64,000 nucleotides of DNA from positions 62,001 to 126,000 of the forward strand of contig JANXVZ010000006.1 in NCBI GenBank assembly GCA_025351405.1. Reading direction: 5' to 3'. The notes below the pieces were generated by a model. The model saw only the letters and a program-made list of their open reading frames with translations. It searched no databases and was not told the origin of the DNA. The DNA is from Sphingomonadales bacterium. Its GTDB lineage: Bacteria > Pseudomonadota > Alphaproteobacteria > Sphingomonadales > Sphingomonadaceae. This document shows positions 1-64,000 of this stretch, one piece after another. Made by a program: the position numbers and the translations under genes. The stretch's first letter is position 1. Every line of letters starts with the position of its first letter.

Positions 1-16
1 ACTCCCGAGGTTTGCG

Positions 17-187
17 CTACTCTGCCCGCTTTTTGGTCGCCTGGGAATAAGCGCCGGTGCGGCAGGCGTCGGAACAGTGACGGACATTATCCCAATCGCG
101 CGCCCATTTCTTGCGCCACGCGAAAGGCCGGCCGCAGGTGGCACAATCCTTCGTTGGCAAATCGGCCTTTCGGCGCATCTTGGCCAT
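17..187 (-). CDS. DUF2256 small zinc-finger-like protein
   Basis: A 56-residue protein of the DUF2256 family, whose function is unknown. The frame stays open upstream to 406, but the family begins at the Met-Ala-Lys-Met start at 187, so I place the start there. Visible features are a CATCGRPF motif near residue 15 and a second pair of cysteines in CSDAC near residue 38, which probably bind a metal together, with a Trp-rich basic stretch (WRKKW) between them. It is divergent from the PhoD-like gene and stands alone. The family assignment is fairly sure; the role is not known. Confidence 0.8.
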
Positions 188-295
188 GGCCGTATCTCCC
201 CATTTTCCTGCGCTGCGGCACTGGCGCACGGCGACTGCCATGCAATAGTGTAACATTCCCACCCTACCGCCGCGACAATAGACAGGGGAACACCA

Positions 296-1912
296 ATGCG
301 TCTTGAACTCGATCGTCGCAGTCTGCTGGTCGCGGGTGTCGCCGGGTTGCTGCTCCCCAGCCGTGCCGCTCTGGCGGGGCTGTGGCCGGTCAAGGGTTTC
401 ACCCATGGTGTCGCCAGCGGTGACCCGCAGCAGACTGCGGTGAAATTATGGACGCGCTATGTCGGTGCCGATGCTGCCGACTGCACGCTGCGCGTCGAAG
501 TGTCCCGCGATGCAGCGTTCGGCACCGTCCTCAAGCGTGGAGAGGCCGTCGCCGGCGCCGAAACCTGGGGCACCGCGCAAACCCGTATCGACGGACTGCC
601 ACCGGGCGAATGGCTGTTCTACCGTTTCATCGCGCCCGACGGCAGCATGTCGCCGGTGGGTCGGACACGAACCTTGCCGGCGGGAAGCCTTTCGGCGTTC
701 AAGGTCGCGGTGTTCAGCTGCTCGAACAAGCCGTTCGGGATGTTCAATGCCTATGCCCATGCGGCGGCGCGCAGCGATATCGCCCTGATGGTCCATCTCG
801 GCGACTATTTCTATGAATACAAGCGTGGCACCTACCCATCGGTGAAGGACGCGATGCCAGGCCGGGACATCGAGCCGGCCAACGAGATCGTCAAGCTCGA
901 CGACTATCGCCAGCGCTATGCCAGCTATCGCATCGATCCGGCGCTGGCCGAATTGCACCGGATGTTTCCGATGATCAGCATCTGGGACGACCATGAATTC
1001 GCCAACGACGCCTGGAAGGGTGGCGCCGAAAACCACCAGCCCGACGAAGGTGACTGGAACTTGCGAAAGGCGGCCGCCAAGCGCGCGCATGCCGAATGGC
1101 TGCCGGGACCGGACCGGCCCTATAATCGGTATGACATTGGCGATCTTGTCAGCCTGATAACCCTCGATACGCGGGTCGAAGGCCGCGATCACCAGCTCGA
1201 GCTCGGCAAGGCCGTGGCGGCGGGTGACACGGCGCTGGCGCAGTTCCACGACAAGCAATGGCTTGACCCCAAGCGCACACTGATGGGTTTTCAACAGGAA
1301 GCCTGGGCGGCCAGAACGCTTAAAGCCTCGGTCAAAGCCGGGCAGAAATGGCAGCTCGTGGCCCAGCAGATCGTCATGGGCAATCTCGTTACCCCCCGCA
1401 ATGCCCTGGAGTGGCTGGGGCCGGACGCCGATCCGCGCGCCAAGGGATTCATCGGCGGCGGCATCAAGGCAGCCCGGCTCGGCATCCCCGGCAACATGGA
1501 TAGCTGGGGCGGCTATGCCCCGGCGCGATCGCGATTGCTGAAGGCGGCGCAAGCGGCGAATGCCGACATGGTGGTGATTTCAGGCGATAGCCACAATGCC
1601 TGGGCGTTCGACCTTGCCGAAGGTGGCAAGCCCGCCGGCGTCGAATTCGGCGGTCATTCGGTGACCTCGCCTGGTTATGAAAGTGCGCTTGCCGCCGACC
1701 CTGCTGTCGTCGCTGCCGGACTGGTCGCGGCAAATCCCGAACTGAAATGGTGCGATACCAGCCGTCGCGGCTATATGACGGTTGCGTTCACGCCCGAATC
1801 GGCGCGCTGCGACTGGGTCTTCATGGACACCATATTGGCCGCCTCACTCGCCACCGGCAAGGGCCAGGCCGCGACCGTCCAACGCGGCAAGCGCAGGCTG
1901 ACACTGGCTTGA
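296..1912 (+). CDS. phoD: PhoD-like alkaline phosphatase/phosphodiesterase
   Basis: A 538-residue secreted metallophosphatase of the PhoD family, which hydrolyses phosphomonoesters or diesters outside the inner membrane. The N-terminus has a twin-arginine-like signal (DRRSLLVAG, Arg7-Arg8) with a hydrophobic core ending near Ala27. The N-terminal beta-sandwich domain follows ([10 protein letters not shown] near residue 35). The metallophosphatase domain carries HLGDYFYEY (Asp170), WDDHEF (231-234) and SGDSHNAW (429-436), the expected metal ligands. The start is preceded by AGGGGA. It overlaps the next gene by 4 nt, so the two are probably co-transcribed. No Pho box was evident. Confidence 0.92.
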
Positions 1913-2892
1913 GCCGCGTTGCCATCCGTCGAGATGGCAGCGGCGCCGCGCTGGCCGTTTTTGCCCTGCTGCTGGCAATGCCTGCAACCGCTGCGCCGAT
2001 TTGCGACGCCATCTGGCACGATTCGGCGCGGGCGCGCGACATTCCGGTGCGCATCCGCATGCCCGCGATGTCGGTGCGGGGCGGCAACCCGATCATCGTG
2101 TGGAGCCCCGGCCTTGGTGGTGATCTCAACGGCGGCGCAGCATGGGCGGATGCGTGGGCAAAGGCCGGTATTGCCGTCGTCCACCTCCAGCATCCGGGCA
2201 GCGGTCCTGAGGTTTATGCCGAACCGGCGACCCCGTCCGAACGCCACGCCAGAATGGTCGCCGCAACGGCACCGGAGCAGCTGGTGGCGCGTGTCGGCGA
2301 TGCCGGCTTCGTCCTCGACGAACTTGGACGCCGCAAGCGCGAGGGGGCGTGTGACCTGACGCAACTCGATCCCGGCAACGTGGCGATTGCCGGGCACAGC
2401 ATGGGCGCCTGGGTGGCGCAGGCGATCGCCGGGCAACGCTTTGGCGGCGGCGTCACCCTCGCGGACGGGCGTTTTCGCGCGGCACTGGCCTTCAGCCCCA
2501 CGGCGCAGCCGGGCAGCGACCTCAAGGCCGCCTTTGGCGGTGTCGTCGTCCCGTTCATGGTCATCACCGGAACTGCGGACGGCGCCGCAACGACCGCGGA
2601 CGCCGCGACCAGGGCGGCCGCCCTTGCCGCCCGGACCGCGGCGTATGCAGGAATGCCGCGCGACGGCAGCAAGTACCTGCTGGTGATCGACAATGCAGAA
2701 CACATGATGTTCGCAGGCAATCCCTGGCGGGCGAGAACCAGCGCGACCGCGGCGCATGTACAGGCTGTCGGCCAGGCGGTCACGACGGCGTTCCTTGGCG
2801 CATCGCTGCGCGCCGACAAGGATGACAGCGCCGCGCTCGCCAAGGGTTTCAAGGGCTTGCTTGGTCCGGGCGACCGCTGGAGTTCGAAATAG
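1909..2892 (+). CDS. secreted alpha/beta hydrolase
   Basis: A predicted alpha/beta-hydrolase of about 327 residues, exported to the periplasm. I chose the TTG at 1909 because it overlaps the stop of the phosphatase gene (TTGA) and is followed by a normal signal peptide (two Arg, then a Leu/Ala core ending ATAA). The frame is open further upstream, but that part lies inside phoD. The nucleophile elbow GHSMG is present, with SPGLGG ahead of it as a possible oxyanion loop and a late His in NAEHMMF. The substrate is unknown; the fold resembles the dienelactone hydrolase/PAF-acetylhydrolase group. The overlap suggests it is expressed with PhoD. Confidence 0.8.
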   Translation: MSRVAIRRDGSGAALAVFALLLAMPATAAPICDAIWHDSARARDIPVRIRMPAMSVRGGNPIIVWSPGLGGDLNGGAAWADAWAKAGIAVVHLQHPGSGPEVYAEPATPSERHARMVAATAPEQLVARVGDAGFVLDELGRRKREGACDLTQLDPGNVAIAGHSMGAWVAQAIAGQRFGGGVTLADGRFRAALAFSPTAQPGSDLKAAFGGVVVPFMVITGTADGAATTADAATRAAALAARTAAYAGMPRDGSKYLLVIDNAEHMMFAGNPWRARTSATAAHVQAVGQAVTTAFLGASLRADKDDSAALAKGFKGLLGPGDRWSSK

Positions 2893-2946
2893 CGGCCCGA
2901 ACGGACGCCCGGCCGGGCACATCCCCGGACATGATCGTGGCCGGGA

Positions 2947-3147
2947 TCAGCCGCCGGGTAGCGCCGGTGGCCCACCAAAACCGCCGCGTCCGGCAACCTC
3001 GATCAGTGTCTCGATGCGGATGAGACGGCGTTCATGATCGCGGATATCGCGACCAAGATCCTTTGTGGCATCGGCGAGGCAGGCAACGTCGTCGCGCATG
3101 ACCATAAGGTCCTTGATGCCGGCCAGAACGCGCTCGAAAGCGCTCAT
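2947..3147 (-). CDS. small coiled-coil protein, unknown function
   Basis: A 66-residue acidic/basic helical protein rich in heptad-like Leu, Ile and Arg spacing (residues about 10-50), ending in a Gly/Pro tail. It is not a family I recognise. Its ATG overlaps the stop of the upstream ribbon-helix-helix gene by 4 nt, which strongly suggests translational coupling and argues that this short frame is real. It has no membrane segment, no signal peptide and no toxin motif that I can see. Confidence 0.55.
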   Translation of the reverse strand: MSAFERVLAGIKDLMVMRDDVACLADATKDLGRDIRDHERRLIRIETLIEVAGRGGFGGPPALPGG

Positions 3148-3461
3148 GCCGGGGCCGATGCCTTCAACACCGCCATTTCGGCACGATGCGCGGCAAAATC
3201 GTCGAGCGCGCTGCCAAGGTCATGACGGATGCCGGCGACGACATGTTCGAGCTCGTCGGCCAGAACCGCCAGCGCCGATTCCTGCGCCGGATCGAGGGGC
3301 GTGTAGTCACGGGCGGCGCGGCGGATCAACTCGCTGGGGGTCACGCCCTGGGTGCGTGCGCGTGCTTCAATGGCGCGCTTGTCGTCGGGCGTCATCATCA
3401 CCACCATCCGGCTGGTCATGCCGGCAGGCGAAATTACGGCGGGGGGTATGGTCATGTCCAT
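3144..3461 (-). CDS. ribbon-helix-helix (CopG/Arc-like) protein
   Basis: A 105-residue protein with a likely ribbon-helix-helix DNA-binding segment at residues about 15-50: a short strand (MVVMM), then TPDDKRAIEARARTQG and a second helix beginning TPSELIRRAARDY, typical of this fold. The C-terminal half is helical. An AGGA sits at the end of aroB, which lies upstream in the same direction, so the gene may be read through from aroK-aroB. A perfect inverted repeat is centred on the start codon and could be its own operator. It may be an antitoxin-like or autoregulatory protein; no partner toxin is recognisable. The true start could also be Met15. Confidence 0.65.
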   Translation of the reverse strand: MDMTIPPAVISPAGMTSRMVVMMTPDDKRAIEARARTQGVTPSELIRRAARDYTPLDPAQESALAVLADELEHVVAGIRHDLGSALDDFAAHRAEMAVLKASAPA

Positions 3462-3468
3462 GACATGA
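3452..3468. promoter_or_regulatory. inverted repeat centred on the RHH start codon
   Basis: TCATGTC and GACATGA form a perfect 7-bp inverted repeat separated by CAT, which is the complement of the ATG of the ribbon-helix-helix gene. A symmetric site of this size suits a dimeric ribbon-helix-helix repressor, so autoregulation is a reasonable inference. It could equally be chance. Confidence 0.4.
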
Positions 3469-3476
3469 TAATAATC

Positions 3477-4610
3477 CTACACGCCGATATCTTCAAGCTC
3501 CCCGGGACTGGCGATGGCCTTCTCGAGCCACGCCTCCACTTCGGCGATCGGCACGTCGCGCGCCACGAACGCCTCTCCGATGCCATGCACCAGGATGAAA
3601 GGCAGGATGCCGGCGCGCATTTTCTTGTCCTGCTTCATGTGCGCGATCAGCCGTTCCGCCGGCGCGGCAAGGCCGAGGCGCTGTGGGGACAGCCCAAATC
3701 CGGCAGACGCAAGGTGCGCCCGCACGCGCAACGCATCTGCGGGTGGGCACAAGCCGCGGGCCACGGAAAGGTCGAACGCCAGCGCCATTCCCAGCGCAAC
3801 GCCCTCGCCGTGCAGCAGCCGGTCGGAAAAACCCGCCTCCGCCTCGAACGCATGGCCGAAGGTATGGCCGAGGTTGAGCAGCGCGCGGGTGTCACCGGTT
3901 TCGCGCTCATCGGCGGCCACGACCAGCGCCTTGGCGCGGCACGACGTGGCGATGGCCTCTGCCAGCAGCGCGCCTTCGCCTGCCAGCAAAGCTGCAGAAT
4001 TGGCCTCGCACCAGCCAAAGAACGCCGCATCGCCGATCAGCCCGTACTTGACCACTTCGGCATAGCCGGCCCGCAGCTGGCGCAGCGGCAGCGTCTTCAG
4101 CGTATCCGGGTCGATGAGCACCAGTGCCGGCTGGTGGAAGGCGCCGACCAGGTTCTTGCCCGCAGCGGCGTTGATCGCGGTCTTGCCGCCAACCGAACTG
4201 TCGACCTGCGCCAAAAGCGTCGTCGGCACCTGCACAAAGCGGCAGCCGCGTCGCAGGATCGATGCGGCAAAGCCGGTCAGATCACCGATGACGCCGCCGC
4301 CCAGCGCCACCACCGCATCGCCGCGTTCGACCCCCAGTGCCAGCAAGCGCTCGGTGACCAGTTCGAGGTTGGCCCAGCTCTTGGTCGCTTCGCCTGCCGG
4401 CAGCACGATCACCTCGACGCCAAGACCTGCAGACTCCAGCCCGGCGCGGAATGCCGGCAGATGCAGGGCAGCGACATTGACATCGGTGACGACCGCCACC
4501 GTGCCGCGGGGGCAAAGCGGCGCCAGGTGCTGAGCTGCACCCGCAAGCAGGCCCGGGGCGATATGAATGGGGTAGGCGCGGCTGCCGAGCGGGACGGTAA
4601 CGGTCAGCAT
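3477..4610 (-). CDS. aroB: 3-dehydroquinate synthase
   Basis: A 377-residue AroB, the second enzyme of the shikimate pathway: NAD- and Zn-dependent conversion of DAHP to 3-dehydroquinate in the cytoplasm. The NAD-binding GGGVIGDLTGF is at residues 104-114 and DSSVGGKT at 137-144. The Zn ligands lie in GYAEVVKYG and LNLGHTFGHAFE. The length is normal for the family. The start overlaps the end of aroK by 7 nt, so the two shikimate genes form an operon, as is common in proteobacteria. Confidence 0.97.
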   Translation of the reverse strand: MLTVTVPLGSRAYPIHIAPGLLAGAAQHLAPLCPRGTVAVVTDVNVAALHLPAFRAGLESAGLGVEVIVLPAGEATKSWANLELVTERLLALGVERGDAVVALGGGVIGDLTGFAASILRRGCRFVQVPTTLLAQVDSSVGGKTAINAAAGKNLVGAFHQPALVLIDPDTLKTLPLRQLRAGYAEVVKYGLIGDAAFFGWCEANSAALLAGEGALLAEAIATSCRAKALVVAADERETGDTRALLNLGHTFGHAFEAEAGFSDRLLHGEGVALGMALAFDLSVARGLCPPADALRVRAHLASAGFGLSPQRLGLAAPAERLIAHMKQDKKMRAGILPFILVHGIGEAFVARDVPIAEVEAWLEKAIASPGELEDIGV

Positions 4611-5233
4611 GGGCTTGGTTCACCGTTCGGATCGGGCACGGGGCGTGCCGGAGTATTGGCCTTGGCCAGTGCATGGATGATCGCCGTCACGGTTTCGCCA
4701 TGTGGCGTGGCGTGGCTGCCGATGCGGATATGCGCCTGGGCATAGACAGGATTGCGGGTGGCGGCGAGCGCGGCAAGCACCTCGGCCGGGTCGCGACCAG
4801 TCAGCAACGGCCGGCTGTTGCGACGCTGGACCCGGGCGACAAGCGTTGCAACGTCGGCGTCGAGCCAGACGGCGACGGTGCGTTCGAGGATCAGGGCGCG
4901 GGTATCGTCCTGCATGAAGGCACCGCCCCCGGTGGCGATGACCTTGGGGGTGCCATCGATGAGCCGGGCAATGACCCGGCGTTCGCCATCGCGAAAATGC
5001 GCCTCGCCGAAGCGCGTGAATATTTCGGCCACGGTCAGCCCGCTGGCCGTTTCGATTTCGGCATCGGCATCAACGAAGGGCAGCGCCAGCCGCATCGCCA
5101 GCCGACGGCCAACGGTGGTCTTGCCCGCCCCCATCAGGCCGACGAGGGTGATCGGCCGCAGCGCCGCAGCGCGCAGGATGTCGGCGCTGACCGGCAGCAG
5201 CGGCTCGGGGATTTTGGCGTCGCACTCCGTCAC
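4604..5233 (-). CDS. aroK: shikimate kinase
   Basis: A 209-residue shikimate kinase, which makes shikimate 3-phosphate from shikimate and ATP. I chose the GTG at 5233 because the Walker A motif GLMGAGKTT (32-40) then sits at the usual distance with a modest N-terminal extension; the frame remains open upstream but looks non-coding and overlaps divergent genes. The shikimate-binding DADAEIE and the conserved GGGAF are visible, with the lid region at RRNSRPLL. It is the first gene of the aroK-aroB operon and divergent from the 46-residue membrane peptide gene. Confidence 0.95.
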   Translation of the reverse strand: MTECDAKIPEPLLPVSADILRAAALRPITLVGLMGAGKTTVGRRLAMRLALPFVDADAEIETASGLTVAEIFTRFGEAHFRDGERRVIARLIDGTPKVIATGGGAFMQDDTRALILERTVAVWLDADVATLVARVQRRNSRPLLTGRDPAEVLAALAATRNPVYAQAHIRIGSHATPHGETVTAIIHALAKANTPARPVPDPNGEPSPC

Positions 5234-5353
5234 GCCCCCCGCTATACACCTTGATGCATCCGGGGAAAGCTGCGGCGCTGTGTCGGTGCCGCATGCCCTG
5301 GCCCGGCGAACAACGGACCGTGTTGCGCGCCGGGAATTTGTGGAGATTGTGGT

Positions 5354-5494
5354 TTGCGTATCCTGTTCTGGCTGTTCGTTGTCATCCTCGTGCTGTTCGT
5401 CGGCGGATTTCTTGCGTTGATGGCGATCGATGTGAAGGCGCCGAGCGCGACCATCGAAGTACCGGTGGCGGCAGATGCCCTTGCCAAGCCATAA
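5354..5494 (+). CDS. 46-residue single-pass membrane peptide
   Basis: A short frame with a TTG start (L/M-RILFWLFVV), an almost uninterrupted hydrophobic helix over residues 3-23 and a short polar tail ending LAKP. GGAG at 5342-5345 lies 8 nt before the TTG. Its stop lies 20 nt inside the next gene, which suggests translational coupling. It has no recognised family. A small inner-membrane peptide at this place between aroK and xerD is plausible, but support rests on the RBS, composition and overlap only. Confidence 0.55.
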   Translation: MRILFWLFVVILVLFVGGFLALMAIDVKAPSATIEVPVAADALAKP

Positions 5495-7310
5495 TCGCTC
5501 CATACGGCGGTTCTTCGCTGCGGGCGTTGCCGTCCTGGCGCTGGTGCCGGCAGCGGCAATGACGATGCAGGCGACGCAGGATACCCCTGTGTCGCGGCCA
5601 AAATCGCTGCTCCCCGATGCGCTCGATGCGCCGCCAGCGCCGGTTGCGGCGCCTATCGCGGCGCCTGTCGCGGCGCCTCCCGCTGCGGATGCGGCGAGCG
5701 GGCCGGCGGCAACCGGGGAGACCCCGGGCGCTGTTCCGGCACTGCCCTCGCTGTTGACGGGGGCGCCGACCAACCCGAGCGGGCCTGACCCGTTCGCAAC
5801 GGCGCAATCGGGCGGCGATATCCATATCCTCGGCCCGCTTTCGGTCGCCATGGGTGGCTATGGCATGGATCTGTTCGCCACTTCCAACGGGCCGTTCCTT
5901 GCGGCCCTTGCCAACCGCATTGCCGCGCCGGGGGCGTCGCGTTGGGGCAATATCCTCTTGCGCCGCGCCCTGCTCAGCGAAAGTGCCGCCCCGGTCAATA
6001 TCGCGCCGGCAGACTGGGCCGCGGCGCGGGCGCTGCTGTTGATGCACATCGGCGAAATCGACGGCGCCAAGGCGCTGGTCGATGCCGTGCCGGTCGATCG
6101 CTATACCCCGGCGCTGTACCGGGTGGCGGCTCAGGTGGCGCTGGCGGCGGCCGATATCGGTGGATTGTGTCCCATCGCCTCGACGGGCGTGGCATTGTCC
6201 AGGGATCCGTTGTGGAAGCTGGCCGTGGGCATGTGCGCTGCCATCCAGGGTGACGACATCACCTCGGCACGGGTCTTTGACGACCTGCGCGGCGATGAGG
6301 AAACGGTCGATGGCTTCGACGTCCGGCTGGGTGAGCGCGTTGCCACCATCTCGGGCGGTGCAGGCCGGGCCACCAACATCGAATGGTCGGAAGCGCCGCG
6401 CCTCACGCCGTATCGCTTTGGTGTTGCCACGGCAGCGGGGGTTGCGGTGCCGCCGGAAAAACTGGCGGAACTCGGTCCCGCACGTTTTGGCTGGCTGGTT
6501 CGTGCCGCGGGCGTGGCGCCGGAGGTGCGGCTGGTGTCGCTGCGCCCGGCTGCGGTCGCCGGCAGCGTTTCGGCGAGCGAACTGGTCAGCGGCATCACCG
6601 CGCTGTCGCCTGCCGAACCTGCCGAGGACAGCGCCGCCGGCCACCTCCGCACCGCCTTCGCCGGCGGCAGCGAAGGCGACCGCAGGAGCGCGTTGATGGC
6701 GATCTGGGCGTCGGGCGACGCTGCAGATGGCCGCTATGGCGCCCTGATCGAATCAGCGATGGCCGCGGCACGACTGCCGGTCAGCGCCGACAGTGTCGCG
6801 CAAAGCGCTGATATCATCGCGGCGCTCCTGTCGATCGGTGATCTCGACGGGGCGCGCCGTTGGTGGCCGGTTGCCGACAAGGCCGAGGGCAAGGTGCGCG
6901 CCAGGGCGTGGGCCCTGCTCGCCACTGGCGCCGCCATGGGCAGCGCCAGCGGGTTCAGCGTCGATCTGTCCGCCTTCAAGGATTGGCGATCCGCCGCAGC
7001 TGCCGACCCGCGCCACGCAGCCTTGTTGATGGCGGGCCTTGCCGGCCTCGGCATCGCGAAGGGCAGCGAGTGGGACGGCGTGCGCGCCGAGCTCATTCCC
7101 GCATCCGCCACCAGCTGGAGCCGCGCCATCGACGCAGCGGCCACCGCCGGGCGCGGCGGCGAGGTCGCCATCCTCGCGGCCACGGGCATGCAGGGCGGCT
7201 GGCGTGATGTGCCGCCGCTCCACCTCGCCCATATCGTTGCAGCGCTCGTCAAGGTCGGTCGTGGCGAGGAAGCGCGGCTGATCGCGGCGGAGGCGATGAC
7301 CCGGGGATGA
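5475..7310 (+). CDS. exported Ala-rich protein of unknown function
   Basis: A 611-residue protein with a signal peptide (RSIRRFFAAGVAVLALV, cleavage near AAAM). It has a Pro/Ala-rich linker at about residues 45-85 with repeated APIAAPVAAP. A long, mostly helical region rich in Ala, Leu and Asp follows and resembles degenerate tetratricopeptide-like solenoids. I do not recognise a catalytic motif. It overlaps the 46-residue peptide gene upstream and ends in an ATGA overlap with xerD, so these three genes probably form one transcript. Its role is unknown; a periplasmic scaffold is only a guess. Confidence 0.75.
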   Translation: MPLPSHNRSIRRFFAAGVAVLALVPAAAMTMQATQDTPVSRPKSLLPDALDAPPAPVAAPIAAPVAAPPAADAASGPAATGETPGAVPALPSLLTGAPTNPSGPDPFATAQSGGDIHILGPLSVAMGGYGMDLFATSNGPFLAALANRIAAPGASRWGNILLRRALLSESAAPVNIAPADWAAARALLLMHIGEIDGAKALVDAVPVDRYTPALYRVAAQVALAAADIGGLCPIASTGVALSRDPLWKLAVGMCAAIQGDDITSARVFDDLRGDEETVDGFDVRLGERVATISGGAGRATNIEWSEAPRLTPYRFGVATAAGVAVPPEKLAELGPARFGWLVRAAGVAPEVRLVSLRPAAVAGSVSASELVSGITALSPAEPAEDSAAGHLRTAFAGGSEGDRRSALMAIWASGDAADGRYGALIESAMAAARLPVSADSVAQSADIIAALLSIGDLDGARRWWPVADKAEGKVRARAWALLATGAAMGSASGFSVDLSAFKDWRSAAAADPRHAALLMAGLAGLGIAKGSEWDGVRAELIPASATSWSRAIDAAATAGRGGEVAILAATGMQGGWRDVPPLHLAHIVAALVKVGRGEEARLIAAEAMTRG

Positions 7311-8263
7311 GCGGGCTGGACCCTGGCGATTCCAGGTTGATCGCGCTGTTCCTCGACATGATGGCGTCCGAACGCGGCGCGGCACGCAACACCCTTCTCG
7401 CCTATGGCCGCGACCTTGCCCAGGCGAGTGAGTGGCTCGCCGGCGGCCTTGGTGTTGCAGATCCGTCGGCGCTGGCGGCGTTGGCGGCGCACTGGTCGGG
7501 GCTCGCCCGTGCATCCGCGTCGCGCAAGGCTTCGGCAGTCCGCCAGTTCCTCGCCTTTCTCGCATCGGAAGGGATCAGGCCGGACAATCCCGGCCGCGAC
7601 CTGCCCGTGGCCATGGCAGCGCGGCCCCTGCCCAAAACCCTCGATCCGCGTCATGTCGAAAGGCTGTTCGCAGCGCTCGCAGTCCAGCTCGAAAGCAATC
7701 CCGGCCCGCGCACACTCCGCCTCGCGGCGCTCGTCGAACTGCTATATGGTTCAGGGCTGCGCGCGTCCGAGCTGGTATCGCTGCCCCGCCATGTCGTGCG
7801 CCCCGGGCGCGGCTTCATCGTCCTGGCCGGCAAGGGCGGCAAGGAACGCCTCGTGCCCATCGGCAGCCGCGCCGAGGCGGCCGTTGCGGCGTATGCCGCC
7901 CATATCGGGGTGGAGGAACGCTTCCTGTTTGCATCGCGCGGCAAGCACCTCACCCGGCTGCGCCTGTACCAACTGGTCAAGGAACTTGCCGCCAGCGCCG
8001 GTATCCCGCCCGACCGCGTCAGCCCCCATGTCCTGCGCCATGCCTTCGCCACCCATCTTCTCGAAGGCGGCGCTGATCTGCGCACGCTGCAGACGCTGCT
8101 CGGGCACGCCGATATCGCGACGACCCAGATTTATACGCATGTCGCGTCGAAGGCGCTGGTGGACCTGGTCAATTCGCGGCATCCTCTCGGTGCGGGCCGC
8201 TCCGCCCCCCGTCAGCCCGACGACGCGGGCGATTCGTCGCCTGCGGGTTGCGGCGACGCGTAG
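7307..8263 (+). CDS. xerD: tyrosine recombinase XerD
   Basis: A 318-residue site-specific tyrosine recombinase, the XerD type that with XerC resolves chromosome dimers at dif. An N-terminal SAM-like core-binding domain (about 10-95) precedes the catalytic domain. The catalytic set is complete: Arg152 in LRASELVSL, Lys176 in GKGGKER, His241 and Arg244 in HVLRH, His267 in LLGHADI and Tyr276 in TQIYTHV. The start overlaps the preceding gene by 4 nt. It sits among housekeeping genes with no phage functions, so I read it as the cellular recombinase and not an integrase. Confidence 0.94.
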   Translation: MSGLDPGDSRLIALFLDMMASERGAARNTLLAYGRDLAQASEWLAGGLGVADPSALAALAAHWSGLARASASRKASAVRQFLAFLASEGIRPDNPGRDLPVAMAARPLPKTLDPRHVERLFAALAVQLESNPGPRTLRLAALVELLYGSGLRASELVSLPRHVVRPGRGFIVLAGKGGKERLVPIGSRAEAAVAAYAAHIGVEERFLFASRGKHLTRLRLYQLVKELAASAGIPPDRVSPHVLRHAFATHLLEGGADLRTLQTLLGHADIATTQIYTHVASKALVDLVNSRHPLGAGRSAPRQPDDAGDSSPAGCGDA

Positions 8264-8283
8264 CGCGGTCTAGGCGGGCGGAC

Positions 8284-9039
8284 GTGCGAGTGGCGTTTTA
8301 TCCAGGTCTTGCGGAGGGGCGTCGCCAGCCGATCGGCCGGCGCAGCATCGCCTTCCTGCTGACGTTGGCGGCCCATATCCTGCTGGGGCTGCTGCTGTTC
8401 CTGCTGACCCCGGAGCTGCACAAGCCACAACTCCCCAAAGTGTTCGAAATGCTGTCGATATCGCCATCGAAGCCAGCGCCCAAGGCGGCTGTCAAAGCCA
8501 GGAGCGCCGCCGCGGCAAAGCCCCGCGCCAAACCGAAACCGGTGACGCCGCACCCCAGAATGACTTCGCCTGCCCCACCAAAGCTGTTCGGCACCGAATT
8601 GTTCGACGCGATCGACATCGCCAAGCTTCCCAACCATCGCGCCGAAATCGCTGCCGCCAGTGGCGTCGATGGCAGCAGTGCCGGCGAGGGCGTCGGCAAG
8701 GATAGCGAGGCGGCCTATGGCCCCGGCGGCGGCCCGAACGGCGAGACACTGTACAAGGCCGAATGGCAGCGCGAGCCAACCCATGCCGAGCTTGCCGGAT
8801 ACCTGCCCAACGGAGCACCGCAGAACAGCTGGGGCGTCATCGCCTGTCGGACGGTTGCCCAGTTCCGTGTGGAAGATTGCCGCGAGCTGGGCGATTCCCC
8901 GCCGGGGTCAGGGCTGGCACGCGCCATCCGCCAGGCGGCATGGCAGTTTCGCGTGCTGCCGCCGCGCATCAACGGTCATCCCCAGATCGGTGCTTGGGTG
9001 AGCATCCGCATTTCGTTCAGCGAAGCCGCAGGCGGCTGA
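8284..9039 (+). CDS. TonB-like proline/lysine-rich envelope protein
   Basis: A protein of about 251 residues with one N-terminal transmembrane helix (about 21-41, IAFLLTLAAHILLGLLLFLL) and a Pro/Ala/Lys-rich rod (PSKPAPK to PRAKPKP). The C-terminal domain contains two cysteines (IACR, EDCR) and ends in a strand-like ISIRISF. This layout matches TonB-type energy-transducing proteins, which link ExbBD to outer-membrane receptors, although the C-terminal domain is divergent. I prefer the GTG at 8284 because the alternative start at 8248 would lie inside xerD. No exbB or exbD is nearby. Confidence 0.65.
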   Translation: MRVAFYPGLAEGRRQPIGRRSIAFLLTLAAHILLGLLLFLLTPELHKPQLPKVFEMLSISPSKPAPKAAVKARSAAAAKPRAKPKPVTPHPRMTSPAPPKLFGTELFDAIDIAKLPNHRAEIAAASGVDGSSAGEGVGKDSEAAYGPGGGPNGETLYKAEWQREPTHAELAGYLPNGAPQNSWGVIACRTVAQFRVEDCRELGDSPPGSGLARAIRQAAWQFRVLPPRINGHPQIGAWVSIRISFSEAAGG

Positions 9040-9054
9040 TCCGGGCAAATCGCC

Positions 9055-11067
9055 TCATTGTGGCGCAGGCGGCGGTTCGTCCTCCGGCGGCGGCTCGTCG
9101 GCGCGGTCGCGTGCGGCGCGCAGGCGGCGGGCGGCTTCGGCAATATGCTTCGGATCGATCCGGCCATCGCTGACATCGCCGACAACCCCGGTCACCGCGT
9201 CGAGGGCCTTGCCGGCTTCGCCGCCAATTGCATCACCCAGGAACGCACCGATATCGCCGATTGTGCCGGTTCGCGGGTGTTCTGGGGCGTTGAGCAAGCC
9301 TTCGCGGGTCAGCGCGGCGGTCATGAAGCGTTTCCACAGCCTGGCCGGGGCAGCGCCGCCGACAACGCCGTTCATCGGGCTGTTGTCGTCGTTGCCGAGC
9401 CAGACACCCACCACCAGGTCGCCGGCAAACCCGATGAACAGCGCGTCGTGATGGTTCTGCGTCGTGCCGGTCTTGCCATAGGTGGCGATCGGCAAGCGGG
9501 CGGCGACGCCGGTGCCGTTTCGCACTGCCGATTGCAGCAGCTCGAGCATCGGCGCGCGCGCTGGCCACGGCGTCAAGGCGCGGGCGGTGGCCTTGACTGC
9601 GCCAAGCACGCCGCCTTCCGGGGCAATGGGCAACGCCGTTGCCAGAACCGGGCGGCTGCCGGCCGCAACGGCGGCATAGCTCTGCGTCATCTCCAGCAGG
9701 GTGATCGGCGAAGTCCCCAGCGCCATGGCGGGATATTCGCTGATCGGCGCCGTGACCCCCAATTTGCGGGCCTCTGCGATTACGGCGGCTGTGCCCACCT
9801 GCTGCGCCAACCGCACGGCGGCGACGTTCGAGGAGGCGGCAAAGGCGGTGGCGAGGCTGATGCGACCGCGGTATTTGCCCTCGTCGTTCCGCGGGGAATA
9901 ATCGCCAAGCGTCAAGGGTGTGTCGTCGACGCTGTCGCCCGGCCGCATCCCGGCATTCAGCGCTGCAAGGTAGACGAAAAGCTTGAACGACGACCCCGGC
10001 TGGCGCTGCGCCTGGGTGGCCCGGTTGAACGGCGTTGCGGCATAATCCGTGCCACCCACCATGGCGACGACGCGGCCGTCGCGCCGCATGGCGACAAGCG
10101 CCGCCTGGCCGATGCCGAGGCTGCGGCCATTGGCGATGGTCTCGTGGACGGCGCGTTCGGCTTCGCGCTGCAATCGGGGATCGAGCGTGGTGCGAACTTG
10201 GGTGTCGCCATATTGCGCGGCGTCGACGCTGGCACGGGCCTGGGGCAACGCCCAGTCGGCAAAGTAACTGCCGCTCGGCAAGGTGCTGCGGCCAGGGGTG
10301 TAGCGCGCCGGCGTGGCATTGGCGGCCGCGCGCGGCGATATGGCACCGGTTTCGACCATCGCCTGCAACACCAGCGCGGCGCGGTCGCGTGCAGCGCCCA
10401 GGTGCCGGCTCGGTGCCAGCCGTGACGGCGCCTGGACCAGGCCCGCCAGCATTGCAGCCTGACCGAGCGTCAGATGTTCCGGGGTGGTATCGAAATAGAT
10501 GCGCGAGGCAGACCGGATGCCATAGGCGCCATCGCCATAATAGACGCTCGACAGATAGCGCTCGAGAATTGCGTCCTTCGACAGCCGCGCTTCGAGCCAG
10601 AAGGCAATGATCACCTCCTGCAGCTTGCGCTTGAGGCTGCGGTCGGCGGACAGGAAGCTGGTCTTGGCCAGTTGCTGGGTGATCGTCGACCCGCCCTGGG
10701 TGACGCCGCCGGCCTCGACGTTGCGAGTCAGCGCCCGAGCGATGCCGCGCGGGTCAATGCCCCAATGGCTGCGAAACCGCCGGTCCTCGATGGCAATCAG
10801 CGCGTTGGGCACATAGGCCGGCAACCGCCGGATATCGACCGGCGCCTCCTTGTAGTCGCCGCGTCGCGCGATAGGTGTTCCATCGGCCGCGACCAGCAGC
10901 AGCGAAGGCAGTTTCGACGGCTCCAGCGCCCGGCCAAGCGGCGCGGACACCAGCAGCCAGGCCAGCAGGGCGATGGCGAGGCCGATGAATATCGCGACAG
11001 CCGGCAGCAGGTAATGTCGCCAGCGGCGGCGCGGCGGGGTGACGACAGGGCCCGCCGCCTCTGTCAT
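9055..11067 (-). CDS. bifunctional penicillin-binding protein, class A (PBP1-type)
   Basis: A 670-residue inner-membrane enzyme that polymerises glycan strands and crosslinks peptidoglycan. There is one N-terminal transmembrane helix (about 18-42). The GT51 transglycosylase domain has the catalytic EDRRF (Glu94) and the GGSTITQQLAK motif (125-135). The transpeptidase domain has the nucleophile Ser359 in SSFK (359-362), SSN near 412-414 and KTG at 532-534. The C-terminus is a short charged Pro/Glu tail. It starts with an ATGA overlap on prfC. It is shorter than PBP1A proteins with the inserted OB domain, which fits a PBP1A/1C-like subtype. Confidence 0.93.
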   Translation of the reverse strand: MTEAAGPVVTPPRRRWRHYLLPAVAIFIGLAIALLAWLLVSAPLGRALEPSKLPSLLLVAADGTPIARRGDYKEAPVDIRRLPAYVPNALIAIEDRRFRSHWGIDPRGIARALTRNVEAGGVTQGGSTITQQLAKTSFLSADRSLKRKLQEVIIAFWLEARLSKDAILERYLSSVYYGDGAYGIRSASRIYFDTTPEHLTLGQAAMLAGLVQAPSRLAPSRHLGAARDRAALVLQAMVETGAISPRAAANATPARYTPGRSTLPSGSYFADWALPQARASVDAAQYGDTQVRTTLDPRLQREAERAVHETIANGRSLGIGQAALVAMRRDGRVVAMVGGTDYAATPFNRATQAQRQPGSSFKLFVYLAALNAGMRPGDSVDDTPLTLGDYSPRNDEGKYRGRISLATAFAASSNVAAVRLAQQVGTAAVIAEARKLGVTAPISEYPAMALGTSPITLLEMTQSYAAVAAGSRPVLATALPIAPEGGVLGAVKATARALTPWPARAPMLELLQSAVRNGTGVAARLPIATYGKTGTTQNHHDALFIGFAGDLVVGVWLGNDDNSPMNGVVGGAAPARLWKRFMTAALTREGLLNAPEHPRTGTIGDIGAFLGDAIGGEAGKALDAVTGVVGDVSDGRIDPKHIAEAARRLRAARDRADEPPPEDEPPPAPQ

Positions 11068-12644
11068 GCGCGTTCACGCGTTGCGCTGAAGCGGATATCG
11101 CTTTCGCGACCCGACACATAGTTCAATTCCCATGTGTCGCGCGCCATGAATACCGGCGCGCCGTCCCGGTCCTCGGCCATGGCAGGGCGGTGCTCCTGCA
11201 TGAAGCGCTTGAGCACCGTCGCATCGCCGGTCACCCAGCGCGCCGTCTCGAATGGCGAGGCTTCGAACGAGGCGGCGACGCGATATTCGGCATCGAGGCG
11301 GCTGATCAGCACTTCGAGCTGGAGTTGCCCGACGACGCCGACGATCCATTGCGAACCGATCATCGGCTTGAAAAGCTGCGTAACGCCTTCCTCCGCCATG
11401 TCGGTCAGTGCGGTGCGCAACTGCTTCGATTTGGTCGGGTCGCCGAGGCGGACGCGGCGCAGGATCTCGGGGGCAAAGTTGGGGATGCCGGTGAAGGTGA
11501 CATCGTCCTTTTCGACGAGAGAGTCGCCAACCCGCAGCACGCCGTGGTTGGGGATGCCGATGATATCGCCGGGAAAAGCCTCGTCGGCAATCTCGCGGTC
11601 CTGGGCGAAAAAGAAGATGGGGGAATTGATGGCGATGGCCTTGCCGGTCGCCACTTGCCGCAATTTCATGCCGCGACGGAACTTGCCCGATGCGATGCGC
11701 AGGAAGGCGATGCGATCGCGGTGCTGGGGGTTCATGTTGGCCTGCACCTTGAAGACAAACCCCGATACCTGGGCATCGTCCGGCTTGACCGCTTCAGGCA
11801 GTGCCGGCTGCGGGCGCGGGCTGGGGGCAAATTCGGCCAGCGCATCGATCAACGCCTCGACGCCGAAATCCTTCAGCGCCGAACCGAACAGTACCGGGGT
11901 CAATGCGCCCTTGCGATATAGCTCTGCATCGAGCGTCGCATAGCCGCCCAGCGCCAGCTCGGCCTGGTCGCGCAGCCGCTGCGCGATCGGCCCGCAGAGG
12001 CTGTCGATCTGCGGATCGCCAAGGCCGCTGGTCTGGACGGTTTCGCCGGCGGCGTTGGTGCCGGTGCCGTCGGGCTTGAGGAATTTGTGGGTGCGAAGAT
12101 CGTATAGTCCCTTGAACTCGCCGCCCATGCCGGCCGGCCAGTTGAGCGGTGCTACGTCGAGTGCCAGCATGTCGGCGACTTCGTCGAGCAGCTCGAAGGG
12201 GTCGCGCCCTTCGCGATCGACCTTGTTGATGAAGGTTATGATCGGAACATCGCGCAGGCGGCAGACCTCGAACAGCTTGCGGGTCTGCGCTTCGATACCG
12301 CGCGCCGCATCGATGACCATCACGGCGGAATCGACGGCAGTCAGGGTGCGATAGGTGTCTTCACTGAAATCTTCATGCCCCGGCGTATCGAGCAGGTTGA
12401 ACATCATGCCGCCTCGCTCGAAGGTCATCACCGATGAGGTCACCGAAATGCCGCGCGCCTGCTCGATCTTCATCCAGTCCGAACGTGCCCGGCGATTTTG
12501 GCCGCGGGCGCGCACTTCGCCGGCCATGTGGATGGCGCCGCCGAACAGCAGCAGTTTCTCGGTCAGCGTCGTCTTGCCGGCGTCGGGGTGCGAAATGATC
12601 GCAAAGGTGCGACGGGGCGCAGAGGCATTCGTGATGGGGGCCAT
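11064..12644 (-). CDS. prfC: peptide chain release factor 3
   Basis: A 526-residue GTPase that recycles RF1/RF2 from the ribosome after peptide release. The start at 12644 (MAPIT) puts the P-loop SHPDAGKTT at residues 18-26; the longer frame to 12857 looks non-coding. DTPGHEDF and NKVDREGRDPFELLDE are the G3 and G4 regions, and the ARSDWMKIEQARGISVTSSV stretch is typical of RF3 rather than EF-G. The downstream PBP gene overlaps by 4 nt, which is an unusual pairing and suggests co-transcription. The divergent carboxypeptidase gene shares the 188-nt upstream gap. Confidence 0.96.
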   Translation of the reverse strand: MAPITNASAPRRTFAIISHPDAGKTTLTEKLLLFGGAIHMAGEVRARGQNRRARSDWMKIEQARGISVTSSVMTFERGGMMFNLLDTPGHEDFSEDTYRTLTAVDSAVMVIDAARGIEAQTRKLFEVCRLRDVPIITFINKVDREGRDPFELLDEVADMLALDVAPLNWPAGMGGEFKGLYDLRTHKFLKPDGTGTNAAGETVQTSGLGDPQIDSLCGPIAQRLRDQAELALGGYATLDAELYRKGALTPVLFGSALKDFGVEALIDALAEFAPSPRPQPALPEAVKPDDAQVSGFVFKVQANMNPQHRDRIAFLRIASGKFRRGMKLRQVATGKAIAINSPIFFFAQDREIADEAFPGDIIGIPNHGVLRVGDSLVEKDDVTFTGIPNFAPEILRRVRLGDPTKSKQLRTALTDMAEEGVTQLFKPMIGSQWIVGVVGQLQLEVLISRLDAEYRVAASFEASPFETARWVTGDATVLKRFMQEHRPAMAEDRDGAPVFMARDTWELNYVSGRESDIRFSATRERA

Positions 12645-12832
12645 GGTCGCGGGGCTTTGGCAGGGAGTCCGATTTGGCGCAATGGGGACGCCTATTTTGC
12701 AGCGGCGCGCACCGGCGCTTGCAGGCGCGGCAGTCCGCAAGGCCCGTGCGGTGAACAGCGTGTGCAGCCGCCTTCCCCCCGGACTCAAATGAGGATACAC
12801 TGGCCTCTCGCCGTGGTGGCGGGGGATTTGCA

Positions 12833-13807
12833 TTGCAAGCCAAGGTGTTCGGTTCATTGCTTCGGATCGCGGTTGCGCTTGCCGGGCTAGTGTCTGGAAA
12901 TGCCGCCGCTGCGTCGAGCCTTTACGAGGTTCCGAAATACGCCGCGATCATGATCAACAGCGGCACCGGCGAGGTGCTGTATGCCCGCCAGGCCGACGCG
13001 CTGCGCTATCCTGCCTCGATCACCAAGGTGATGACGCTGTATGTTGCCTTTGAGGAGTTGCGCGCCGGGCGGCTGCGCGAGGGCGACCTCATCACCATCT
13101 CGCGCACCGCCGCGATGCAGCCGCCGTCCAAGCTCGGCCTGAAGCCCGGCAGCACGATCAGCGTCCGTGAGGCCATGGGGGTGATCGCGACTCGATCCGC
13201 CAACGATATCGCAGTGGCGCTTGCCGAACATATCGCCGGCAGCGAAGCCGCCTTTGCAGCGCGGATGACCGCCACGGCGCACCGCATCGGCATGGCGCGA
13301 TCGACATTCCTCAATGCCAGCGGCCTGCCTCGGCTTGGCCATATGACCACGGCGCGCGACATTGCCACGTTGTCCCGAGCCGTCGTTCGCGAATTTCCCC
13401 AATATTATCCGATCTTCAGCCGGGTCTCGGTCGATTATGAGGGCCAGACCATCGGCAACCACAACCATCTGCTGACCACGCTTCCCGGCGTCGATGGCAT
13501 AAAGACCGGGTACACCAACGCCGCCGGCTTTACGCTCGCCGCATCGGCCGCGCATGACGGCGTGCGGCTCATCGCGGTGGTGCTGGGCGGTCCCAACCGC
13601 ATGATGCGCGACAACAATGTCACCGACCTGCTCGATACCGGCTTTGAAGTGCTGACCCGGCGGTCACGCGGCGACTATACCACGGTGGCCGAAAACTTTG
13701 CCGAGCCCGATGATCTGTCCGATGGAGTGATGGACCGGCTGGCGGCTGAAGGCCCGGCAATGGGTGGCACAATGTTGACCAGCAGCGCGCCCAACCCGCG
13801 CAAGTGA
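12833..13807 (+). CDS. D-alanyl-D-alanine carboxypeptidase (PBP5/6-like)
   Basis: A 324-residue penicillin-binding enzyme that trims the terminal D-Ala of peptidoglycan stem peptides in the periplasm. The signal peptide covers about residues 1-27 (SLLRIAVALAGLVSGNAAAA). The SxxK motif is SITK at 62-65, SAN at 122-124 and KTG at 224-226. The TTG at 12833 is supported by GGGGGA seven nt upstream. The C-terminal PBP5 domain is short, so membrane anchoring is uncertain. Confidence 0.93.
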   Translation: MQAKVFGSLLRIAVALAGLVSGNAAAASSLYEVPKYAAIMINSGTGEVLYARQADALRYPASITKVMTLYVAFEELRAGRLREGDLITISRTAAMQPPSKLGLKPGSTISVREAMGVIATRSANDIAVALAEHIAGSEAAFAARMTATAHRIGMARSTFLNASGLPRLGHMTTARDIATLSRAVVREFPQYYPIFSRVSVDYEGQTIGNHNHLLTTLPGVDGIKTGYTNAAGFTLAASAAHDGVRLIAVVLGGPNRMMRDNNVTDLLDTGFEVLTRRSRGDYTTVAENFAEPDDLSDGVMDRLAAEGPAMGGTMLTSSAPNPRK

Positions 13808-13817
13808 GTGCCGCAGG

Positions 13818-14207
13818 TTGACTGGCGCACGCCGCACCATCGTTTCGGGATCGCGCTTTGAACCGTTGATCGGCTATGCCCGCGCCGTTGTTGTCGGGGG
13901 CATGGTCTATGTCTCGGGCACCACCGGCAGCGACCCGGTGACAGGGCTCATGCCCGACACGGTCACCGACCAGTGCCGCAATGCGCTGGCGACCATCGGC
14001 AAGGCGCTGGCCGAAGCGGGTGCCGGGTTCGGCGACGTCGTCAGGGTCCGCTACATCCTCCCCAACCCGGCTGATTTCGAGTCCTGCTGGCCGCTGCTGC
14101 GCGAGACATTTGCAGCGGCGCCGCCTGCCGCCACGATGATCGCAGCAGGCGTTATCGATCCGGCAATGAAGATCGAGATCGAATTGACGGCCGTTCTGCC
14201 GGCGTGA
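13818..14207 (+). CDS. RidA family protein
   Basis: A 129-residue protein of the RidA/YjgF/UK114 family, many members of which deaminate reactive enamines and imines. The family features VVVGGMVYVSGTTG, a central QCRNALATIGKALAEAG helix, and a C-terminal IEIELTAVLP strand are visible. It begins with TTG 10 nt after the carboxypeptidase stop, so it is probably co-transcribed. The exact substrate is unknown, and the archetypal arginine context (VRVRYI) is only roughly conserved, so it may be a divergent RidA subgroup. Confidence 0.82.
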   Translation: MTGARRTIVSGSRFEPLIGYARAVVVGGMVYVSGTTGSDPVTGLMPDTVTDQCRNALATIGKALAEAGAGFGDVVRVRYILPNPADFESCWPLLRETFAAAPPAATMIAAGVIDPAMKIEIELTAVLPA

Positions 14208-14239
14208 CGTCGCGGCAGTTCGGGCTGTGCCGCGGTGTG

Positions 14240-14986
14240 TCAGGGCTTGCGAAACCGGTAGTAAAAGCGGTCGGTCTTGCCGCGCACGCTCGGGTCGAAC
14301 ACCAGCGTATCGGGATTATCCCCGGGCACCCGCAGCACGTCGACCGCATCGACGAAGACGAAGCCGGCCTTTTCAAAATCGGCCCGCACCACGGCGGGGT
14401 CGATGCGATGCACCTTGTCGACCTGGACACGGGTATCGCCACCGGGACGTCCGACATGATCGATGACAATGACGATGCCGCCCTTCTTCAGGGCGCGGAA
14501 CAGCCGCGCGTTGAACAGCGCCGGATCGGTGCGCGGAAACTGGTATTTCTCGCTGGTCCAGTACAGGTCGTGGTAGGTCAGGTGGAAAAAGGCTGCGTCG
14601 AGGTCGCCGGGAAGCGCCGCTTCACCGGGCAACGCTGCGATAATGGTGACGTTTCGCGTCCGCGCCAGCAGGTCGTCCCACGCTGCCTTGGCCTTGGGGT
14701 CGGCGAGGCCGCGCGGCTGCTCGAGCGCGAACACCTTGCCACCAGGTCCGACCAGCCGGCCGAGCAATTCGGAATAATAGCCAGCGCCGGCCATGACATC
14801 GAGCACACGGTCGCCCGGCTTTATACCCGATGCACCGAGTATTTCGAGCGGATGGCGCCCGGCGTCCTGCGCGACCAGCGTGTCAGGACGGCCGGCGAGC
14901 GAAACATCTGCCGGGCGCACGGCCGCCATCGCCGGTAGCGCCAGCAGCATCATCGCGGCAACCGCGCTTGCGCAAACCCGTATCAT
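14240..14986 (-). CDS. exported class I methyltransferase-like protein
   Basis: A 248-residue protein with a clear signal peptide (VCASAVAAMMLLALPAMAA) followed by a Rossmann-like SAM-dependent methyltransferase fold. DVMAGAGYYSELLG is motif I, VFALEQ motif II, and GGIVIVIDHVGRPGG a post-motif strand. Predicted periplasmic methyltransferases of this kind are common in sphingomonads and other proteobacteria, and their substrate is unknown. I chose the Met at 14986 because it begins the signal peptide. The longer frame runs through a small tandem repeat. It converges with the RidA gene. Confidence 0.85.
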   Translation of the reverse strand: MIRVCASAVAAMMLLALPAMAAVRPADVSLAGRPDTLVAQDAGRHPLEILGASGIKPGDRVLDVMAGAGYYSELLGRLVGPGGKVFALEQPRGLADPKAKAAWDDLLARTRNVTIIAALPGEAALPGDLDAAFFHLTYHDLYWTSEKYQFPRTDPALFNARLFRALKKGGIVIVIDHVGRPGGDTRVQVDKVHRIDPAVVRADFEKAGFVFVDAVDVLRVPGDNPDTLVFDPSVRGKTDRFYYRFRKP

Positions 14987-15010
14987 CTGTGTCACCCCGC
15001 CTGAAATCTC

Positions 15011-15055
15011 GCTGCCCAGTGTACCGCTACCCTGTGTACCGCTGCCCCGTGTATC
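15011..15055. repeat. 15-bp tandem repeat, three copies
   Basis: Three adjacent copies of a 15-bp unit of the form GCTRCCCNGTGTAYC at 15011-15025, 15026-15040 and 15041-15055, with a few substitutions. It lies just upstream of the exported methyltransferase gene, inside its probable leader or promoter region, between two divergent genes. The unit is a multiple of three, so the reverse strand would encode repeated Gly-Ser-Gly-Thr if translated. I take it as non-coding. Confidence 0.7.
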
Positions 15056-15158
15056 GGTGCCGTAATGCACGAAGTGGTGCCGGGCAAACAGTCCTCTTTG
15101 CGCCATAACCCACAGTTGCCGCGTGACCCATCCCGGCAACCACGCTAGCGTTCGCGCC

Positions 15159-15593
15159 ATGTCTCCGGAAAAACTGTTCAGCCTTGCCAGCACGATCGCG
15201 CTCGTCGGCTGGGTCATCCTTGCACTCGCACCATTTCGCCGACTGTCCGCCATTACCGCGGCGCGGTTGATCGCTGCCTTGTTGTGCGGAGGCTATGCGG
15301 CACTGCTCATCCACGCCTTTACCGCCGGGCCGGGGTTGCCGCGCGGCGGCAACTTCACATCGCTGGCCGGTGTCGCGGTGTTGCTGGGCAGCCCGATGGG
15401 GTTGCTGGCCGGGTGGGTACATTACCTGTCGTTCGACCTGTTCATCGGATCTTGGGAGGTGGCCGATTCCCCCTCGCACATCCCGCACTGGTTGCTGCTG
15501 CCATGCCTGTTGCTGACCTTCATGGCCGGGCCGATCGGGCTGCTGCTCTATCTGTGCATCAAGGCGACCAGAACTTTTGGGCAGCAGCGATGA
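15159..15593 (+). CDS. ABA4-like (DUF4281) membrane protein
   Basis: A 144-residue integral membrane protein with about four hydrophobic helices. It has the family signature around GSPMGLLAGWVHYLSFDLFIGSWE, then PHWLLLPCLLLTFMAGPIGLLLYL. The family is named after plant ABA4, needed for neoxanthin formation; bacterial members are often in carotenoid-producing species. I chose the ATG at 15159 (MSPEKLF) because it directly starts the hydrophobic region. It overlaps the DUF1289 gene by 4 nt. A link to carotenoid modification here is inference. Confidence 0.8.
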   Translation: MSPEKLFSLASTIALVGWVILALAPFRRLSAITAARLIAALLCGGYAALLIHAFTAGPGLPRGGNFTSLAGVAVLLGSPMGLLAGWVHYLSFDLFIGSWEVADSPSHIPHWLLLPCLLLTFMAGPIGLLLYLCIKATRTFGQQR

Positions 15594-15814
15594 CAAATGG
15601 CGATGCCGGCTCCATATCGCCTGCGATGACTGTGCGATCTCCCTGCAACAACGTCTGCCGCATCGATTCTCGCACCGGCTGGTGCGAAGGCTGTCGCCGC
15701 ACCGCGGACGAAATCACCCGCTGGCCGCTGGCGAGCGAAGCCGAGCAGCGTGCCATTCTCGCGGCGCTTCCCGCCCGTGAAGCGCCGCGCAAGCGCCTGG
15801 GTGTCCGCTGGTGA
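15590..15814 (+). CDS. DUF1289 cysteine-rich small protein
   Basis: A 74-residue DUF1289 protein, recognised by its short cysteine pattern CNNVCRI followed by GWCEGCRRTADEI and a conserved Trp. The four cysteines probably bind a metal ion. The function is unknown; members are widespread in proteobacteria. It starts in an ATGA overlap with the ABA4-like gene and ends in a GTGA overlap with the monooxygenase gene, so the three are one transcription unit. Confidence 0.85.
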   Translation: MTNGDAGSISPAMTVRSPCNNVCRIDSRTGWCEGCRRTADEITRWPLASEAEQRAILAALPAREAPRKRLGVRW

Positions 15815-16821
15815 TTCTCTCCGCGCTCGACCAGACGCCGATTGCGGTGGGCATGGCGCCCGCACAGGCGTTGGCCAACAGCATCGACCTTGCGAGGCAT
15901 TGCGAGGCGCTCGGCTACCATCGTTTTTGGCTGGCGGAGCACCATGCCTCTCCTGCGCTGGCCGGAAGTGCGCCGGAGATTCTCATTGCCGCGATCGCTG
16001 CCGCAACGACGCGGATGCGGATCGGCTCGGGCGGGGTGATGCTGCCGCATTATTCGCCGTTGAAGGTCGCCGAACAGTTCAGCCTGCTCGCCGGGCTTTA
16101 TCCCGGGCGCATCGATCTTGGTCTCGGGCGTGCGCCGGGCAGCGACCAGCGCACGGCTGTGGCGTTGCAGCGCGACCGCCGCCAGCAGGCGCCGTATGAT
16201 TTTCCCCAGCAGCTCGCCGAATTGCTGGGCTATCTCGAAAATTCCTTGCCGGCCGATCATCCGTTCGCGGCCTACGCCGCAACCCTGCCGGGCCTTCCTG
16301 AAGCGCCGGAACCCTGGGTCCTCGGCTCGTCGCCCGACAGTGCGGGCTTCGCCGCCGATCTCGGCCTACCCTATTGCTTTGCCGATTTCATCAATGCCCG
16401 CGGCGCGCCGATGGCAGCAGCCTATCGCGCCAGTTTCATGCCGCGCCATCCCGGCGGAAGGCCGCATATCATGGTGGCCGTCTGGACCGTTGCCGCCGAT
16501 AGCGATGCCGAGGCTGAACGCCTCGCCGCCCCGGCGCGGATGATGATGGCGCATCTGCTCAGCGGCCGGTCGATCGCGGTGCCTGATCCGGATACCGCCA
16601 TCGCCTGGCTTGCCGCCAATCCCGCCATGGCACAGGGCCGTGGCGGCCGGCGGGTCGTGGCCGGTTCACCCGAAACAGTGCGGCGCGGGCTGCTGGGCGT
16701 CGCCGCCGAATATGGCGCCGATGAAGTGATGCTGGTCAACATCCTCCATGACCATGACAGCCGGCGCCGCAGCTATGAACTGGCAATGGCGGCAATGACG
16801 GATCGGGCGCAGGCGGCTTGA
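15811..16821 (+). CDS. LLM class flavin-dependent oxidoreductase
   Basis: A 336-residue protein of the luciferase-like monooxygenase superfamily, which uses reduced FMN or F420-type chemistry on unknown substrates. Family landmarks are FWLAEHH near residue 40, RMRIGSGGVMLPHYSPLKVAEQF, and LYPGRIDLGLGRAPG near 95-110. The GTG start overlaps the DUF1289 stop. This subgroup (MsnO8-like) is widespread and poorly defined. There is no nearby gene for a flavin reductase or for a transport system that would suggest a substrate. Confidence 0.9.
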   Translation: MILSALDQTPIAVGMAPAQALANSIDLARHCEALGYHRFWLAEHHASPALAGSAPEILIAAIAAATTRMRIGSGGVMLPHYSPLKVAEQFSLLAGLYPGRIDLGLGRAPGSDQRTAVALQRDRRQQAPYDFPQQLAELLGYLENSLPADHPFAAYAATLPGLPEAPEPWVLGSSPDSAGFAADLGLPYCFADFINARGAPMAAAYRASFMPRHPGGRPHIMVAVWTVAADSDAEAERLAAPARMMMAHLLSGRSIAVPDPDTAIAWLAANPAMAQGRGGRRVVAGSPETVRRGLLGVAAEYGADEVMLVNILHDHDSRRRSYELAMAAMTDRAQAA

Positions 16822-16872
16822 CACGCGGCCGCCGCCGCCTTTCTTGGGCCTGATACTGCCAGTCGAGGTTCC

Positions 16873-17325
16873 GTGCCACCACCCAAACGCATCCTCGCCA
16901 TCGCGTCCGGAGGGGGGCATTTCGTCCAGCTCCTGCGGCTCCGGCCGGCCTGGCAGGGCCATGACGTGACCTATGCCACCGTCCATGCCGCCTCGGCCTC
17001 CGATGTTGCCCCGGCACGGTTGTTGACGTTCCGCGATGTCAGCCGCGCCGATTGGTGGCGGTTGCCGCTGGCGCTTTGGGACATTGCAGGCATCCTGTTG
17101 CGGGTGCGCCCGCAGGTTATCATCACCACAGGTGCGCTTCCGCCTCTGCTGGCTCTTGCCCTGGCGCGACCCTTCGGGGTGCGGACGCTGTGGGTCGACA
17201 GTATCGCCAATTCAGAGGTGCTGTCGGGTTCCGGGCGCCACGCCGCCAAGGTGGCGACACAGGTGATAACGCAGTGGCGTGACCTTGCGATATCACCGGT
17301 CGATCATTGGGGCAGCGTGCTTTGA
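16873..17325 (+). CDS. PssD/Alg14-like glycosyltransferase subunit
   Basis: A 150-residue protein similar to PssD and eukaryotic Alg14, the membrane-attached half of a split GT28-type glycosyltransferase used in polysaccharide assembly. It has the N-terminal ASGGGHFVQLLRLRPAW loop, VIITTGALPPLLALALA, and LWVDSIANSEVLSGSG. It starts with GTG. The next gene encodes the partner half, and the stop codon overlaps that gene's start. Confidence 0.85.
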   Translation: MPPPKRILAIASGGGHFVQLLRLRPAWQGHDVTYATVHAASASDVAPARLLTFRDVSRADWWRLPLALWDIAGILLRVRPQVIITTGALPPLLALALARPFGVRTLWVDSIANSEVLSGSGRHAAKVATQVITQWRDLAISPVDHWGSVL

Positions 17326-17816
17326 ACGGCGGCGTCTTTGTGTCGGTGGGCTCGATGATGCCGTTCGATCGCCTGGTGCGCGCCATGGATGAATGGGCCC
17401 GCGAAAACCCGCAAGTTCCGGTCGAAATCCAGATCGGTCGTGGCCGATACGAGCCGCGCCACGCCCGCTGCGTGCGATTGATTCCGGTTGTCGAATATCG
17501 TGCCCGTGTCGCTGCCGCGTCGTTGTTCGTTGCCCACGCCGGCATGGGCTCCATCATCGCCGCGATCGAGGCGGGCAAGCCCCTGCTGATGCTGCCGCGC
17601 CTGCAGGCCGAAGGCGAGCACAATACCGATCACCAACTGGCGACGGCACGCTCTATAGGGGCGCGGCCGGGCCTTCATATCGCCGCCGACGCTGCGGACC
17701 TGAAGCGGCAGGCTTCTGCGCTGCTGTCGGATAGCGGCGCGCCCCCGGCACCAATCGCCCGATTTGCCGATAGCGGCTTTACCAATCGCATCCGCACCTT
17801 CATCGAAGCTGCATGA
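17322..17816 (+). CDS. PssE/Alg13-like glycosyltransferase catalytic subunit
   Basis: A protein of about 164 residues equivalent to PssE/Alg13, the C-terminal nucleotide-sugar-binding half of a GT28-fold glycosyltransferase. It shows VFVSVGSMMPFDRLVRAMD at the start, FVAHAGMGSIIAAIEAGKPLLMLPR in the middle (donor-binding loop) and HNTDHQLATA. The TTG at 17322 overlaps the PssD stop; 17307 is an alternative TTG. The pair is isolated from other exopolysaccharide genes, so the sugar and acceptor are unknown. Confidence 0.85.
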   Translation: MNGGVFVSVGSMMPFDRLVRAMDEWARENPQVPVEIQIGRGRYEPRHARCVRLIPVVEYRARVAAASLFVAHAGMGSIIAAIEAGKPLLMLPRLQAEGEHNTDHQLATARSIGARPGLHIAADAADLKRQASALLSDSGAPPAPIARFADSGFTNRIRTFIEAA

Positions 17817-18619
17817 CCCTGATCGCGCCCGTACCGACCGACAATCCGCTGCGGTTCCAACTCGCGGTGACCCCGCAGCTCTGCGTCGGCCATCCCGACA
17901 GTCAGTTCCTGTTCGGTGGCGCCGGCCTTGCCGCGGCTTTGGCGGCGGTGGAGGCAGCGACAGGCCGACCGGCGGTATGGGCGGCGGCGCAGTACCTGTC
18001 CTATGCGCGGCCCGACACTCTGCTCGATCTTGACGTCGCCGTGCCGGTCAGCGGCAAATACACCAGCCAGGCGCGGGTGACGGTGCGCGATGGCGCAAGC
18101 GAAATTCTGACGGTGAACGCTGCGCTCGGCGCGCGTCCGGATGCGCCGGAGGTGCAATGGGCGCAAATGCCGGTGGTTCCGCGCCCGGACGATTGCCCGC
18201 CAATGACTTACAACTGGATACGCCGCGACGATGACGTCAACGGCAGCTTCGACCAGCGCATGGCGCATGGCCGCTTTGGCCAGGCCCGCACCGACGGCGG
18301 GCCGAGCGCCGATGGCATTGCCCGGCTGTGGGTGCGGCCATGCGACCCGGACCAGCCGGTCGACCGGGTGACGCTGGCGGTCATCGCAGACTTTCTTCCG
18401 TCGGGCGTCGGCAATGCCCTTGGCACCAGTGCCGGTGGCAACAGCCTGGACAACACCATCCGTTTTGCCCGGCTGGTGCCAACGCGCTGGGTTTTGGCGG
18501 ATATTCGCATTCATGCCACCGGACAGGGCTTCATTCACGGTCGTGTCCATCTGTTTGCCGAGGATGGTACGCTCATGGCCACCGCCAGCCAGTCGCTGAT
18601 CCTGCGGCTGCATACATGA
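17813..18619 (+). CDS. TesB-like acyl-CoA thioesterase
   Basis: A 268-residue double-hotdog protein of the acyl-CoA thioesterase II group. The first hotdog contains LFGGAGLAAALAAVEAATGRPAVWAAAQYLSYARPDT and the second contains VIADFLPSGVGNALG and DNTIRFARLVPTRWVLADIRIHATGQGFIHG. It likely hydrolyses acyl-CoA in the cytoplasm; chain length cannot be told. It is linked by 4-nt overlaps to the PssE gene before it and the antiporter after it. Confidence 0.87.
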   Translation: MTLIAPVPTDNPLRFQLAVTPQLCVGHPDSQFLFGGAGLAAALAAVEAATGRPAVWAAAQYLSYARPDTLLDLDVAVPVSGKYTSQARVTVRDGASEILTVNAALGARPDAPEVQWAQMPVVPRPDDCPPMTYNWIRRDDDVNGSFDQRMAHGRFGQARTDGGPSADGIARLWVRPCDPDQPVDRVTLAVIADFLPSGVGNALGTSAGGNSLDNTIRFARLVPTRWVLADIRIHATGQGFIHGRVHLFAEDGTLMATASQSLILRLHT

Positions 18620-19701
18620 GTGCAAAGCCGCACACCGGGATGATGGGACTGCCGTGGTGGTGCTGGACAGCGCCGCTGGCCGCGCTCTTGCTCGCCGGTC
18701 TCAAGTTCGCCCATGTCGAACTTTCGCCCTGGTTGCTGGCGCCGGTGCTCATCGCCGCCGTGCTTGCGGCCGTTCACCACGCCGAGGTTGTCGCCCACCG
18801 CATCGGTGAACCCTATGGCACGCTGGTCCTCGCCTTGGCGGTCACCACGATCGAAGTGGCACTGATCGTCGTGCTGATGCTCGCCGGCGGTGCCGAGGCA
18901 GCGGCACTGGCGCGCGACACGGTGTTTGCCGCTGTCATGATCATCCTCAATGGCATTGTCGGCCTGTGCCTATTGGTCGGTGGCACGCGACATGGCGAGC
19001 AAAGCTTCAATCTCGATGGTGCCAACGCCGCGCTGACCGTGCTGGCGGCGTTGATCGTCATGACGTTGCTGTTGCCCAACGTCACCACGTCTTCCGCCGG
19101 CCCGACCTACACCGCATCTCAACTTGGCTTTGTCGCGGTGGTATCGCTCATCCTCTACCTGGCTTTCGTTTTTGTGCAGACGGTCCGGCACCGCGACTAC
19201 TTCCTCGATCCCGACGCTCCCGACGGCCATGCCGCGCCGCCGCCCACGCGCACCGCCATTGCCGCAGCGGCGCTGCTGGTGGCCTCGCTCGTCGGCGTCG
19301 TACTGCTCGGCAAGGCGCTGGCGCCGTCCATCGAGGCCGGGGTCGCGGCCGCAGGTGCACCAAAGGCGCTTGTCGGCGTTATCATCGCCGGTATCGTGCT
19401 GCTCCCCGAAGGCATTGCGGCGTGGCGGGCGGCGCGCATCAATCGCTTGCAGGACAGCCTTAATCTCGCCCTCGGATCGGCGCTGGCCTCGATCGGCCTG
19501 ACGATTCCCGCGGTGGCCGTGGTGTCGCTGTTGATGGGCTTTCACCTCACCCTCGGGCTTCCCCAAAAGGAGACCGTGTTGTTGTCGCTGTCGCTGTTCA
19601 TCGCGGTGATGACCCTGCGAACCGGCCGGACCACGGTGCTAGGGGGGGTCGTACACCTCATGGTCTTTGCGGTGTATCTGTTTACGGTGGTGGTACCCTA
19701 G
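18616..19701 (+). CDS. chaA: calcium/sodium:proton antiporter, ChaA-like
   Basis: A 361-residue inner-membrane cation/proton exchanger of the CaCA superfamily. About eleven hydrophobic helices form two inverted repeats. The alpha-repeat motifs are GEPYGTLVLALAVTTIEVALI and LLPEGIAAWRAARINRLQDSLNLALGSALASIGLTIP, each with the acidic residue expected to bind the cation. I chose the ATG at 18616, overlapping the thioesterase stop; the frame open upstream lies within that gene. It converges on the GT2 gene with a shared CTAG stop. Confidence 0.92.
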   Translation: MSAKPHTGMMGLPWWCWTAPLAALLLAGLKFAHVELSPWLLAPVLIAAVLAAVHHAEVVAHRIGEPYGTLVLALAVTTIEVALIVVLMLAGGAEAAALARDTVFAAVMIILNGIVGLCLLVGGTRHGEQSFNLDGANAALTVLAALIVMTLLLPNVTTSSAGPTYTASQLGFVAVVSLILYLAFVFVQTVRHRDYFLDPDAPDGHAAPPPTRTAIAAAALLVASLVGVVLLGKALAPSIEAGVAAAGAPKALVGVIIAGIVLLPEGIAAWRAARINRLQDSLNLALGSALASIGLTIPAVAVVSLLMGFHLTLGLPQKETVLLSLSLFIAVMTLRTGRTTVLGGVVHLMVFAVYLFTVVVP

Positions 19702-20501
19702 CCAGCCTGTGAGGCGCTGCTGATTCGTACAGCCGAGGGCGCCGGCCAGTGTTTGGGCGGCAAGACGAACTGCAGCATCTTTACAGCGTATTTGGCCCAG
19801 ATCAGCGGTGTCAGTGCCAGCAGGCCATGGCGGCGCAGTGTCGCCCGCGCCTCTGCGTTGATCTGGCGTCGGCTGGAGAACCCCTGGTTGGAAAGGCCAC
19901 CGTCGCGAAGGGTGACGAGTGTTTCCGGGATGGCGCGGGCGCGCAGGTGATGGACGGCAAAAAAGCGCGTCATCCAGTCGAAGTCGGCGCCGATCCTTAT
20001 GGCCGGGTCAAAACCGCCAACGCGCGCCATTGCATCGCGCCGCGCGTAGAAGCCGGGATGGGGCGGCATATGGGCAAAGCGCAGCATCCAGCTCCAAAAC
20101 GGCGCTGCGGGGTAAGCGCGGCTCAGCCGGCCGGGATCGGAAGCGTGGACGATCGCCACTCCGCCGGACACGGCATCGCCGCCCCTGGCCGCCGCCGCGG
20201 CAACAAGGCTGAGTGCATCGCTGCGGCAGAAAAAATCATCGGCGTTGAGAAAGCCGATCAGGTCACCTGTCGCCCGGGCCACACCCTTGTTCATCGCGTC
20301 GTAGAGGCCCTTGTCAGGTTCCGAAATGAAAATGTGCCCCGGCCGGGCATTGGCCGCGACGATCGCTGCCGTGTCGTCCCTCGATCCGCCATCGATGATG
20401 ATATGCTCGACATCGCCCAGGTCTTGCGCCGCCACCGATATGCATGTGTCGGCAATGGTCGCCGCTGCGTTCCATGCCACTGTGATGACGGACACCCTCA
20501 T
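19698..20501 (-). CDS. family 2 glycosyltransferase
   Basis: A 267-residue GT-A fold glycosyltransferase of family GT2. The N-terminus has VSVITVAWNAA; IIIDGGSRDDT binds the nucleotide, and GFLNADDFF (near residue 85) carries the DxD-like metal site. It is the last gene of the gmd-fcl-GT2 operon and overlaps fcl by 4 nt, so transfer of fucose or of a neighbouring sugar is likely, but the donor is inferred from context. Its stop is shared in a CTAG with the convergent antiporter gene. Confidence 0.88.
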   Translation of the reverse strand: MRVSVITVAWNAAATIADTCISVAAQDLGDVEHIIIDGGSRDDTAAIVAANARPGHIFISEPDKGLYDAMNKGVARATGDLIGFLNADDFFCRSDALSLVAAAAARGGDAVSGGVAIVHASDPGRLSRAYPAAPFWSWMLRFAHMPPHPGFYARRDAMARVGGFDPAIRIGADFDWMTRFFAVHHLRARAIPETLVTLRDGGLSNQGFSSRRQINAEARATLRRHGLLALTPLIWAKYAVKMLQFVLPPKHWPAPSAVRISSASQAG

Positions 20502-21442
20502 GCCCGCAACTGCACGCTCTCGGCAAAGTGCGCATAGGCGTCGGCAAGGCCGTCATGCAGCGCAATGCGCGGCGCCCAGCCCATCGCCAGCAACTTGCCG
20601 GAATCCATCAGTTTGCGCGGCGTCCCGTCGGGCCGGCTGGCGTCGAAAGCCAATGCGCCGGTGAATCCCACGACGTCACCTATCAACCGCGCCACTTCGG
20701 CGATGGAAACCTCCGACCCAGTGCCGACATTGATATGTTCGACAGCCGAATAATTTTCGAGCAGGAACACCAGGGCGTCGGCAAGGTCATCGACGTGCAT
20801 GAATTCGCGCAGCGGTGCGCCGCTGCCCCAGACCGTCATGCTCTCGGCACCGCTATCGCGCGCCTCGATCGCCTTGCGCATCAACGCCGGGATAACGTGG
20901 CTCGATTCAAGGTCGTAATTGTCGCCCGGGCCGTAAAGGTTGGTCGGCATGGCGCTGATGAAATCAAGCCCATGCTGTTGCCGATAGGCCTGTGCCAGCA
21001 AAATGCCGGCAATCTTGGCGATGGCATACCACTGGTTGCTGGGCTCCAGCGGACCGGTCAAAAGCGCCGCTTCGGCCATCGGCTGCTGGGCAAGGCGCGG
21101 GTAGATGCAAGAGGAACCAAGGAACAGCAGCTTGGCCACGCCGGTCTTTGCGGCGGCCGCCATGACATTGGCCTCGATCATCAGGTTGTCGTGAAGGAAG
21201 TCGACGGGTCGGGCCGCATTTGCTGCGATGCCGCCCACCCTCGCCGCAGCAACCACGACCACATCAGGGCGGTTGGCGTCGACCCAGTCTTCGACCTGTT
21301 GCTGGCGCGTCAGGTCTAGCGCGCCGCGATCGGGGGCGAGTACGGCATGGCCATCGCGGGCCAGCCGCCGCACCAACGCGCTGCCGACCATGCCGCGATG
21401 GCCCGCAACCCATATCCTGCGACCCGCCAGGCTGAACATCAA
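20498..21442 (-). CDS. fcl: GDP-L-fucose synthase
   Basis: A 314-residue epimerase/reductase that converts GDP-4-keto-6-deoxy-D-mannose to GDP-L-fucose with NADPH. The Rossmann motif [10 protein letters not shown] is at the N-terminus, LGSSCIYPR holds the catalytic serine, and YAIAK is the YxxxK pair. It follows gmd with a 4-nt overlap and precedes a glycosyltransferase, so the operon makes and uses GDP-fucose. Confidence 0.95.
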
Positions 21443-22485
21443 CGGGCTGCGCGGGCTTCGGCAAGGTCGGCGGCGACCATTTCGCGGACCAGGTCTTCCA
21501 TCGTGGATGTATGTTCCCAGCCGAGTTTCGCCTTGGCCTTCGACGGGTCGCCAAGCAGCAGATCGACCTCGGTCGGACGGAAATAGCGCGGATCGATCTC
21601 GATCAGCACTTCACCGGACCGGGCGCAGCGGCCGATCTCGTTGACAGCCTCGCCCTCCCAGGAAATTTCGCGGCCGATTTCGGCGAATGCCAGTTCGACG
21701 AAGCGCCGCACGGTCGTCGTCGTCCCGGTGGCGAGCACCCAGTCCTCCGCCGTATCGTGCTGGACGATCCGCCACATGCCCTCGACATAGTCACGGGCGT
21801 GGCCCCAGTCGCGCTTGGCGTCCATGTTGCCGAGATAGAGTTTTGATTGCGTGCCACAGACGATGCCCGCGACGGCGCGGGTAATCTTGCGCGTGACGAA
21901 CGTCTCGCCGCGCAGCGGGCTTTCGTGGTTGAAAAGGATGCCGTTCGACGCGTGGATGCCATAGGCCTCGCGATAGTTGACGGTGATCCAATAGGCATAA
22001 AGCTTGGCGGCAGCATAAGGCGAGCGCGGGTAGAACGGCGTCGTCTCGCTCTGTGGCACTTCCTGCACCAGCCCATAGAGTTCCGATGTCGAGGCCTGGT
22101 AGAAGCGCGTCTTCTCCTCCAGCTTCAGGATACGGATCGCCTCCAGCAGCCGCAGCGTGCCGATGCCATCGGCATTGGCGGTATATTCCGGTGTTTCGAA
22201 GCTGACCTGGACATGGCTTTGCGCGGCCAGGTTGTAGATTTCGTCGGGCCGGGTTTCCTGAACGATACGGATGAGGTTCGTTGCATCGGTCAGGTCGCCA
22301 TGATGCAGGAAGAAATTGGTGTGGCCCTCGTGCGGGTCTTTATACAGATGATCGATACGCCCGGTGTTAAAAGACGATGAACGCCGCTTCAGCCCGTGAA
22401 CAACATAGCCCTTGGCCAGCAAAAGTTCGGACAGATAGGCGCCGTCCTGGCCGGTAACACCGGTTATCAGTGCTGTTTTTGTCAT
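21439..22485 (-). CDS. gmd: GDP-mannose 4,6-dehydratase
   Basis: A 348-residue short-chain dehydrogenase/reductase-type enzyme that makes GDP-4-keto-6-deoxy-D-mannose. [15 protein letters not shown] binds NADP; the catalytic YxxxK is in [25 protein letters not shown] and [16 protein letters not shown] are hallmarks of Gmd. It is the first gene of the operon, with GGAAGA upstream of the ATG. The product could also feed rhamnose or perosamine, but the adjacent fcl argues for fucose. Confidence 0.96.
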
Positions 22486-22582
22486 GAATCTTCCGAAAAA
22501 ACACCAAAGTCGTGCACGGCTCTAGCGCGGCGCGGCAGGACTTGTCGAGGCTCGCCCGCCTGCGACGCCACATCGGGGGCGG

Positions 22583-23821
22583 CTAGCGCGGCAGCCGGCG
22601 CAACAACGGCAAAAGCAGCAGCACGGTCATTCCCGCCCCCAGCAGCGCCGCGGGGATACTCGCGCCACGCGCCAGCACGGCGCCGATGGCAAGGACCCCG
22701 GACACCTGGAAACCGGCATTGACGATATTGTTGGCGGCAATGGCGCGCGCCCGGCCATCCGGTTCGGTGGCGGTTTGCAGGACGCCATAGAGCGGCACCG
22801 AAAACACCCCGCCGGCGATGGCAAGGACAGTCAGGTCAGCCAGCACACGCCAGCCGGACGGCTGGCCGAGGAAGCCCGCTACCGATACAGCGACGCCCGA
22901 AAAGCCCCGTTCGGCAAAGAACAGGTCGAGCCCGGCCAGCGCCATCACCACGCCTGCTACCGGTGACCAGCGCGTCGATACGCGGCCGCCGAGCAGCCGG
23001 CCGATGCCGGCCGACCCAACGGCCACGCCGATCGAGAATGCGGCGAGAAACAGCGTGGCGACTCCCTCGCTGCCGCCGATGTCGTTTTTCGCCAGCGGTA
23101 CGAACTGTGCAGTGTAGACAGCGCCGAGCGCCCAGAACCACGATATGCAGATGGTGGCGATGCGAAGCTCGGGGCTGGCAAAAGCCCCGGCGAGGGCACG
23201 GCGGGACGCGCTCCACGGGTTCCAGTCGATGGTCCTGCTGCCCGAAGCCGGCGCCGGCGGGATGAACTGCGCTGTTCCCCATCCGACCACCGCGACACCG
23301 ATCGCGACCAGGCCTGCCGTGCCCGCCGGCAGCAGCCCGCCGCTGATCTGGCCAAGCAGGATGGCAACAAAGGTGGCGCCCTCCACCAGCCCGGTGCCGA
23401 GCAACAGCTCGTCCTTGTGCAAAAGCTGCGGCAGGATGGCGTATTTCACCGGGCCGAAGATCGTCGAATGCATGCCCATCAGGAAAACCACGACCATCGA
23501 CAGCAGCTCCGACCGCAGGCCGAGCGCCACCGCGCCAAGCAGCATGAAGGCGATCTCAGCGACCTTGACCCATCGCGCGATCGCTGCCTTGTCGCGGGCA
23601 TCGGCAATCGCCCCGGCCGTGCCGGAAAATAGCAGGAACGGCAGGGTGAATACCCCCGCCGCCACGGTTGCCAGCGTTGCAGCCCCCGCCGGGTCGCCGG
23701 CACGCAGATGATAGGCAACAAGGAATATCAGCGCCGTCTTGAACAGATTGTCGTTATACGCCCCCAATAGCTGGGTGACGAACAGCGGCCCGAAGCGGCG
23801 CGTGGCAAGCAGGGCAAGCAT
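22583..23821 (-). CDS. MFS transporter, LplT-like
   Basis: A 412-residue major facilitator protein with about twelve helices. The N-terminus RFGPLFVTQLLGAYNDNLFKTALIFLVAYHL, with the charged/Asn motif after helix 1, is typical of the lysophospholipid transporter LplT group, and GMHSTIFGPVKYAILPQLL fits the same family. In enteric bacteria LplT flips lysophospholipids and is often fused to or beside an acyltransferase (Aas); none is present here, so the substrate is open. It stands alone, 97 nt from gmd. Confidence 0.82.
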   Translation of the reverse strand: MLALLATRRFGPLFVTQLLGAYNDNLFKTALIFLVAYHLRAGDPAGAATLATVAAGVFTLPFLLFSGTAGAIADARDKAAIARWVKVAEIAFMLLGAVALGLRSELLSMVVVFLMGMHSTIFGPVKYAILPQLLHKDELLLGTGLVEGATFVAILLGQISGGLLPAGTAGLVAIGVAVVGWGTAQFIPPAPASGSRTIDWNPWSASRRALAGAFASPELRIATICISWFWALGAVYTAQFVPLAKNDIGGSEGVATLFLAAFSIGVAVGSAGIGRLLGGRVSTRWSPVAGVVMALAGLDLFFAERGFSGVAVSVAGFLGQPSGWRVLADLTVLAIAGGVFSVPLYGVLQTATEPDGRARAIAANNIVNAGFQVSGVLAIGAVLARGASIPAALLGAGMTVLLLLPLLRRLPR

Positions 23822-23925
23822 TGCTCCTACCTTCGCAGCATTAGGCGCGCTGCGTCCACTGCATCTTGCAGTCGGCGCATTCCACCCGCAGACTGTGCCG
23901 GCTTTGCAACGCGAAAGGCCAGCCG

Positions 23926-24288
23926 ATGAATGACCCGGTTCCCGCCACTGGCTTCGACTTCAATCGGCCAACCGTGGTGTCGCTGTTGTATCTTGCCAGT
24001 TTCCTCATCGGGGTGGGTTGGCTTATCGCCGGCGTCCTGGCCTTTGTGTGGAACGGCGAACCCCATGCATCGTGGGAGGACAGCCATTTCCGCTTTCATA
24101 TCCGCACCTTCTGGCTCGGCATCGCGCTTTGTGTCGCTGCGTTCGTCGCCACGGTCCTGACCCTTGGGCTTGGCGGCTTCCTCGTGTTCCCGCTCCTGGC
24201 ACTCTGGTTCCTGGTGCGCTGCATCAAGGCGCTGCTGGCAGCGCAGCGGCATGAGGCGCTGGCCAACCCGGATAGCTGGCTATGGTGA
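23926..24288 (+). CDS. DUF4870-like small membrane protein
   Basis: A 120-residue membrane protein with three or four hydrophobic segments. WEDSHFRFHIRTFWLGIAL in the middle is the typical signature of the DUF4870/Tic20-like family, and the C-terminus ends in NPDSWLW. The ATG at 23926 is preceded by GAAAGG. The function is unknown. It stands alone, divergent from the LplT-like gene. Confidence 0.8.
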   Translation: MNDPVPATGFDFNRPTVVSLLYLASFLIGVGWLIAGVLAFVWNGEPHASWEDSHFRFHIRTFWLGIALCVAAFVATVLTLGLGGFLVFPLLALWFLVRCIKALLAAQRHEALANPDSWLW

Positions 24289-24366
24289 CATTTCAGACCC
24301 GGAACGACTCGCCGGTGTAATGCCCGCAAGTTAAGGCTCGCCGTAATTCACAAGGGGAAATTGACG

Positions 24367-24957
24367 ATGTCACAGGAAATTATGGACATGATCGCCCGCA
24401 TGGGCGGCGCCGATGCCGTCGCAGCGATGGCGGCGCGCGTCGGCATCTCGCCCGAGCAGGCACAGAGTGCTGTCGCCGCGCTTGTCCCGGCGCTGGCGGG
24501 CGGCATGGCCAAACAGGCTCAGGCCGGCAATGGCTCGCTGGTCGATCGCATCACCGGGCTTGCCGCAGGCTTTACGGGGTCGGCGGCCAGCGACCAGGCG
24601 GTGACCCATGGCACCGATATTCTCGGCCACGTCTTTGGCTCGTCCGAAGTCACCGATGCAGTGACCCAGCAGGCTGCGGCCAAGACCGGGATCGACATAG
24701 GCTCGCTGTCGGCGTTGCTGCCGATGGTGGCGACGCTGGCAGCGAGCGCGCTTGGCAATGGCACCGGCACCGTGGCGAAGGCGGAAACGCCAGCGGGCTC
24801 TGGCGGGATCGGCGGGATGCTCGGCAGCCTGTTCGGCGGCAGCGCCGCAACCGGCGGCGGCGCGGCAAGCGCACTCATCGCCATGATCGACAAGAACGGC
24901 GATGGCAACCCGCTGGACGAGATCATGGGCATGGCGTCTGGTTTCCTCAAACGCTGA
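24367..24957 (+). CDS. DUF937 family protein
   Basis: A 196-residue Ala/Gly-rich protein of the DUF937 type, whose function is unknown. ISPEQAQSAVAALVPALAGGMAKQ near the N-terminus and GTDILGHVFGSSEV are family features. The C-terminus has an EF-hand-like loop, DKNGDGNPLDE, which may bind calcium although the last ligand position is not classical. AGGGGA at 24352-24357 favours the ATG at 24367 over the TTG at 24361. Confidence 0.8.
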   Translation: MSQEIMDMIARMGGADAVAAMAARVGISPEQAQSAVAALVPALAGGMAKQAQAGNGSLVDRITGLAAGFTGSAASDQAVTHGTDILGHVFGSSEVTDAVTQQAAAKTGIDIGSLSALLPMVATLAASALGNGTGTVAKAETPAGSGGIGGMLGSLFGGSAATGGGAASALIAMIDKNGDGNPLDEIMGMASGFLKR

Positions 24958-24996
24958 GATGCTGGCGCCGGCGCGCGGCAATCCCTAAGTTGGCTG

Positions 24997-25020
24997 TCCG
25001 GCGACAATCGAGTCGCCGGA
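24997..25020. terminator. hairpin after the DUF937 gene
   Basis: A perfect 9-bp stem, TCCGGCGAC and GTCGCCGGA, with a 6-nt loop. It is followed on the plus strand by TGCAATGCATATTT, only weakly T-rich. It sits between the DUF937 and J-domain genes and probably ends or attenuates transcription. Confidence 0.45.
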
Positions 25021-25054
25021 TGCAATGCATATTTCGGGATTTCGGGCGCACGCA

Positions 25055-25594
25055 ATGGCACGCTCTTCGGGACGCAAGGACGATTGGGGGTTTCCGCGCT
25101 GGCGACCCTATGGCAGCGGCAGTGCGGCGGTCGAGGTGCGGGTTTGTGATCGCCACGGCTGCACCAACGCCGGCGACCGCCCGGCGCCCAAGGCACCCAA
25201 TCGCCCCGAACGCTGGTATTTCTGCGAAGCGCACGCCGCCGAATATAACCAGCGCTGGGATTACTTTGCCGGGCTGACCCCCGAGGAAGCCGCAGCCCGC
25301 GAAGCCAGCGAACAGGCGGAAACGAAGTACAAGCGCGCATCGCACTGGGAATGGGGCGGCCCGGGGGACGGCACCCGCAGTCGCGCCGAACTGGATGCTT
25401 TGGCGGTGCTTGGCTGTGATACCGACGCCGACATGGTGGTCATCAAGACCGCATGGCGCAACGCCGCCAAGTCCAGTCACCCCGATGTCGCCGGCGCCGA
25501 CGCCGCAGCCGCCGACCGCTTCCGTGCCGTCCAGGCGGCCTGGCAAATTCTCAGCGATGCCGACCTGGTGCGCACCGCAATGGCCCCGAAATAG
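25055..25594 (+). CDS. J-domain (DnaJ-like) protein
   Basis: A protein of about 179 residues with its J-domain at the C-terminus: TAWRNAAKSSHPDVAG carries the essential HPD, followed by ADRFRAVQAAWQILSD. The N-terminal half has CDRHGC and FCEAHAAEYNQRWDYFAGL, a cysteine/histidine pattern that may bind zinc. Proteins of this layout are common in alphaproteobacteria and are presumed DnaK co-chaperones with unknown clients. An earlier ATG at 25025 is possible. Confidence 0.85.
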   Translation: MARSSGRKDDWGFPRWRPYGSGSAAVEVRVCDRHGCTNAGDRPAPKAPNRPERWYFCEAHAAEYNQRWDYFAGLTPEEAAAREASEQAETKYKRASHWEWGGPGDGTRSRAELDALAVLGCDTDADMVVIKTAWRNAAKSSHPDVAGADAAAADRFRAVQAAWQILSDADLVRTAMAPK

Positions 25595-25656
25595 CTAAAA
25601 GCCGGTCCGGGCGTGTCAAACCGGCCGACACATGCCGGTCCTGACCATGGTACATG

Positions 25657-26292
25657 CTATCGCCAAGTGCCCTTTTCAGTACGGCCAAAGTCGATGGTGC
25701 ACATGAAGCCATAACCGGCATGGGGCCCGCAACCGGCGCCCGCATAGCGTAGCTGGCCATCGAAGATCACCGCGCGATGGCCGCGGTTGGCAACGCCATC
25801 ATCGACGATGAGTTGGATGACAACATCGAGCGGGTCGCCCTGCCCATAGGATATGGTTTCAGCGATATAACGGTCGCCACCGCGCGCCATGACGCGCTCC
25901 CCCGGTCCGGTGCCGTCGCGCGAAGCATGGCCTATATCGCCCTGCGGGCCTTGCTCGGCGCTATGGTCGGCGGCGGCGAGCGCCAGCGTGCGACTGCGTT
26001 CCAACCTAGCAAGCCGCGGCTGTCGTCCGACGAAGGCGATGGCCTCATCGACTGCGGTGGTGCCCTCGCGCGTCAGCCGGCGCGATCCGTCCCCGGCGAC
26101 ACTGTAGCTGCCGTCACGCCAGAATTGGCGGCGAAAGTCCTTGAGCGTGACAACAAAGGCCTGGGGATCGGTGCGGGCACGATTGAGCTCGGCGAGCACA
26201 TCGTCCTCGAAACGCGTTGCGGCTGCCGGAACTGCCATGAATAATAGTGCCAGCACCGCGGCCGACCCCAGTTTGAAGCTTACACCGTACAT
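25657..26292 (-). CDS. secreted CAP/SCP-domain protein
   Basis: A 211-residue exported protein of the CAP superfamily (cysteine-rich secretory, antigen 5, pathogenesis-related). The signal peptide (LGSAAVLALLFMAVPAAA) starts at the Met at 26292. The CAP landmarks are LAELNRARTDPQAF, HSAEQGPQGDIGHASRDG with its first His, and GHRAVIFDGQLRYAGAGCGP. Two cysteines near the end could form a disulfide. The role of bacterial CAP proteins is generally unknown. Confidence 0.88.
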   Translation of the reverse strand: MYGVSFKLGSAAVLALLFMAVPAAATRFEDDVLAELNRARTDPQAFVVTLKDFRRQFWRDGSYSVAGDGSRRLTREGTTAVDEAIAFVGRQPRLARLERSRTLALAAADHSAEQGPQGDIGHASRDGTGPGERVMARGGDRYIAETISYGQGDPLDVVIQLIVDDGVANRGHRAVIFDGQLRYAGAGCGPHAGYGFMCTIDFGRTEKGTWR

Positions 26293-26378
26293 ATAGCCTC
26301 GCGTTCCTGTAACGAGGCGTTTATGCGCTGATGTCGATGAACCCGCTGCAACGAGGCGCTGCGCTTGCGGCGCGACGG

Positions 26379-26882
26379 TCACACCAGCGCAAGCGCGACG
26401 ACCAGCCGGCAATCGATGACCAATCCCGCCGCGCGCTTGGCGCTGAGAAACGCCGCGAGGCTGCTCAAGGCCACGACGTGGACGACGATATCCTCTCCAT
26501 CGACGCCGCCGCCCGGCCCGTTGCGCACCAATCCGCTGGCCCGAAACAAGTGAAACATCTCGTTCGACATGCCCGGGGAGGTCGCGAATGCCCCCAGGTT
26601 ATCCCAATGCGCCGCGATAAAGCCGGTTTCCTCGGCGAGTTCGCGTGCCGCGGCACTGCGCGGCGTGTCGCTGCCATCTGTATCGCCGATCAAACCGGCC
26701 GGCAGTTCGATGCTGCGCGCGCCATGCGGTACGCGATATTGCTCCACCAGCACGATCTCCCGCGATTCGGTCAGTGCGAGGATGACCGCAGCGCCGGTAT
26801 CGCCGACCCTTGCTGCAAACTCCCAGGTGCCGTTCTTGCGGACTTCAAGATAATTGCCCCGCCATTCGGTCGTTGTGGGCAT
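26379..26882 (-). CDS. NUDIX hydrolase, ADP-ribose pyrophosphatase-like
   Basis: A 167-residue Nudix enzyme that hydrolyses a nucleoside diphosphate linked to another moiety. IELPAGLIGDTDG to RELAEETGF forms the Nudix box; compared with the usual box, the loop before RELxEE has about three extra residues and lacks the first conserved Glu at its usual place. GGGGAAACC before the ATG at 26882 decides the start. It lies 25 nt after the acyl-CoA dehydrogenase gene, so it may be the third gene of that operon. Confidence 0.85.
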   Translation of the reverse strand: MPTTTEWRGNYLEVRKNGTWEFAARVGDTGAAVILALTESREIVLVEQYRVPHGARSIELPAGLIGDTDGSDTPRSAAARELAEETGFIAAHWDNLGAFATSPGMSNEMFHLFRASGLVRNGPGGGVDGEDIVVHVVALSSLAAFLSAKRAAGLVIDCRLVVALALV

Positions 26883-26907
26883 GGTTTCCCCTTCAAGGGC
26901 AAGAGCG

Positions 26908-28104
26908 TCAGACCGGACTGGCAAATGCCGTGCCGGTCCGTATCAACTGCGTCGCGATGGCGTATTTATGGACCTCGGTCGGACCATCGTAGAGCCGGAA
27001 ACCGCGCATGTCGCGGAAGATCATCTCGACAACAGTTTCGCCGGTGACGCCGATTCCCCCAAGGATCTGCACGCAGCGGTCGGCAACCTTGAACAGTTCT
27101 TCGGACACGAACGCCTTGACGATGCTGCTTTCGTGGCGGGCGCGGACGTCTCGGTCGAGCATCCAGGCGACGTGACGGATGGCAAGGCGGCATTGGTGCA
27201 TGGCAATTTCATTGTCGGCCAATTGAAAGCTGACGCCCTGGTGGTCGATCAGTGACTTGCCGAAGGCCGTGCGAATCCGGGCATGCTCCAGCGCGATATG
27301 CTGGGCGCGCGCGGCGGCGCCGAGCCAGCGCATGCAATGGGTCAGCCGCGCAGGTGCGAGCCGCATCTGGGCATAGCGCAATGCACTGCCCACGTCGCCA
27401 AGCACTTGCGTCGGACCCAGCCGCAGCCCATCGAAGCGCACGACAGCATGGCCCTCGACATAGTTGCGGTCCATCGAATCCATGACGCGCTCGATATGGA
27501 TGCCGGGCGTATCGCCTTCACACAGGAACAGCGTTGGCCCCGATGGCCCGTGGGGATTTTCCGGCACCTGCGCCATGATGATCCAAGTCTTGGCACCATT
27601 TGCGCCGGTAATCAGCCATTTCAGGCCTGAAATCTCGTAATCGTTGCCATTGAACACGGCTGTCGTCTTCAGTTGTGCCGGGTCGCTTCCGGCACCGCCA
27701 GGTTCGGTCATGGCGAACACGGATCGACGGTGGCCGAGCACCATGGGCTTGAGGAATTGTTCGATCTGGTCCGGGCGGGCGATGCGGCCGAGGAGGTACA
27801 TGTTGCCCTCGTCGGGGGCTGCGCAGTTCATGGCGACAGGGCCAAGGGTCGACCAGCCGGCAGCTTCGAAAACTGCAGCTTGCGTTGCGTGGTCAAAGCC
27901 CAGTCCGCCGAGCGCAACCGGCGCCTGGGGCGTCAGCAGCCCTTCGGCGCGGGCAAGCGCGACGAGTTCGTCGCGCAGGGCATCGGTGGGGCCGTGCTGG
28001 GTCAGGCGCGGATCGCGTTCGAAGGGAATGATCTTGTCGATGACAAAGGCGCGAACCCGGTGTGCCAGGTCGGCGGTGGCATCGGGAATGGCAAAATCGG
28101 TCAT
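26908..28104 (-). CDS. acyl-CoA dehydrogenase family protein, ACAD10/11-like
   Basis: A 398-residue flavoprotein with the three-part acyl-CoA dehydrogenase fold. FAMTEPGGAGSDPAQLKT is the FAD/substrate loop, FGKSLIDHQGVSFQLADNE lies in the C-terminal helical domain, and QILGGIGVTGETVVEMIFRD follows. In the region of the usual catalytic Glu it has LYDGPTEVHK, like the ACAD10/11 and LvaC-type enzymes rather than YEGT-type classical dehydrogenases. It overlaps the upstream kinase gene by 4 nt. I infer a role in 4-hydroxyacyl-CoA breakdown, not simple beta-oxidation. Confidence 0.88.
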   Translation of the reverse strand: MTDFAIPDATADLAHRVRAFVIDKIIPFERDPRLTQHGPTDALRDELVALARAEGLLTPQAPVALGGLGFDHATQAAVFEAAGWSTLGPVAMNCAAPDEGNMYLLGRIARPDQIEQFLKPMVLGHRRSVFAMTEPGGAGSDPAQLKTTAVFNGNDYEISGLKWLITGANGAKTWIIMAQVPENPHGPSGPTLFLCEGDTPGIHIERVMDSMDRNYVEGHAVVRFDGLRLGPTQVLGDVGSALRYAQMRLAPARLTHCMRWLGAAARAQHIALEHARIRTAFGKSLIDHQGVSFQLADNEIAMHQCRLAIRHVAWMLDRDVRARHESSIVKAFVSEELFKVADRCVQILGGIGVTGETVVEMIFRDMRGFRLYDGPTEVHKYAIATQLIRTGTAFASPV

Positions 28105-29111
28105 GGTGTCCCCTTGCGAAACTCGGCAAGCGCGTGGTCGAGAATCGCCAGCGCCAGCACTTCGAAACCGGCATAGCGCGGTCCTGCAACTTCACCGCGC
28201 TGCCATTTGCGATAGAGTTGCCCCCAGGCGACTGCCAGTCGAAGTCGCGCCAGGGCGAGCGGCCAGGCCAGCGGGCCGGTCTCCGTACCCGATATCGCCG
28301 TGTAGCGCGCCGCGACGCCGGCGCGGCCGGGCCAGCCCGGAGTCAACGATGGCACGGCTCCCAGTGCGTGCAGGGCCAACGGGTCGCTGGGCTCAATCCA
28401 GTATGACAGCAGCACCGCGAGGTCGAAGCTGCGCGGTCCGCGCGTCGCCATATCCCAGTCGATCACAGCCCTGGCTGCCATGCTGACGGGATCGACGAGG
28501 ATGTTGTCGGGCTTGAGGTCCATGTGCAGCAAAACGGCGTCCCCATCTTCAGGCGCCGGCGCCGCGTCCATCGCTGCAATCATCGCAGCGGCGGCAGGAG
28601 GCAATTCCGGCCAGACGGCAAGGGCGCGCCTCGTCCAGCCTGCGAGCTGGCGCGGGTAGAAGCCTGCTGGCCGTCCCAGGTCACCCAACCCCGCGACAAC
28701 CGGATCCAGCCGGTGCAGCGCCGCCATCTGGCCGAGCGTCGTCTCGATCAGGGCATCGCCGTACAGGCCCGCGGGCAGCGAGCCGCCTATGGCGACACCC
28801 TCCCGGTGTTCAAGGATCAGGAACGGGGTCCCCAGCACCCCCGCATCATCGCAATAGGCGATGCCGCGCGGCACCAGCGGAAAATGCGGGTGCAGCGCCG
28901 AAATCACCCGCCACTCGCGCCCCATGTCGCTGGCGCCCGTCGCCAATATGCCCGGCGGTGGCCGCCGCAAGACCGCCGATCCGCTGGTCAGCGTGATACG
29001 CTCGTTCCGGTTAGCGATACCGCCCGACAGCGGCGTGATGGCACTCCCCGCCACCAGCGCGAAACCGCGTTCGCGCAGCCATGCCGCCAAAACCTCGCGT
29101 TCGTCCGCCAT
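28101..29111 (-). CDS. phosphotransferase (APH-fold), LvaA/ACAD10-kinase-like
   Basis: A 336-residue protein with the aminoglycoside-phosphotransferase/choline-kinase fold. LLHMDLKPDNILVDP is the catalytic loop (HxDxxxxN), VIDWDMATRGPRSFDLA holds the metal-binding Asp, and an N-terminal Gly-rich loop lies in PLSGGIANRN. It is unlikely to give drug resistance: the family paired with an acyl-CoA dehydrogenase includes LvaA and the N-terminal domain of ACAD11, which phosphorylate 4-hydroxyacyl-CoA. It is the first gene of the operon. Confidence 0.85.
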   Translation of the reverse strand: MADEREVLAAWLRERGFALVAGSAITPLSGGIANRNERITLTSGSAVLRRPPPGILATGASDMGREWRVISALHPHFPLVPRGIAYCDDAGVLGTPFLILEHREGVAIGGSLPAGLYGDALIETTLGQMAALHRLDPVVAGLGDLGRPAGFYPRQLAGWTRRALAVWPELPPAAAAMIAAMDAAPAPEDGDAVLLHMDLKPDNILVDPVSMAARAVIDWDMATRGPRSFDLAVLLSYWIEPSDPLALHALGAVPSLTPGWPGRAGVAARYTAISGTETGPLAWPLALARLRLAVAWGQLYRKWQRGEVAGPRYAGFEVLALAILDHALAEFRKGTP

Positions 29112-29240
29112 GCGATGGTGCTAGCGCGGCATGGCGACAGACAGAAACGAATTCAGCCCGCCCCTCGCGCCGTGCCGTGCCGGCGGGGCCGTATATACCG
29201 CCTCTGGCCTGTTGATCCGCCCGCTCCTATGCATGCTCGC

Positions 29241-29756
29241 ATGACTGTTACCCTGCACACCGAGCGGCTGGTGATGACGCCGCACTGCCGCGACGATTTT
29301 GCCGATATGGTGGCGCTTTGGGGCGATCCGGCGGTGGTGCGTCTGCTTGGCGGGGTGCCGGCAAGCGAGGAGGACACCTGGGCCCGGTTGCAGCGCTACG
29401 TCGGCTGCTGGGCGATGTTCGGGCACGGTATGTGGGCTGTCCGCGCGCGCGAAAGCGGCACGTTCATCGGCTGCGTGGGGTATCTTGAGGCAAAGCGCAG
29501 CGGTGTCGCTGGCTTCGACGGTGATCCGGAAATCGGCTGGACGATCCATGTGGCGGCGCAGGGCAAGGGTTTTGCCGGCGAGGCAGTGCGGGCCGCCCTT
29601 GAATGGGGATCGTCGCGCTTTGGACGGACTGTGGCAATGATCAATCCCGTCAACACCGCGTCGGTGAAATTGGCGGAACGCTGTGGATTTCGCCACTTTG
29701 CCGATGGCAGTTACAAGGATGCCCCGACAGGATTATGGGAATATCGCTTTCGTTGA
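29241..29756 (+). CDS. GNAT family N-acetyltransferase
   Basis: A 171-residue RimJ/RimL-type acetyltransferase. LHTERLVMTPHCRDDFADMVALWGD opens the domain; IGWTIHVAAQGKGFAGEAVRAALEWG carries the acetyl-CoA loop (QGKGFAGEA), and NPVNTASVKLAERCGFRHF is the C-terminal signature. The target is unknown. Met at 29229 is an alternative start. It stands alone, divergent from the kinase operon. Confidence 0.9.
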   Translation: MTVTLHTERLVMTPHCRDDFADMVALWGDPAVVRLLGGVPASEEDTWARLQRYVGCWAMFGHGMWAVRARESGTFIGCVGYLEAKRSGVAGFDGDPEIGWTIHVAAQGKGFAGEAVRAALEWGSSRFGRTVAMINPVNTASVKLAERCGFRHFADGSYKDAPTGLWEYRFR

Positions 29757-29924
29757 TCGAAAGCTGCCACAGCGTGACCGGGCCGATTGGCCCGATCGAT
29801 CGCGAGGCGCACGATAGCGCAACGCCGCGGCGATTTGACTCTCGCTGGAGTCGCACCCGTGCAGCATGTCTCTGCCGTAGCCAGCACCAACCCGTTTCGG
29901 GTACGCTCAAGTACGCGCTTGCTA

Positions 29925-29948
29925 ATCTTGGCATCGTCAAGTTAAGAT
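29925..29948. promoter_or_regulatory. inverted repeat upstream of the TetR gene
   Basis: ATCTTG at 29925 and CAAG plus AAGAT up to 29948 make an imperfect dyad (CTTG-7 nt-CAAG nested in ATCTT/AAGAT). It lies 6 nt before the ATG of the TetR-like regulator, a usual place for an autoregulatory operator. It was read by eye only. Confidence 0.35.
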
Positions 29949-29954
29949 AAGTGA

Positions 29955-30563
29955 ATGGAAGGTTTAGCTCCCTATCATCATGGCGATCTGCGGGCTGCCT
30001 TGCTGCGGTCCGCACTGGAGATCGTCGAGGGGGATGGCGTATCGGCGCTGTCGTTGCGCGCCGTGGCCCGCCGCTCGGGCGTCAGTGCAATGGCACCATA
30101 CCACCATTTTCGCGACCGCGCCGCGCTGGTTGCTGCCGTTGCCGCCAAGGGCTTTGAACGACTTCATGCTGCAACCGTCGAGGCACTTCAGAACTCTGGC
30201 GCCGATTCGCTGAAATCGCTGGTCGCCAGCGCGTGTGTGTACGTCGACTTCGTTGTCGCAAATCCGGCGCTCTACCGGCTGATGTACAGCGCAGAGCTCG
30301 CCGATCGCACATCGTTTCCCGACCTTGCCGAGGCGGCTGCCGCGCCATCGGCGAACCTAGCCCGCCTTGTGGCGACTGCCGCCGGCGCCGGATATCTCGG
30401 CAGCGTCGACCGCAGGTCTGCAGCGTTGCAGATCTGGGCCATGGCGCACGGCATCGGATTGCTGGCGATCGATGGCTATCTCGGCGCGGACCCGCGGCCG
30501 CGTGCCATCGCATTGGTGGGGGATAGTGTGGCAACCATGCTGAGCGGCTGGTCGCTGCGTTAA
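29955..30563 (+). CDS. TetR/AcrR family regulator with WHG domain
   Basis: A 202-residue TetR-type repressor. The N-terminal helix-turn-helix includes LRAVARRSGVSAMAPYHHFRDRAALVAAVAAKGF. The C-terminal ligand domain matches the WHG type (MAHGIGLLAIDGYLG). No target gene is divergent at short distance: the upstream neighbour is a GNAT gene in the same direction and the downstream one converges, so it probably controls a distant locus and itself. The 198-nt gap before it holds only a dyad near its start. Confidence 0.88.
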   Translation: MEGLAPYHHGDLRAALLRSALEIVEGDGVSALSLRAVARRSGVSAMAPYHHFRDRAALVAAVAAKGFERLHAATVEALQNSGADSLKSLVASACVYVDFVVANPALYRLMYSAELADRTSFPDLAEAAAAPSANLARLVATAAGAGYLGSVDRRSAALQIWAMAHGIGLLAIDGYLGADPRPRAIALVGDSVATMLSGWSLR

Positions 30564-30591
30564 ACATTGTGAATTGCGGCGCGGAACCGGT

Positions 30592-31329
30592 TCAGAACAC
30601 CGGATCGTGGATGCCACATTCGGTCTTGTCCCAGCCACGCCAGCGACCGGCGCGCGGATCCTCGCCAGGCTGGACCTGCGACGTGCACGGTACGCAGCCA
30701 ACACTGGGATAGCCTTGTGCTTCCAGCGGATGGCGCGGCAGTTCCCGACCGAGGAAATACGCCTCGAGCGCCACCTTATCCCAATCTGCCAGCGGATTGA
30801 TCTTCAGCCGACCCTCGTCGATCTCGAAACGCGGCAGCGCGTCGCGCCCGGCCTGGAATCCCTTGCGGCCTGAAACCCAGGCGTCGAACGGCGCCAGTGC
30901 ACGGCGCAATGGTTCGACCTTGCGAAGGTCGCAGCAGCCGTCGGGGTCATAGCTCCACCTGAGGCTCGTCGAATCCTTGGCGGCGAGCAACCGTGGGTCC
31001 GGGCGAAAAACACGCAGGTCGGTGAAGCCAAGCCTTTCGGCAAGCTCGTCCCTGTAGGCCAGGGTCTCCCCGAACATCTTCTGGGTATTGACGAATATGA
31101 CCGGCACGTCTTTGTCGACCGCCGCGACCATATCGAGCAACACCGCCGATTCCGCCCCGAAGCTGGAGACCGCGGCCACCCGGCCCTGCAGTTCGCCAGT
31201 CAACAGGTCGGCAAGCATGGCCTGGGTCGATACGCCGGCATATCTTGCCGTAAGCCGTGCGATATCGGCGACCGTGAAGGGGGGCGCCGTCTCGATCGCA
31301 TCGATATGGCGCACCGCTTCGCTAGCCAT
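30592..31329 (-). CDS. cysH: phosphoadenylyl/adenylyl-sulfate reductase
   Basis: A 245-residue thioredoxin-dependent reductase that makes sulfite from activated sulfate. CCDLRK, GCVPC and the redox-active ECGIH motif are all present; the two Cys pairs are the ligands of a 4Fe-4S cluster typical of APS reductases, so APS is the more likely substrate. The Met at 31329 overlaps the DUF934 stop. It is the last gene of the siroheme/sulfite reductase operon. Confidence 0.93.
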   Translation of the reverse strand: MASEAVRHIDAIETAPPFTVADIARLTARYAGVSTQAMLADLLTGELQGRVAAVSSFGAESAVLLDMVAAVDKDVPVIFVNTQKMFGETLAYRDELAERLGFTDLRVFRPDPRLLAAKDSTSLRWSYDPDGCCDLRKVEPLRRALAPFDAWVSGRKGFQAGRDALPRFEIDEGRLKINPLADWDKVALEAYFLGRELPRHPLEAQGYPSVGCVPCTSQVQPGEDPRAGRWRGWDKTECGIHDPVF

Positions 31330-31831
31330 GCCGCAGGGCCCAGACTGGTTGCAGCCCGTCCGCAGCCTTTTGATAAACATAGGGATAGCGTTCAAGCGTC
31401 AACTTGACGACGCTCAGGTCGAGCGGCTTGGCCGGTGCAAAACTGTCGAAACCGACGCGGCGCATGAAACCGATCTGATCGACCAGCACATCACCCGCGG
31501 CACGGATTTCGCCGGTAAACCCCGCTTCTCGCAGCATCCGCGCGGCGGAATAGCCGCGGCCATCGCGGAATTTGGGGAACGCCACTTCGATCAGCCGCAA
31601 GCGCCCCAGATGCGGGATGAGCGACCGTGCATCGTCTGCCGGGTCGAGGCGCACTGCAGCGGCATTGCCATCGGCGAGGAAATCGGCAAGCGGCGACAGC
31701 GGCCCGTCGTCGGGCGCATCGCTGCGGAAGCGCAACAGCGCCGGGGTGTCGTCGAGCGGCGGTGCAGCGGCATTGCCGACGGCAACCTGGTCCTGCCCGT
31801 CGGCTGATGCGACGCGGTCATGATTACCCAT
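31322..31831 (-). CDS. DUF934 protein of the sulfite reductase operon
   Basis: A 169-residue DUF934 family protein, always found beside sulfite reductase and cysH in alphaproteobacteria and presumed to assist sulfite reduction. LIPHLGRLRLIEVAFPKFRDGRGYS and AGFTGEIRAAGDVLVDQIGFMRRVGFDSF are the conserved core. The ATG at 31831 lies inside the last codons of the sulfite reductase gene (8-nt overlap), and the frame upstream of it is non-coding. Its biochemical role is unknown. Confidence 0.88.
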   Translation of the reverse strand: MGNHDRVASADGQDQVAVGNAAAPPLDDTPALLRFRSDAPDDGPLSPLADFLADGNAAAVRLDPADDARSLIPHLGRLRLIEVAFPKFRDGRGYSAARMLREAGFTGEIRAAGDVLVDQIGFMRRVGFDSFAPAKPLDLSVVKLTLERYPYVYQKAADGLQPVWALRHG

Positions 31832-33464
31832 ATACGGCTTCCTTGAACGGGGCGGCACCGAGCCGCCGATAGGTATCGAGGAACCGTTCCGACGGGTTGG
31901 TCCGCGCGCTGCGATAAAAAGCGATGAGCTTGTCGACGGCGCCGACAATGCCCTCGGCATCGAACCCCGGCCCGAGGATCTTTGCCAGCGATGCGTCTTC
32001 GGCACCCGAACCGCCGAGCAGCAGCTGATACGCCTCCTCGCCCTTCTTATCGACCCCGAGGATGCCGATATGCCCGGCGTGGTGGTGGCCGCAGCCGTTG
32101 ATGCAGCCCGATACCTTGATCTTCAATTCGCCAAGGTCGCGCTGTTGTTCGATATCATTCTCGAACTTGGCCGCGATCTTCTGGGCAATCGGGATCGAAC
32201 GGGCGTTTGCCAGCGTGCAATAGTCCATGCCGGGGCAGACGATGATATCGGTGACCAGATCGAGGTTCGGCGTCGCCAGGTCGGCAGCATCCAGCGCTTG
32301 CCAGACGGCGTAAAGATCAGCCTTGCGAACGTGTGCCAGAACGAGGTTCTGGCTGTGCGTCACGCGGATCTCGTCCTGCGCGTATTTTTTCGCGAGGTCG
32401 GCGATCACGTCCATCTGCGCCGATGAGGCATCGCCCGGGATCCCCGCCTTTGGCTTGAGGCTGATCGTGGCGATGGCATAGCCAGGCTGTTTGTGGGCAT
32501 GGACATTCTGGCTCACCCAGGCCGCGAAATCGGGGTCCGACAGGTCGAGCGTGTCGGGCGCCGCCAGGTCATAGGTCGGCTCGGCGAACTGCGCGATGAT
32601 GCGGTCATACTCCGCCTTGGGAGCATCGAGACCGAGCGGCTCGAGCAGCGCCCATTCTGCTTCCACCTGCCTGGTGAATTCGACAATGCCAAGCTCGTTG
32701 ACGAGGATCTTGATCCGCGCCTTGTAGATATTGTCGCGACGGCCATAGCGGTTATAAACCCGGAGGATCGCTTCGGAATAGCTCATGAACTGACCGACCG
32801 GGATGAACTCGCGCACCACTTGCCCGATGATCGGCGTGCGGCCCATGCCGCCACCGACATAGACACGAAAGCCCAGCGCGCCGCTTTCGTCCTTGCGCAG
32901 TTGCAGTCCGATATCGTGAAGCTGGATGGCGGCACGATCGGTCTCGCTCGCAATCACTGCGATCTTGAACTTGCGCGGCAGGAAGGAAAATTCCGGGTGC
33001 AGCGTCGACCATTGGCGCAGCAGTTCGGCATAGGGGCGCGGGTCGGCCAGCTCATCGGCCGCAGCGCCTGCAAACTGGTCCGAACTGATGTTGCGGATGC
33101 AGTTGCCGCTGGTCTGGAAGGCGTGCATCTCCACCTTCGACAGATCGTCGAGCAGGTCCGAAAACTGTTCCAGCTTGATCCAGTTGTACTGGATGTTCTG
33201 GCGGGTGGTGAAATGGCCGTAGTCGCGGTCATACTTGCGGGCGATGTGCGCCAGCATCCGCATCTGTACACCCGACAGGGTGCCGTACGGCACGGCGACC
33301 CGCAGCATATAGGCGTGTAGCTGGAGATAAAGGCCGTTCATCAGCCGCAGCGGCTTGAATTCGTCCTCCGTGATCTCGTTGCGCAGGCGGCGGCCGACCT
33401 GTTCCTTGAACTCGGCGACACGGGCGTCGACGATGGCCTGGTCATATTGGTCGTAACGATACAT
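31824..33464 (-). CDS. cysI: siroheme-dependent nitrite/sulfite reductase
   Basis: A 546-residue hemoprotein that reduces sulfite to sulfide with six electrons. Near the C-terminus, CPGMDYC (C-x5-C) and GCINGC (C-x3-C) bind the siroheme and 4Fe-4S cluster. YGHFTTRQNIQYNW and VGGGMGRTPIIG belong to the parachute and siroheme domains. It begins in a 1-nt overlap (TGATG) with DUF2849. Its siroheme is probably supplied by the CobA-type enzyme two genes upstream. Confidence 0.93.
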   Translation of the reverse strand: MYRYDQYDQAIVDARVAEFKEQVGRRLRNEITEDEFKPLRLMNGLYLQLHAYMLRVAVPYGTLSGVQMRMLAHIARKYDRDYGHFTTRQNIQYNWIKLEQFSDLLDDLSKVEMHAFQTSGNCIRNISSDQFAGAAADELADPRPYAELLRQWSTLHPEFSFLPRKFKIAVIASETDRAAIQLHDIGLQLRKDESGALGFRVYVGGGMGRTPIIGQVVREFIPVGQFMSYSEAILRVYNRYGRRDNIYKARIKILVNELGIVEFTRQVEAEWALLEPLGLDAPKAEYDRIIAQFAEPTYDLAAPDTLDLSDPDFAAWVSQNVHAHKQPGYAIATISLKPKAGIPGDASSAQMDVIADLAKKYAQDEIRVTHSQNLVLAHVRKADLYAVWQALDAADLATPNLDLVTDIIVCPGMDYCTLANARSIPIAQKIAAKFENDIEQQRDLGELKIKVSGCINGCGHHHAGHIGILGVDKKGEEAYQLLLGGSGAEDASLAKILGPGFDAEGIVGAVDKLIAFYRSARTNPSERFLDTYRRLGAAPFKEAVYG

Positions 33465-33751
33465 CAGATGCTTTCCACGGAAATGTCGGGGCGCCCAAGA
33501 TCGGCGCGCACGCTGGGGCCAAACGCCCGCACCCTCTCCCGAGTGGTGCGCGGACGCCAGCCCTGGCTGCTGGGCTCTGCCTCGATGAGGACAGGATCGT
33601 TGATGCGCTCCTCGGCCGTCAGCCGGGCGACAAGCTCTTCACCTTCGTCGCCGATTGCCACCGCGTCGCGGATCGACAGGCTCCAGTCGCTGCCATTCCA
33701 ATAGAGGACGTCGCCGGTTTCAAGGCGGTTGCCGGTCAATATGCGGGGCAT
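33464..33751 (-). CDS. DUF2849 protein
   Basis: A 95-residue DUF2849 protein, typical of alphaproteobacterial cysG-cysI operons. TGNRLETGDVLYWNG and WSLSIRDAVAI are its signature; RERVRAFGPSVR is close to the end. The start at 33751 gives a 16-nt overlap with cobA. The function is unknown, presumed to be linked to sulfite or nitrite reduction. Confidence 0.88.
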   Translation of the reverse strand: MPRILTGNRLETGDVLYWNGSDWSLSIRDAVAIGDEGEELVARLTAEERINDPVLIEAEPSSQGWRPRTTRERVRAFGPSVRADLGRPDISVESI

Positions 33752-34515
33752 GGAAGCGCTTTCGTGAGGGCGTTCAGGGCTGAAAGTTCGCCGAGTCGGG
33801 CAACGTCGCCGACAACGATAAGGGCAGGTGACTGGACCGACTCTCGCGATACCATGCCGCCGAGATCGGCAAGCAGCGAGCGGAGCACACGCATTGTCGG
33901 AAGGGTCGCACGCTCGATGACGGCGACCGGCGTGTCCGGCGCAAGCCCGTCGGCGATCAGTTTCTCGGCGATGCGTTCGGCACCGGTGACGCCCATGTAG
34001 ATCACGAGCGTGCGACCCTTGCCGGCCAGGCCGACCCAGTTCTGCGCTGCAAGGCCGCGACATTCACCGGCGACAAAGCTGACGACCGATGCATGGTCGC
34101 GATGCGTCAGCGGCATCTGCGCCGCCGCGGCCGCGCCAAGCGCTGCAGAAACACCCGGGATGATATCAACACGCACACGCGCGGCGTTGCAGGCCTCGAC
34201 CTCCTCACCGCCGCGGCCGAAGATGAACGGATCACCACCCTTGAGCCGGACAACGACATGGCCAGCCTGCGCTTCGGCGACGAGCAGCCTGCCGATATCG
34301 GTCTGGTCCATGATGTGGCGGTCGCGGCGCTTGGCAACCGAGACGAGCCGCGCGCCGGCGGGCACCAATGCCATGACATCGGCACCGACGAGACCGTCAT
34401 GGACGACGACATCGGCAGTGGCGAGCACCGCTGCGGCACGCATCGTCAGCAGATCGGCGGCACCAGGGCCGGCCCCGACCAGCCATACGCGACCATTGTC
34501 TGCCTTGTTCTCCAT
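33736..34515 (-). CDS. cobA: uroporphyrinogen-III C-methyltransferase
   Basis: A protein of about 259 residues that adds two SAM-derived methyl groups to uroporphyrinogen III, giving precorrin-2 for siroheme and cobalamin. GAGPGAADLLTMRA and VVRLKGGDPFIFGRGGEEVEA are diagnostic. It is the CobA-type domain alone, without the CysG dehydrogenase/ferrochelatase half. A GTG at 34524 is an alternative start. As first gene of the operon it makes siroheme precursor for the sulfite reductase. Confidence 0.92.
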   Translation of the reverse strand: MENKADNGRVWLVGAGPGAADLLTMRAAAVLATADVVVHDGLVGADVMALVPAGARLVSVAKRRDRHIMDQTDIGRLLVAEAQAGHVVVRLKGGDPFIFGRGGEEVEACNAARVRVDIIPGVSAALGAAAAAQMPLTHRDHASVVSFVAGECRGLAAQNWVGLAGKGRTLVIYMGVTGAERIAEKLIADGLAPDTPVAVIERATLPTMRVLRSLLADLGGMVSRESVQSPALIVVGDVARLGELSALNALTKALPCPAY

Positions 34516-34641
34516 CTTCGTCACTTACGCTCGGCACCCGTCAAAGCGCCAGATGCTGCGGTGCAACGCTTTCTTGGGGATGGCCTAGCCGGGATTGCCC
34601 AGTCGACTGATAGGATTTGCCGATACGCCCGCCAAGAACGC

Positions 34642-34668
34642 CGCCGGGGACATTGGGTGCCCCCGGCG
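34642..34668. terminator. hairpin between cobA and rne
   Basis: CGCCGGGG and CCCCGGCG pair over an 11-nt loop. The T-run (CCTTTT) follows on the plus strand, while the gene before it, rne, is on the minus strand, so termination efficiency for rne is doubtful. It lies directly after the rne stop. Confidence 0.4.
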
Positions 34669-34678
34669 CGCCTTTTGA

Positions 34679-37501
34679 TCAGCCGAACGTACGCTGCCAC
34701 CAACCCTTGCGGGTCGACGAACCACTTTCAGACACAGCGGCGACGTCCGGCGCCTTGGCCGTCTCGACCGTGGCCGGGGTGAGGGCGGCGGCCTTGGCGG
34801 GGGAATCTTCCCGCGCCACGGTCCGCGCTGCCTTGGCTGGTTCTGCCCTGTCCTGAGCGGGCTTGACTTGAGCCGGCTTGAGCTCAGCAGGCGTGACCGG
34901 CGCTGGCTTGGCCGCAGCGACCTTGGCTGTGGACTTCACCGCCGCCTTTGCCACGACCTTTTCAGCAGTCGCGCCGGTGCTCTTTGCGGACGGCTTGCGC
35001 GCTGAAGCGGCCTTGGCCTTTGCCGGCGCTTTCGTCGTCTTGACAGCCGCATCCCGTTCGGTCGCAGCGGGCATTGCCGGTGCGACATCGGCCTTTGCCT
35101 TGCGCGGAGCCCGCTTCGGCTTTTCGAGCGTCGCGGCGTCCAGCGGCGCACTCTCGACAACGACAGCAGAAGCCCGGCGCGACTTGCGAACCGGCCGTTC
35201 AGCGACTGCTTCGGTCGCAACCACCTCTACCGGTTCCGGCGCAGCGCCTTCGACGGCAGCAGCCTTGCGACGACGGGGCGCGCGCCTGGACTTGCCTTCA
35301 TCGACGCCGACGTCTTCGACCTTGGCGACGGCGGTGACCCGCGGCGGCGCGGCGGCCTCGTCGGTGGGGGCATCGGCGCTTGCCTCGATGCCCACATCCA
35401 ACCCGGCATCGTCACGACCACCTTCACGCTTGCCGCCGCGGCGTCCACGACGACGGCGCTTGCGATCGCCACGTTCGCGTTCGCCCCGCGCATCGGTTCC
35501 CGCATCGCCGCCATCGGTCGCGGCATCGACGTCCGCCGTGGCTGCAGCATCGGCAGACACTTCACCGTCGGCAGCGCGCGTTTCATCGGGCCGTGCATCG
35601 TCAGGTCGTGTATCATCCTTGTCGCGGCCGCGACCACGGCGGCGGCGCTTGTTGCGACCACTGCGCTCGGACCCTTCGGCGCGCGGCGCACGGTCACCGG
35701 CGGCGCGCGGCGACCGCGCTTCGCCCTCCTCGCCTTCGTCGTCGAATTCGTCCTCGATATCGTCCGGGTCATCCTCGATTCGCACCGGAGCCGGCAGGGC
35801 GCGCATCTCGACCTTCTTGGTCGGAGGCGGTCCATTGGCATCGACAATGAAATTGGGCCCGATCAGCGATTCATCGGGCACCGTGACGATGGTGACGCCG
35901 TAAAGTTCCTCGAGTTCGGCAAGTTCGATACGCTTGCGATTGAGAATATAGACTGCAACCTCTTCGCCGGCGCGCAGGGTGAATTCGCTGGTACGACCGC
36001 GCAGGGCTTCGGCTTCGAGGGCGCGCAAGGCTGCGAGGGCTGCGGAAGCGACCGAGCGCACCATGCCGGTGCCTTCGCACATCGGGCAAATATGCGTGGA
36101 GGCCTCCAGGATGCCGGTACGCAGCCGCTGCCGGCTCATTTCCATGAGGCCGAACGCGGAGATGCGGCCGATCTGGACGCGGGCGCGATCATTCTTCAGC
36201 GCCTCCTTCATCTGGCGCTCGACGCGGCGGACGTTGGCGGAAACTTCCATGTCGATGAAATCGATGACTACAAGCCCCGCCATGTCGCGGAGCCGCAGCT
36301 GGCGACCGACTTCATCGGCGGCTTCAAGGTTGGTCTTGGTTGCGGTTTCCTCGATGCCATACTCGCGGGTCGAACGCCCGGAGTTGACGTCGATCGAGAC
36401 AAGCGCTTCGGTCGGGTTGATGACGATATAGCCACCGGATTTGAGCTGGACGACCGGCTGGTACATGCCCTCCAGCTGCGCCTCGACGCCAAAACGCTGA
36501 AACAGCGGCACATTATCGGAATATTCGACCACCTTCGGGCCGTGTCCAGGCATCAGCATGGCCATGAAGCGCGAGGCGTCGGCGAAACCCTCCGCGCCTT
36601 CGACTAGCACCTGCTCGATATCGCGGTGATAGATGTCGCGGACCGCACGCTTGATCAGGTCGGAATCCTGATGGATCAGCGCCGGCGCCGATGACGAAAG
36701 GGTCTTTTCCCGAATTTCGTCCCACAGCCGGGTCAGATAATCGAAATCGCGGCGAATGTCCTCGGACGAGCGCTTCAGGCCGGCGGTGCGGACAATGGCA
36801 CCCATGCCGGCCGGCAGCTTCAAGTCTGCCATGATGGTCTTCAAGCGCCGGCGATCGGCGAGGTTCGAAATCTTGCGGCTGATGCCGCCGCCGTGCGCCG
36901 TATTGGGCATCAGCACGCAATAGCGGCCGGCGAGTGACAGATAGGTGGTCAACGCCGCCCCCTTGGAGCCCCGCTCTTCCTTGACGACCTGGATCAGCAG
37001 CACCTGGCGGCGGCGGATGACCTCCTGGATCTTGTAGCGGCGACGCAGCGACTGGCGCTTGCGGCGCAGCGCATCGGTAGGCTCGTCATGCTGGCCGCCC
37101 GTTTCCGCGAGCTCGCCGGTCGATTCGCTGCGTTCGTCGCCGCCGTCGTCTTCGGCATGCTCGTCGTGTTCGCCATCATGATCGCCGTCGTGATCGCCAT
37201 CATGGTCGCTGGCGAACTCCGCCTCCTCGCGCAGCAGCGCCTCGCGGTCTTCGCGCGGGATCTGGTAGTAATCCGGGTGGATTTCCGAAAAGGCGAGGAA
37301 CCCGTGGCGGTTGCCGCCATATTCGACAAATGCGGCCTGGAGGGAAGGCTCGACCCTGGTGACCTTGGCGAGGTAGATATTGCCCTTGAGCTGCTTCCTG
37401 TCGGCAGCCTCGAAATCAAACTCCTCGATGCGTTGTCCGTTGACCACGGCGACCCGGGTTTCCTCCGGGTGGCGGGCATCGATCAGCATACGTAGTGACA
37501 T
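34679..37501 (-). CDS. rne: ribonuclease E/G
   Basis: A 940-residue endoribonuclease of mRNA decay and rRNA processing. The S1 RNA-binding domain (about 35-185) is interrupted by a His/Asp/Glu-rich insert (about 95-135). The catalytic core has DVNSGR and VIDFIDME (metal-binding aspartates) and the Zn-link CPMCEGTG. After about residue 560 comes a long low-complexity Arg/Asp then Lys/Ala-rich tail, the presumed degradosome scaffold, ending GWWQRTFG. The start matches the family (MLIDARHPEETRVAVV). It is preceded by a 471-nt gap. Confidence 0.95.
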   Translation of the reverse strand: MSLRMLIDARHPEETRVAVVNGQRIEEFDFEAADRKQLKGNIYLAKVTRVEPSLQAAFVEYGGNRHGFLAFSEIHPDYYQIPREDREALLREEAEFASDHDGDHDGDHDGEHDEHAEDDGGDERSESTGELAETGGQHDEPTDALRRKRQSLRRRYKIQEVIRRRQVLLIQVVKEERGSKGAALTTYLSLAGRYCVLMPNTAHGGGISRKISNLADRRRLKTIMADLKLPAGMGAIVRTAGLKRSSEDIRRDFDYLTRLWDEIREKTLSSSAPALIHQDSDLIKRAVRDIYHRDIEQVLVEGAEGFADASRFMAMLMPGHGPKVVEYSDNVPLFQRFGVEAQLEGMYQPVVQLKSGGYIVINPTEALVSIDVNSGRSTREYGIEETATKTNLEAADEVGRQLRLRDMAGLVVIDFIDMEVSANVRRVERQMKEALKNDRARVQIGRISAFGLMEMSRQRLRTGILEASTHICPMCEGTGMVRSVASAALAALRALEAEALRGRTSEFTLRAGEEVAVYILNRKRIELAELEELYGVTIVTVPDESLIGPNFIVDANGPPPTKKVEMRALPAPVRIEDDPDDIEDEFDDEGEEGEARSPRAAGDRAPRAEGSERSGRNKRRRRGRGRDKDDTRPDDARPDETRAADGEVSADAAATADVDAATDGGDAGTDARGERERGDRKRRRRGRRGGKREGGRDDAGLDVGIEASADAPTDEAAAPPRVTAVAKVEDVGVDEGKSRRAPRRRKAAAVEGAAPEPVEVVATEAVAERPVRKSRRASAVVVESAPLDAATLEKPKRAPRKAKADVAPAMPAATERDAAVKTTKAPAKAKAASARKPSAKSTGATAEKVVAKAAVKSTAKVAAAKPAPVTPAELKPAQVKPAQDRAEPAKAARTVAREDSPAKAAALTPATVETAKAPDVAAVSESGSSTRKGWWQRTFG
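37172..37207. repeat. 12-bp repeat in rne encoding Asp-His-Asp-Gly
   Basis: Three 12-bp units (GCCATCATGATC-like) in tandem at 37172-37183, 37184-37195 and 37196-37207 encode three DHDG repeats in RNase E, within a wider acidic/His stretch (EHDEHAEDD). Such a motif could bind metal ions and could vary in number between strains by slippage. Confidence 0.8.
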
Positions 37502-37972
37502 TGTTGGGCTCCATGGCGCGGCGGGCTCGGCCTGAAAGGCGCAAGCGGGGGCGCATATGCGGGGTGCCAGCGGCGCGGAAGGGCGCGCGCTGGAAAGATT
37601 TTGGCGAAATGATGCAATGATTGTCGGAGCGCGAATCGCCAGTCGATGCCGGCCATGCCCGGTCGGCCCGAAGGGCGTTCCCGGCTGGACAAATTGGCAT
37701 CAGGCTCATCGCACCCCTTAGGCAAAGACGGCCAATGTTGTGGCCGGTCGGCAAGTTTCGCGGGCGACTTCGCCAAACACCGTCTGGGCAGACGACAGGA
37801 CAAAGACCCGGGAAAGGCAACAGCCAAGCTGTCGCAATGATATGACTAGCAGTGTAGATGCGGGGCGGCAAGAGTGCTGGCGTTCAACGCGGATGGGGCC
37901 GCACCTTGCCGGTGCAGCCCCAATTTTTCCGCTAGCGCGACATGGCCTCCCGCGTGGAGGCCGGGCGTTTGA
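37502..37972. other. 471-nt intergenic region between rpsD and rne
   Basis: The longest gene-free stretch of the window. It includes the probable 5' leader and promoter of rne, a perfect GGCCTCC/GGAGGCC hairpin at 37944-37962 behind rpsD and a plus-strand intrinsic terminator at 37895-37928. I see no convincing protein frame; a 74-codon plus-strand frame at 37621 has no family features. RNase P RNA and tmRNA signatures were looked for and not found. Confidence 0.6.
37895..37928 (+). terminator. plus-strand intrinsic terminator without an obvious gene
   Basis: GGGGCCGCACC and GGTGCAGCCCC pair in 10 of 11 positions over a TTGCC loop and are followed by AATTTTT on the plus strand. On the minus strand, used by rpsD and rne, no T-run follows. 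The form is that of a rho-independent terminator for rightward transcription, but no plus-strand gene precedes it. Confidence 0.6.
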
Positions 37973-38584
37973 TTAGCGCGAATAGAATTCGACGACGAGG
38001 TTGGGTTCCATCTTCACCGGATAGGGAACTTCATCGAGCGAGGGCACGCGGACATATGAGGCCTTGGGGCCGTCGACGGCGACATATTCCGGCACTTCAC
38101 GCTCGGTGAGGCCCTGCGCTTCCATGACCAGGGCCATTTCCTTGGCCTTGGCGCCCAATTCAATGGTGTCGCCCGGCGACAGCTTGGCGGATGCAATGTT
38201 GCAGCGCTTGCCGTTCACGAGGATGTGGCCGTGGTTGACGATCTGGCGGGCGGCAAAGATCGTCGGCGCAAACTTGGCGCGATAGACGACCATGTCGAGG
38301 CGCTGTTCGAGAAGCCCGATGAGATTCTGCGAGGTATCGCCCTTCATGCGGACAGCGGCATCATAGATGCTGCGGAACTGCTTTTCGGTGACGTCGCCGT
38401 AATAGCCCTTGAGCTTCTGCTTGGCCTTCAACTGGATGCCGAAGTCCGAAACCTTGCTCTTGCGGCGCTGGCCATGCTGGCCGGGGCCGTATTCGCGCTT
38501 GTTGACCGGCGACTTGGGGCGACCCCAGATATTTTCGCCCATGCGGCGATCGAGTTTGTACTTGGAACTGTGGCGTTTGCTCAT
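37973..38584 (-). CDS. rpsD: 30S ribosomal protein S4
   Basis: A 203-residue ribosomal protein S4, which binds 16S rRNA early in small-subunit assembly. The N-terminus [30 protein letters not shown] is characteristic, and the S4 domain ([37 protein letters not shown]) is clear. In alphaproteobacteria rpsD is usually monocistronic, as here. Confidence 0.98.
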
Positions 38585-38716
38585 GTCTTCGCTTTCGATT
38601 TGCTGCTATTGGCCCGCCACACGGCAGGCGCGAACCCCGGCCTCGCACCGCCGGACGTGGGGGTCTGGCGCGGCCACTGCTTCACCGGGGGTGCAGGGCC
38701 AATTGCGAAGCGGCGG

Positions 38717-38745
38717 CGGTTAGACGAGCAATGGCCCGCGGTCAA
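38717..38745 (-). promoter_or_regulatory. candidate sigma70 promoter of rpsD
   Basis: On the minus strand TTGACC (38745-38740) and TAACCG (38722-38717) are spaced by 17 nt. The -35 box is near consensus; the -10 is weak. The position, about 130 nt before the ATG, is reasonable for a ribosomal protein gene. Confidence 0.35.
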
Positions 38746-38815
38746 GTCGTCCTTGACTTTTCAGCCCTGTCCCGTCAGACGCCACGCTTCTTAAAAGCTG
38801 CCGGAGTTACCGCCC

Positions 38816-39157
38816 ATGGCGCGCGTTACCGTCGAAGATTGCGTCGACAAGATCCCCAATCGCTTCGACCTGGTGCTGCTTGCCGCAACCCGCGCCCGCG
38901 CCATCTCGAGCGGCGCCGAAATCCTCGTCGATCGCGACCGTGACAAAAACCCCGTTGTCGCCCTGCGTGAGATCGCCGACGAGATGATCAAGCCGGCGGA
39001 TCTCAAGGAAGCGCTTACCCAGTCGATGCAGCGCGTCGTCGCCAATGAAGACGATACGCCCGATGCCATCGGCTCCCTGTCGGCATCGGCCGAAGCGTTG
39101 CGGATCACGGCGGCCCAGCCGCCGCGCAACCAGAACCTCGGTCCCGACTACGAATAG
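38816..39157 (+). CDS. rpoZ: RNA polymerase omega subunit
   Basis: A 113-residue omega subunit, which helps assemble RNA polymerase and can be a ppGpp site. [31 protein letters not shown] and REIADE are family marks. It stands divergent from rpsD; the usual neighbour in many bacteria is the RelA/SpoT gene, which here lies 1.9 kb downstream, separated by the two cytochrome genes. Confidence 0.97.
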
Positions 39158-39158
39158 C

Positions 39159-39188
39159 CGGGCGCGGCCGCTGCTGGCGGCGTGCCCG
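39159..39188. terminator. imperfect hairpin after rpoZ
   Basis: CGGGC and GCCCG enclose a second CCGC/GCGG pairing over TGCTG. It follows the rpoZ stop immediately and ends one base before the FNR-like box, so it may separate rpoZ transcription from the cytochrome promoter. No T-run follows. Confidence 0.35.
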
Positions 39189-39202
39189 TTGACCCAGATC
39201 AA
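39189..39202. promoter_or_regulatory. FNR/FixK-type binding site upstream of the cytochrome operon
   Basis: TTGACCCAGATCAA matches the FNR/FixK consensus TTGAT-N4-ATCAA in all but one position. Its centre (39195.5) is 41.5 nt before 39237. A TAGAAA at 39225-39230 would be a suitable -10 for a start at about 39237, the classical geometry of class II FNR-activated promoters. The ATG of the porin-cytochrome is at 39254. I infer activation at low oxygen. Confidence 0.6.
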
Positions 39203-39253
39203 GGTGACCCCTCGGACTTGAAGCTAGAAACCGGCTCCTGAGGGAGCCCGGCC

Positions 39254-40663
39254 ATGCCTTTGAACACTGCAGGTTTGCACGATCAGCGGCCCGAAGGCGA
39301 TGCTCGCCAGGGCAATTTGCGCAGGCACGCCGTCGCCGCGTCCGTGTCGCGCGTCATGCGCCTTGTCGTGGCGGCGCAATTGGGAGCGGCAGCGTTGCCT
39401 GCAGCGGCGGTGCCGAGCTTTGCAGCCCAGACAGGCCAGCCCTGCACAGCCTGCCACGTTGGCGGTTTCGGCCCGCAACTGACCGCATTTGGCCGCAGTT
39501 TCAAGATCGGCGGCTACACCAATCGCGTCGTGCCCTTCAACGTGCCGATTTCGGCGCAGGTCGTCGCATCCTATCTGCACACACGGCTTGATCAATCGGC
39601 GCCGCCGACGCCTGATTTTCACGTCAACAACAATCTGGCGCTCGACCAGGTCGGGCTGTTTCTTGCGGGCGGCGTGGGCAGCCATTTCGGCGGTTTTGCC
39701 CAGGTTACCTATGATGGCGTCGGCAAAGCCTGGTCGTGGGACAATCTCGACCTGCGCGCGGTCACCACGACGACAATTGCCGGCACCGACGCCGTCGTCG
39801 GGATCAGCTTGAACAATTCGCCGGCGACGCAGGATCCGTGGAATACGCTGCCCGCCTGGGGCTTCCCTTACACCGGTTCCGCTATCGCGCCGTCGCCCGC
39901 GGCTGCGCCGCTGTTCGTCGGCGGGCTGGCGCAGAACGTGCTGGGATTGACGGCCTATGCATGGCTCGATTCAAAATTCTATGTCGAAGCCGGCGGCTAT
40001 CGCACACCCACGACGGGAACGCTGAGGTGGCTGGGTGCCGATCCCTATTCGCCCGGCGACATACTCGGCGTCGCGCCCTATGCGCGGCTGGCCTATCAGC
40101 GCAGCCTGGGGGGCGGCGATCTTGAAATCGGCGCCTTCCTGCTCCGCGCCAGCCTTCACCCGGGCCGCGATGCCACGACCGGTACGCGTGACCGATACTC
40201 CGATATCGGCGCGGATGCCTCCTACATCCTGCCGCGCGCCAATGGCGATGTCGCAACGCTCAACGCGCGGTATATCCACGAATCATCACAGCTCGATGCC
40301 TCCTACGCCCTTGGCAACACGAGCTTTGCCTCCGGCACCATGAACGACTGGCGAATCGACGGGTCCTATTATTGGCGCAACGCCATCGGCGCCACGGTCG
40401 GCTGGTTCGACACTTCGGGATCGACCGATCCCCTGCGCTTTGGCGGCCGCACCGGGCGGCCCGACAGCAGCGGCGTCCTGCTCCAGCTCGACGGCACGCC
40501 ATTTGGCGAGGGATCCCCCGTCGGTCGCTGGTTCAACGTCAGGATGGGTGTGCAATACACGATCTACACGCGCTTCGACGGCGCCGGGACGGATTTTGAC
40601 GGCCTTGGCACCAACGCCAGCGCCAACAACACGCTGAGGATCTTTACATGGCTCGCATTCTGA
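39254..40663 (+). CDS. outer-membrane cytochrome c-porin fusion, Cyc2-like
   Basis: A 469-residue protein. AGGGAG 7 nt before the ATG fixes the start, giving a long signal sequence (hydrophobic about 35-55, RLVVAAQLGAAALPAAA). Right after it comes PSFAAQTGQPCTACH (heme motif CTACH at 64-68) and then LTAFGRSFKIGGYT, the motif of the fused monoheme cytochrome-porin family that includes Cyc2, the outer-membrane Fe(II) oxidase of iron oxidisers. The rest is about 380 residues of alternating, Gly/aromatic-rich strands ending IFTWLAF with a terminal Phe, as in outer-membrane barrels. It probably passes electrons across the outer membrane to the cytochrome encoded next, with a 16-nt overlap. Many non-iron-oxidising bacteria have relatives, so the substrate is unproven. 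Confidence 0.8.
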   Translation: MPLNTAGLHDQRPEGDARQGNLRRHAVAASVSRVMRLVVAAQLGAAALPAAAVPSFAAQTGQPCTACHVGGFGPQLTAFGRSFKIGGYTNRVVPFNVPISAQVVASYLHTRLDQSAPPTPDFHVNNNLALDQVGLFLAGGVGSHFGGFAQVTYDGVGKAWSWDNLDLRAVTTTTIAGTDAVVGISLNNSPATQDPWNTLPAWGFPYTGSAIAPSPAAAPLFVGGLAQNVLGLTAYAWLDSKFYVEAGGYRTPTTGTLRWLGADPYSPGDILGVAPYARLAYQRSLGGGDLEIGAFLLRASLHPGRDATTGTRDRYSDIGADASYILPRANGDVATLNARYIHESSQLDASYALGNTSFASGTMNDWRIDGSYYWRNAIGATVGWFDTSGSTDPLRFGGRTGRPDSSGVLLQLDGTPFGEGSPVGRWFNVRMGVQYTIYTRFDGAGTDFDGLGTNASANNTLRIFTWLAF

Positions 40664-41007
40664 TCGCAGCTGCCCTGGTCCTTGCCGCAGGGCCGGCTAT
40701 TGCCGATCCCGTCGCCGGGCAAAAAGCCTTCCAGTCGCAATGCGCGATTTGCCATGCCGTCGTCGCGGGCAGCAAGAAGATCGGACCGAGCCTGTTCGGC
40801 GTCGTCGGGCGCCAATCGGGAACGGTGCCGGGTTTTGCCTACAGCACGGGGATGGCGGCGGCCAAGCTGGTCTGGACCTCGTCGACTCTCGACACCTATC
40901 TCGCGGCGCCGGCAAAACTGGTGCATGGCACCAAGATGGCCTTTGCCGGCGTCGGCAAGCCTGCCCAGCGTAGCGATGTCATCGATTATCTCGCCACGCT
41001 GAAATAG
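40648..41007 (+). CDS. periplasmic class I cytochrome c
   Basis: A 119-residue exported cytochrome c: signal peptide at 1-19 (ILIAAALVLAAGPAIA), heme motif CAICH at 32-36 and Met97 in GTKMAFAG as the axial ligand. VGRQSGTVPGFAYSTGM is typical of mitochondrial-type/c2 cytochromes. GAGGA 7 nt before the ATG supports the start, inside the last codons of the porin-cytochrome gene. It is the natural periplasmic electron carrier for the fusion protein, and would pass electrons to or from an oxidase, bc1 complex or reaction centre encoded elsewhere. Confidence 0.93.
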   Translation: MARILIAAALVLAAGPAIADPVAGQKAFQSQCAICHAVVAGSKKIGPSLFGVVGRQSGTVPGFAYSTGMAAAKLVWTSSTLDTYLAAPAKLVHGTKMAFAGVGKPAQRSDVIDYLATLK

Positions 41008-41010
41008 CCT

Positions 41011-41034
41011 TTGCAGCCCTGCACCGGGCTGCAA
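41011..41034. terminator. strong hairpin after the cytochrome operon
   Basis: TTGCAGCCC and GGGCTGCAA form a perfect 9-bp stem with a TGCACC loop, 3 nt after the cytochrome stop. There is no T-run, so it may stabilise the mRNA 3' end or act with Rho. Confidence 0.45.
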
Positions 41035-41078
41035 CACATGCCGCGCTTGCGCCGCGGCCTTCTGCGACCCACTATCGG

Positions 41079-43184
41079 ATGATGTTGCGCCAGTATGAAC
41101 TTGTCGAACGCGTAAAGGCGTATGATCCGGATGCCGACGAAGACCTGCTGAACCGCGCTTATGTCTTCTCCATGAAAGCGCATGGCAGCCAGTTGCGTGC
41201 CAGCGGTGACCCCTATTTCAGCCATCCGATCGAAGTCGCCGGCATCCTGACCGACCTGAAACTCGACGACGAGACCATCGCGACCGGCATCCTCCATGAC
41301 ACCATCGAGGACACCGTCGCCACCCAGGAACAGATCGACCGGCTGTTCGGCAAGAACGTCGGTCGGCTGGTCGACGGCGTCACCAAGCTTTCGAAAATCG
41401 AGGCGCAGACCGACAGCGAGCGCCAGGCCGAGAACCTGCGCAAATTCCTCCTTGCCATGTCGAACGACATTCGCGTGCTGCTGGTCAAGCTGGCCGATCG
41501 ACTGCACAACATGCGGACGCTCCATCACATCAAGTCCGATGCCAAGCGGCTGCGCATCGCGCGCGAAACGATGGATATCTACGCCCCACTTGCCGAACGG
41601 ATCGGCATGTACAGCTTCATGGACGAGTTGCAGGAGCTGGCTTTTCGCGAGCTGGAGCCGGAAGGCCATGCGACGATCACGGCGCGTCTCGCCAAGCTGC
41701 GGGAGGGCGGCGGTGACCTGGTGGCGCGCATTGCGTCGGGTATGAAGCTGGTCCTGGCGCAAAAGGGCATCGACGCTGAAGTGACCGGCCGCGAAAAACG
41801 TCCATACTCGATCTGGCGCAAGATGCAGGGCCGCCAGATGAGCTTCGAGGCGCTGCCCGATGTCATGGCATTTCGCATCATCGTCGACGACGAGGCTGAA
41901 TGTTACCGCGCGCTGGGTGTCATCCACGGACGCTGGCCGACCGTCATCGGCCGCTTCAAGGACTTCATATCGACGCCCAAGCGCAACGGCTACAAGAGCA
42001 TCCACACCACCGTGCTGCATGGCGAGAACAGCCGCATCGAGGTGCAGATACGCACCAGGCGCATGCATGAGGAAGCAGAAAACGGCCTTGCCGCGCATTG
42101 GGCCTATAAACAGGGCGACGAGGGCAGCGGCGCCCGCGAGGCCTATCCCTGGCTCGAAGATCTGCTCGACGTGCTCCACGACGCGGCCAGTCCCGAGGAG
42201 TTGCTGGAAAACGCCCGGCTGGCGATGTTCCAGGATCAGGTTTTCGTCTTCACCCCCAAGGGCGCTTTGCACCAGTTGCCCAAGGATTCCACCCCGGTCG
42301 ACTTCGCCTATGCCGTCCATTCCGACCTGGGCGACAGCTGCGTCGGCGCCAAGGTCAACGGACGCGTCGTGCCGCTGCGTACCCGGCTGACCAATGGCGA
42401 CCAGGTCGAGATCTTGCGGTCAAAGGTCAAGGCGCCCGATCCCGCCTGGGCCGGCTTCGTCGCCAGCGCCAAGGCGCGCGCCGCCGTGCGCCGCCATGTC
42501 CGCCAAAAGACTCGCGAGGAAAGCCTCGCCATGGGCAGCAAGCTGCTCGAATCGCTTGGATTGCGGCTGAAAGTCAACCTTGACGACAATATGGTCGCAC
42601 CGGCGCTGGCGCGGCTGAAGCTGCCCGATCGCACCGCGTTGATGCTGGCGATGGCGAGCAACGCCCTGACCGATGCGCAGGTATCGGAGGCGCTGGTGCC
42701 AGGCTCCACCGCCGGCCAGAAACCGGCGCGCAAGCGCGGCAAGCCGGGGCCCGCGGCAATTTCCATCCATGGCCTGACTGCCGGCGTGGCATTCGAGCTC
42801 GGCGCCTGTCATCCGATCCCGGGCGACCGCATCGTCGGCATCCGCCACGCGGGTAAGCCGATCGTCATCCACACCATCGATTGCACGAGCCTTGCGGAGG
42901 AGGATGGCGAATGGCTGGAAGTGTCATGGGGCGACGAGACCGAGGGCGCCGCCGCGCAACTCGCGATTGTCGTCCATAACCAGCCCGGCGCCCTTGCCGC
43001 CATGGCGGCGGTGCTCGCCACCCACAATGCCAACATCGTGAACTTCCGCCTGAAGCATCGCGACCGCGAATTCCACACCGATATCATCGACATCGAAGTC
43101 GAGGACCTGAAACACCTGACCCGCATCATTGCCGCGCTGCGAACCTTGCAGGCGGTGGTTTCGGTGGAACGGGTGCGGGGTTAA
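41079..43184 (+). CDS. rsh: bifunctional (p)ppGpp synthetase/hydrolase (RelA/SpoT)
   Basis: A 701-residue stringent-response enzyme. The HD hydrolase domain has HPIEVAGILTDL and HDTIED; the synthetase domain has RMKxGYKSIHTTV-like NGYKSIHTTV and EVQIRT; then TGS (VFVFTPKGALHQLPKDSTPVDFAY) and a C-terminal ACT domain (IVVHNQPGALAAMAAVLA). An intact HDTIED suggests both activities, as expected when a species has one long Rsh protein. It lies downstream of the cytochrome operon and close to rpoZ. Confidence 0.95.
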   Translation: MMLRQYELVERVKAYDPDADEDLLNRAYVFSMKAHGSQLRASGDPYFSHPIEVAGILTDLKLDDETIATGILHDTIEDTVATQEQIDRLFGKNVGRLVDGVTKLSKIEAQTDSERQAENLRKFLLAMSNDIRVLLVKLADRLHNMRTLHHIKSDAKRLRIARETMDIYAPLAERIGMYSFMDELQELAFRELEPEGHATITARLAKLREGGGDLVARIASGMKLVLAQKGIDAEVTGREKRPYSIWRKMQGRQMSFEALPDVMAFRIIVDDEAECYRALGVIHGRWPTVIGRFKDFISTPKRNGYKSIHTTVLHGENSRIEVQIRTRRMHEEAENGLAAHWAYKQGDEGSGAREAYPWLEDLLDVLHDAASPEELLENARLAMFQDQVFVFTPKGALHQLPKDSTPVDFAYAVHSDLGDSCVGAKVNGRVVPLRTRLTNGDQVEILRSKVKAPDPAWAGFVASAKARAAVRRHVRQKTREESLAMGSKLLESLGLRLKVNLDDNMVAPALARLKLPDRTALMLAMASNALTDAQVSEALVPGSTAGQKPARKRGKPGPAAISIHGLTAGVAFELGACHPIPGDRIVGIRHAGKPIVIHTIDCTSLAEEDGEWLEVSWGDETEGAAAQLAIVVHNQPGALAAMAAVLATHNANIVNFRLKHRDREFHTDIIDIEVEDLKHLTRIIAALRTLQAVVSVERVRG

Positions 43185-43211
43185 GGCGCCGAGCTGTGGA
43201 TTTGGCCGGGC

Positions 43212-44186
43212 CTAGCGTGCCACGGCCAGCCCGGCTTCCGTCACCCAGCCCTTGGTGCCGAGTTCGTCCTCCACTTCCCAGAAGCCGGCGACCTTGTTGC
43301 CGGTCGGGTAGAGAATCGACCCGGCATCGAGGCTCTTGAGGACGCGGCCCTTCAGCGACGCGGTGGCGTACATGCGTCCGGGCCGGGTCAGTGTCACGGC
43401 CTTTTGCGCCGCCGGTCCGGCGATCGCCTGCGCCATGCCGCCCATGTCGCTGACCAGCTTGGTATAGGCGTCGAGATAGGCGAGCGCGATGACCTGGCCG
43501 ATTTCGGTGTTGTCATAACCGCTGGCACCGCCGGCGCCGAGGATGCCGCCGCCAAAGATGCCGCCGCCGCCGCCCCAGCCGAGATCGGTCTTCTTCGACT
43601 GGCCCTCGGCTACGAACTCTTCGGATGTCTTGTTGTTGACGACATTGAGGACGACATTTGCCGATCGCTTCTTGACGTTGATGCCGCCGACAAGACCTCC
43701 GACCGCGCCGCCGAGGAATCCCCCGACGATGCCGCCGACGTTGAGGCCGCCCTTGTTATTGTTCGACGTGACGATGTCCGGAATGACGGTGAAGTCCGCC
43801 TCGACCATCTGGCCCTTGCCGATGGCGCCGCCACGGCGCAGTTCCCCGCTACCGGCGAGCGAGCGTTCGGTTTGCATGGCCGCCATGCCGCGCTGGCTGC
43901 GGTTGACCAGCCGGAAACAGCGCGATTTCTGCACATAGACCCGGATCAGCGCTTCGGGCGAGCTGAGGCCGAGGTCGGTCCACCATCGCTGCTCGGGCTC
44001 ACCCACCGCAATCGTGCCCAGCGGGCGACCGCACACTGGCAATTCCGCGGTTTTCTGGGCGCGGGTGTCTTCGGCGGACTGGCTATGGCTCGATTTGATT
44101 TCAGCGCTGGCCGGAATCGACGGCATGACCATCGCCGTTGCCAGGAAGATTCCGACAAATCGGCGTGAATCGAAGCGCTTGCCCAT
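43212..44186 (-). CDS. CsgG/HfaB-like secreted protein with C-terminal SH3-like domain
   Basis: A 324-residue exported protein with a signal peptide (GIFLATAMVMPSIPASA). The central part resembles CsgG/HfaB-type proteins (LIRVYVQKSRCFRLVNRSQRG, GQMVEADFTVIPDIV, then a Gly-rich segment GGIVGGFLGGAVGGLVGG). The C-terminal 60 residues look like a bacterial SH3 fold (MYATASLKGRVLKSLDAG, GTKGWVTEAG). AGGGGAGG before the ATG at 44186 decides the start. No curli or holdfast genes are adjacent, so the exported partner is unknown. Confidence 0.78.
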   Translation of the reverse strand: MGKRFDSRRFVGIFLATAMVMPSIPASAEIKSSHSQSAEDTRAQKTAELPVCGRPLGTIAVGEPEQRWWTDLGLSSPEALIRVYVQKSRCFRLVNRSQRGMAAMQTERSLAGSGELRRGGAIGKGQMVEADFTVIPDIVTSNNNKGGLNVGGIVGGFLGGAVGGLVGGINVKKRSANVVLNVVNNKTSEEFVAEGQSKKTDLGWGGGGGIFGGGILGAGGASGYDNTEIGQVIALAYLDAYTKLVSDMGGMAQAIAGPAAQKAVTLTRPGRMYATASLKGRVLKSLDAGSILYPTGNKVAGFWEVEDELGTKGWVTEAGLAVAR

Positions 44187-44209
44187 GATTGACCTCCCCT
44201 GATCGATGT

Positions 44210-44239
44210 TTGACAATAGATTAATCAGCATCATATTGC
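44210..44239 (+). promoter_or_regulatory. candidate sigma70 promoter of pyrE
   Basis: A perfect TTGACA at 44210-44215 with ATATTG or TATTGC 17 or 18 nt further (44233-44239) gives a start near 44245, about 55 nt before the pyrE ATG. It lies in the AT-richer gap between pyrE and the divergent CsgG-like gene. Confidence 0.4.
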
Positions 44240-44299
44240 CACAGCCTTTGCCGGGTCTAATGGTTTGAAGCGTTGCGCAAGCCTGCTACGCCATCCGTT

Positions 44300-44881
44300 A
44301 TGACCGATGACCAGATCCTTGCCGAATTCCGCGCTGCCGAAGCGCTGCTGGAGGGGCACTTCATCCTCTCTTCCGGCCTGCGCAGCCCGCGTTACCTGCA
44401 ATGTGCGCGGGTGCTGATGGATCCGGCCCGCGCCGCGCGGCTGGCGCAGGCTCTGGCGGCAAAGATTCCCGCCGAGGTGAGAAGCCAGGTCGAGGTGGTC
44501 ATCGCGCCGGCGATGGGCGGGCTTATTTGCGGCCATGAACTGGCGCGGGCGCTCGGCGTGCTTTCGATGTTCGTCGAGCGGCCGACGGGCACGTTCGAGC
44601 TGCGGCGGGGATTCCGGCTGGAGCCGGGTCAGAAAGTGTTGTTGATGGAGGATGTGGTGACCACCGGGCTATCGTCCCGCGAAGCCATCGCCGCGGTGAA
44701 TGCCGCCGGTGGTGACGTTGTCCACGCCGCGTCGCTGGTCGATCGATCGAATGGCAAGGCCGATCTCGGCGTGCCGTTCACCCCGCTGATCCGCCTCGAC
44801 GTGCCGAGCTATTCCGCGGATGCGCTGCCGGCCGAACTGGCGGCGATCCCGGCGGTGAAGCCGGGGAGCCGCGCGGCATGA
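44300..44881 (+). CDS. pyrE: orotate phosphoribosyltransferase
   Basis: A 193-residue PyrE, which makes OMP from orotate and PRPP in pyrimidine synthesis. [11 protein letters not shown] is the PRPP-binding motif; [15 protein letters not shown] and [15 protein letters not shown] are family features. I chose MTDDQ at 44300 instead of the earlier ATG at 44273, since it starts the conserved fold. It heads a run of tightly overlapping genes to the AI-2E-type gene. Confidence 0.94.
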
Positions 44882-45963
44882 GGCTCGTCCGCCGCCTTTG
44901 GACTGCAGCATTGCTCGGCGCTGCCGCAACGACGGCATCGGCAACCGCGTCCCGCGATCTTGGCGACCTCCTTGTTCTCAAGGATTTCCTCACCGCGAAG
45001 GATTATGCACATACCGGCATGATCGGGATCCCGGGCGGGGCGGTCATCGACTTCGGCACGGACACCGCGACGCGGCGCATGGTCTGGCGCTGGGCTTCCG
45101 TCACCAAGCAAGTGGTTGCCGTCCTCGTGATGCAGGAGGTCGAGAAGGGTCGGATCGATCTCGATGCGCCCGCATCACGCTATCTCAAATCGGTCACGCT
45201 GCCCGGCGGTGAAGCGGTAACCGTCAAGCGGCTGCTCAACCACACCTCTGGCCTGTTCGACCCGGAGGATGGTCCAAAGGACAAGGACGGCATTCCGCTG
45301 ACCTATCTGCGCTCATCGTCGAAGCCGGCTCCAGGCCTCGACCCGCAATGCCTCAAGCCCTCGGGCCGCGCGCCGGGCGAGGGTTTTCGCTACAACAACT
45401 GTGACTATCTCGTGCTGGGCGCGCTGCTCGAAGCGGTGACCGGCGAGCCGTTCGCGTCGCTGGTCGCCGACCGCATCGCCAAACCGCTCGGCCTCAAATC
45501 GTTGCGGGTCCTCAAGCCCGGCGACCATGATGACGTGACCGGGACCGACGGCAAGGGCGGCACCGACGCTGGAATCGACCCCGGCCGCTTCGGCCCGGCC
45601 GCGAATCTCGCCGGGACGTCCGATGACCTGCTGAAGTTCGACCGCGCGCTGATCGACGGCACCCTGCTCGGCAAGGCCGCGACCGAGACGATGTGGGCTG
45701 GCGACCCCAAGCTCGGCTATGCCGCGCTCGGCGTCTGGTCCTATCCCGTCAAACCGCGTGGCTGCACCGCCGCCCAGCACATCGTCGAGCGCCGCGGCGA
45801 GGTCGGCAATGTCCAGGTGCGAAACCTCATCGCGCCCGAACGCGGCATCGCCATCGTCGCCTTCGCTGCTACCAGCACCACCGATTTCGGCGAACCCTGG
45901 CAGGGCAAGGGCCTAACCTTCGAGCTGCTGTCGGCAGCGCTTTGCCCGGAAGCAGCGAAATGA
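44878..45963 (+). CDS. beta-lactamase-fold serine hydrolase
   Basis: A 361-residue exported serine hydrolase of the class C beta-lactamase/PBP-like esterase family. It has a signal peptide ([16 protein letters not shown]), the catalytic SVTK (SxxK), YNNCDY with the Tyr-x-Asn motif and a GEVGN segment near the end in place of KTG. It probably acts on a peptide or ester in the periplasm; resistance cannot be inferred. It overlaps pyrE by 4 nt and pdxJ by 4 nt, an insertion into the pyrE-pdxJ block. Confidence 0.87.
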
Positions 45964-46700
45964 ACCCAAAACTTCGGCCCCATCTGCGTCTGGGCGTCAA
46001 TATCGATCACGTCGCCACCATCCGCAACGCGCGCGGCGGCCTGCATCCCGACCCCGTCCGTGCGGCGCTGCTCGCTGCCGAGGCGGGTGCCGATGGTATC
46101 ACCGCACATCTGCGCGAGGACAGGCGACATATCACCGATGACGATCTCGACCGGCTGGTTGGCAGCATCAGCCTGCCGCTAAACCTTGAAATGGCAGCCA
46201 CCGACGAAATGCTGGCGATTGCGCTGGCACATCGCCCGCATGCCGCCTGCATCGTTCCGGAACGCCGCGCCGAGCGCACGACCGAGGGTGGGCTCGACGC
46301 CGCTGGCCAGCACAATACGCTGGCGCCGATCGTTGCCCGGCTCAAGGCCGCGGGTATCCGGGTCAGCCTGTTCGTCGCGCCGGAAATGCATCAACTCGAC
46401 GCTGCAGCGCGGCTCGGAGCGCCGGTGGTCGAGCTGCATACCGGGCCATATTCGCATGCGGAGGGCGACCAGGTTGCGGTCCAACTCGAACGCCTGCGCA
46501 TCGCGGCCGAGCACGGCGTCGGGCTGGGTCTCGAGATGCATGCCGGACATGGGCTGACCTTCGACAATGTCGGACCGATCGCCGCGATGCCGCAGATCGC
46601 CGAGCTCAATATCGGCCATTTCCTCATCGGCGAAGCCGTGTTCACCGGCCTTGGTCCCGCCATCGCCCGGATGCGTGCGGCAATGGATGCAAGCGGTTGA
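45960..46700 (+). CDS. pdxJ: pyridoxine 5'-phosphate synthase
   Basis: A 246-residue TIM-barrel enzyme that makes PNP from 1-deoxyxylulose 5-phosphate and 3-amino-2-oxopropyl phosphate. [28 protein letters not shown] and LNLEMAAT carry the active-site residues; the [12 protein letters not shown] motif is diagnostic. The ATG lies in the stop of the serine hydrolase gene, and acpS follows at 10 nt. Confidence 0.96.
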
Positions 46701-46710
46701 GGGACACGCG

Positions 46711-47133
46711 ATGAATATCCCGTCCGGCGTCGTTATCCTCGGGCTCGGCTCGGACCTGTGCAATATCGACCGCATCACCAACAGCATCGAGCGTTTTGGC
46801 GATCGCTTCCTCAACCGGATCTATACGGAAACGGAACGTGCCAAGGCCGACCGCCGGGTGATGACCCGCGCTGCCACCTATGCCAAGCGCTTCGCTGCCA
46901 AGGAAGCCTGCGCCAAGGCGCTCGGCACCGGTTTTCGCCATGGCGTGTTTTTTCGCGACATGGGGGTGGTCAACCTGCCATCGGGTCAACCCACCCTGCA
47001 ACTCGGCGGAGGCGCGCTGGCGAGGCTGGCGCAAATGACGCCAACGGGGCATAGGGCTGACGTGCATCTGACGATGACCGACGACCATCCTTGGGCGCAG
47101 GCCATCGTGCTAATTACGGCGAGTCTCTTATGA
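46711..47133 (+). CDS. acpS: holo-[acyl-carrier-protein] synthase
   Basis: A 140-residue AcpS that transfers phosphopantetheine from CoA to acyl carrier protein. [12 protein letters not shown] (Mg-binding Asp) and [12 protein letters not shown] (Glu) are the signature. The ATG at 46711 is preceded by a GAGGGA. pdxJ-acpS-lepB is a conserved order in alphaproteobacteria. Confidence 0.95.
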
Positions 47134-47966
47134 CCAATTCCCAAGCTGCTGCGCCTGCGCTGAAAAAGCCGGTAAACTGGGCCAACGAAGTCTGGCAGTT
47201 GTTCCTGCTCGTCCTCGCGGTGCTGGCCGTCCACAGCCTTGTCGCCAAGCCGTTCTTCATCCCCTCGGGTTCGATGCTGCCGTCGCTGTATATCGGCGAC
47301 AGGCTGATCGTGTCGAAATACCCCTATGGGTATTCCTACCTTTCCCCGTCTTTCAACGTGCTGCCCGAAATGCCGGGTCGCATCTTCGGGCGCCTGCCCG
47401 AACGCGGCGACATTGCGGTCATCAAATCGCCCAAGGACAAGGTGGACTATATCAAGCGAGTCATCGCGCTGCCCGGTGACACTGTACAGATGCGCGACGG
47501 GGTGCTGTGGCTCAACGGTGCCGCAGTGCCCAAGGTGGCTGTTGCCCCTACCGATATACCCGTCAGCGAGAACAGCGACTGCGTCTCCCAAGCCGATTCG
47601 CAGGTACGCACCACCGACGCCAGCGGGCGCCTGGTTTGCCGCTACCCGACGTTCCGGGAAACGCTGCCCTCCGGCCGCAGTTACCTGACAATCGATCTGG
47701 GCCAGACCCCGCAGGACAACACCGACCCCCTGATCGTTCCCGAGGGCCATATCTTCCTGATGGGCGACAATCGCGACAATTCGGAAGACAGCCGCTTTGA
47801 TCCGCTTATCGGCGGCCTGGGGATGCTGCCGATCGAAAACCTTGTTGGCCGGGCCGAATTCACCACGTTTTCGCTGGATGGCTCGAGCAGCTTCAACCCG
47901 GTGACCTGGTTTACGGCGCTTCGATCCAATCGCTGGTTCCTCGGGCTCGACAAGAAGGTCGAGTGA
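47130..47966 (+). CDS. lepB: signal peptidase I
   Basis: A 278-residue leader peptidase that cleaves Sec and Tat signal peptides. One N-terminal transmembrane helix ([16 protein letters not shown]) is followed by the catalytic Ser in [11 protein letters not shown] and Lys in [29 protein letters not shown] is box E. The start overlaps acpS by 4 nt. Confidence 0.96.
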
Positions 47967-49054
47967 CCCGCAAGCCGACCAAGGCGCCTGGCCACGCGCC
48001 CAGCCCGCTGGAACCGCGCAGCGAGCGGGTTCGCGAAGCGGTGCAACTTGCCGCGATCTGGCTCGGCATGGCAGCCGTGGCGCTGGTCGCGTTCAAGCTG
48101 GCCGGTGCGCTGTTGTTGTTGTTCGCAGGGCTGGTGTTTGCCGCCGGGCTGCAGGGTGGCCAGCACCTGCTTGGCCGGATTTGGAAGGTTCACGCCAATA
48201 TCCGGCTCGCGGTCGTGGTCGTCATCTTCTTTCTGGCGCTTATCGGCTTCGTCCTCTTCGCCGGGGTGGCATTGGCGGCACAAGCGCAACAACTCGGCGT
48301 GACACTGGCTGCACAGGCGGGACGCGTCTCCGGCTTGCTGCGGGAATTCGGCATCGATATCGGCAGCGGCGGCGATCCCATCGCAGCGTTGAAGGCGCAA
48401 CTCGGTTCACAGATCGGCGGGCAGATAGACCGGGTGGCGGGGTTTGTCGGCTCGGCGGCCGGCGCCCTCGGCTCCGGGCTCCTTATTGTCACGCTCGGAA
48501 TCTATATCGCCGCCGAACCGCAGACCTATCAACGTGGCATCGCCTGGCTCACCCCGGAGCGCGCCCGGCCCCGGGTCGAGCGCACATTGCGGGCCATGGG
48601 GCGGATGCTGCGCCGATGGGTGGCAGGGCGCATCGTCATCATGCTTATCGAAGGCAGCATGATCTTCGTGGCGCTATGGTTTGCCGGTGTGCCGCTGGCG
48701 GCGCTGCTAGGGGTGGTCGCCGGGCTGCTGGCCTTCATCCCCACGCTCGGCGCACTCATCGCCGGGGTGCTGATCATCGCTGTCGGTTTTTCGGCAGGCA
48801 CGACGACGGGGCTCTGGGCAATCGGCGTCTATCTTGTCGTCCAGCTTGTCGAAGGCAATGTGCTCAATCCGATTATCGAGAAGCGCGCGGTCGATCTTGC
48901 GCCCGCCGTGGTGCTCGCGTCGCAGCTTTTGTTCGGGGTGTTGTTCGGGATATTGGGGGTGGCACTTGCCGACCCGATCGTGGCGCTGGCCAAGGTCGCG
49001 CTGGAGACACAATCGGATGAGGATGATGCGGGCGAGGCGCCCGGCACGACCTGA
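47963..49054 (+). CDS. AI-2E family transporter (DUF20/TqsA-like)
   Basis: A 363-residue membrane protein of the AI-2E transporter family (PerM/TqsA-like), with about eight helices. ALWFAGVPLAALLGVVAGLLAFIPTLGALI and VQLVEGNVLNPIIEKRAVDLAPAVVLASQLLFG are the family signature. The GTG overlaps the lepB stop. No quorum-sensing function is implied: most members transport unknown solutes. It takes the place where rnc usually follows lepB. Confidence 0.9.
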   Translation: MTRKPTKAPGHAPSPLEPRSERVREAVQLAAIWLGMAAVALVAFKLAGALLLLFAGLVFAAGLQGGQHLLGRIWKVHANIRLAVVVVIFFLALIGFVLFAGVALAAQAQQLGVTLAAQAGRVSGLLREFGIDIGSGGDPIAALKAQLGSQIGGQIDRVAGFVGSAAGALGSGLLIVTLGIYIAAEPQTYQRGIAWLTPERARPRVERTLRAMGRMLRRWVAGRIVIMLIEGSMIFVALWFAGVPLAALLGVVAGLLAFIPTLGALIAGVLIIAVGFSAGTTTGLWAIGVYLVVQLVEGNVLNPIIEKRAVDLAPAVVLASQLLFGVLFGILGVALADPIVALAKVALETQSDEDDAGEAPGTT

Positions 49055-49060
49055 AACCGG

Positions 49061-49591
49061 CTACGCCTTCGGACGCACCGCCAGCAGTTCGACATCGAAT
49101 TCAAGCACGGCACCGGGCGGAATGACGCCGCCGGCGCCCGCTGCGCCGTAACCGAGAGCGGGCGGTACCGTGAAATGATATTTCGAGCCGGTGTTCATCA
49201 ACTGGACGCCCTCGCTCCAGCCCGGAATCACACCGTCGAGCGGAAACTTCGCCGGCTGGCCGCGCTGATAACTCGAGTCGAAAACCGTGCCGTCGATGAG
49301 CCGGCCTTCATAATGAACCAATACCGTATCGGTCCGCGCCGGCTTGGGGCCGGTGCCTTGGGTGATGATCTTGTATTGAAGCCCGCTCGCTGTGGTGATG
49401 ACGCCGGGCTTCTTGGCGTTTTCGGCCAGATACTGCATGTCCTGCTGCCGCACAGCAGCCACCTGCGCCTGGGTACCAAGCCACACGCCGACACCAACCA
49501 GCAGGATGACGACGAGGGCCGCCAGGACCCATTTCGTCAAGCCTGAACCAGACTTTGCCGCGCCTGCGGATTTGGGATCGGCAGTCGCCAT
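49061..49591 (-). CDS. FKBP-type peptidyl-prolyl isomerase
   Basis: A 176-residue membrane-anchored isomerase: an N-terminal helix (WVLAALVVILLVGVGVWLG) then an FKBP domain (DTVLVHYEGRLIDGTVFDSSYQRGQPAKFPLDGVIPGW), facing the periplasm. It lies between rpsU and the convergent AI-2E-type gene, only 6 nt from that gene's stop. Confidence 0.93.
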   Translation of the reverse strand: MATADPKSAGAAKSGSGLTKWVLAALVVILLVGVGVWLGTQAQVAAVRQQDMQYLAENAKKPGVITTASGLQYKIITQGTGPKPARTDTVLVHYEGRLIDGTVFDSSYQRGQPAKFPLDGVIPGWSEGVQLMNTGSKYHFTVPPALGYGAAGAGGVIPPGAVLEFDVELLAVRPKA

Positions 49592-49622
49592 CAGCGCATC
49601 ACTCCGGGTAAGCTTATGAAAT

Positions 49623-49643
49623 GGCGGCCGATCTACGGCCGCC
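49623..49643 (-). terminator. hairpin after rpsU
   Basis: GGCGGCC and GGCCGCC pair perfectly over GATCTAC. Read on the minus strand it is followed by ATTTCAT, a partial T-run, so it probably ends the rpsU transcript before the FKBP gene. Confidence 0.5.
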
Positions 49644-49660
49644 GATATTCAGGACAGCGC

Positions 49661-49867
49661 TTATTTGACGCCGTCGCGCTCGGCGCGCTTGCGCTCCAGC
49701 TTGCGGGCGCGGCGAACGGCGGCTGCCTTTTCGCGGGCGCGCTTTTCGCTGGGCTTTTCGTAATGACGCCGCAACTTCATCTCGCGGTACACGCCTTCGC
49801 GCTGCAGCTTCTTCTTGAGCGCGCGCAGCGCCTGATCGACATTGTTGTCGCGTACCACGATTTGCAT
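49661..49867 (-). CDS. rpsU: 30S ribosomal protein S21
   Basis: A 68-residue bS21 protein, small, basic and the usual length for the family. [43 protein letters not shown]-like sequence is typical; the tail is Arg/Lys-rich. I start it at the Met that begins QIVV, not the earlier one at 49888. It is separate from the other ribosomal genes. Confidence 0.97.
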
Positions 49868-50067
49868 GCGGCCGTTCACTCCGTTCACGTATCAGGCCTC
49901 AGCATGGCCCGTACTTGTCACAAGGTTGATATCCGCCGGAAACGATTTTTCCAGCGCGAAGGCGGGGCCATAGCAGAGCGGCCCTCCATGAACAAGCCGC
50001 GATACAGCCCGCGCTTGCGGCAATCGCGGCGCTGGAGGCGGCGCCGCGAAACGGCTACTATCGAACC

Positions 50068-50718
50068 ATGATCGAAGACATCCCGCTTGCCGTGCTCCGC
50101 CCGCGCCTTATCGCGGCGATGTTGCCCAATGTACCTTTCGATGGTTGGACGGCGTTGGCACGCGATTCCGCTGCCGATGCAGAGGGCATCGACCGCGACG
50201 TCGCCGCCATGGCGCTGCCCGATGCGGTGGCGATGACAGATGCCTACACCGCCCGGGCCGACACATTGATGGTGGCGGCGATGCGCCTCGCCGGCGTGGA
50301 CACCATGAAGGTGCGCGACCGCATCAAGCTGGCGCTGCGCACGCGGCTGGAACAGGCCGAACATGACAGGGAGGCGGTGCGCAGTGCGCTGGTGGTCATG
50401 ACGTTGCCGCACAATGCCGCGCTGGGCCTGCGGACTCTGTGGCGCACGGCCGACGCGATGTGGCGAGCGGCCGGCGATACCGCGACGGATTTCAACCATT
50501 ATTCGAAGCGGGTGATCCTCGGCTCGGTCTATTCTGCCAGCCTTTTGTATTGGCTGGATGACGACAGCGAAGGGCATGGCGCGACCTGGGAATTCATCGA
50601 CCGGCGCATCGATGGCATCATGCGCTTTGAAAAGACCAAGGCCAGTTTGAAGGGGGCACTGTCGGTGTTCCCGGATCCCGCTCGCTTCCTTGGCCGGCTG
50701 CGCTATCCGGCAGTGTAG
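50068..50718 (+). CDS. coq9: COQ9 family protein
   Basis: A 216-residue homologue of COQ9, a lipid-binding protein needed for ubiquinone hydroxylation with COQ7 and found in alphaproteobacteria and mitochondria. The C-terminal domain (WRTADAMWRAAGDTATDFNHYSKRVILGSVYSASLLYWLDD) is characteristic. It is divergent from rpsU across a 200-nt gap that shows no other gene. Its last codons are part of a 16-bp tandem duplication. Confidence 0.93.
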   Translation: MIEDIPLAVLRPRLIAAMLPNVPFDGWTALARDSAADAEGIDRDVAAMALPDAVAMTDAYTARADTLMVAAMRLAGVDTMKVRDRIKLALRTRLEQAEHDREAVRSALVVMTLPHNAALGLRTLWRTADAMWRAAGDTATDFNHYSKRVILGSVYSASLLYWLDDDSEGHGATWEFIDRRIDGIMRFEKTKASLKGALSVFPDPARFLGRLRYPAV

Positions 50719-50738
50719 CAGGCCGGCAGTGTAACAGG
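50707..50738. repeat. 16-bp tandem duplication at the coq9 stop
   Basis: CCGGCAGTGTAGCAGG (50707-50722) is repeated directly as CCGGCAGTGTAACAGG (50723-50738), one mismatch. The stop codon TAG of coq9 lies in the first copy and a TAA lies at the same place in the second. It looks like a recent duplication. Confidence 0.9.
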
Positions 50739-50753
50739 CGCCACTAGCGCCTG
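50735..50753. terminator. short hairpin after coq9
   Basis: CAGGCGC and GCGCCTG pair perfectly over CACTA. No T-run follows. It may end coq9 or act as a 5' structure of the feoA leader. Confidence 0.4.
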
Positions 50754-50758
50754 CCTCT

Positions 50759-50779
50759 CGCACATGATAGTCATTCGCA
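50759..50779. promoter_or_regulatory. Fur-like box upstream of feoA
   Basis: CGCACATGATAGTCATTCGCA is an imperfect 9-3-9 dyad (6 of 9 positions pair), with the ATGATAGTCAT core typical of Fur sites. It lies 25 nt before the GTG of feoA, so iron repression of feoAB is likely. It was matched by eye only. Confidence 0.5.
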
Positions 50780-50804
50780 ACTTCATCTCGCGAGTGACCG
50801 GCGC

Positions 50805-51080
50805 GTGCCCAGACTGACCAATCTGCTGATCGAGCATCTTGCCCGCGGGCAAGTGATGACCATTACCGCCATCGACCGCGACGGCCTTGACCCAAAGACC
50901 GCGGAGCGCCTCCACGAACTGGGGTTCGATGAAGGCGTCGATATCGAGCTTTTGCACCGGGCGCCCCTCGGTGGCGATCCGCTGGCGGTCAAGGTCGGGA
51001 ACATGACCGTGGCACTGCGCAAAGCCATGGCGCGTCTGATTGAAGTGGCGCCGCTGACCACCAGCATCGCCGCCGAATAG
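50805..51080 (+). CDS. feoA: ferrous iron transport protein A
   Basis: A 91-residue SH3-fold protein that supports FeoB. LIEHLARGQVMTITAID, RLHELGFDEGVDIELL and VGNMTVALRKAMARLIEV cover the FeoA domain. It starts with GTG. feoB follows at 5 nt. Confidence 0.93.
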   Translation: MPRLTNLLIEHLARGQVMTITAIDRDGLDPKTAERLHELGFDEGVDIELLHRAPLGGDPLAVKVGNMTVALRKAMARLIEVAPLTTSIAAE

Positions 51081-51085
51081 CCAGC

Positions 51086-52939
51086 ATGAACGCACCCCTG
51101 GCCACGCCGGTCGTGGCGCTCGTCGGCAATCCCAACGCCGGCAAGACCAGCCTTTTCAACGCACTGACCGGTTCGCGCCAGAAGGTTGGCAACTATCCCG
51201 GCGTTACCGTCGAACGGAAGTCTGGCAAGCTGGCGCTGCCCGATGGCCGCCTCGCCGAGCTGATCGATCTGCCGGGGACTTACAGCCTCAGCCCGCGGTC
51301 GCCGGACGAAGCCGTTACCCGCGACGCTGTGCTGGGGCATTTGCAGGGCGAAAAGCGCCTCGACGCCATTGTCGCCGTGGTCGATGCCACCAACTTGCGC
51401 AACCATCTGCGCTTCGTGCTCGAATTGCGCCGGCTCGGGACGCCGCTTGTGGTCGCGCTCAACATGATCGACCTGGCCGAGCGCGACGGCACGGTCATCG
51501 ACGTGGCACGATTGTCGACGATCCTCAAACTGCCGGTGATACCGACCGTGGCGGTGCGGCGGCGTGGCCTCACCGAATTGGGCGAATCGGTCGCCGCAAC
51601 GCTGCGCGCGCAGACGCCGCTGCTTCCCGAAACGACCGAGTCGGACGTCAAACTGCTGCAACGAGAGGCCCGCGTCATCGCGCAAACGGTGACAACGGCG
51701 CAGGGCGAACACCGGAAATGGTCACAGCGACTCGATGGTATCGCGCTGCATCCGCTGTTCGGTCCGCTGCTGCTCGCCGGGCTGCTGTTCTTCATGTTCC
51801 AGGGGGTCTTTGCCTGGGCACAGGCGCCCATGGAGTGGCTGGCGGCGCTTGTCACCCAAGGCCAGGCGGCGCTGACTAGCAGCATGCCGGCCAATGCGTT
51901 GCGCTCACTGCTGGTCGATGGTGTGCTCGGCGGCGTGGGTGCGGTGGTGGTGTTCCTGCCGCAGATTCTCATCCTGTTCTTCTTCATCCTGCTGCTCGAA
52001 CAATCGGGCTATATGGTGCGTGCCGCCTTCATGATGGACCGGCTAATGGCGCGGGTCGGCCTCAATGGCCGCGCCTTCATCCCGCTGATATCGAGCTTTG
52101 CCTGCGCCATTCCCGGGATCATGGCGGCACGAACCATCGATGCGCCGCGCGACCGGTTGACCACCATCCTGATCGCACCGCTGATGACCTGTTCGGCACG
52201 GCTGCCGGTGTACGCCGTCGTCATCGGTGCCTTCATCCCCAGCCGCTACGTCGGTCCGTTCAACCTGCAGGGCCTGGTGCTGTTCGGGCTTTATGGCGCC
52301 GGCGTCCTCGGCGCGCTCGTCGCGGCCTGGGCCTTGCGCCGTACCGTCACCAAGGGTCCAAGCCCGAGTTTTCTGATGGAAATGCCCAAATACCAGTGGC
52401 CGGCGCCGCGCGATATCGGCATCGGGCTTTACCAGCGCGCCAAGGCGTTCCTGTTCCGCGCCGGTGGCATCATCCTCATCTCCACGGTCGCGCTATGGGC
52501 GCTGGCCACCTGGCCCAAGCCGCCGGCCGACTGGAACCGCCCGGCGCTCGAATACAGTGCCGCCGGTCGTATCGGCGCGGCGCTGGAGCCGATCTTCCGC
52601 CCCATCGGTTTCAACAAGGAGATCGCGCTGGCGCTGGTACCGGGCATGGCGGCGCGTGAAGTCGCGGTCAGCGCGCTTGGCACGGTCTATGCCCTCCAGG
52701 GTACCGACGCCGACCATAGCGATGGCCTTGTTGCCAAGCTGCGGACGAGCTGGACCTTGCCGACGGCGCTGGCCTTTCTCGCGTGGTTCGTCTTTGCGCC
52801 GCAGTGCATCAGCACGCTGGCAGTGACGCGCCGCGAAACCGGCGGCTGGGCCTGGCCGGCGTTCATGTTCGGCTATCTTTTCGCCGCCGCCTATGTCGCG
52901 GCCGGAGTCACCTACTGGACAGCGCGAGCCTTGCTGTAA
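51086..52939 (+). CDS. feoB: ferrous iron transporter B
   Basis: A 617-residue inner-membrane Fe(II) transporter. The N-terminal G domain has the P-loop GNPNAGKTSLFN and DLPGTYSL; NMIDLAERDG is G4. About ten membrane helices follow with the two Gate motifs near VRAAFMMDRLMARVGLNGRAFIPLISSFACAIPGIMAARTI. There is no FeoC. It belongs with feoA behind the Fur-like box. Confidence 0.96.
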   Translation: MNAPLATPVVALVGNPNAGKTSLFNALTGSRQKVGNYPGVTVERKSGKLALPDGRLAELIDLPGTYSLSPRSPDEAVTRDAVLGHLQGEKRLDAIVAVVDATNLRNHLRFVLELRRLGTPLVVALNMIDLAERDGTVIDVARLSTILKLPVIPTVAVRRRGLTELGESVAATLRAQTPLLPETTESDVKLLQREARVIAQTVTTAQGEHRKWSQRLDGIALHPLFGPLLLAGLLFFMFQGVFAWAQAPMEWLAALVTQGQAALTSSMPANALRSLLVDGVLGGVGAVVVFLPQILILFFFILLLEQSGYMVRAAFMMDRLMARVGLNGRAFIPLISSFACAIPGIMAARTIDAPRDRLTTILIAPLMTCSARLPVYAVVIGAFIPSRYVGPFNLQGLVLFGLYGAGVLGALVAAWALRRTVTKGPSPSFLMEMPKYQWPAPRDIGIGLYQRAKAFLFRAGGIILISTVALWALATWPKPPADWNRPALEYSAAGRIGAALEPIFRPIGFNKEIALALVPGMAAREVAVSALGTVYALQGTDADHSDGLVAKLRTSWTLPTALAFLAWFVFAPQCISTLAVTRRETGGWAWPAFMFGYLFAAAYVAAGVTYWTARALL

Positions 52940-52948
52940 CGGCGTCGT

Positions 52949-53608
52949 TTATCGCCCGGCCGGCACCAGCCTGATTTCCGTCCCGGCATTGCGAAGGCCA
53001 TCATCCGAATATGGCGCCGGAACATTGGTATCGCTGATCCACAGCAGTTTGCCGCTGGCATCGGTTATGCGTCCCGAAAGCGTCGGCCGGGCACGATCGC
53101 CCAATTTGCCGGTGTCGTAGCGCATCCGCCACACCAGCGGCACCTGGTTGCCGCGCGGCAGGATGCGGACGCTGGCGATGAGAGCGGCCGCCGTATCGAC
53201 ACGCGCCGTATCACGCAGTTCGACGGTGGCGATTGCGCCCGGGGGAAGCGCCATGCGCGCCATATAGGTCATCGACCCGGTCAGCAGCCCGGGCTTTACG
53301 GTCCCGGGAATGACGATGCAGTCGAGAGGCGCCTCGCGGTCGCTGCGCAGGGCCAGGCGCTCTTCGGTGCCGATACCGCGGCCGCGCAGGTCGATACCAT
53401 TGCCGAGAAATCGAAAACCGTTTTCAGAAGATCGCGGGCTTAGCGGATAGACGAGCCCACGCCACTGCAGCACCGCCCCCGTGTCCCGCATCTCGATTCG
53501 CGCCAGGCTCCCGTCTTCGCAGGCAAAACCCCGCGCCGGCACCACTTCCGTGACAGCGGCCGCCGGGGTTGCCAGCAAAATCAACGCCAAACCGAGCCGT
53601 TTGCGCAT
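52949..53608 (-). CDS. exported MliC-like plus YbaY-like domain protein
   Basis: A 219-residue exported protein (signal peptide LGLALILLATPAAA). Residues about 25-100 resemble the MliC/C-type lysozyme inhibitor fold (FACEDGSLARIEM with its first Cys, LDC with the second). The C-terminal half (GSMTYMARMALPPGAIATVELRD to LLWISDTNVPA) matches the YbaY-like domain that binds the cell envelope. I see no lipobox. GGAG before the Met at 53608 decides the start. The combination is unusual; the roles are inferred. Confidence 0.65.
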   Translation of the reverse strand: MRKRLGLALILLATPAAAVTEVVPARGFACEDGSLARIEMRDTGAVLQWRGLVYPLSPRSSENGFRFLGNGIDLRGRGIGTEERLALRSDREAPLDCIVIPGTVKPGLLTGSMTYMARMALPPGAIATVELRDTARVDTAAALIASVRILPRGNQVPLVWRMRYDTGKLGDRARPTLSGRITDASGKLLWISDTNVPAPYSDDGLRNAGTEIRLVPAGR

Positions 53609-53631
53609 GCGTGTCTCCATTGTCAGGTGCT

Positions 53632-56388
53632 TCAATGTGCGTCGCCCCAGCTTTTGCCCATGCCGATCTCGACCCCCAAGGGGACCGAAAGATCGACCAG
53701 CGGACGATGGGCATTTGCCATGACTTCGGCAATCACCGGCCGCGCCGCCTCGGCTTCGCCGTCGGGCACCTCGAACACCAGTTCATCATGGACCTGGAGC
53801 AGCATGCGCGTGCCGGTCAGCCCGGCGGCGGCCAGTGCAGCGGGCATCTGGACCATGGCGCGCTTGACGATATCGGCGGCGGTGCCCTGCACTCGCGCGT
53901 TGACCGCGGCACGCTCACCGAACTGGCGCTCGCCCTGGTTCTTGGAGAAGATCAGCGGCACGTGGCATTTGCGGCCGAACAATGTGGTGACAAAGCCCTG
54001 TTCCTTCGCTGCTGCAATGGTTTCCGCCATGTAATTGCGAATTCCGGGGAAACGACTGAAATACAGCTCGATGTAGCGCGCTGCCTCGCCGCGATCGATG
54101 CCGAGCCGTTGCGCCAGCCCGAAGGCGGAAATTCCGTAGATGATCGAGAAGTTGATGGTCTTGGCACGGGCGCGGGTGTCACGCGTGACTTCGCCGAAAA
54201 CCTCCTGCGCCGTCAGGGCGTGGACGTCGCCGCCTTCGCCATACACCGCCTTCAACTCGGGCACGTCGGCAATATGGGCAACGAGGCGCAGTTCGATCTG
54301 GTTGTAATCGGCGGCCATCAGGACATTGCCCGGCTCGGCTACAAAGGCATGGCGGATCCGGCGGCCGAGCGCGCTGCGGATCGGGATATTCTGGAGATTG
54401 GGGTCGTTGGAGGACAGTCGCCCTGTCGAAGTCGCCGCCAACGCAAAGCTGGTGTGGACGCGATCCGTCGCCGGGTTGATCTGTGCCTGCAGCGCATCGG
54501 TATAGGTCGATTTCAACTTCGACAACTGGCGCCATTCGAGCACCTTGGCGGCGATTTCGGCGCCGTCTTCCGCCAGTCGTTCAAGTTCGGTGACGTCGGT
54601 GGTCCAGGCGCCGGTCTTGCTGCTTTTCTTGCCCGATTTCAGGCCCATGCGCTCGAAAAGCACTTCGCCGAGTTGCTTGGGGCTGCCGATGGTGAACGGC
54701 CCGCCGGCGAGACCGTGGATTTCACCCTCCAATCGCGCAATCTCGATCTCGTAAGCCGCGGAAAGACCAGCAAGCTCGGCGCGATCGACGTGGATTCCGG
54801 CGATCTCCATGGCGGCAACCACCGGCACCAATGGCCGATCGACGTTTTCATAGATCCGCGTTGCTTGCTCGCGCCACAGGCGATTGCGGAATTTCGCGTG
54901 CAGTCGCAGCGTCACATCGGCGTCTTCGGCGGCATAGTCGGTGGCCTTGCGCAGTTCGACCTGGGCAAAATCCCATTTGCCCTTGGCGCCGCCGGTGACG
55001 TCCTTGAAGGCAATCGGGGTGTGCCCGAGGTGTCGGGTCGAAAGGTCGTCCATACCGTGGTTCCAGCGCCCGGCATCGAGCGCGTAGCTTAGCAGCATGG
55101 TGTCATCGAAAGGTGCCAGCAGCGGCGCGCCGTGCTGGCGCAGCACGATCATGTCGTATTTGAGGTTCTGGCCGATCTTGAGGACAGCCTGATCGGCGAG
55201 CAGCGGGTTGAGGGTATCGATGACGCTGGCGAGTTCGAGTTGGTCGACACGCTCCGCGAGCAGCCCTTCGCCCGACCGATGGCCGACGGGGATATAGCAT
55301 GCCTGTCCCGCAGCAATCGCAAGGCTGACCCCCACTAGACGCGCGCGCACCGCATCGAGGCTGTCGGTTTCGGTATCGATGGCGACGATGCCGCACCGTG
55401 TTGCCTGCGCCACCCACCACGCAAGGCGCTCCAGCGTCGTTACCGTTTCATAGTCGCCATGGACAAATGGCACCGCTTCGGCATCGGTCGCCGCCACCGG
55501 CATGGCGTGCGCTGCCTCGGCTTCGCGACCCAGCTTGGCGAGCAGTGCCCGAAAGCCGTGCTTGGCGAGGAACTTTGCAAGCGGTTCGTGCGGCGGATGG
55601 CGCAGGGTCAGGCTCTCCAGCGGCTCGGCCAGCGGCAAGTCATCCTTCAGGCGCACCAGCTCGCGGCTCAGGCGCGCGTCATCGGTGGCCGCCGCGATGG
55701 AGTCGCGCAATTTCGGTCGCTTTACGGCGTCAAGATTGACAAGCAGACCCTCGACGGTGCCGAACTGCTGGATCAACTCGGCGGCTGTCTTGGGCCCGAT
55801 GCCGCGTACGCCGGGGATGTTGTCGGCAGTATCGCCCATCAGCGCGAGGACCTCGCCGACCAGTTCGGGCGGCACGCCGAACTTGTCGATGACTTCAGCG
55901 CGGCCGATACGCTGGTTCTTCATCGTATCCAGCAGGTCGATACCGGGCTGGATCAACTGCATCAGGTCCTTGTCGGAACTGACGATGGTGACGTTGTAAC
56001 CCGCTGCCTTGGCCGCCAGCGCATAGCTGGCGATGATATCATCGGCCTCATAGCCGTCCTCCTCGATGCAAGGCACCGAAAAGGCCCGAACAGCGTCGCG
56101 TATCAAGGGGAATTGCGGCACCAGGTCTTCGGGCGGCGGCGGCCGGTGCGCCTTGTAATGCTCGTACATGTCGTTGCGAAAGGTGTGGCTGCCGGCGTCG
56201 AGAATGACGGCGAGATGCGTCGGCGCCTCGGCATTCGCAAGCTCGGTGATCAGCTTCCACAGCATCGCCGTGAACCCGTAAACCGCACCGACGGGGGTGC
56301 CGTGCGGGTCGGTCAGCGGCGGCAGACGGTGATAAGCGCGGAAGATGTAGCCCGAGCCGTCGACGAGGTAGAGATGCTGCTTGCTCAT
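53632..56388 (-). CDS. polA: DNA polymerase I
   Basis: A 918-residue repair and Okazaki-fragment polymerase. The 5'-3' exonuclease domain (to about 290) starts LYLVDGSGYIFRAYH; the 3'-5' exonuclease domain has an intact VAIDTETDSLD; the polymerase domain has AADYNQIELR (motif A) and VHDELVFEV (motif C). All three domains seem complete. It is immediately upstream of the exported MliC-like gene, 23 nt away. Confidence 0.97.
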   Translation of the reverse strand: MSKQHLYLVDGSGYIFRAYHRLPPLTDPHGTPVGAVYGFTAMLWKLITELANAEAPTHLAVILDAGSHTFRNDMYEHYKAHRPPPPEDLVPQFPLIRDAVRAFSVPCIEEDGYEADDIIASYALAAKAAGYNVTIVSSDKDLMQLIQPGIDLLDTMKNQRIGRAEVIDKFGVPPELVGEVLALMGDTADNIPGVRGIGPKTAAELIQQFGTVEGLLVNLDAVKRPKLRDSIAAATDDARLSRELVRLKDDLPLAEPLESLTLRHPPHEPLAKFLAKHGFRALLAKLGREAEAAHAMPVAATDAEAVPFVHGDYETVTTLERLAWWVAQATRCGIVAIDTETDSLDAVRARLVGVSLAIAAGQACYIPVGHRSGEGLLAERVDQLELASVIDTLNPLLADQAVLKIGQNLKYDMIVLRQHGAPLLAPFDDTMLLSYALDAGRWNHGMDDLSTRHLGHTPIAFKDVTGGAKGKWDFAQVELRKATDYAAEDADVTLRLHAKFRNRLWREQATRIYENVDRPLVPVVAAMEIAGIHVDRAELAGLSAAYEIEIARLEGEIHGLAGGPFTIGSPKQLGEVLFERMGLKSGKKSSKTGAWTTDVTELERLAEDGAEIAAKVLEWRQLSKLKSTYTDALQAQINPATDRVHTSFALAATSTGRLSSNDPNLQNIPIRSALGRRIRHAFVAEPGNVLMAADYNQIELRLVAHIADVPELKAVYGEGGDVHALTAQEVFGEVTRDTRARAKTINFSIIYGISAFGLAQRLGIDRGEAARYIELYFSRFPGIRNYMAETIAAAKEQGFVTTLFGRKCHVPLIFSKNQGERQFGERAAVNARVQGTAADIVKRAMVQMPAALAAAGLTGTRMLLQVHDELVFEVPDGEAEAARPVIAEVMANAHRPLVDLSVPLGVEIGMGKSWGDAH

Positions 56389-56540
56389 GTCCTTGCGGGT
56401 CTAGCAGGCGACAGCAGCGTGCGCGAGTGGCCATGGCGGCGACCGGCGCTACCCACTTGCGGCAGTGCACAACGGCAGTGGATTTGTGCGCTGGCCTCTG
56501 GCATCTTGCGGGCAATAGCGACCAACAAGGATCCGGCTCG

Positions 56541-56804
56541 ATGAAGCGCATTTTGTCTGCTGCCGTAATGATTGCGATGCTTTCGACCGCAGCGATTGCC
56601 GAAACCGCGACACCAGAGGCGGTGCCGCCGGTTGCGGCGCCCAAAAAGACCAGCAATCTCGACAAGGTGCGCTGCCGCATGGAAGCGCCGATCGGCTCGA
56701 TCATTCCCAAGCGCGTCTGCACCACCCAGCGCGCCGAACAGGTTCAGCGCACTCAGGTCGAACAGTTCATGGACCGGCCGACACCGCAGAACGGCAACAA
56801 TTGA
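56541..56804 (+). CDS. small secreted protein with two cysteines
   Basis: An 87-residue protein with a signal peptide ([17 protein letters not shown]). A Pro/Ala spacer is followed by [22 protein letters not shown], a pattern seen in many small sphingomonad proteins, with a probable disulfide between the two cysteines. The function is unknown. Its stop overlaps the leuD start. Confidence 0.7.
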
Positions 56805-57403
56805 TCCCGTTCACCACATTGACCGGAACGGGGATTCCGTTCGGGGTCGAAAATGTCGATACTGATGTCATCATACCGGCGGTGTTCCTCAAGACCATCG
56901 CCCGGTCGGGGCTCGGCCAGCACGCCTTCAAGACGTTGCGTGCCGACCCCGACAACCTGTTCGACAATGCCCGCAACCGGCACGCGCCCATCCTCATCGC
57001 CGGCGATAATTTCGGCTGCGGCTCGAGCCGGGAGCATGCGCCCTGGGCGCTCGCCGACATGGGTATCAGGGTCGTCATCGCGCCGGGCTTTGCCGACATC
57101 TTCGCCGGCAATGCCTTCAAGAATGGCATATTGCTGGTAGTGCTGCCGCAGGAACAGATCGACCGGCTGATGCAGGTCGCCGCCACCGACCCGGTCACCG
57201 TGGATCTGGAAAACCAGGTGGTGACAACGTCGTACCAGGACCGCTTCGGTTTCCAGATCGATCCGTTCCGCAAGCATTGCCTCGTCAACGGCCTTGATGA
57301 AATCGGGCTGACGGTTGCGATGGATGCGGCAATCGCTGCCTATGAAACCCGCATCGCCGGGGACCGGCCCTGGGTTGGCGGCGCTGCCCATCGCGCGGCC
57401 TGA
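56801..57403 (+). CDS. leuD: 3-isopropylmalate dehydratase small subunit
   Basis: A 200-residue LeuD; with LeuC it isomerises 2- to 3-isopropylmalate. [16 protein letters not shown] and [20 protein letters not shown] are diagnostic. The TTG start overlaps the small secreted gene's stop. LeuC, its obligate partner, is not in the window, though leuB follows at 81 nt. Confidence 0.94.
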
Positions 57404-57484
57404 AACGGGTCATTCGCACGCCGAACTTGTTTCGGCATCTTTCGTCGTGCAAGCCGGGCATGACGCACGAAAGACTCCCATCGC

Positions 57485-58552
57485 ATGACCAAGACACTTC
57501 TCCTCCTTCCAGGCGACGGCATCGGCCCCGAAGTCACCGCCGTCGCGCGCCGCGTGGCGGGGCGTCTGATCTCGCAGGGTCTTGCACTCGACATCAGCGA
57601 AGCGCGCTTCGGCGGCGCGGCGATCGATGTGGACGGCGTCCCGTTGACCGCCGAGACCCTGGCGCAAGCCAAGGCTTCGGATGCGGTGTTGATGGGCGCT
57701 GTCGGCGGTCCGCAATGGGCCGGGCAACCCTATGACAAACGCCCCGAAGCCGGGCTGCTGGCGCTGAGAGCCGGCATGAACGTCTATGCCAACCTGCGCC
57801 CGGCGCGCTGCTTTTCAGCGCTGGCCGATGCATCCAGCCTGAAGCGGATCTATGTCGACGGGCTCGACATCTTGTTCGTCCGTGAACTGACCGGCGGTGT
57901 CTATTTCGGCGAGCCGCGCGGAGTCGAGACTCTTGCCGATGGCCAGCGGCGCGGCGTCAACACCCATGTTTACACCTCATCCGAAATCCAGCGCGTCGCC
58001 CGCGTCGCCTTCGACCTGGCGCGGCGCCGCAAGTCGGAAGTCGTCTCCGCTGAAAAATCCAACGTCATGGAGGCGGGGCTGTTGTGGCGTGAGGAGGTGC
58101 AGGCGCTCCGCGACGCCGAATACCAGGACATCAAGCTCAGCCACATGCTTGCCGACAACATGGCGATGCAATTGGTCAAACAACCCAAGCAGTTCGACGT
58201 TATCCTCACCGACAACCTGTTCGGCGACATGCTGTCCGATGAAGCCGCCATGCTCACGGGCTCGCTGGGCATGTTGCCGTCCGCTGCCATCGGTGATCCG
58301 GGCGCTCCGGGGCTTTACGAACCCATTCATGGCTCTGCCCCCGATATCGCCGGGCGCGGCGTGGCGAATCCTTGCGCTGCAATCCTCAGCCTTGCCATGG
58401 GCCTGCGTTACAGCCTTGGTGCACCCGATCTGGCGGCAAGAGTGGAAGCGGCTGTCGAAGCTGCGCTCGATGCGGGTGCGCGCACGTCGGACCTTGGCGG
58501 CGCGTTGACCACGGCGGCAATGGGCGACGCGGTCCTGGCGCATCTGGGCTGA
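57485..58552 (+). CDS. leuB: 3-isopropylmalate dehydrogenase
   Basis: A 355-residue NAD-dependent LeuB of leucine synthesis. [13 protein letters not shown], the substrate-binding [12 protein letters not shown], and [25 protein letters not shown] are family marks; [14 protein letters not shown] closes the NAD site. The DUF502 gene follows at 4 nt. Confidence 0.97.
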
Positions 58553-58556
58553 AACG

Positions 58557-59216
58557 GTGAAGACCGGCCTGTTGCGGCGCACGCTGGGGCCATTCCTGAC
58601 CGGAATGGTGTTCCTGGCACCGGTGATCCTGACGATCGTTCTGCTGCAGTGGGTCGGTGGCTATATCCGCGCTGCGCTCGGCCCCGACTCGCTTATCGGC
58701 AGCGGCTTGTCGCGCGGCGGCCAATTGATTGTCGGCATGAGCGCGCCGGTGCTTGCGTTCTGGGCGGGGTTGGCGCTCGTCATTGTCGCCATCTGGGGGC
58801 TGGGATTGTTCGTCCAGGTTCGCGCCCGCGCGGAATTGCAGGGCGGTTTCGATCGGTTGCTGGGGCGCGTACCCTTGCTGGGGGCGGTGTATCGGCCGCT
58901 GGCGCAGGTTGTCCGCATGGTCGGTGGCAAGCCCGGCGACGAATTGCAGGGCATGGCGGTCGTGGCGGTCAACTTCGGCGATGCAACGCAGGTGCTGGCG
59001 CTGCTCGCCAGCCCCCGCATTTTCGATCTCGGGCAGGGGCCGCGCCAGCTGGTGCTGATGCCGACAGCGCCTGTGCCGGTCGGCGGCGCCCTGATCTTCG
59101 TGGCAGTCGACCGGGTGACGCGCGTTCCCGATCTGCGCGTTGAAGATCTTGCAAAATTCTACGTTTCGATGGGCACGCTGGCGCCAGCGGGGCTTTCGCC
59201 AGGGTCGGCCCGATGA
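58557..59216 (+). CDS. DUF502 membrane protein
   Basis: A 219-residue membrane protein of the DUF502 family with two N-terminal helices (FLTGMVFLAPVILTIVLLQW and a second near residue 75) and a soluble domain. GRVPLLGAVYRPLAQVV and MPTAPVPVGGALIFV are characteristic. It starts with GTG 4 nt after leuB and overlaps the symporter gene by 4 nt. The function is unknown. Confidence 0.9.
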   Translation: MKTGLLRRTLGPFLTGMVFLAPVILTIVLLQWVGGYIRAALGPDSLIGSGLSRGGQLIVGMSAPVLAFWAGLALVIVAIWGLGLFVQVRARAELQGGFDRLLGRVPLLGAVYRPLAQVVRMVGGKPGDELQGMAVVAVNFGDATQVLALLASPRIFDLGQGPRQLVLMPTAPVPVGGALIFVAVDRVTRVPDLRVEDLAKFYVSMGTLAPAGLSPGSAR

Positions 59217-60448
59217 ACGGCAGCCTGGCGCGCACGCTATGGGTTCTCGCGGGGCTGGTCGCCGGGCTGGCGCTGGGGGCGTTGCTCGGCAACAGCTCCA
59301 GCGGCCTGTTGTTGCAGTCGATCGCCGAGCCGGTCGGCGGCATATGGCTCGACGCGCTGAAGATGACCGTGGTGCCGCTGGTGTTCGCCATGTTGTTTAC
59401 CGGCATCACCGAGGCGGCGGAGTCGGCGGCATCGGGCGGCCTCGCGGCACGCGCCCTGGCGTGGTTCGCGGCCCTGCTGCTTGGCTCGGCGCTATTCTCG
59501 GTGCTGGTGGTGCCGCTATTGCTGGATGTGTGGCCCGTCGCCAGCGGCGAGGCGGCCGCGTTGCTCGCCAGCGGCAAGAACGCCGCCGCCATCCCCGCCG
59601 CACCGCCATTTTCCGAATGGCTGCGCAGTTTCGTGCCGACCAACCCCGTCGGTGCGGCAGCCACTGGGGCGATGGTGCCGCTGGTGGTGTTCGCGCTGGT
59701 TTTCGGACTCGCGGCAACACGATTGCCCGATAGTCCGCGCGCTGCGCTCACCGGGCTTTTCGACGCCATCGTCCAGGCCATGCTGGTCATCATCGACTGG
59801 GTGCTCTGGGCGGCGCCTGCCGGGGTCTTCGGGCTGGCGGTCGGCGTCGGGGCGACGCTCGGCGGCGGCGCCTTTGGCTTGCTGGGCCATTATATCGCGT
59901 TGGTGGTGACCGTGCAGGCGCTGCTTATAATGCTGGTTTACCCTTTTGCGGTCGTTGTGGGTCGCGTGCGACTCGGCGGCTTCATCCGGGCGTTGGCGCC
60001 CGTGCAACTGGTGGCGATCAGCACGCAGTCATCGATAGCCTGCCTGCCGACGATGGTTGAAGCCGCGACCAGCCTTGGCGTCGCCGATGCACCGCGGCGG
60101 CTGGTGCTGCCACTGGCGGTATCGCTGTTCAAGATTACCAGCCCCTGCGCCAACCTTGCGGTCATCCTGTACCTGGCGTCTGTGCACGGTGTCGCGCTCG
60201 GGCTGCCGCAACTTGCCGCCGGTATTGCGGTGGCGCTGGCGGTGGCGGTTGCCAGCGCGGGTCTCCCCGGCGGCACGTCCTTCTTCCTCGCCTGTGTGCC
60301 GATCGCGGCGGCGATGGGCGTGCCCACGCAATTGTTGCCGCTGTTGCTGGCGGTCGAAGTGGTGCCCGACATTTTTCGCACCATCGGCAACGTCACGGCC
60401 GATGTCGCGGTAACCGCCGCGATCGGACGCGGGTTTTCAGACACGTAG
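59213..60448 (+). CDS. dicarboxylate/amino acid:cation symporter
   Basis: A 411-residue member of the DAACS family (GltP/DctA-like) that takes up C4-dicarboxylates or glutamate with Na+ or H+. STQSSIACLPTMVEAA is the serine-rich HP1 loop, KITSPCANLAVIL part of the conserved helix 7 region and GLPGGTSFFLACVPIAAAMG the HP2 loop. The specificity cannot be told. Confidence 0.92.
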   Translation: MNGSLARTLWVLAGLVAGLALGALLGNSSSGLLLQSIAEPVGGIWLDALKMTVVPLVFAMLFTGITEAAESAASGGLAARALAWFAALLLGSALFSVLVVPLLLDVWPVASGEAAALLASGKNAAAIPAAPPFSEWLRSFVPTNPVGAAATGAMVPLVVFALVFGLAATRLPDSPRAALTGLFDAIVQAMLVIIDWVLWAAPAGVFGLAVGVGATLGGGAFGLLGHYIALVVTVQALLIMLVYPFAVVVGRVRLGGFIRALAPVQLVAISTQSSIACLPTMVEAATSLGVADAPRRLVLPLAVSLFKITSPCANLAVILYLASVHGVALGLPQLAAGIAVALAVAVASAGLPGGTSFFLACVPIAAAMGVPTQLLPLLLAVEVVPDIFRTIGNVTADVAVTAAIGRGFSDT

Positions 60449-60449
60449 A

Positions 60450-60484
60450 GGCCTCCGGCATCCCGGATCGGGACACCGAAGGCC
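60450..60484. terminator. bidirectional hairpin between the symporter and DUF4398 genes
   Basis: GGCCTCCGG and CCGAAGGCC frame an inner TCCCG/CGGGA stem, giving a long imperfect hairpin between two convergent genes. No strong T-run flanks it. Confidence 0.45.
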
Positions 60485-60504
60485 ATTACAGTATTGCCCG
60501 TATT

Positions 60505-61170
60505 TTACTGGGGCGTACCCGCCTGCTGCTGGGTGGTCAGCGTCGTTGTCGTCTTTTCGGTGGCCATGGCAGCCGGTTTGCGAACGATGCGATGGGTAGT
60601 GCGGTGTGGCGTGGTGCGGACGGTGGTGCGGGTCGTGGCCGGGCGCACGACTTCCTTTTCCACTGTTGCCACGGTGGTCGTCACCGGGGCCGGCTGCGGT
60701 GCGTTGCGCAGGGCGTTGGCTTCGGCAGCTGCTGCCGCAGCGGACTGTTCGGCCGAATTGGCACGGGCGTTGGCGTCAGCAGCCTGGGCCTGGGCATCGG
60801 CAGCGGTGGCCTGCGCGCTGTCACGCTGGTCGCGGGCAGTGTTGACCGCCATGGCCTTGCGCTTGTCGGCAGTCGTAATCGCCATGTCAGCCAGTTCCGA
60901 TGCGTGCTTGGCATCGGCGATCGCGGTTTCCTTCTTGCTGTTGGCAAGGTTGGCTTCGGCTGACGACAGCGCAGCATGGGCGCGCGCCTGCATTTCAGCG
61001 GCCTCGCCGGTGGCGCCGATCTTGTCAGCGGCCTCGATCTTGCCACGGGCTTCGGCAATGGCGGCGCGGGCGCGCTCGGCCTGGCCGGCATATGCCGCGA
61101 CGGGGAACGCGGAAAACGCCAGCAAAGTCGATACGGCGGCTGCACGGGTAAGCAGGTTGATGCGCTTCAT
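60505..61170 (-). CDS. DUF4398-like exported helical protein
   Basis: A 221-residue exported protein (signal peptide RAAAVSTLLAFSAFPVAAYA). RARAAIAEARGKIEAADKIGA and the long Ala/Asn/Gln-rich coiled-coil stretch (about 60-160) fit DUF4398-type proteins. The C-terminal part is Thr/Arg-rich and disordered. The function is unknown. I start it at the Met at 61170 because it begins the signal peptide. Confidence 0.72.
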   Translation of the reverse strand: MKRINLLTRAAAVSTLLAFSAFPVAAYAGQAERARAAIAEARGKIEAADKIGATGEAAEMQARAHAALSSAEANLANSKKETAIADAKHASELADMAITTADKRKAMAVNTARDQRDSAQATAADAQAQAADANARANSAEQSAAAAAAEANALRNAPQPAPVTTTVATVEKEVVRPATTRTTVRTTPHRTTHRIVRKPAAMATEKTTTTLTTQQQAGTPQ

Positions 61171-61358
61171 GGTAAACACCCTTGTAAGGTCTGGTGCCGT
61201 CACAACGGCCCGGTGCGCGACAAGGTTCCGAAACGGCCTTGCCCGGCAAACGGTCGTCGCAATGCGCGCAGCGCAGCACGGCTGAATCGCCTTCCGCCCG
61301 TCGTGCCCGTTGGACTCTCTGCCGCAATAGGCTAACAGCCCGCCTTCAGGAGAGACCC

Positions 61359-62402
61359 ATGGCTTACAAGATCGTCGTCGTCGGTGCGACCGGCAATGTC
61401 GGGCGCGAGATGCTCAATATCCTCGCCGAGCGCCAGTTTCCGCTTGCCGACATCGCGGCAGTGGCAAGCGGCCGTTCGACTGGCGACATGATCGATTTTG
61501 GGGATTCCGGCCGTGAACTCAAGGTTCAGAACCTGGAGCATTTCGATTTTTCGGGTTGGGACATGGCATTGTTCGCTGCCGGGTCCGGGCCGTCGAGGAT
61601 CTATGCACCAAAGGCCGCTGCCGCCGGGTGCACGGTCATCGACAACTCGTCGCTGTTCCGCATGGAGCCCGATGTGCCGCTCATCGTTCCCGAGGTGAAC
61701 CCCGAAGCGATCGACCGCTATAAAAAGCGCAATATCATCGCCAACCCGAACTGTTCGACTGCGCAGATGGTCGTGGCCTTGAAGCCGCTGCACGATGCCG
61801 CCGGCATCAAGCGCGTCGTCGTCTCCACCTACCAATCCGTGTCGGGTGCCGGCAAGGAAGGCATGGACGAGCTGTTCGAGGAATCACGGGCCGTTTTCGT
61901 CGGCGATGCCCTGGTGCCGCGCAAGTTCACCAAGCAGATCGCCTTCAACGTCATCCCGCATATCGACAGCTTTGTCGGGCCCGACAGCGGCTATGACGGC
62001 TACACCAAGGAAGAGCTGAAGATGGCGCAGGAGACCCACAAGATCCTGTCGCCGGACATCCAGGTCACCGCCACATGTGTCCGCGTGCCGGTGTTCGTTG
62101 GCCACTCCGAGGCCATAAATATCGAATTCGAACGCCCGATCTCGGTCAAGGAAGCCCAGGCGATCCTGCGCGAATCCCCCGGTATCATGCTCTTCGACAA
62201 GCGCGAGGACGGTGGCTACATCACGCCGATCGAGTGCGTCGGCGAATACGCCACCTATATCAGTCGCGTCCGCAAGGACCCGACCGTGCCGCATGGCCTG
62301 GCGCTGTGGTGCGTGTCGGACAATCTACGCAAGGGTGCCGCGCTTAACGCCGTACAGATTGCCGAATTGCTTGGGCGGCGGCACCTCAAGAAGGCGGCGT
62401 AG
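61359..62402 (+). CDS. asd: aspartate-semialdehyde dehydrogenase
   Basis: A 347-residue Asd that makes aspartate semialdehyde for lysine, diaminopimelate, threonine and methionine. VVVGATGNVGREML binds NADP; NPNCST has the catalytic Cys; CVRVPVFVGHSEAINIEFE is the late signature. CAGGAGAG before the ATG decides the start. Confidence 0.97.
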   Translation: MAYKIVVVGATGNVGREMLNILAERQFPLADIAAVASGRSTGDMIDFGDSGRELKVQNLEHFDFSGWDMALFAAGSGPSRIYAPKAAAAGCTVIDNSSLFRMEPDVPLIVPEVNPEAIDRYKKRNIIANPNCSTAQMVVALKPLHDAAGIKRVVVSTYQSVSGAGKEGMDELFEESRAVFVGDALVPRKFTKQIAFNVIPHIDSFVGPDSGYDGYTKEELKMAQETHKILSPDIQVTATCVRVPVFVGHSEAINIEFERPISVKEAQAILRESPGIMLFDKREDGGYITPIECVGEYATYISRVRKDPTVPHGLALWCVSDNLRKGAALNAVQIAELLGRRHLKKAA

Positions 62403-62677
62403 CCGGTCATTTTTCAGCGGTTGTGCCGGCGCTGCGCGGATCGGTGTTGGCCGGCCACAGCGCGTGCATATCCCCCCGTGCTGTATTGCGAAGCAAGTCC
62501 TACGCCGGCGCAACACAAAACCCCCGGAGAATCCTTTCGCTCCACCAATGGTTTGCCGTTCACCGGGCGTTTAGGTTCGACGGCCCATAGCCTCCCGCAT
62601 CGGCACATTTCGCCCGGCATGCTGCAGTGCAGCAGCGTCGGTGCGGACGGCCGATTGTAACAGTGTTGGAGTGTTCC

Positions 62678-63337
62678 ATGTATAAATTTGCGTTCGCATT
62701 GGCTGCCGCCGTGGTGGCAACGTCTCCCGTCCTCGCCCAGTCGGCTGGACCCGCAGCCGGCAGCGAGCCGTTCAACGGCGCCTATGTCGGTGTCCAGGGC
62801 GGCTGGCAGCAGGATCGCCAGAAGCTGACGGTGACCGATTCGACCGGGTCGAGCTCGGCCAGCCAGAACAAGTCGGGCTTCGCCTACGGCGGCCAGATCG
62901 GTTATGACTTCAAGCTCACCCCGCAGGTCGTGCTCGGCGTCGAAGCGAGCCTGACCGGCCGCACCGGTGAAAGCTTCATCGACGATGGCAATGGCGGCAC
63001 CGCCCGTCTCAAGCAGGGCCGTACCGTCGGCGCCAGCGCCCGCCTCGGCTACCTCGTGTCGCCCGAAGGTCTGCTGTATGTCCGCGGCGGCTACGCCAAT
63101 GCCAAGTTCAACATCGACGACACGTTCGGCCGTGTGTCCGAAAAGCGTGACGGCTATGTTGCCGGCGTCGGTTACGAGCAGATCGTGGCGCGCAACGTCT
63201 CGGCGCGCATCGAATATGACTATTCGCACTTCGGTACGGATAACCTGCCCGCCCTCGCCACCGGCCTCGGTGCCAACACGGCGGATCTGAAGTACACCCG
63301 CAATGCGGTGACCGCCGGTCTGAACTTCCGCTTCTGA
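62678..63337 (+). CDS. outer-membrane beta-barrel protein (OmpA-like/Opa-type)
   Basis: A 219-residue exported protein (signal peptide at 1-20). FNGAYVGVQGGWQQDR, AYGGQIGYDFKLTPQVVLGVEAS, SARLGYLV and a final NAVTAGLNFRF with a C-terminal Phe give an eight-strand barrel of the porin-family beta-barrel type (OMP_b-brl). The 275 nt before it hold no other gene that I see. The function is structural or adhesive, by inference. Confidence 0.87.
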   Translation: MYKFAFALAAAVVATSPVLAQSAGPAAGSEPFNGAYVGVQGGWQQDRQKLTVTDSTGSSSASQNKSGFAYGGQIGYDFKLTPQVVLGVEASLTGRTGESFIDDGNGGTARLKQGRTVGASARLGYLVSPEGLLYVRGGYANAKFNIDDTFGRVSEKRDGYVAGVGYEQIVARNVSARIEYDYSHFGTDNLPALATGLGANTADLKYTRNAVTAGLNFRF

Positions 63338-63343
63338 CGTTCC

Positions 63344-63380
63344 GGGCCGGGGTGGCGATGCCGCCCCGGCCCAAATTTTT
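63344..63380 (+). terminator. intrinsic terminator after the barrel gene
   Basis: GGGCCGGGG and CCCCGGCCC form a perfect 9-bp stem extended by GGC/GCC, followed by AAATTTTT. This is a good rho-independent terminator for the outer-membrane barrel gene. Confidence 0.85.
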
Positions 63381-64000
63381 ACGCCGTAAACGCGGCCTCT
63401 GTCTTGGCGCGCAACGCGTCGATCGACACGCCCGGCGCCATCTCCACCAGCCTGAACGCCTCACCGCGCGCCGGCCGCTCGAATACCGCCATGTCGCTGA
63501 TGATCATGTCGACGACGCCGCGTCCGGTCAGCGGCAGGCTGCACTGACGCTTGAACTTGGCCTCGCCCGCCTTGGAGTTGTGCTCCATCAGCACGATGAT
63601 GCGCTTCACCCCGGCGACGAGGTCCATCGCGCCGCCCATGCCCTTGACCATCTTGCCGGGGATCATCCAGTTCGCCAGGTCGCCGTTTTCGGCAACTTCC
63701 ATGGCGCCAAGGATGGAGAGGTCGATATGCCCGCCGCGGATCATCGCAAAGCTGTCGGCGCTGCTGAAATAACTTGTGCGCCGCAACTCGGTGATGGTCT
63801 GCTTGCCGGCGTTGATGAGATCGGGATCGACATCCTCGTCATAGGGAAACGGCCCCATGCCGAGCATGCCGTTTTCGGATTGCAGGGTGATATCGATGCC
63901 CGGCGCGATATGGTTCGCCACAAGCGTCGGCATCCCGATACCGAGATTGACGTAGAATCCGTCGTGGAGTTCCTTTGCCGCGCGGGCGGCCTGTTCGTCG
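63379..64000 (-). CDS. scoB: 3-oxoacid CoA-transferase subunit B (5' end beyond the window)
   Basis: The C-terminal part of a CoA-transferase beta subunit; the frame is open to the right edge ([14 protein letters not shown] continues the domain). [12 protein letters not shown] has the catalytic Glu, [27 protein letters not shown] is diagnostic, and the end is normal. With subunit A, expected just outside, it moves CoA between succinyl-CoA and acetoacetate. At least 206 residues are visible. Confidence 0.92.

Follow-up and report, generated by a model that had tools for sequence, protein, structure and literature searches.

A Cyc2-like cytochrome-porin variant that lacks the signature arginine, with an overlapping cytochrome c gene, in a sphingomonad genome

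The locus described here raises the question of whether two overlapping genes in a sphingomonad, a bacterium not expected to be an iron specialist, encode an electron conduit of the Cyc2 type. The cyc2 gene is a marker for microbial iron oxidation, and the rule in print that requires an arginine upstream of the heme site would miss the branch to which this locus belongs. The genes lie in a stretch of 64,000 nucleotides (the window; positions 62,001 to 126,000 of contig JANXVZ010000006.1, assembly GCA_025351405.1), and coordinates below are window positions on the forward strand unless stated otherwise. The genome (3.02 Mb, 48 contigs, 98% complete) carries the Cyc2-like gene in one copy.

The two-gene cassette fills a 1,921-bp gap (39158–41078) between rpoZ, encoding RNA polymerase omega (38816–39157; Pfam PF01192), and a gene for a spoT/relA-type (p)ppGpp enzyme (41079–43184; Pfam PF04607 and others). 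Behind an intergenic segment (39158–39253) with a GAGGGAG-like ribosome site just 5′ of ATG 39254, the larger ORF extends from 39254 to 40663 and encodes 469 amino acids from that start or 435 from ATG 39356; the former start has the better ribosome site, and the latter gives an ordinary short signal peptide. The likely signal peptide core, MRLVVAAQLGAAALPAA, was assigned by eye (39356–39406). The mature protein starts AVPSFAAQTGQPCTACHVGGFGPQLTAFGRSFKIGGYT after the likely cleavage point, after which 380 residues run to a C-terminal Phe, and its CTACH heme c attachment site (39443–39457) begins at residue 13. The ORF thus reads as the preliminary description had it, with CTACH after a signal peptide and about 380 barrel-like residues ending in Phe. 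Searched at E ≤ 10, the large protein matches nothing in Pfam or NCBIfam, and at the same threshold neither it nor its profile matches a PDB sequence. Homologues with conserved columns along the whole barrel indicate that this is no chance ORF. On the reverse strand at 31824–38584, ORFs read by eye presumably encode a sulfite/nitrite reductase, a siroheme synthase, an RNase E-type protein and ribosomal protein S4.

The second gene (40648–41007) encodes a 119-residue protein with a signal peptide assigned by eye and one CxxCH (CAICH, 40741–40755). It matches PF00034 with 34 bits against a cut-off of 21.3, and bases 40648–40663 are common to both ORFs, confirming that the next gene encodes a class I cytochrome c in overlapping codons; the product would be a periplasmic monoheme protein. 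A candidate ribosome site, TGAGG (40635–40639, by eye), lies inside the 3′ end of the barrel gene. The cytochrome ATG opens the 16-base overlap and is made up of the third-base A of one barrel codon and the TG of a Trp codon.

The features that define Cyc2 have been set out in print. The available text of Keffer et al. 2021 (PMC8406198) gives AXPXFAR[Q/K][T/Y] as unique to Cyc2, places PXL 4 amino acids downstream of the heme site and describes a published set of 1,593 Cyc2 sequences from which those without PXFAR[Q/K][T/Y] were removed. The window protein has a single N-terminal CxxCH after its by-eye signal peptide, PQL five residues on from the heme site, and a length (435–469 residues) and 16 predicted strands that agree with the Cyc2 standard of a 16-strand porin fold and at least 365 residues. 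Upstream of the heme, it reads AVPSFAAQT, with Ala (codon 39425–39427) for Arg and the remaining specified positions fitting; the counterpart of PXFAR[Q/K][T/Y] is PSFAAQT (39413–39433).

The fold was predicted with AlphaFold2 from a five-sequence alignment. The model contains 16 strands spanning mature residues 48–417 (39548–40657, last residue Phe), with a mean pLDDT of 57 and a pTM of 0.66. In ten-residue blocks, pLDDT is about 50–60 in the first strands and mostly 65–79 in the later ones; residues 1–40 score 27–30, making the modelled heme segment unreliable. Foldseek matched the model to porins (best E 2.4e-09). VIA-align also returned porins, at Z 19–22 in the best 50 rows, with OprO and OprP at Z 20–21 and ranks 3, 7 and 9. 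These two porins are described as structural analogues of Cyc2 in the available text of PMC8406198. Since general porins score as high as OprO and OprP, the model shows a 16-strand porin fold and no specific kin. As to whether the protein is a barrel at all, which the preliminary description had left to a predictor, the structure prediction gives a 16-strand barrel and not a barrel-less fold.

Relatedness to Cyc2 was also probed by sequence comparison. Three proteins with the full Cyc2 motif (L008, L011, L013) are 35–38% identical to the window protein, with tblastn E values of 1e-57 to 4e-54; the homology threshold in the available text of Keffer et al. 2021 (PMC8406198) is a blastp value of 1E-5. 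The window protein falls well within this cut-off in a comparison with proteins chosen by motif and not by biochemistry. Homologues align over their full length, with invariant residues all the way between the heme site and the final strand, and the full-length relatives among Cyc2-type proteins come from Pseudomonadota, Acidobacteriota and Verrucomicrobiota. Homologues that are 57–69% identical belong to three other sphingomonads (G026, L003 and the Polymorphobacter locus L007) and to a metagenome-assembled genome (MAG) named to phylum (L004); the nearest named records are a Sphingomonadales MAG (68%) and a Polymorphobacter megasporae megaplasmid (67%). The full-length Cyc2-type alignment, the 16 predicted strands and the porin matches, OprO/OprP among them, together uphold the reading of the protein as a Cyc2-like one-heme cytochrome-porin.

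The position of the protein among Cyc2-type sequences was examined with a 50-row tree. Starting from 85 phylum matches, the tree took in 5 of the 63 genomes from one Mariprofundaceae-like family (f43) and 20 of the 22 others (G181 and G213 were left out). Also left out were the broken copy L097, the duplicate L009, L012 (in two pieces), a second partial piece in G1044, the Caballeronia SBC2 record, and L002, L090 and L091 as duplicate records of the same loci. Of Cyc2 clusters 1–3, the tree is anchored by rows of cluster 1 (Mariprofundaceae-like) alone. The window protein falls in a clade of 12 with support 100/100, made up of 11 alphaproteobacterial members and L004, and the same clade with the same support appears in a barrel-only tree of 43 rows, from which seven remote rows (L063, L064, L066–L070) were excluded. 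The surrounding branch of 23 rows, mostly with CHVGxFGPQL, is supported at 99/98 in the full tree and 82/94 in the barrel tree. A very long branch (2.59) separates the clade from the Cyc2 proteins of known iron oxidisers in cluster 1, and the window protein does not fall among the Mariprofundaceae-like rows.

All 12 clade members are without the motif Arg, the position being taken by A, E, I, V, M or D. Consequently, the published motif screen would have removed the clade. Both trees place three changes in the Arg state, in the 12-member clade, in a group of four (L105, L046, L058, L061) and in the Acidiphilium plasmid protein, and the best-supported branches alone force two. As Arg is present in the other 33 of the 50 rows, the remote cluster 1 rows included, repeated loss would be the simplest reading. 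CxxCH, PxL and Lys33 did not vary (43 of 43 rows). The preliminary assignment to Cyc2 therefore stands as to fold, full-length homology and gene partner, while the published signature fails at its Arg: the protein is outside Cyc2 by the published rule and works like Cyc2 on those three counts. It is best called a variant of the Cyc2-like cytochrome-porins. In the explanation that we favour, and hold probable taken as a whole, the Arg-less clade is a distinct, mainly alphaproteobacterial branch whose heme surroundings are unlike those of characterised Cyc2.

What is conserved around the heme offers some insight into its ligation. CxxCH, PxL, Q8, P23, L25, Gly29, Phe32 and Lys33 (mature numbering) are invariant in all 43 aligned rows, and the invariant columns of the heme segment in these rows include no Met and no second His. 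Lys33 (39503–39505; seven remote rows excluded from the count) is the only invariant candidate and may be the distal heme ligand. Electron transfer by the A. ferrooxidans Cyc2 has reportedly been modelled by Jiang et al. in 2021.

The cytochrome partner was examined across the tree with a scan for a hydrophobic stretch before CxxCH, a rule that can miss genes and flags non-cytochromes (such as an opposite-strand ORF in L068). Within the 23-row branch, the scan placed a monoheme cytochrome c gene within 700 bp downstream of the barrel gene in 14 of 23 rows and a diheme gene in none; in eight rows the scan showed neither on that side, and the remaining row is at the end of its contig. The other 27 rows comprise 11 with a diheme partner (one of them upstream), three with a downstream monoheme gene (L010, L047, L057), one with a monoheme gene on the opposite strand (L100), and 12 in which none was found or the contig ends. 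On the barrel tree, where 27 rows were scored, partner type has to change three times; it appears to follow the branch largely. At L099, a HiPIP gene (6348–6668; PF01355 at 25.2 bits versus 22) is found next to the barrel gene in place of cytochrome c, hinting that the carriers may be exchangeable. Among plasmids, nine records matched; in all eight regions read, the homologue has a gene for a c-type cytochrome no more than 2 kb away.

The overlap of the two genes is itself conserved. A 16-base overlap is kept in seven of the 12 clade members (L001, L003, L004, L007, L065, L093, L095), which are all the members with a directly adjoining cytochrome c gene; of the remaining five, L045 has one at 678 bp, L092 lies at a contig end, L094 and L102 have none and L099 has the HiPIP. 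The wobble A that begins the cytochrome ATG is kept in 7/7 overlap loci, even though third positions in the window gene are 76% G+C; in the other five members it is present in L094 and L099 and absent in L045, L092 and L102. For two loci beyond the clade, L096 and L062, the scan likewise gave −16, but a later start looks as likely there and they were not counted. The overlap and the neighbouring cytochrome genes of relatives bear out the preliminary claim of a coupled cytochrome c partner. Across 15 loci, pairwise distances between barrels are correlated with those between partners (r 0.63, a value reached in 0 of 2000 shuffles), a result that shared ancestry alone can explain. Furthermore, three other class I cytochromes c in the genome are 41–46% identical to the partner, as close as the partners of some relatives, so the partner need not be a dedicated carrier. 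Mono- or diheme cytochromes beside Cyc2 have been reported in Acetobacteraceae (available text of PMC10715153), as has a c4 gene directly downstream of cyc2 in Acidithiobacillus and Ferrovum (available text of PMC10879576). The link between partner type and branch and the missing Arg were not found described in the accessible parts of the relevant literature.

The distribution of the gene is patchy. Of 98 relative genomes searched, two are positive, the window's own and G026 (58% identity), and within the genus the window's own genome is the one carrier among 24. Larger samples, each including the window's genome, were searched with a 12-sequence profile: carriers number 10 of 397 genomes in the family (the window's own and one broken copy, G702, counted), 13 of 385 in the class and 85 of 398 in the phylum, with 63 of the 85 in the family f43. 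The broken copy (L097, on contig C24 of G702, same family as the window) is interrupted by an in-frame stop, and its matched pieces contain no heme site, which suggests a decaying gene. Plasmids of Acidithiobacillus ferrooxidans YQ-N3 (L009) and Acidiphilium cryptum JF-5 (L010) show the same order and spacing of Cyc2-like and cytochrome c genes. The At. ferrooxidans match, which lies outside any rus operon, equals the A. cryptum plasmid copy in gene coordinates and match identity; this likeness could reflect either plasmid sharing across genera or a mixed culture.

The insertion-bearing rpoZ–spoT site was compared across the genus (L107–L128). In 17 of 23 other genomes, rpoZ lies near spoT within the 1.5-kb flank, and in the three whose rpoZ is 92–94% identical to that of the window, the rpoZ–spoT gap is about 169, 193 and 242 bp. 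The remaining six do not have rpoZ within 1.5-kb reach of spoT; these include G008, which has the nearest spoT (88%) and a different gene upstream. Some genomes hold rpsD or other genes inside the gap, which is a variable site in the genus, and none of the 23 loci has a match to cyc2 or its partner. Recent arrival as foreign DNA finds no support in base composition (G+C of 0.649 for the cassette, 0.651 for the window). The patchy spread and the plasmid copies would fit either horizontal gain or loss elsewhere.

The host encodes several possible end points for the electrons. PufL, PufM and the PufC tetraheme subunit (PF02276) are present (L136, L137, L138; G000:C23:1-20000), and by these genes the host is a phototroph with a type II reaction centre. 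Two COX1 proteins are also encoded, and cytochrome genes on contig C2 are ones that we take to be cbb3 subunits. The RuBisCO large chain was not found in the genome, whereas 5 of 14 control genomes were positive, and the search for the PioB/MtrB porin family (TIGR03509) gave no matches in the genome and likewise none in the control set. The reaction centre is found in 22 of the 24 genus genomes and is therefore background for this host; it is also found in the Polymorphobacter carrier (G576) and in G026. For co-occurrence counts, a non-carrier is a genome with no match at E ≤ 1e-5, the broken copy in G702 counts as a carrier, and G259 and G427 are not included. Of the 10 carriers in the family, 3 have a reaction centre (seven do not), compared with 26 of 57 non-carriers; outside the window's genus the counts are 2 of 9 and 5 of 34, and in the rest of the class, 0 of the 13 carriers searched. 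With no enrichment of reaction centres among carriers, the cassette has no tie to phototrophy, and photoferrotrophy as its general role was rejected. Photoferrotrophy by this host is possible, and the co-occurrence counts give no indication of it.

Taken together, these results suggest that the pair is probably a Cyc2-like conduit from a soluble outside donor, likely Fe2+, to the periplasmic cytochrome pool. The barrel protein would be exported and inserted in the outer membrane as a 16-strand barrel, with its N-terminal one-heme segment facing or plugging the periplasmic mouth, a heme position that follows the published model of Cyc2. A soluble one-electron donor entering the pore, most likely Fe2+, would reduce the barrel heme, and the translationally coupled monoheme cytochrome c would take the electron in the periplasm and hand it to the general c-type pool. 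From there it could pass to the two COX1-type terminal oxidases or, in the light, to the PufC–reaction centre. In a host in which RuBisCO was not detected, the cassette would add energy or remove Fe(II) and would not support Calvin-cycle autotrophy. Arguing for this reading are the full-length Cyc2 homology, the 16 predicted strands, the invariant CxxCH, PxL, Gly29, Phe32 and Lys33, the cytochrome genes near homologues, the partner type that goes by branch, the conserved overlap, the distance correlation, and the COX1, PufLM and PufC proteins of the host. Against it stand the missing motif Arg, the remoteness from cluster 1, the close paralogous cytochromes, the 5 of 12 clade members without an adjoining cytochrome c and the unreliable heme segment. 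We infer the electron flow, its direction, the donor, its step onto the heme and the acceptor, and likewise the hand-over of electrons by the partner to an oxidase or a reaction centre, so the "complete" outer-membrane-to-periplasm path of the preliminary description is not supported as worded.

Other roles for the pair have to be weighed against this one. The conduit could run outward, passing respiratory electrons to Fe(III) or oxidised humics at low oxygen. The available text of PMC10715153 assigns Cyc2 and Cyc1 isoforms to the ferric-reduction pathway of acidithiobacilli and names Acidiphilium, on whose plasmids Arg-less homologues occur, as a ferric reducer; the two COX1-type oxidases of the host and the lack of a cassette gene joining quinol to the carrier speak against this direction, which we consider unlikely. 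Alternatively, the pair might detoxify or sense Fe(II) or another redox metal, or gate solute entry with the heme as a switch. Such a non-respiratory role would suit a small accessory cassette that is patchy in the family (10 of 397) and is flanked by rpoZ and spoT and not by respiratory genes, and we rate it as quite unlikely given the conserved coupling to a diffusible carrier whose type is swapped among monoheme, diheme and HiPIP, a pattern that points to electron flow. It is more improbable by far that the protein is an ordinary substrate porin with an incidental CxxCH: porins do fill the structural matches listed, but CxxCH together with Q8, P23, L25 and K33 is invariant in 43 of 43 rows, and cytochrome genes adjoin many homologues.

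Phototrophy gives rise to two more specific proposals. A cassette that feeds the photosynthetic reaction centre, with external electrons moving through the partner and PufC to the special pair in a photoferrotrophy-like photoheterotrophy, would accord with PufL, PufM and PufC in the genome and with the reaction centres of G576 and G026. We regard this role as very doubtful, as the family shows no association (3 of 10 carriers versus 26 of 57 non-carriers), the reaction centre is genus background (22 of 24) and RuBisCO was not found in the genome. In a related proposal, to which we give little credence, a Sphingomonadales aerobic anoxygenic phototroph would draw electrons from Fe(II) or reduced humics via an Arg-less Cyc2-type porin into the c-type pool and on to a PufC-type II reaction centre, a route that would be neither Pio nor Fox and would involve no Calvin cycle. 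The idea of combining Cyc2 with purple-type phototrophy has already appeared in print, since the available text of PMC10715153 proposes Cyc2 in acidophilic and photosynthetic Acetobacteraceae. No Sphingomonadales Cyc2 sequence is described in the accessible text of literature naming both cyc2 and sphingomonads; a Sphingomonadaceae MAG belongs to a group of 11 that each carry one or more of a number of iron-oxidation genes, the gene being unspecified in the available text (PMC13055281).

The Arg-less branch has consequences for the use of cyc2 as a marker. Should its members oxidise iron, the tally of potential iron oxidisers ought to rise and the Arg would be dispensable; should they not, the Arg is of use in telling iron oxidases from look-alikes. 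The host is of added interest as a phototroph where electrons from outside could reach a reaction centre.

Comparison with known systems places the window pair more precisely. Cyc2 proteins of cluster 1, from Mariprofundus and further neutrophilic iron oxidisers, have in common with it a signal peptide, one CxxCH followed by P-x-L/I, an F-G-x-x-F-K-like segment and a barrel-size frame. In contrast to the window protein, cluster 1 has the Arg, is separated by the branch of 2.59 and is matched by the profile mainly in the N-terminal third; moreover, no downstream cytochrome gene was found in five Mariprofundaceae-like tree loci, whereas the window has one. PioAB and MtoAB share with the window pair the idea of an outer-membrane electron conduit. 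They consist, however, of a separate large porin and a multiheme (decaheme) cytochrome, as the available text of PMC8406198 describes (large porin and multiheme cytochrome), whereas the window protein has one fused heme and a predicted 16-strand barrel. The Cyc2-type proteins with a diheme partner of about 200–250 residues (L008, L013, L014, L051, L054 and others) resemble it in full-length alignment and in a nearby periplasmic cytochrome, but they possess the Arg and mostly read CH...FPELTPFGR/YGR in place of CHVGGFGPQLTxFGR. The Acidiphilium plasmid homologue (pACRY03 and relatives) also lacks the Arg (PAFAAQT) and has a downstream monoheme cytochrome c (503 bp), but it is about 35% identical, sits on a separate branch and underwent a separate Arg change on the trees. 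The homologue of Polymorphobacter megasporae is 67% identical, likewise lacks the Arg, shares the 16-base overlap with a monoheme cytochrome and comes from a genome with a reaction centre (G576); it is carried on a 907 kb plasmid, whereas the window copy lies between rpoZ and spoT.
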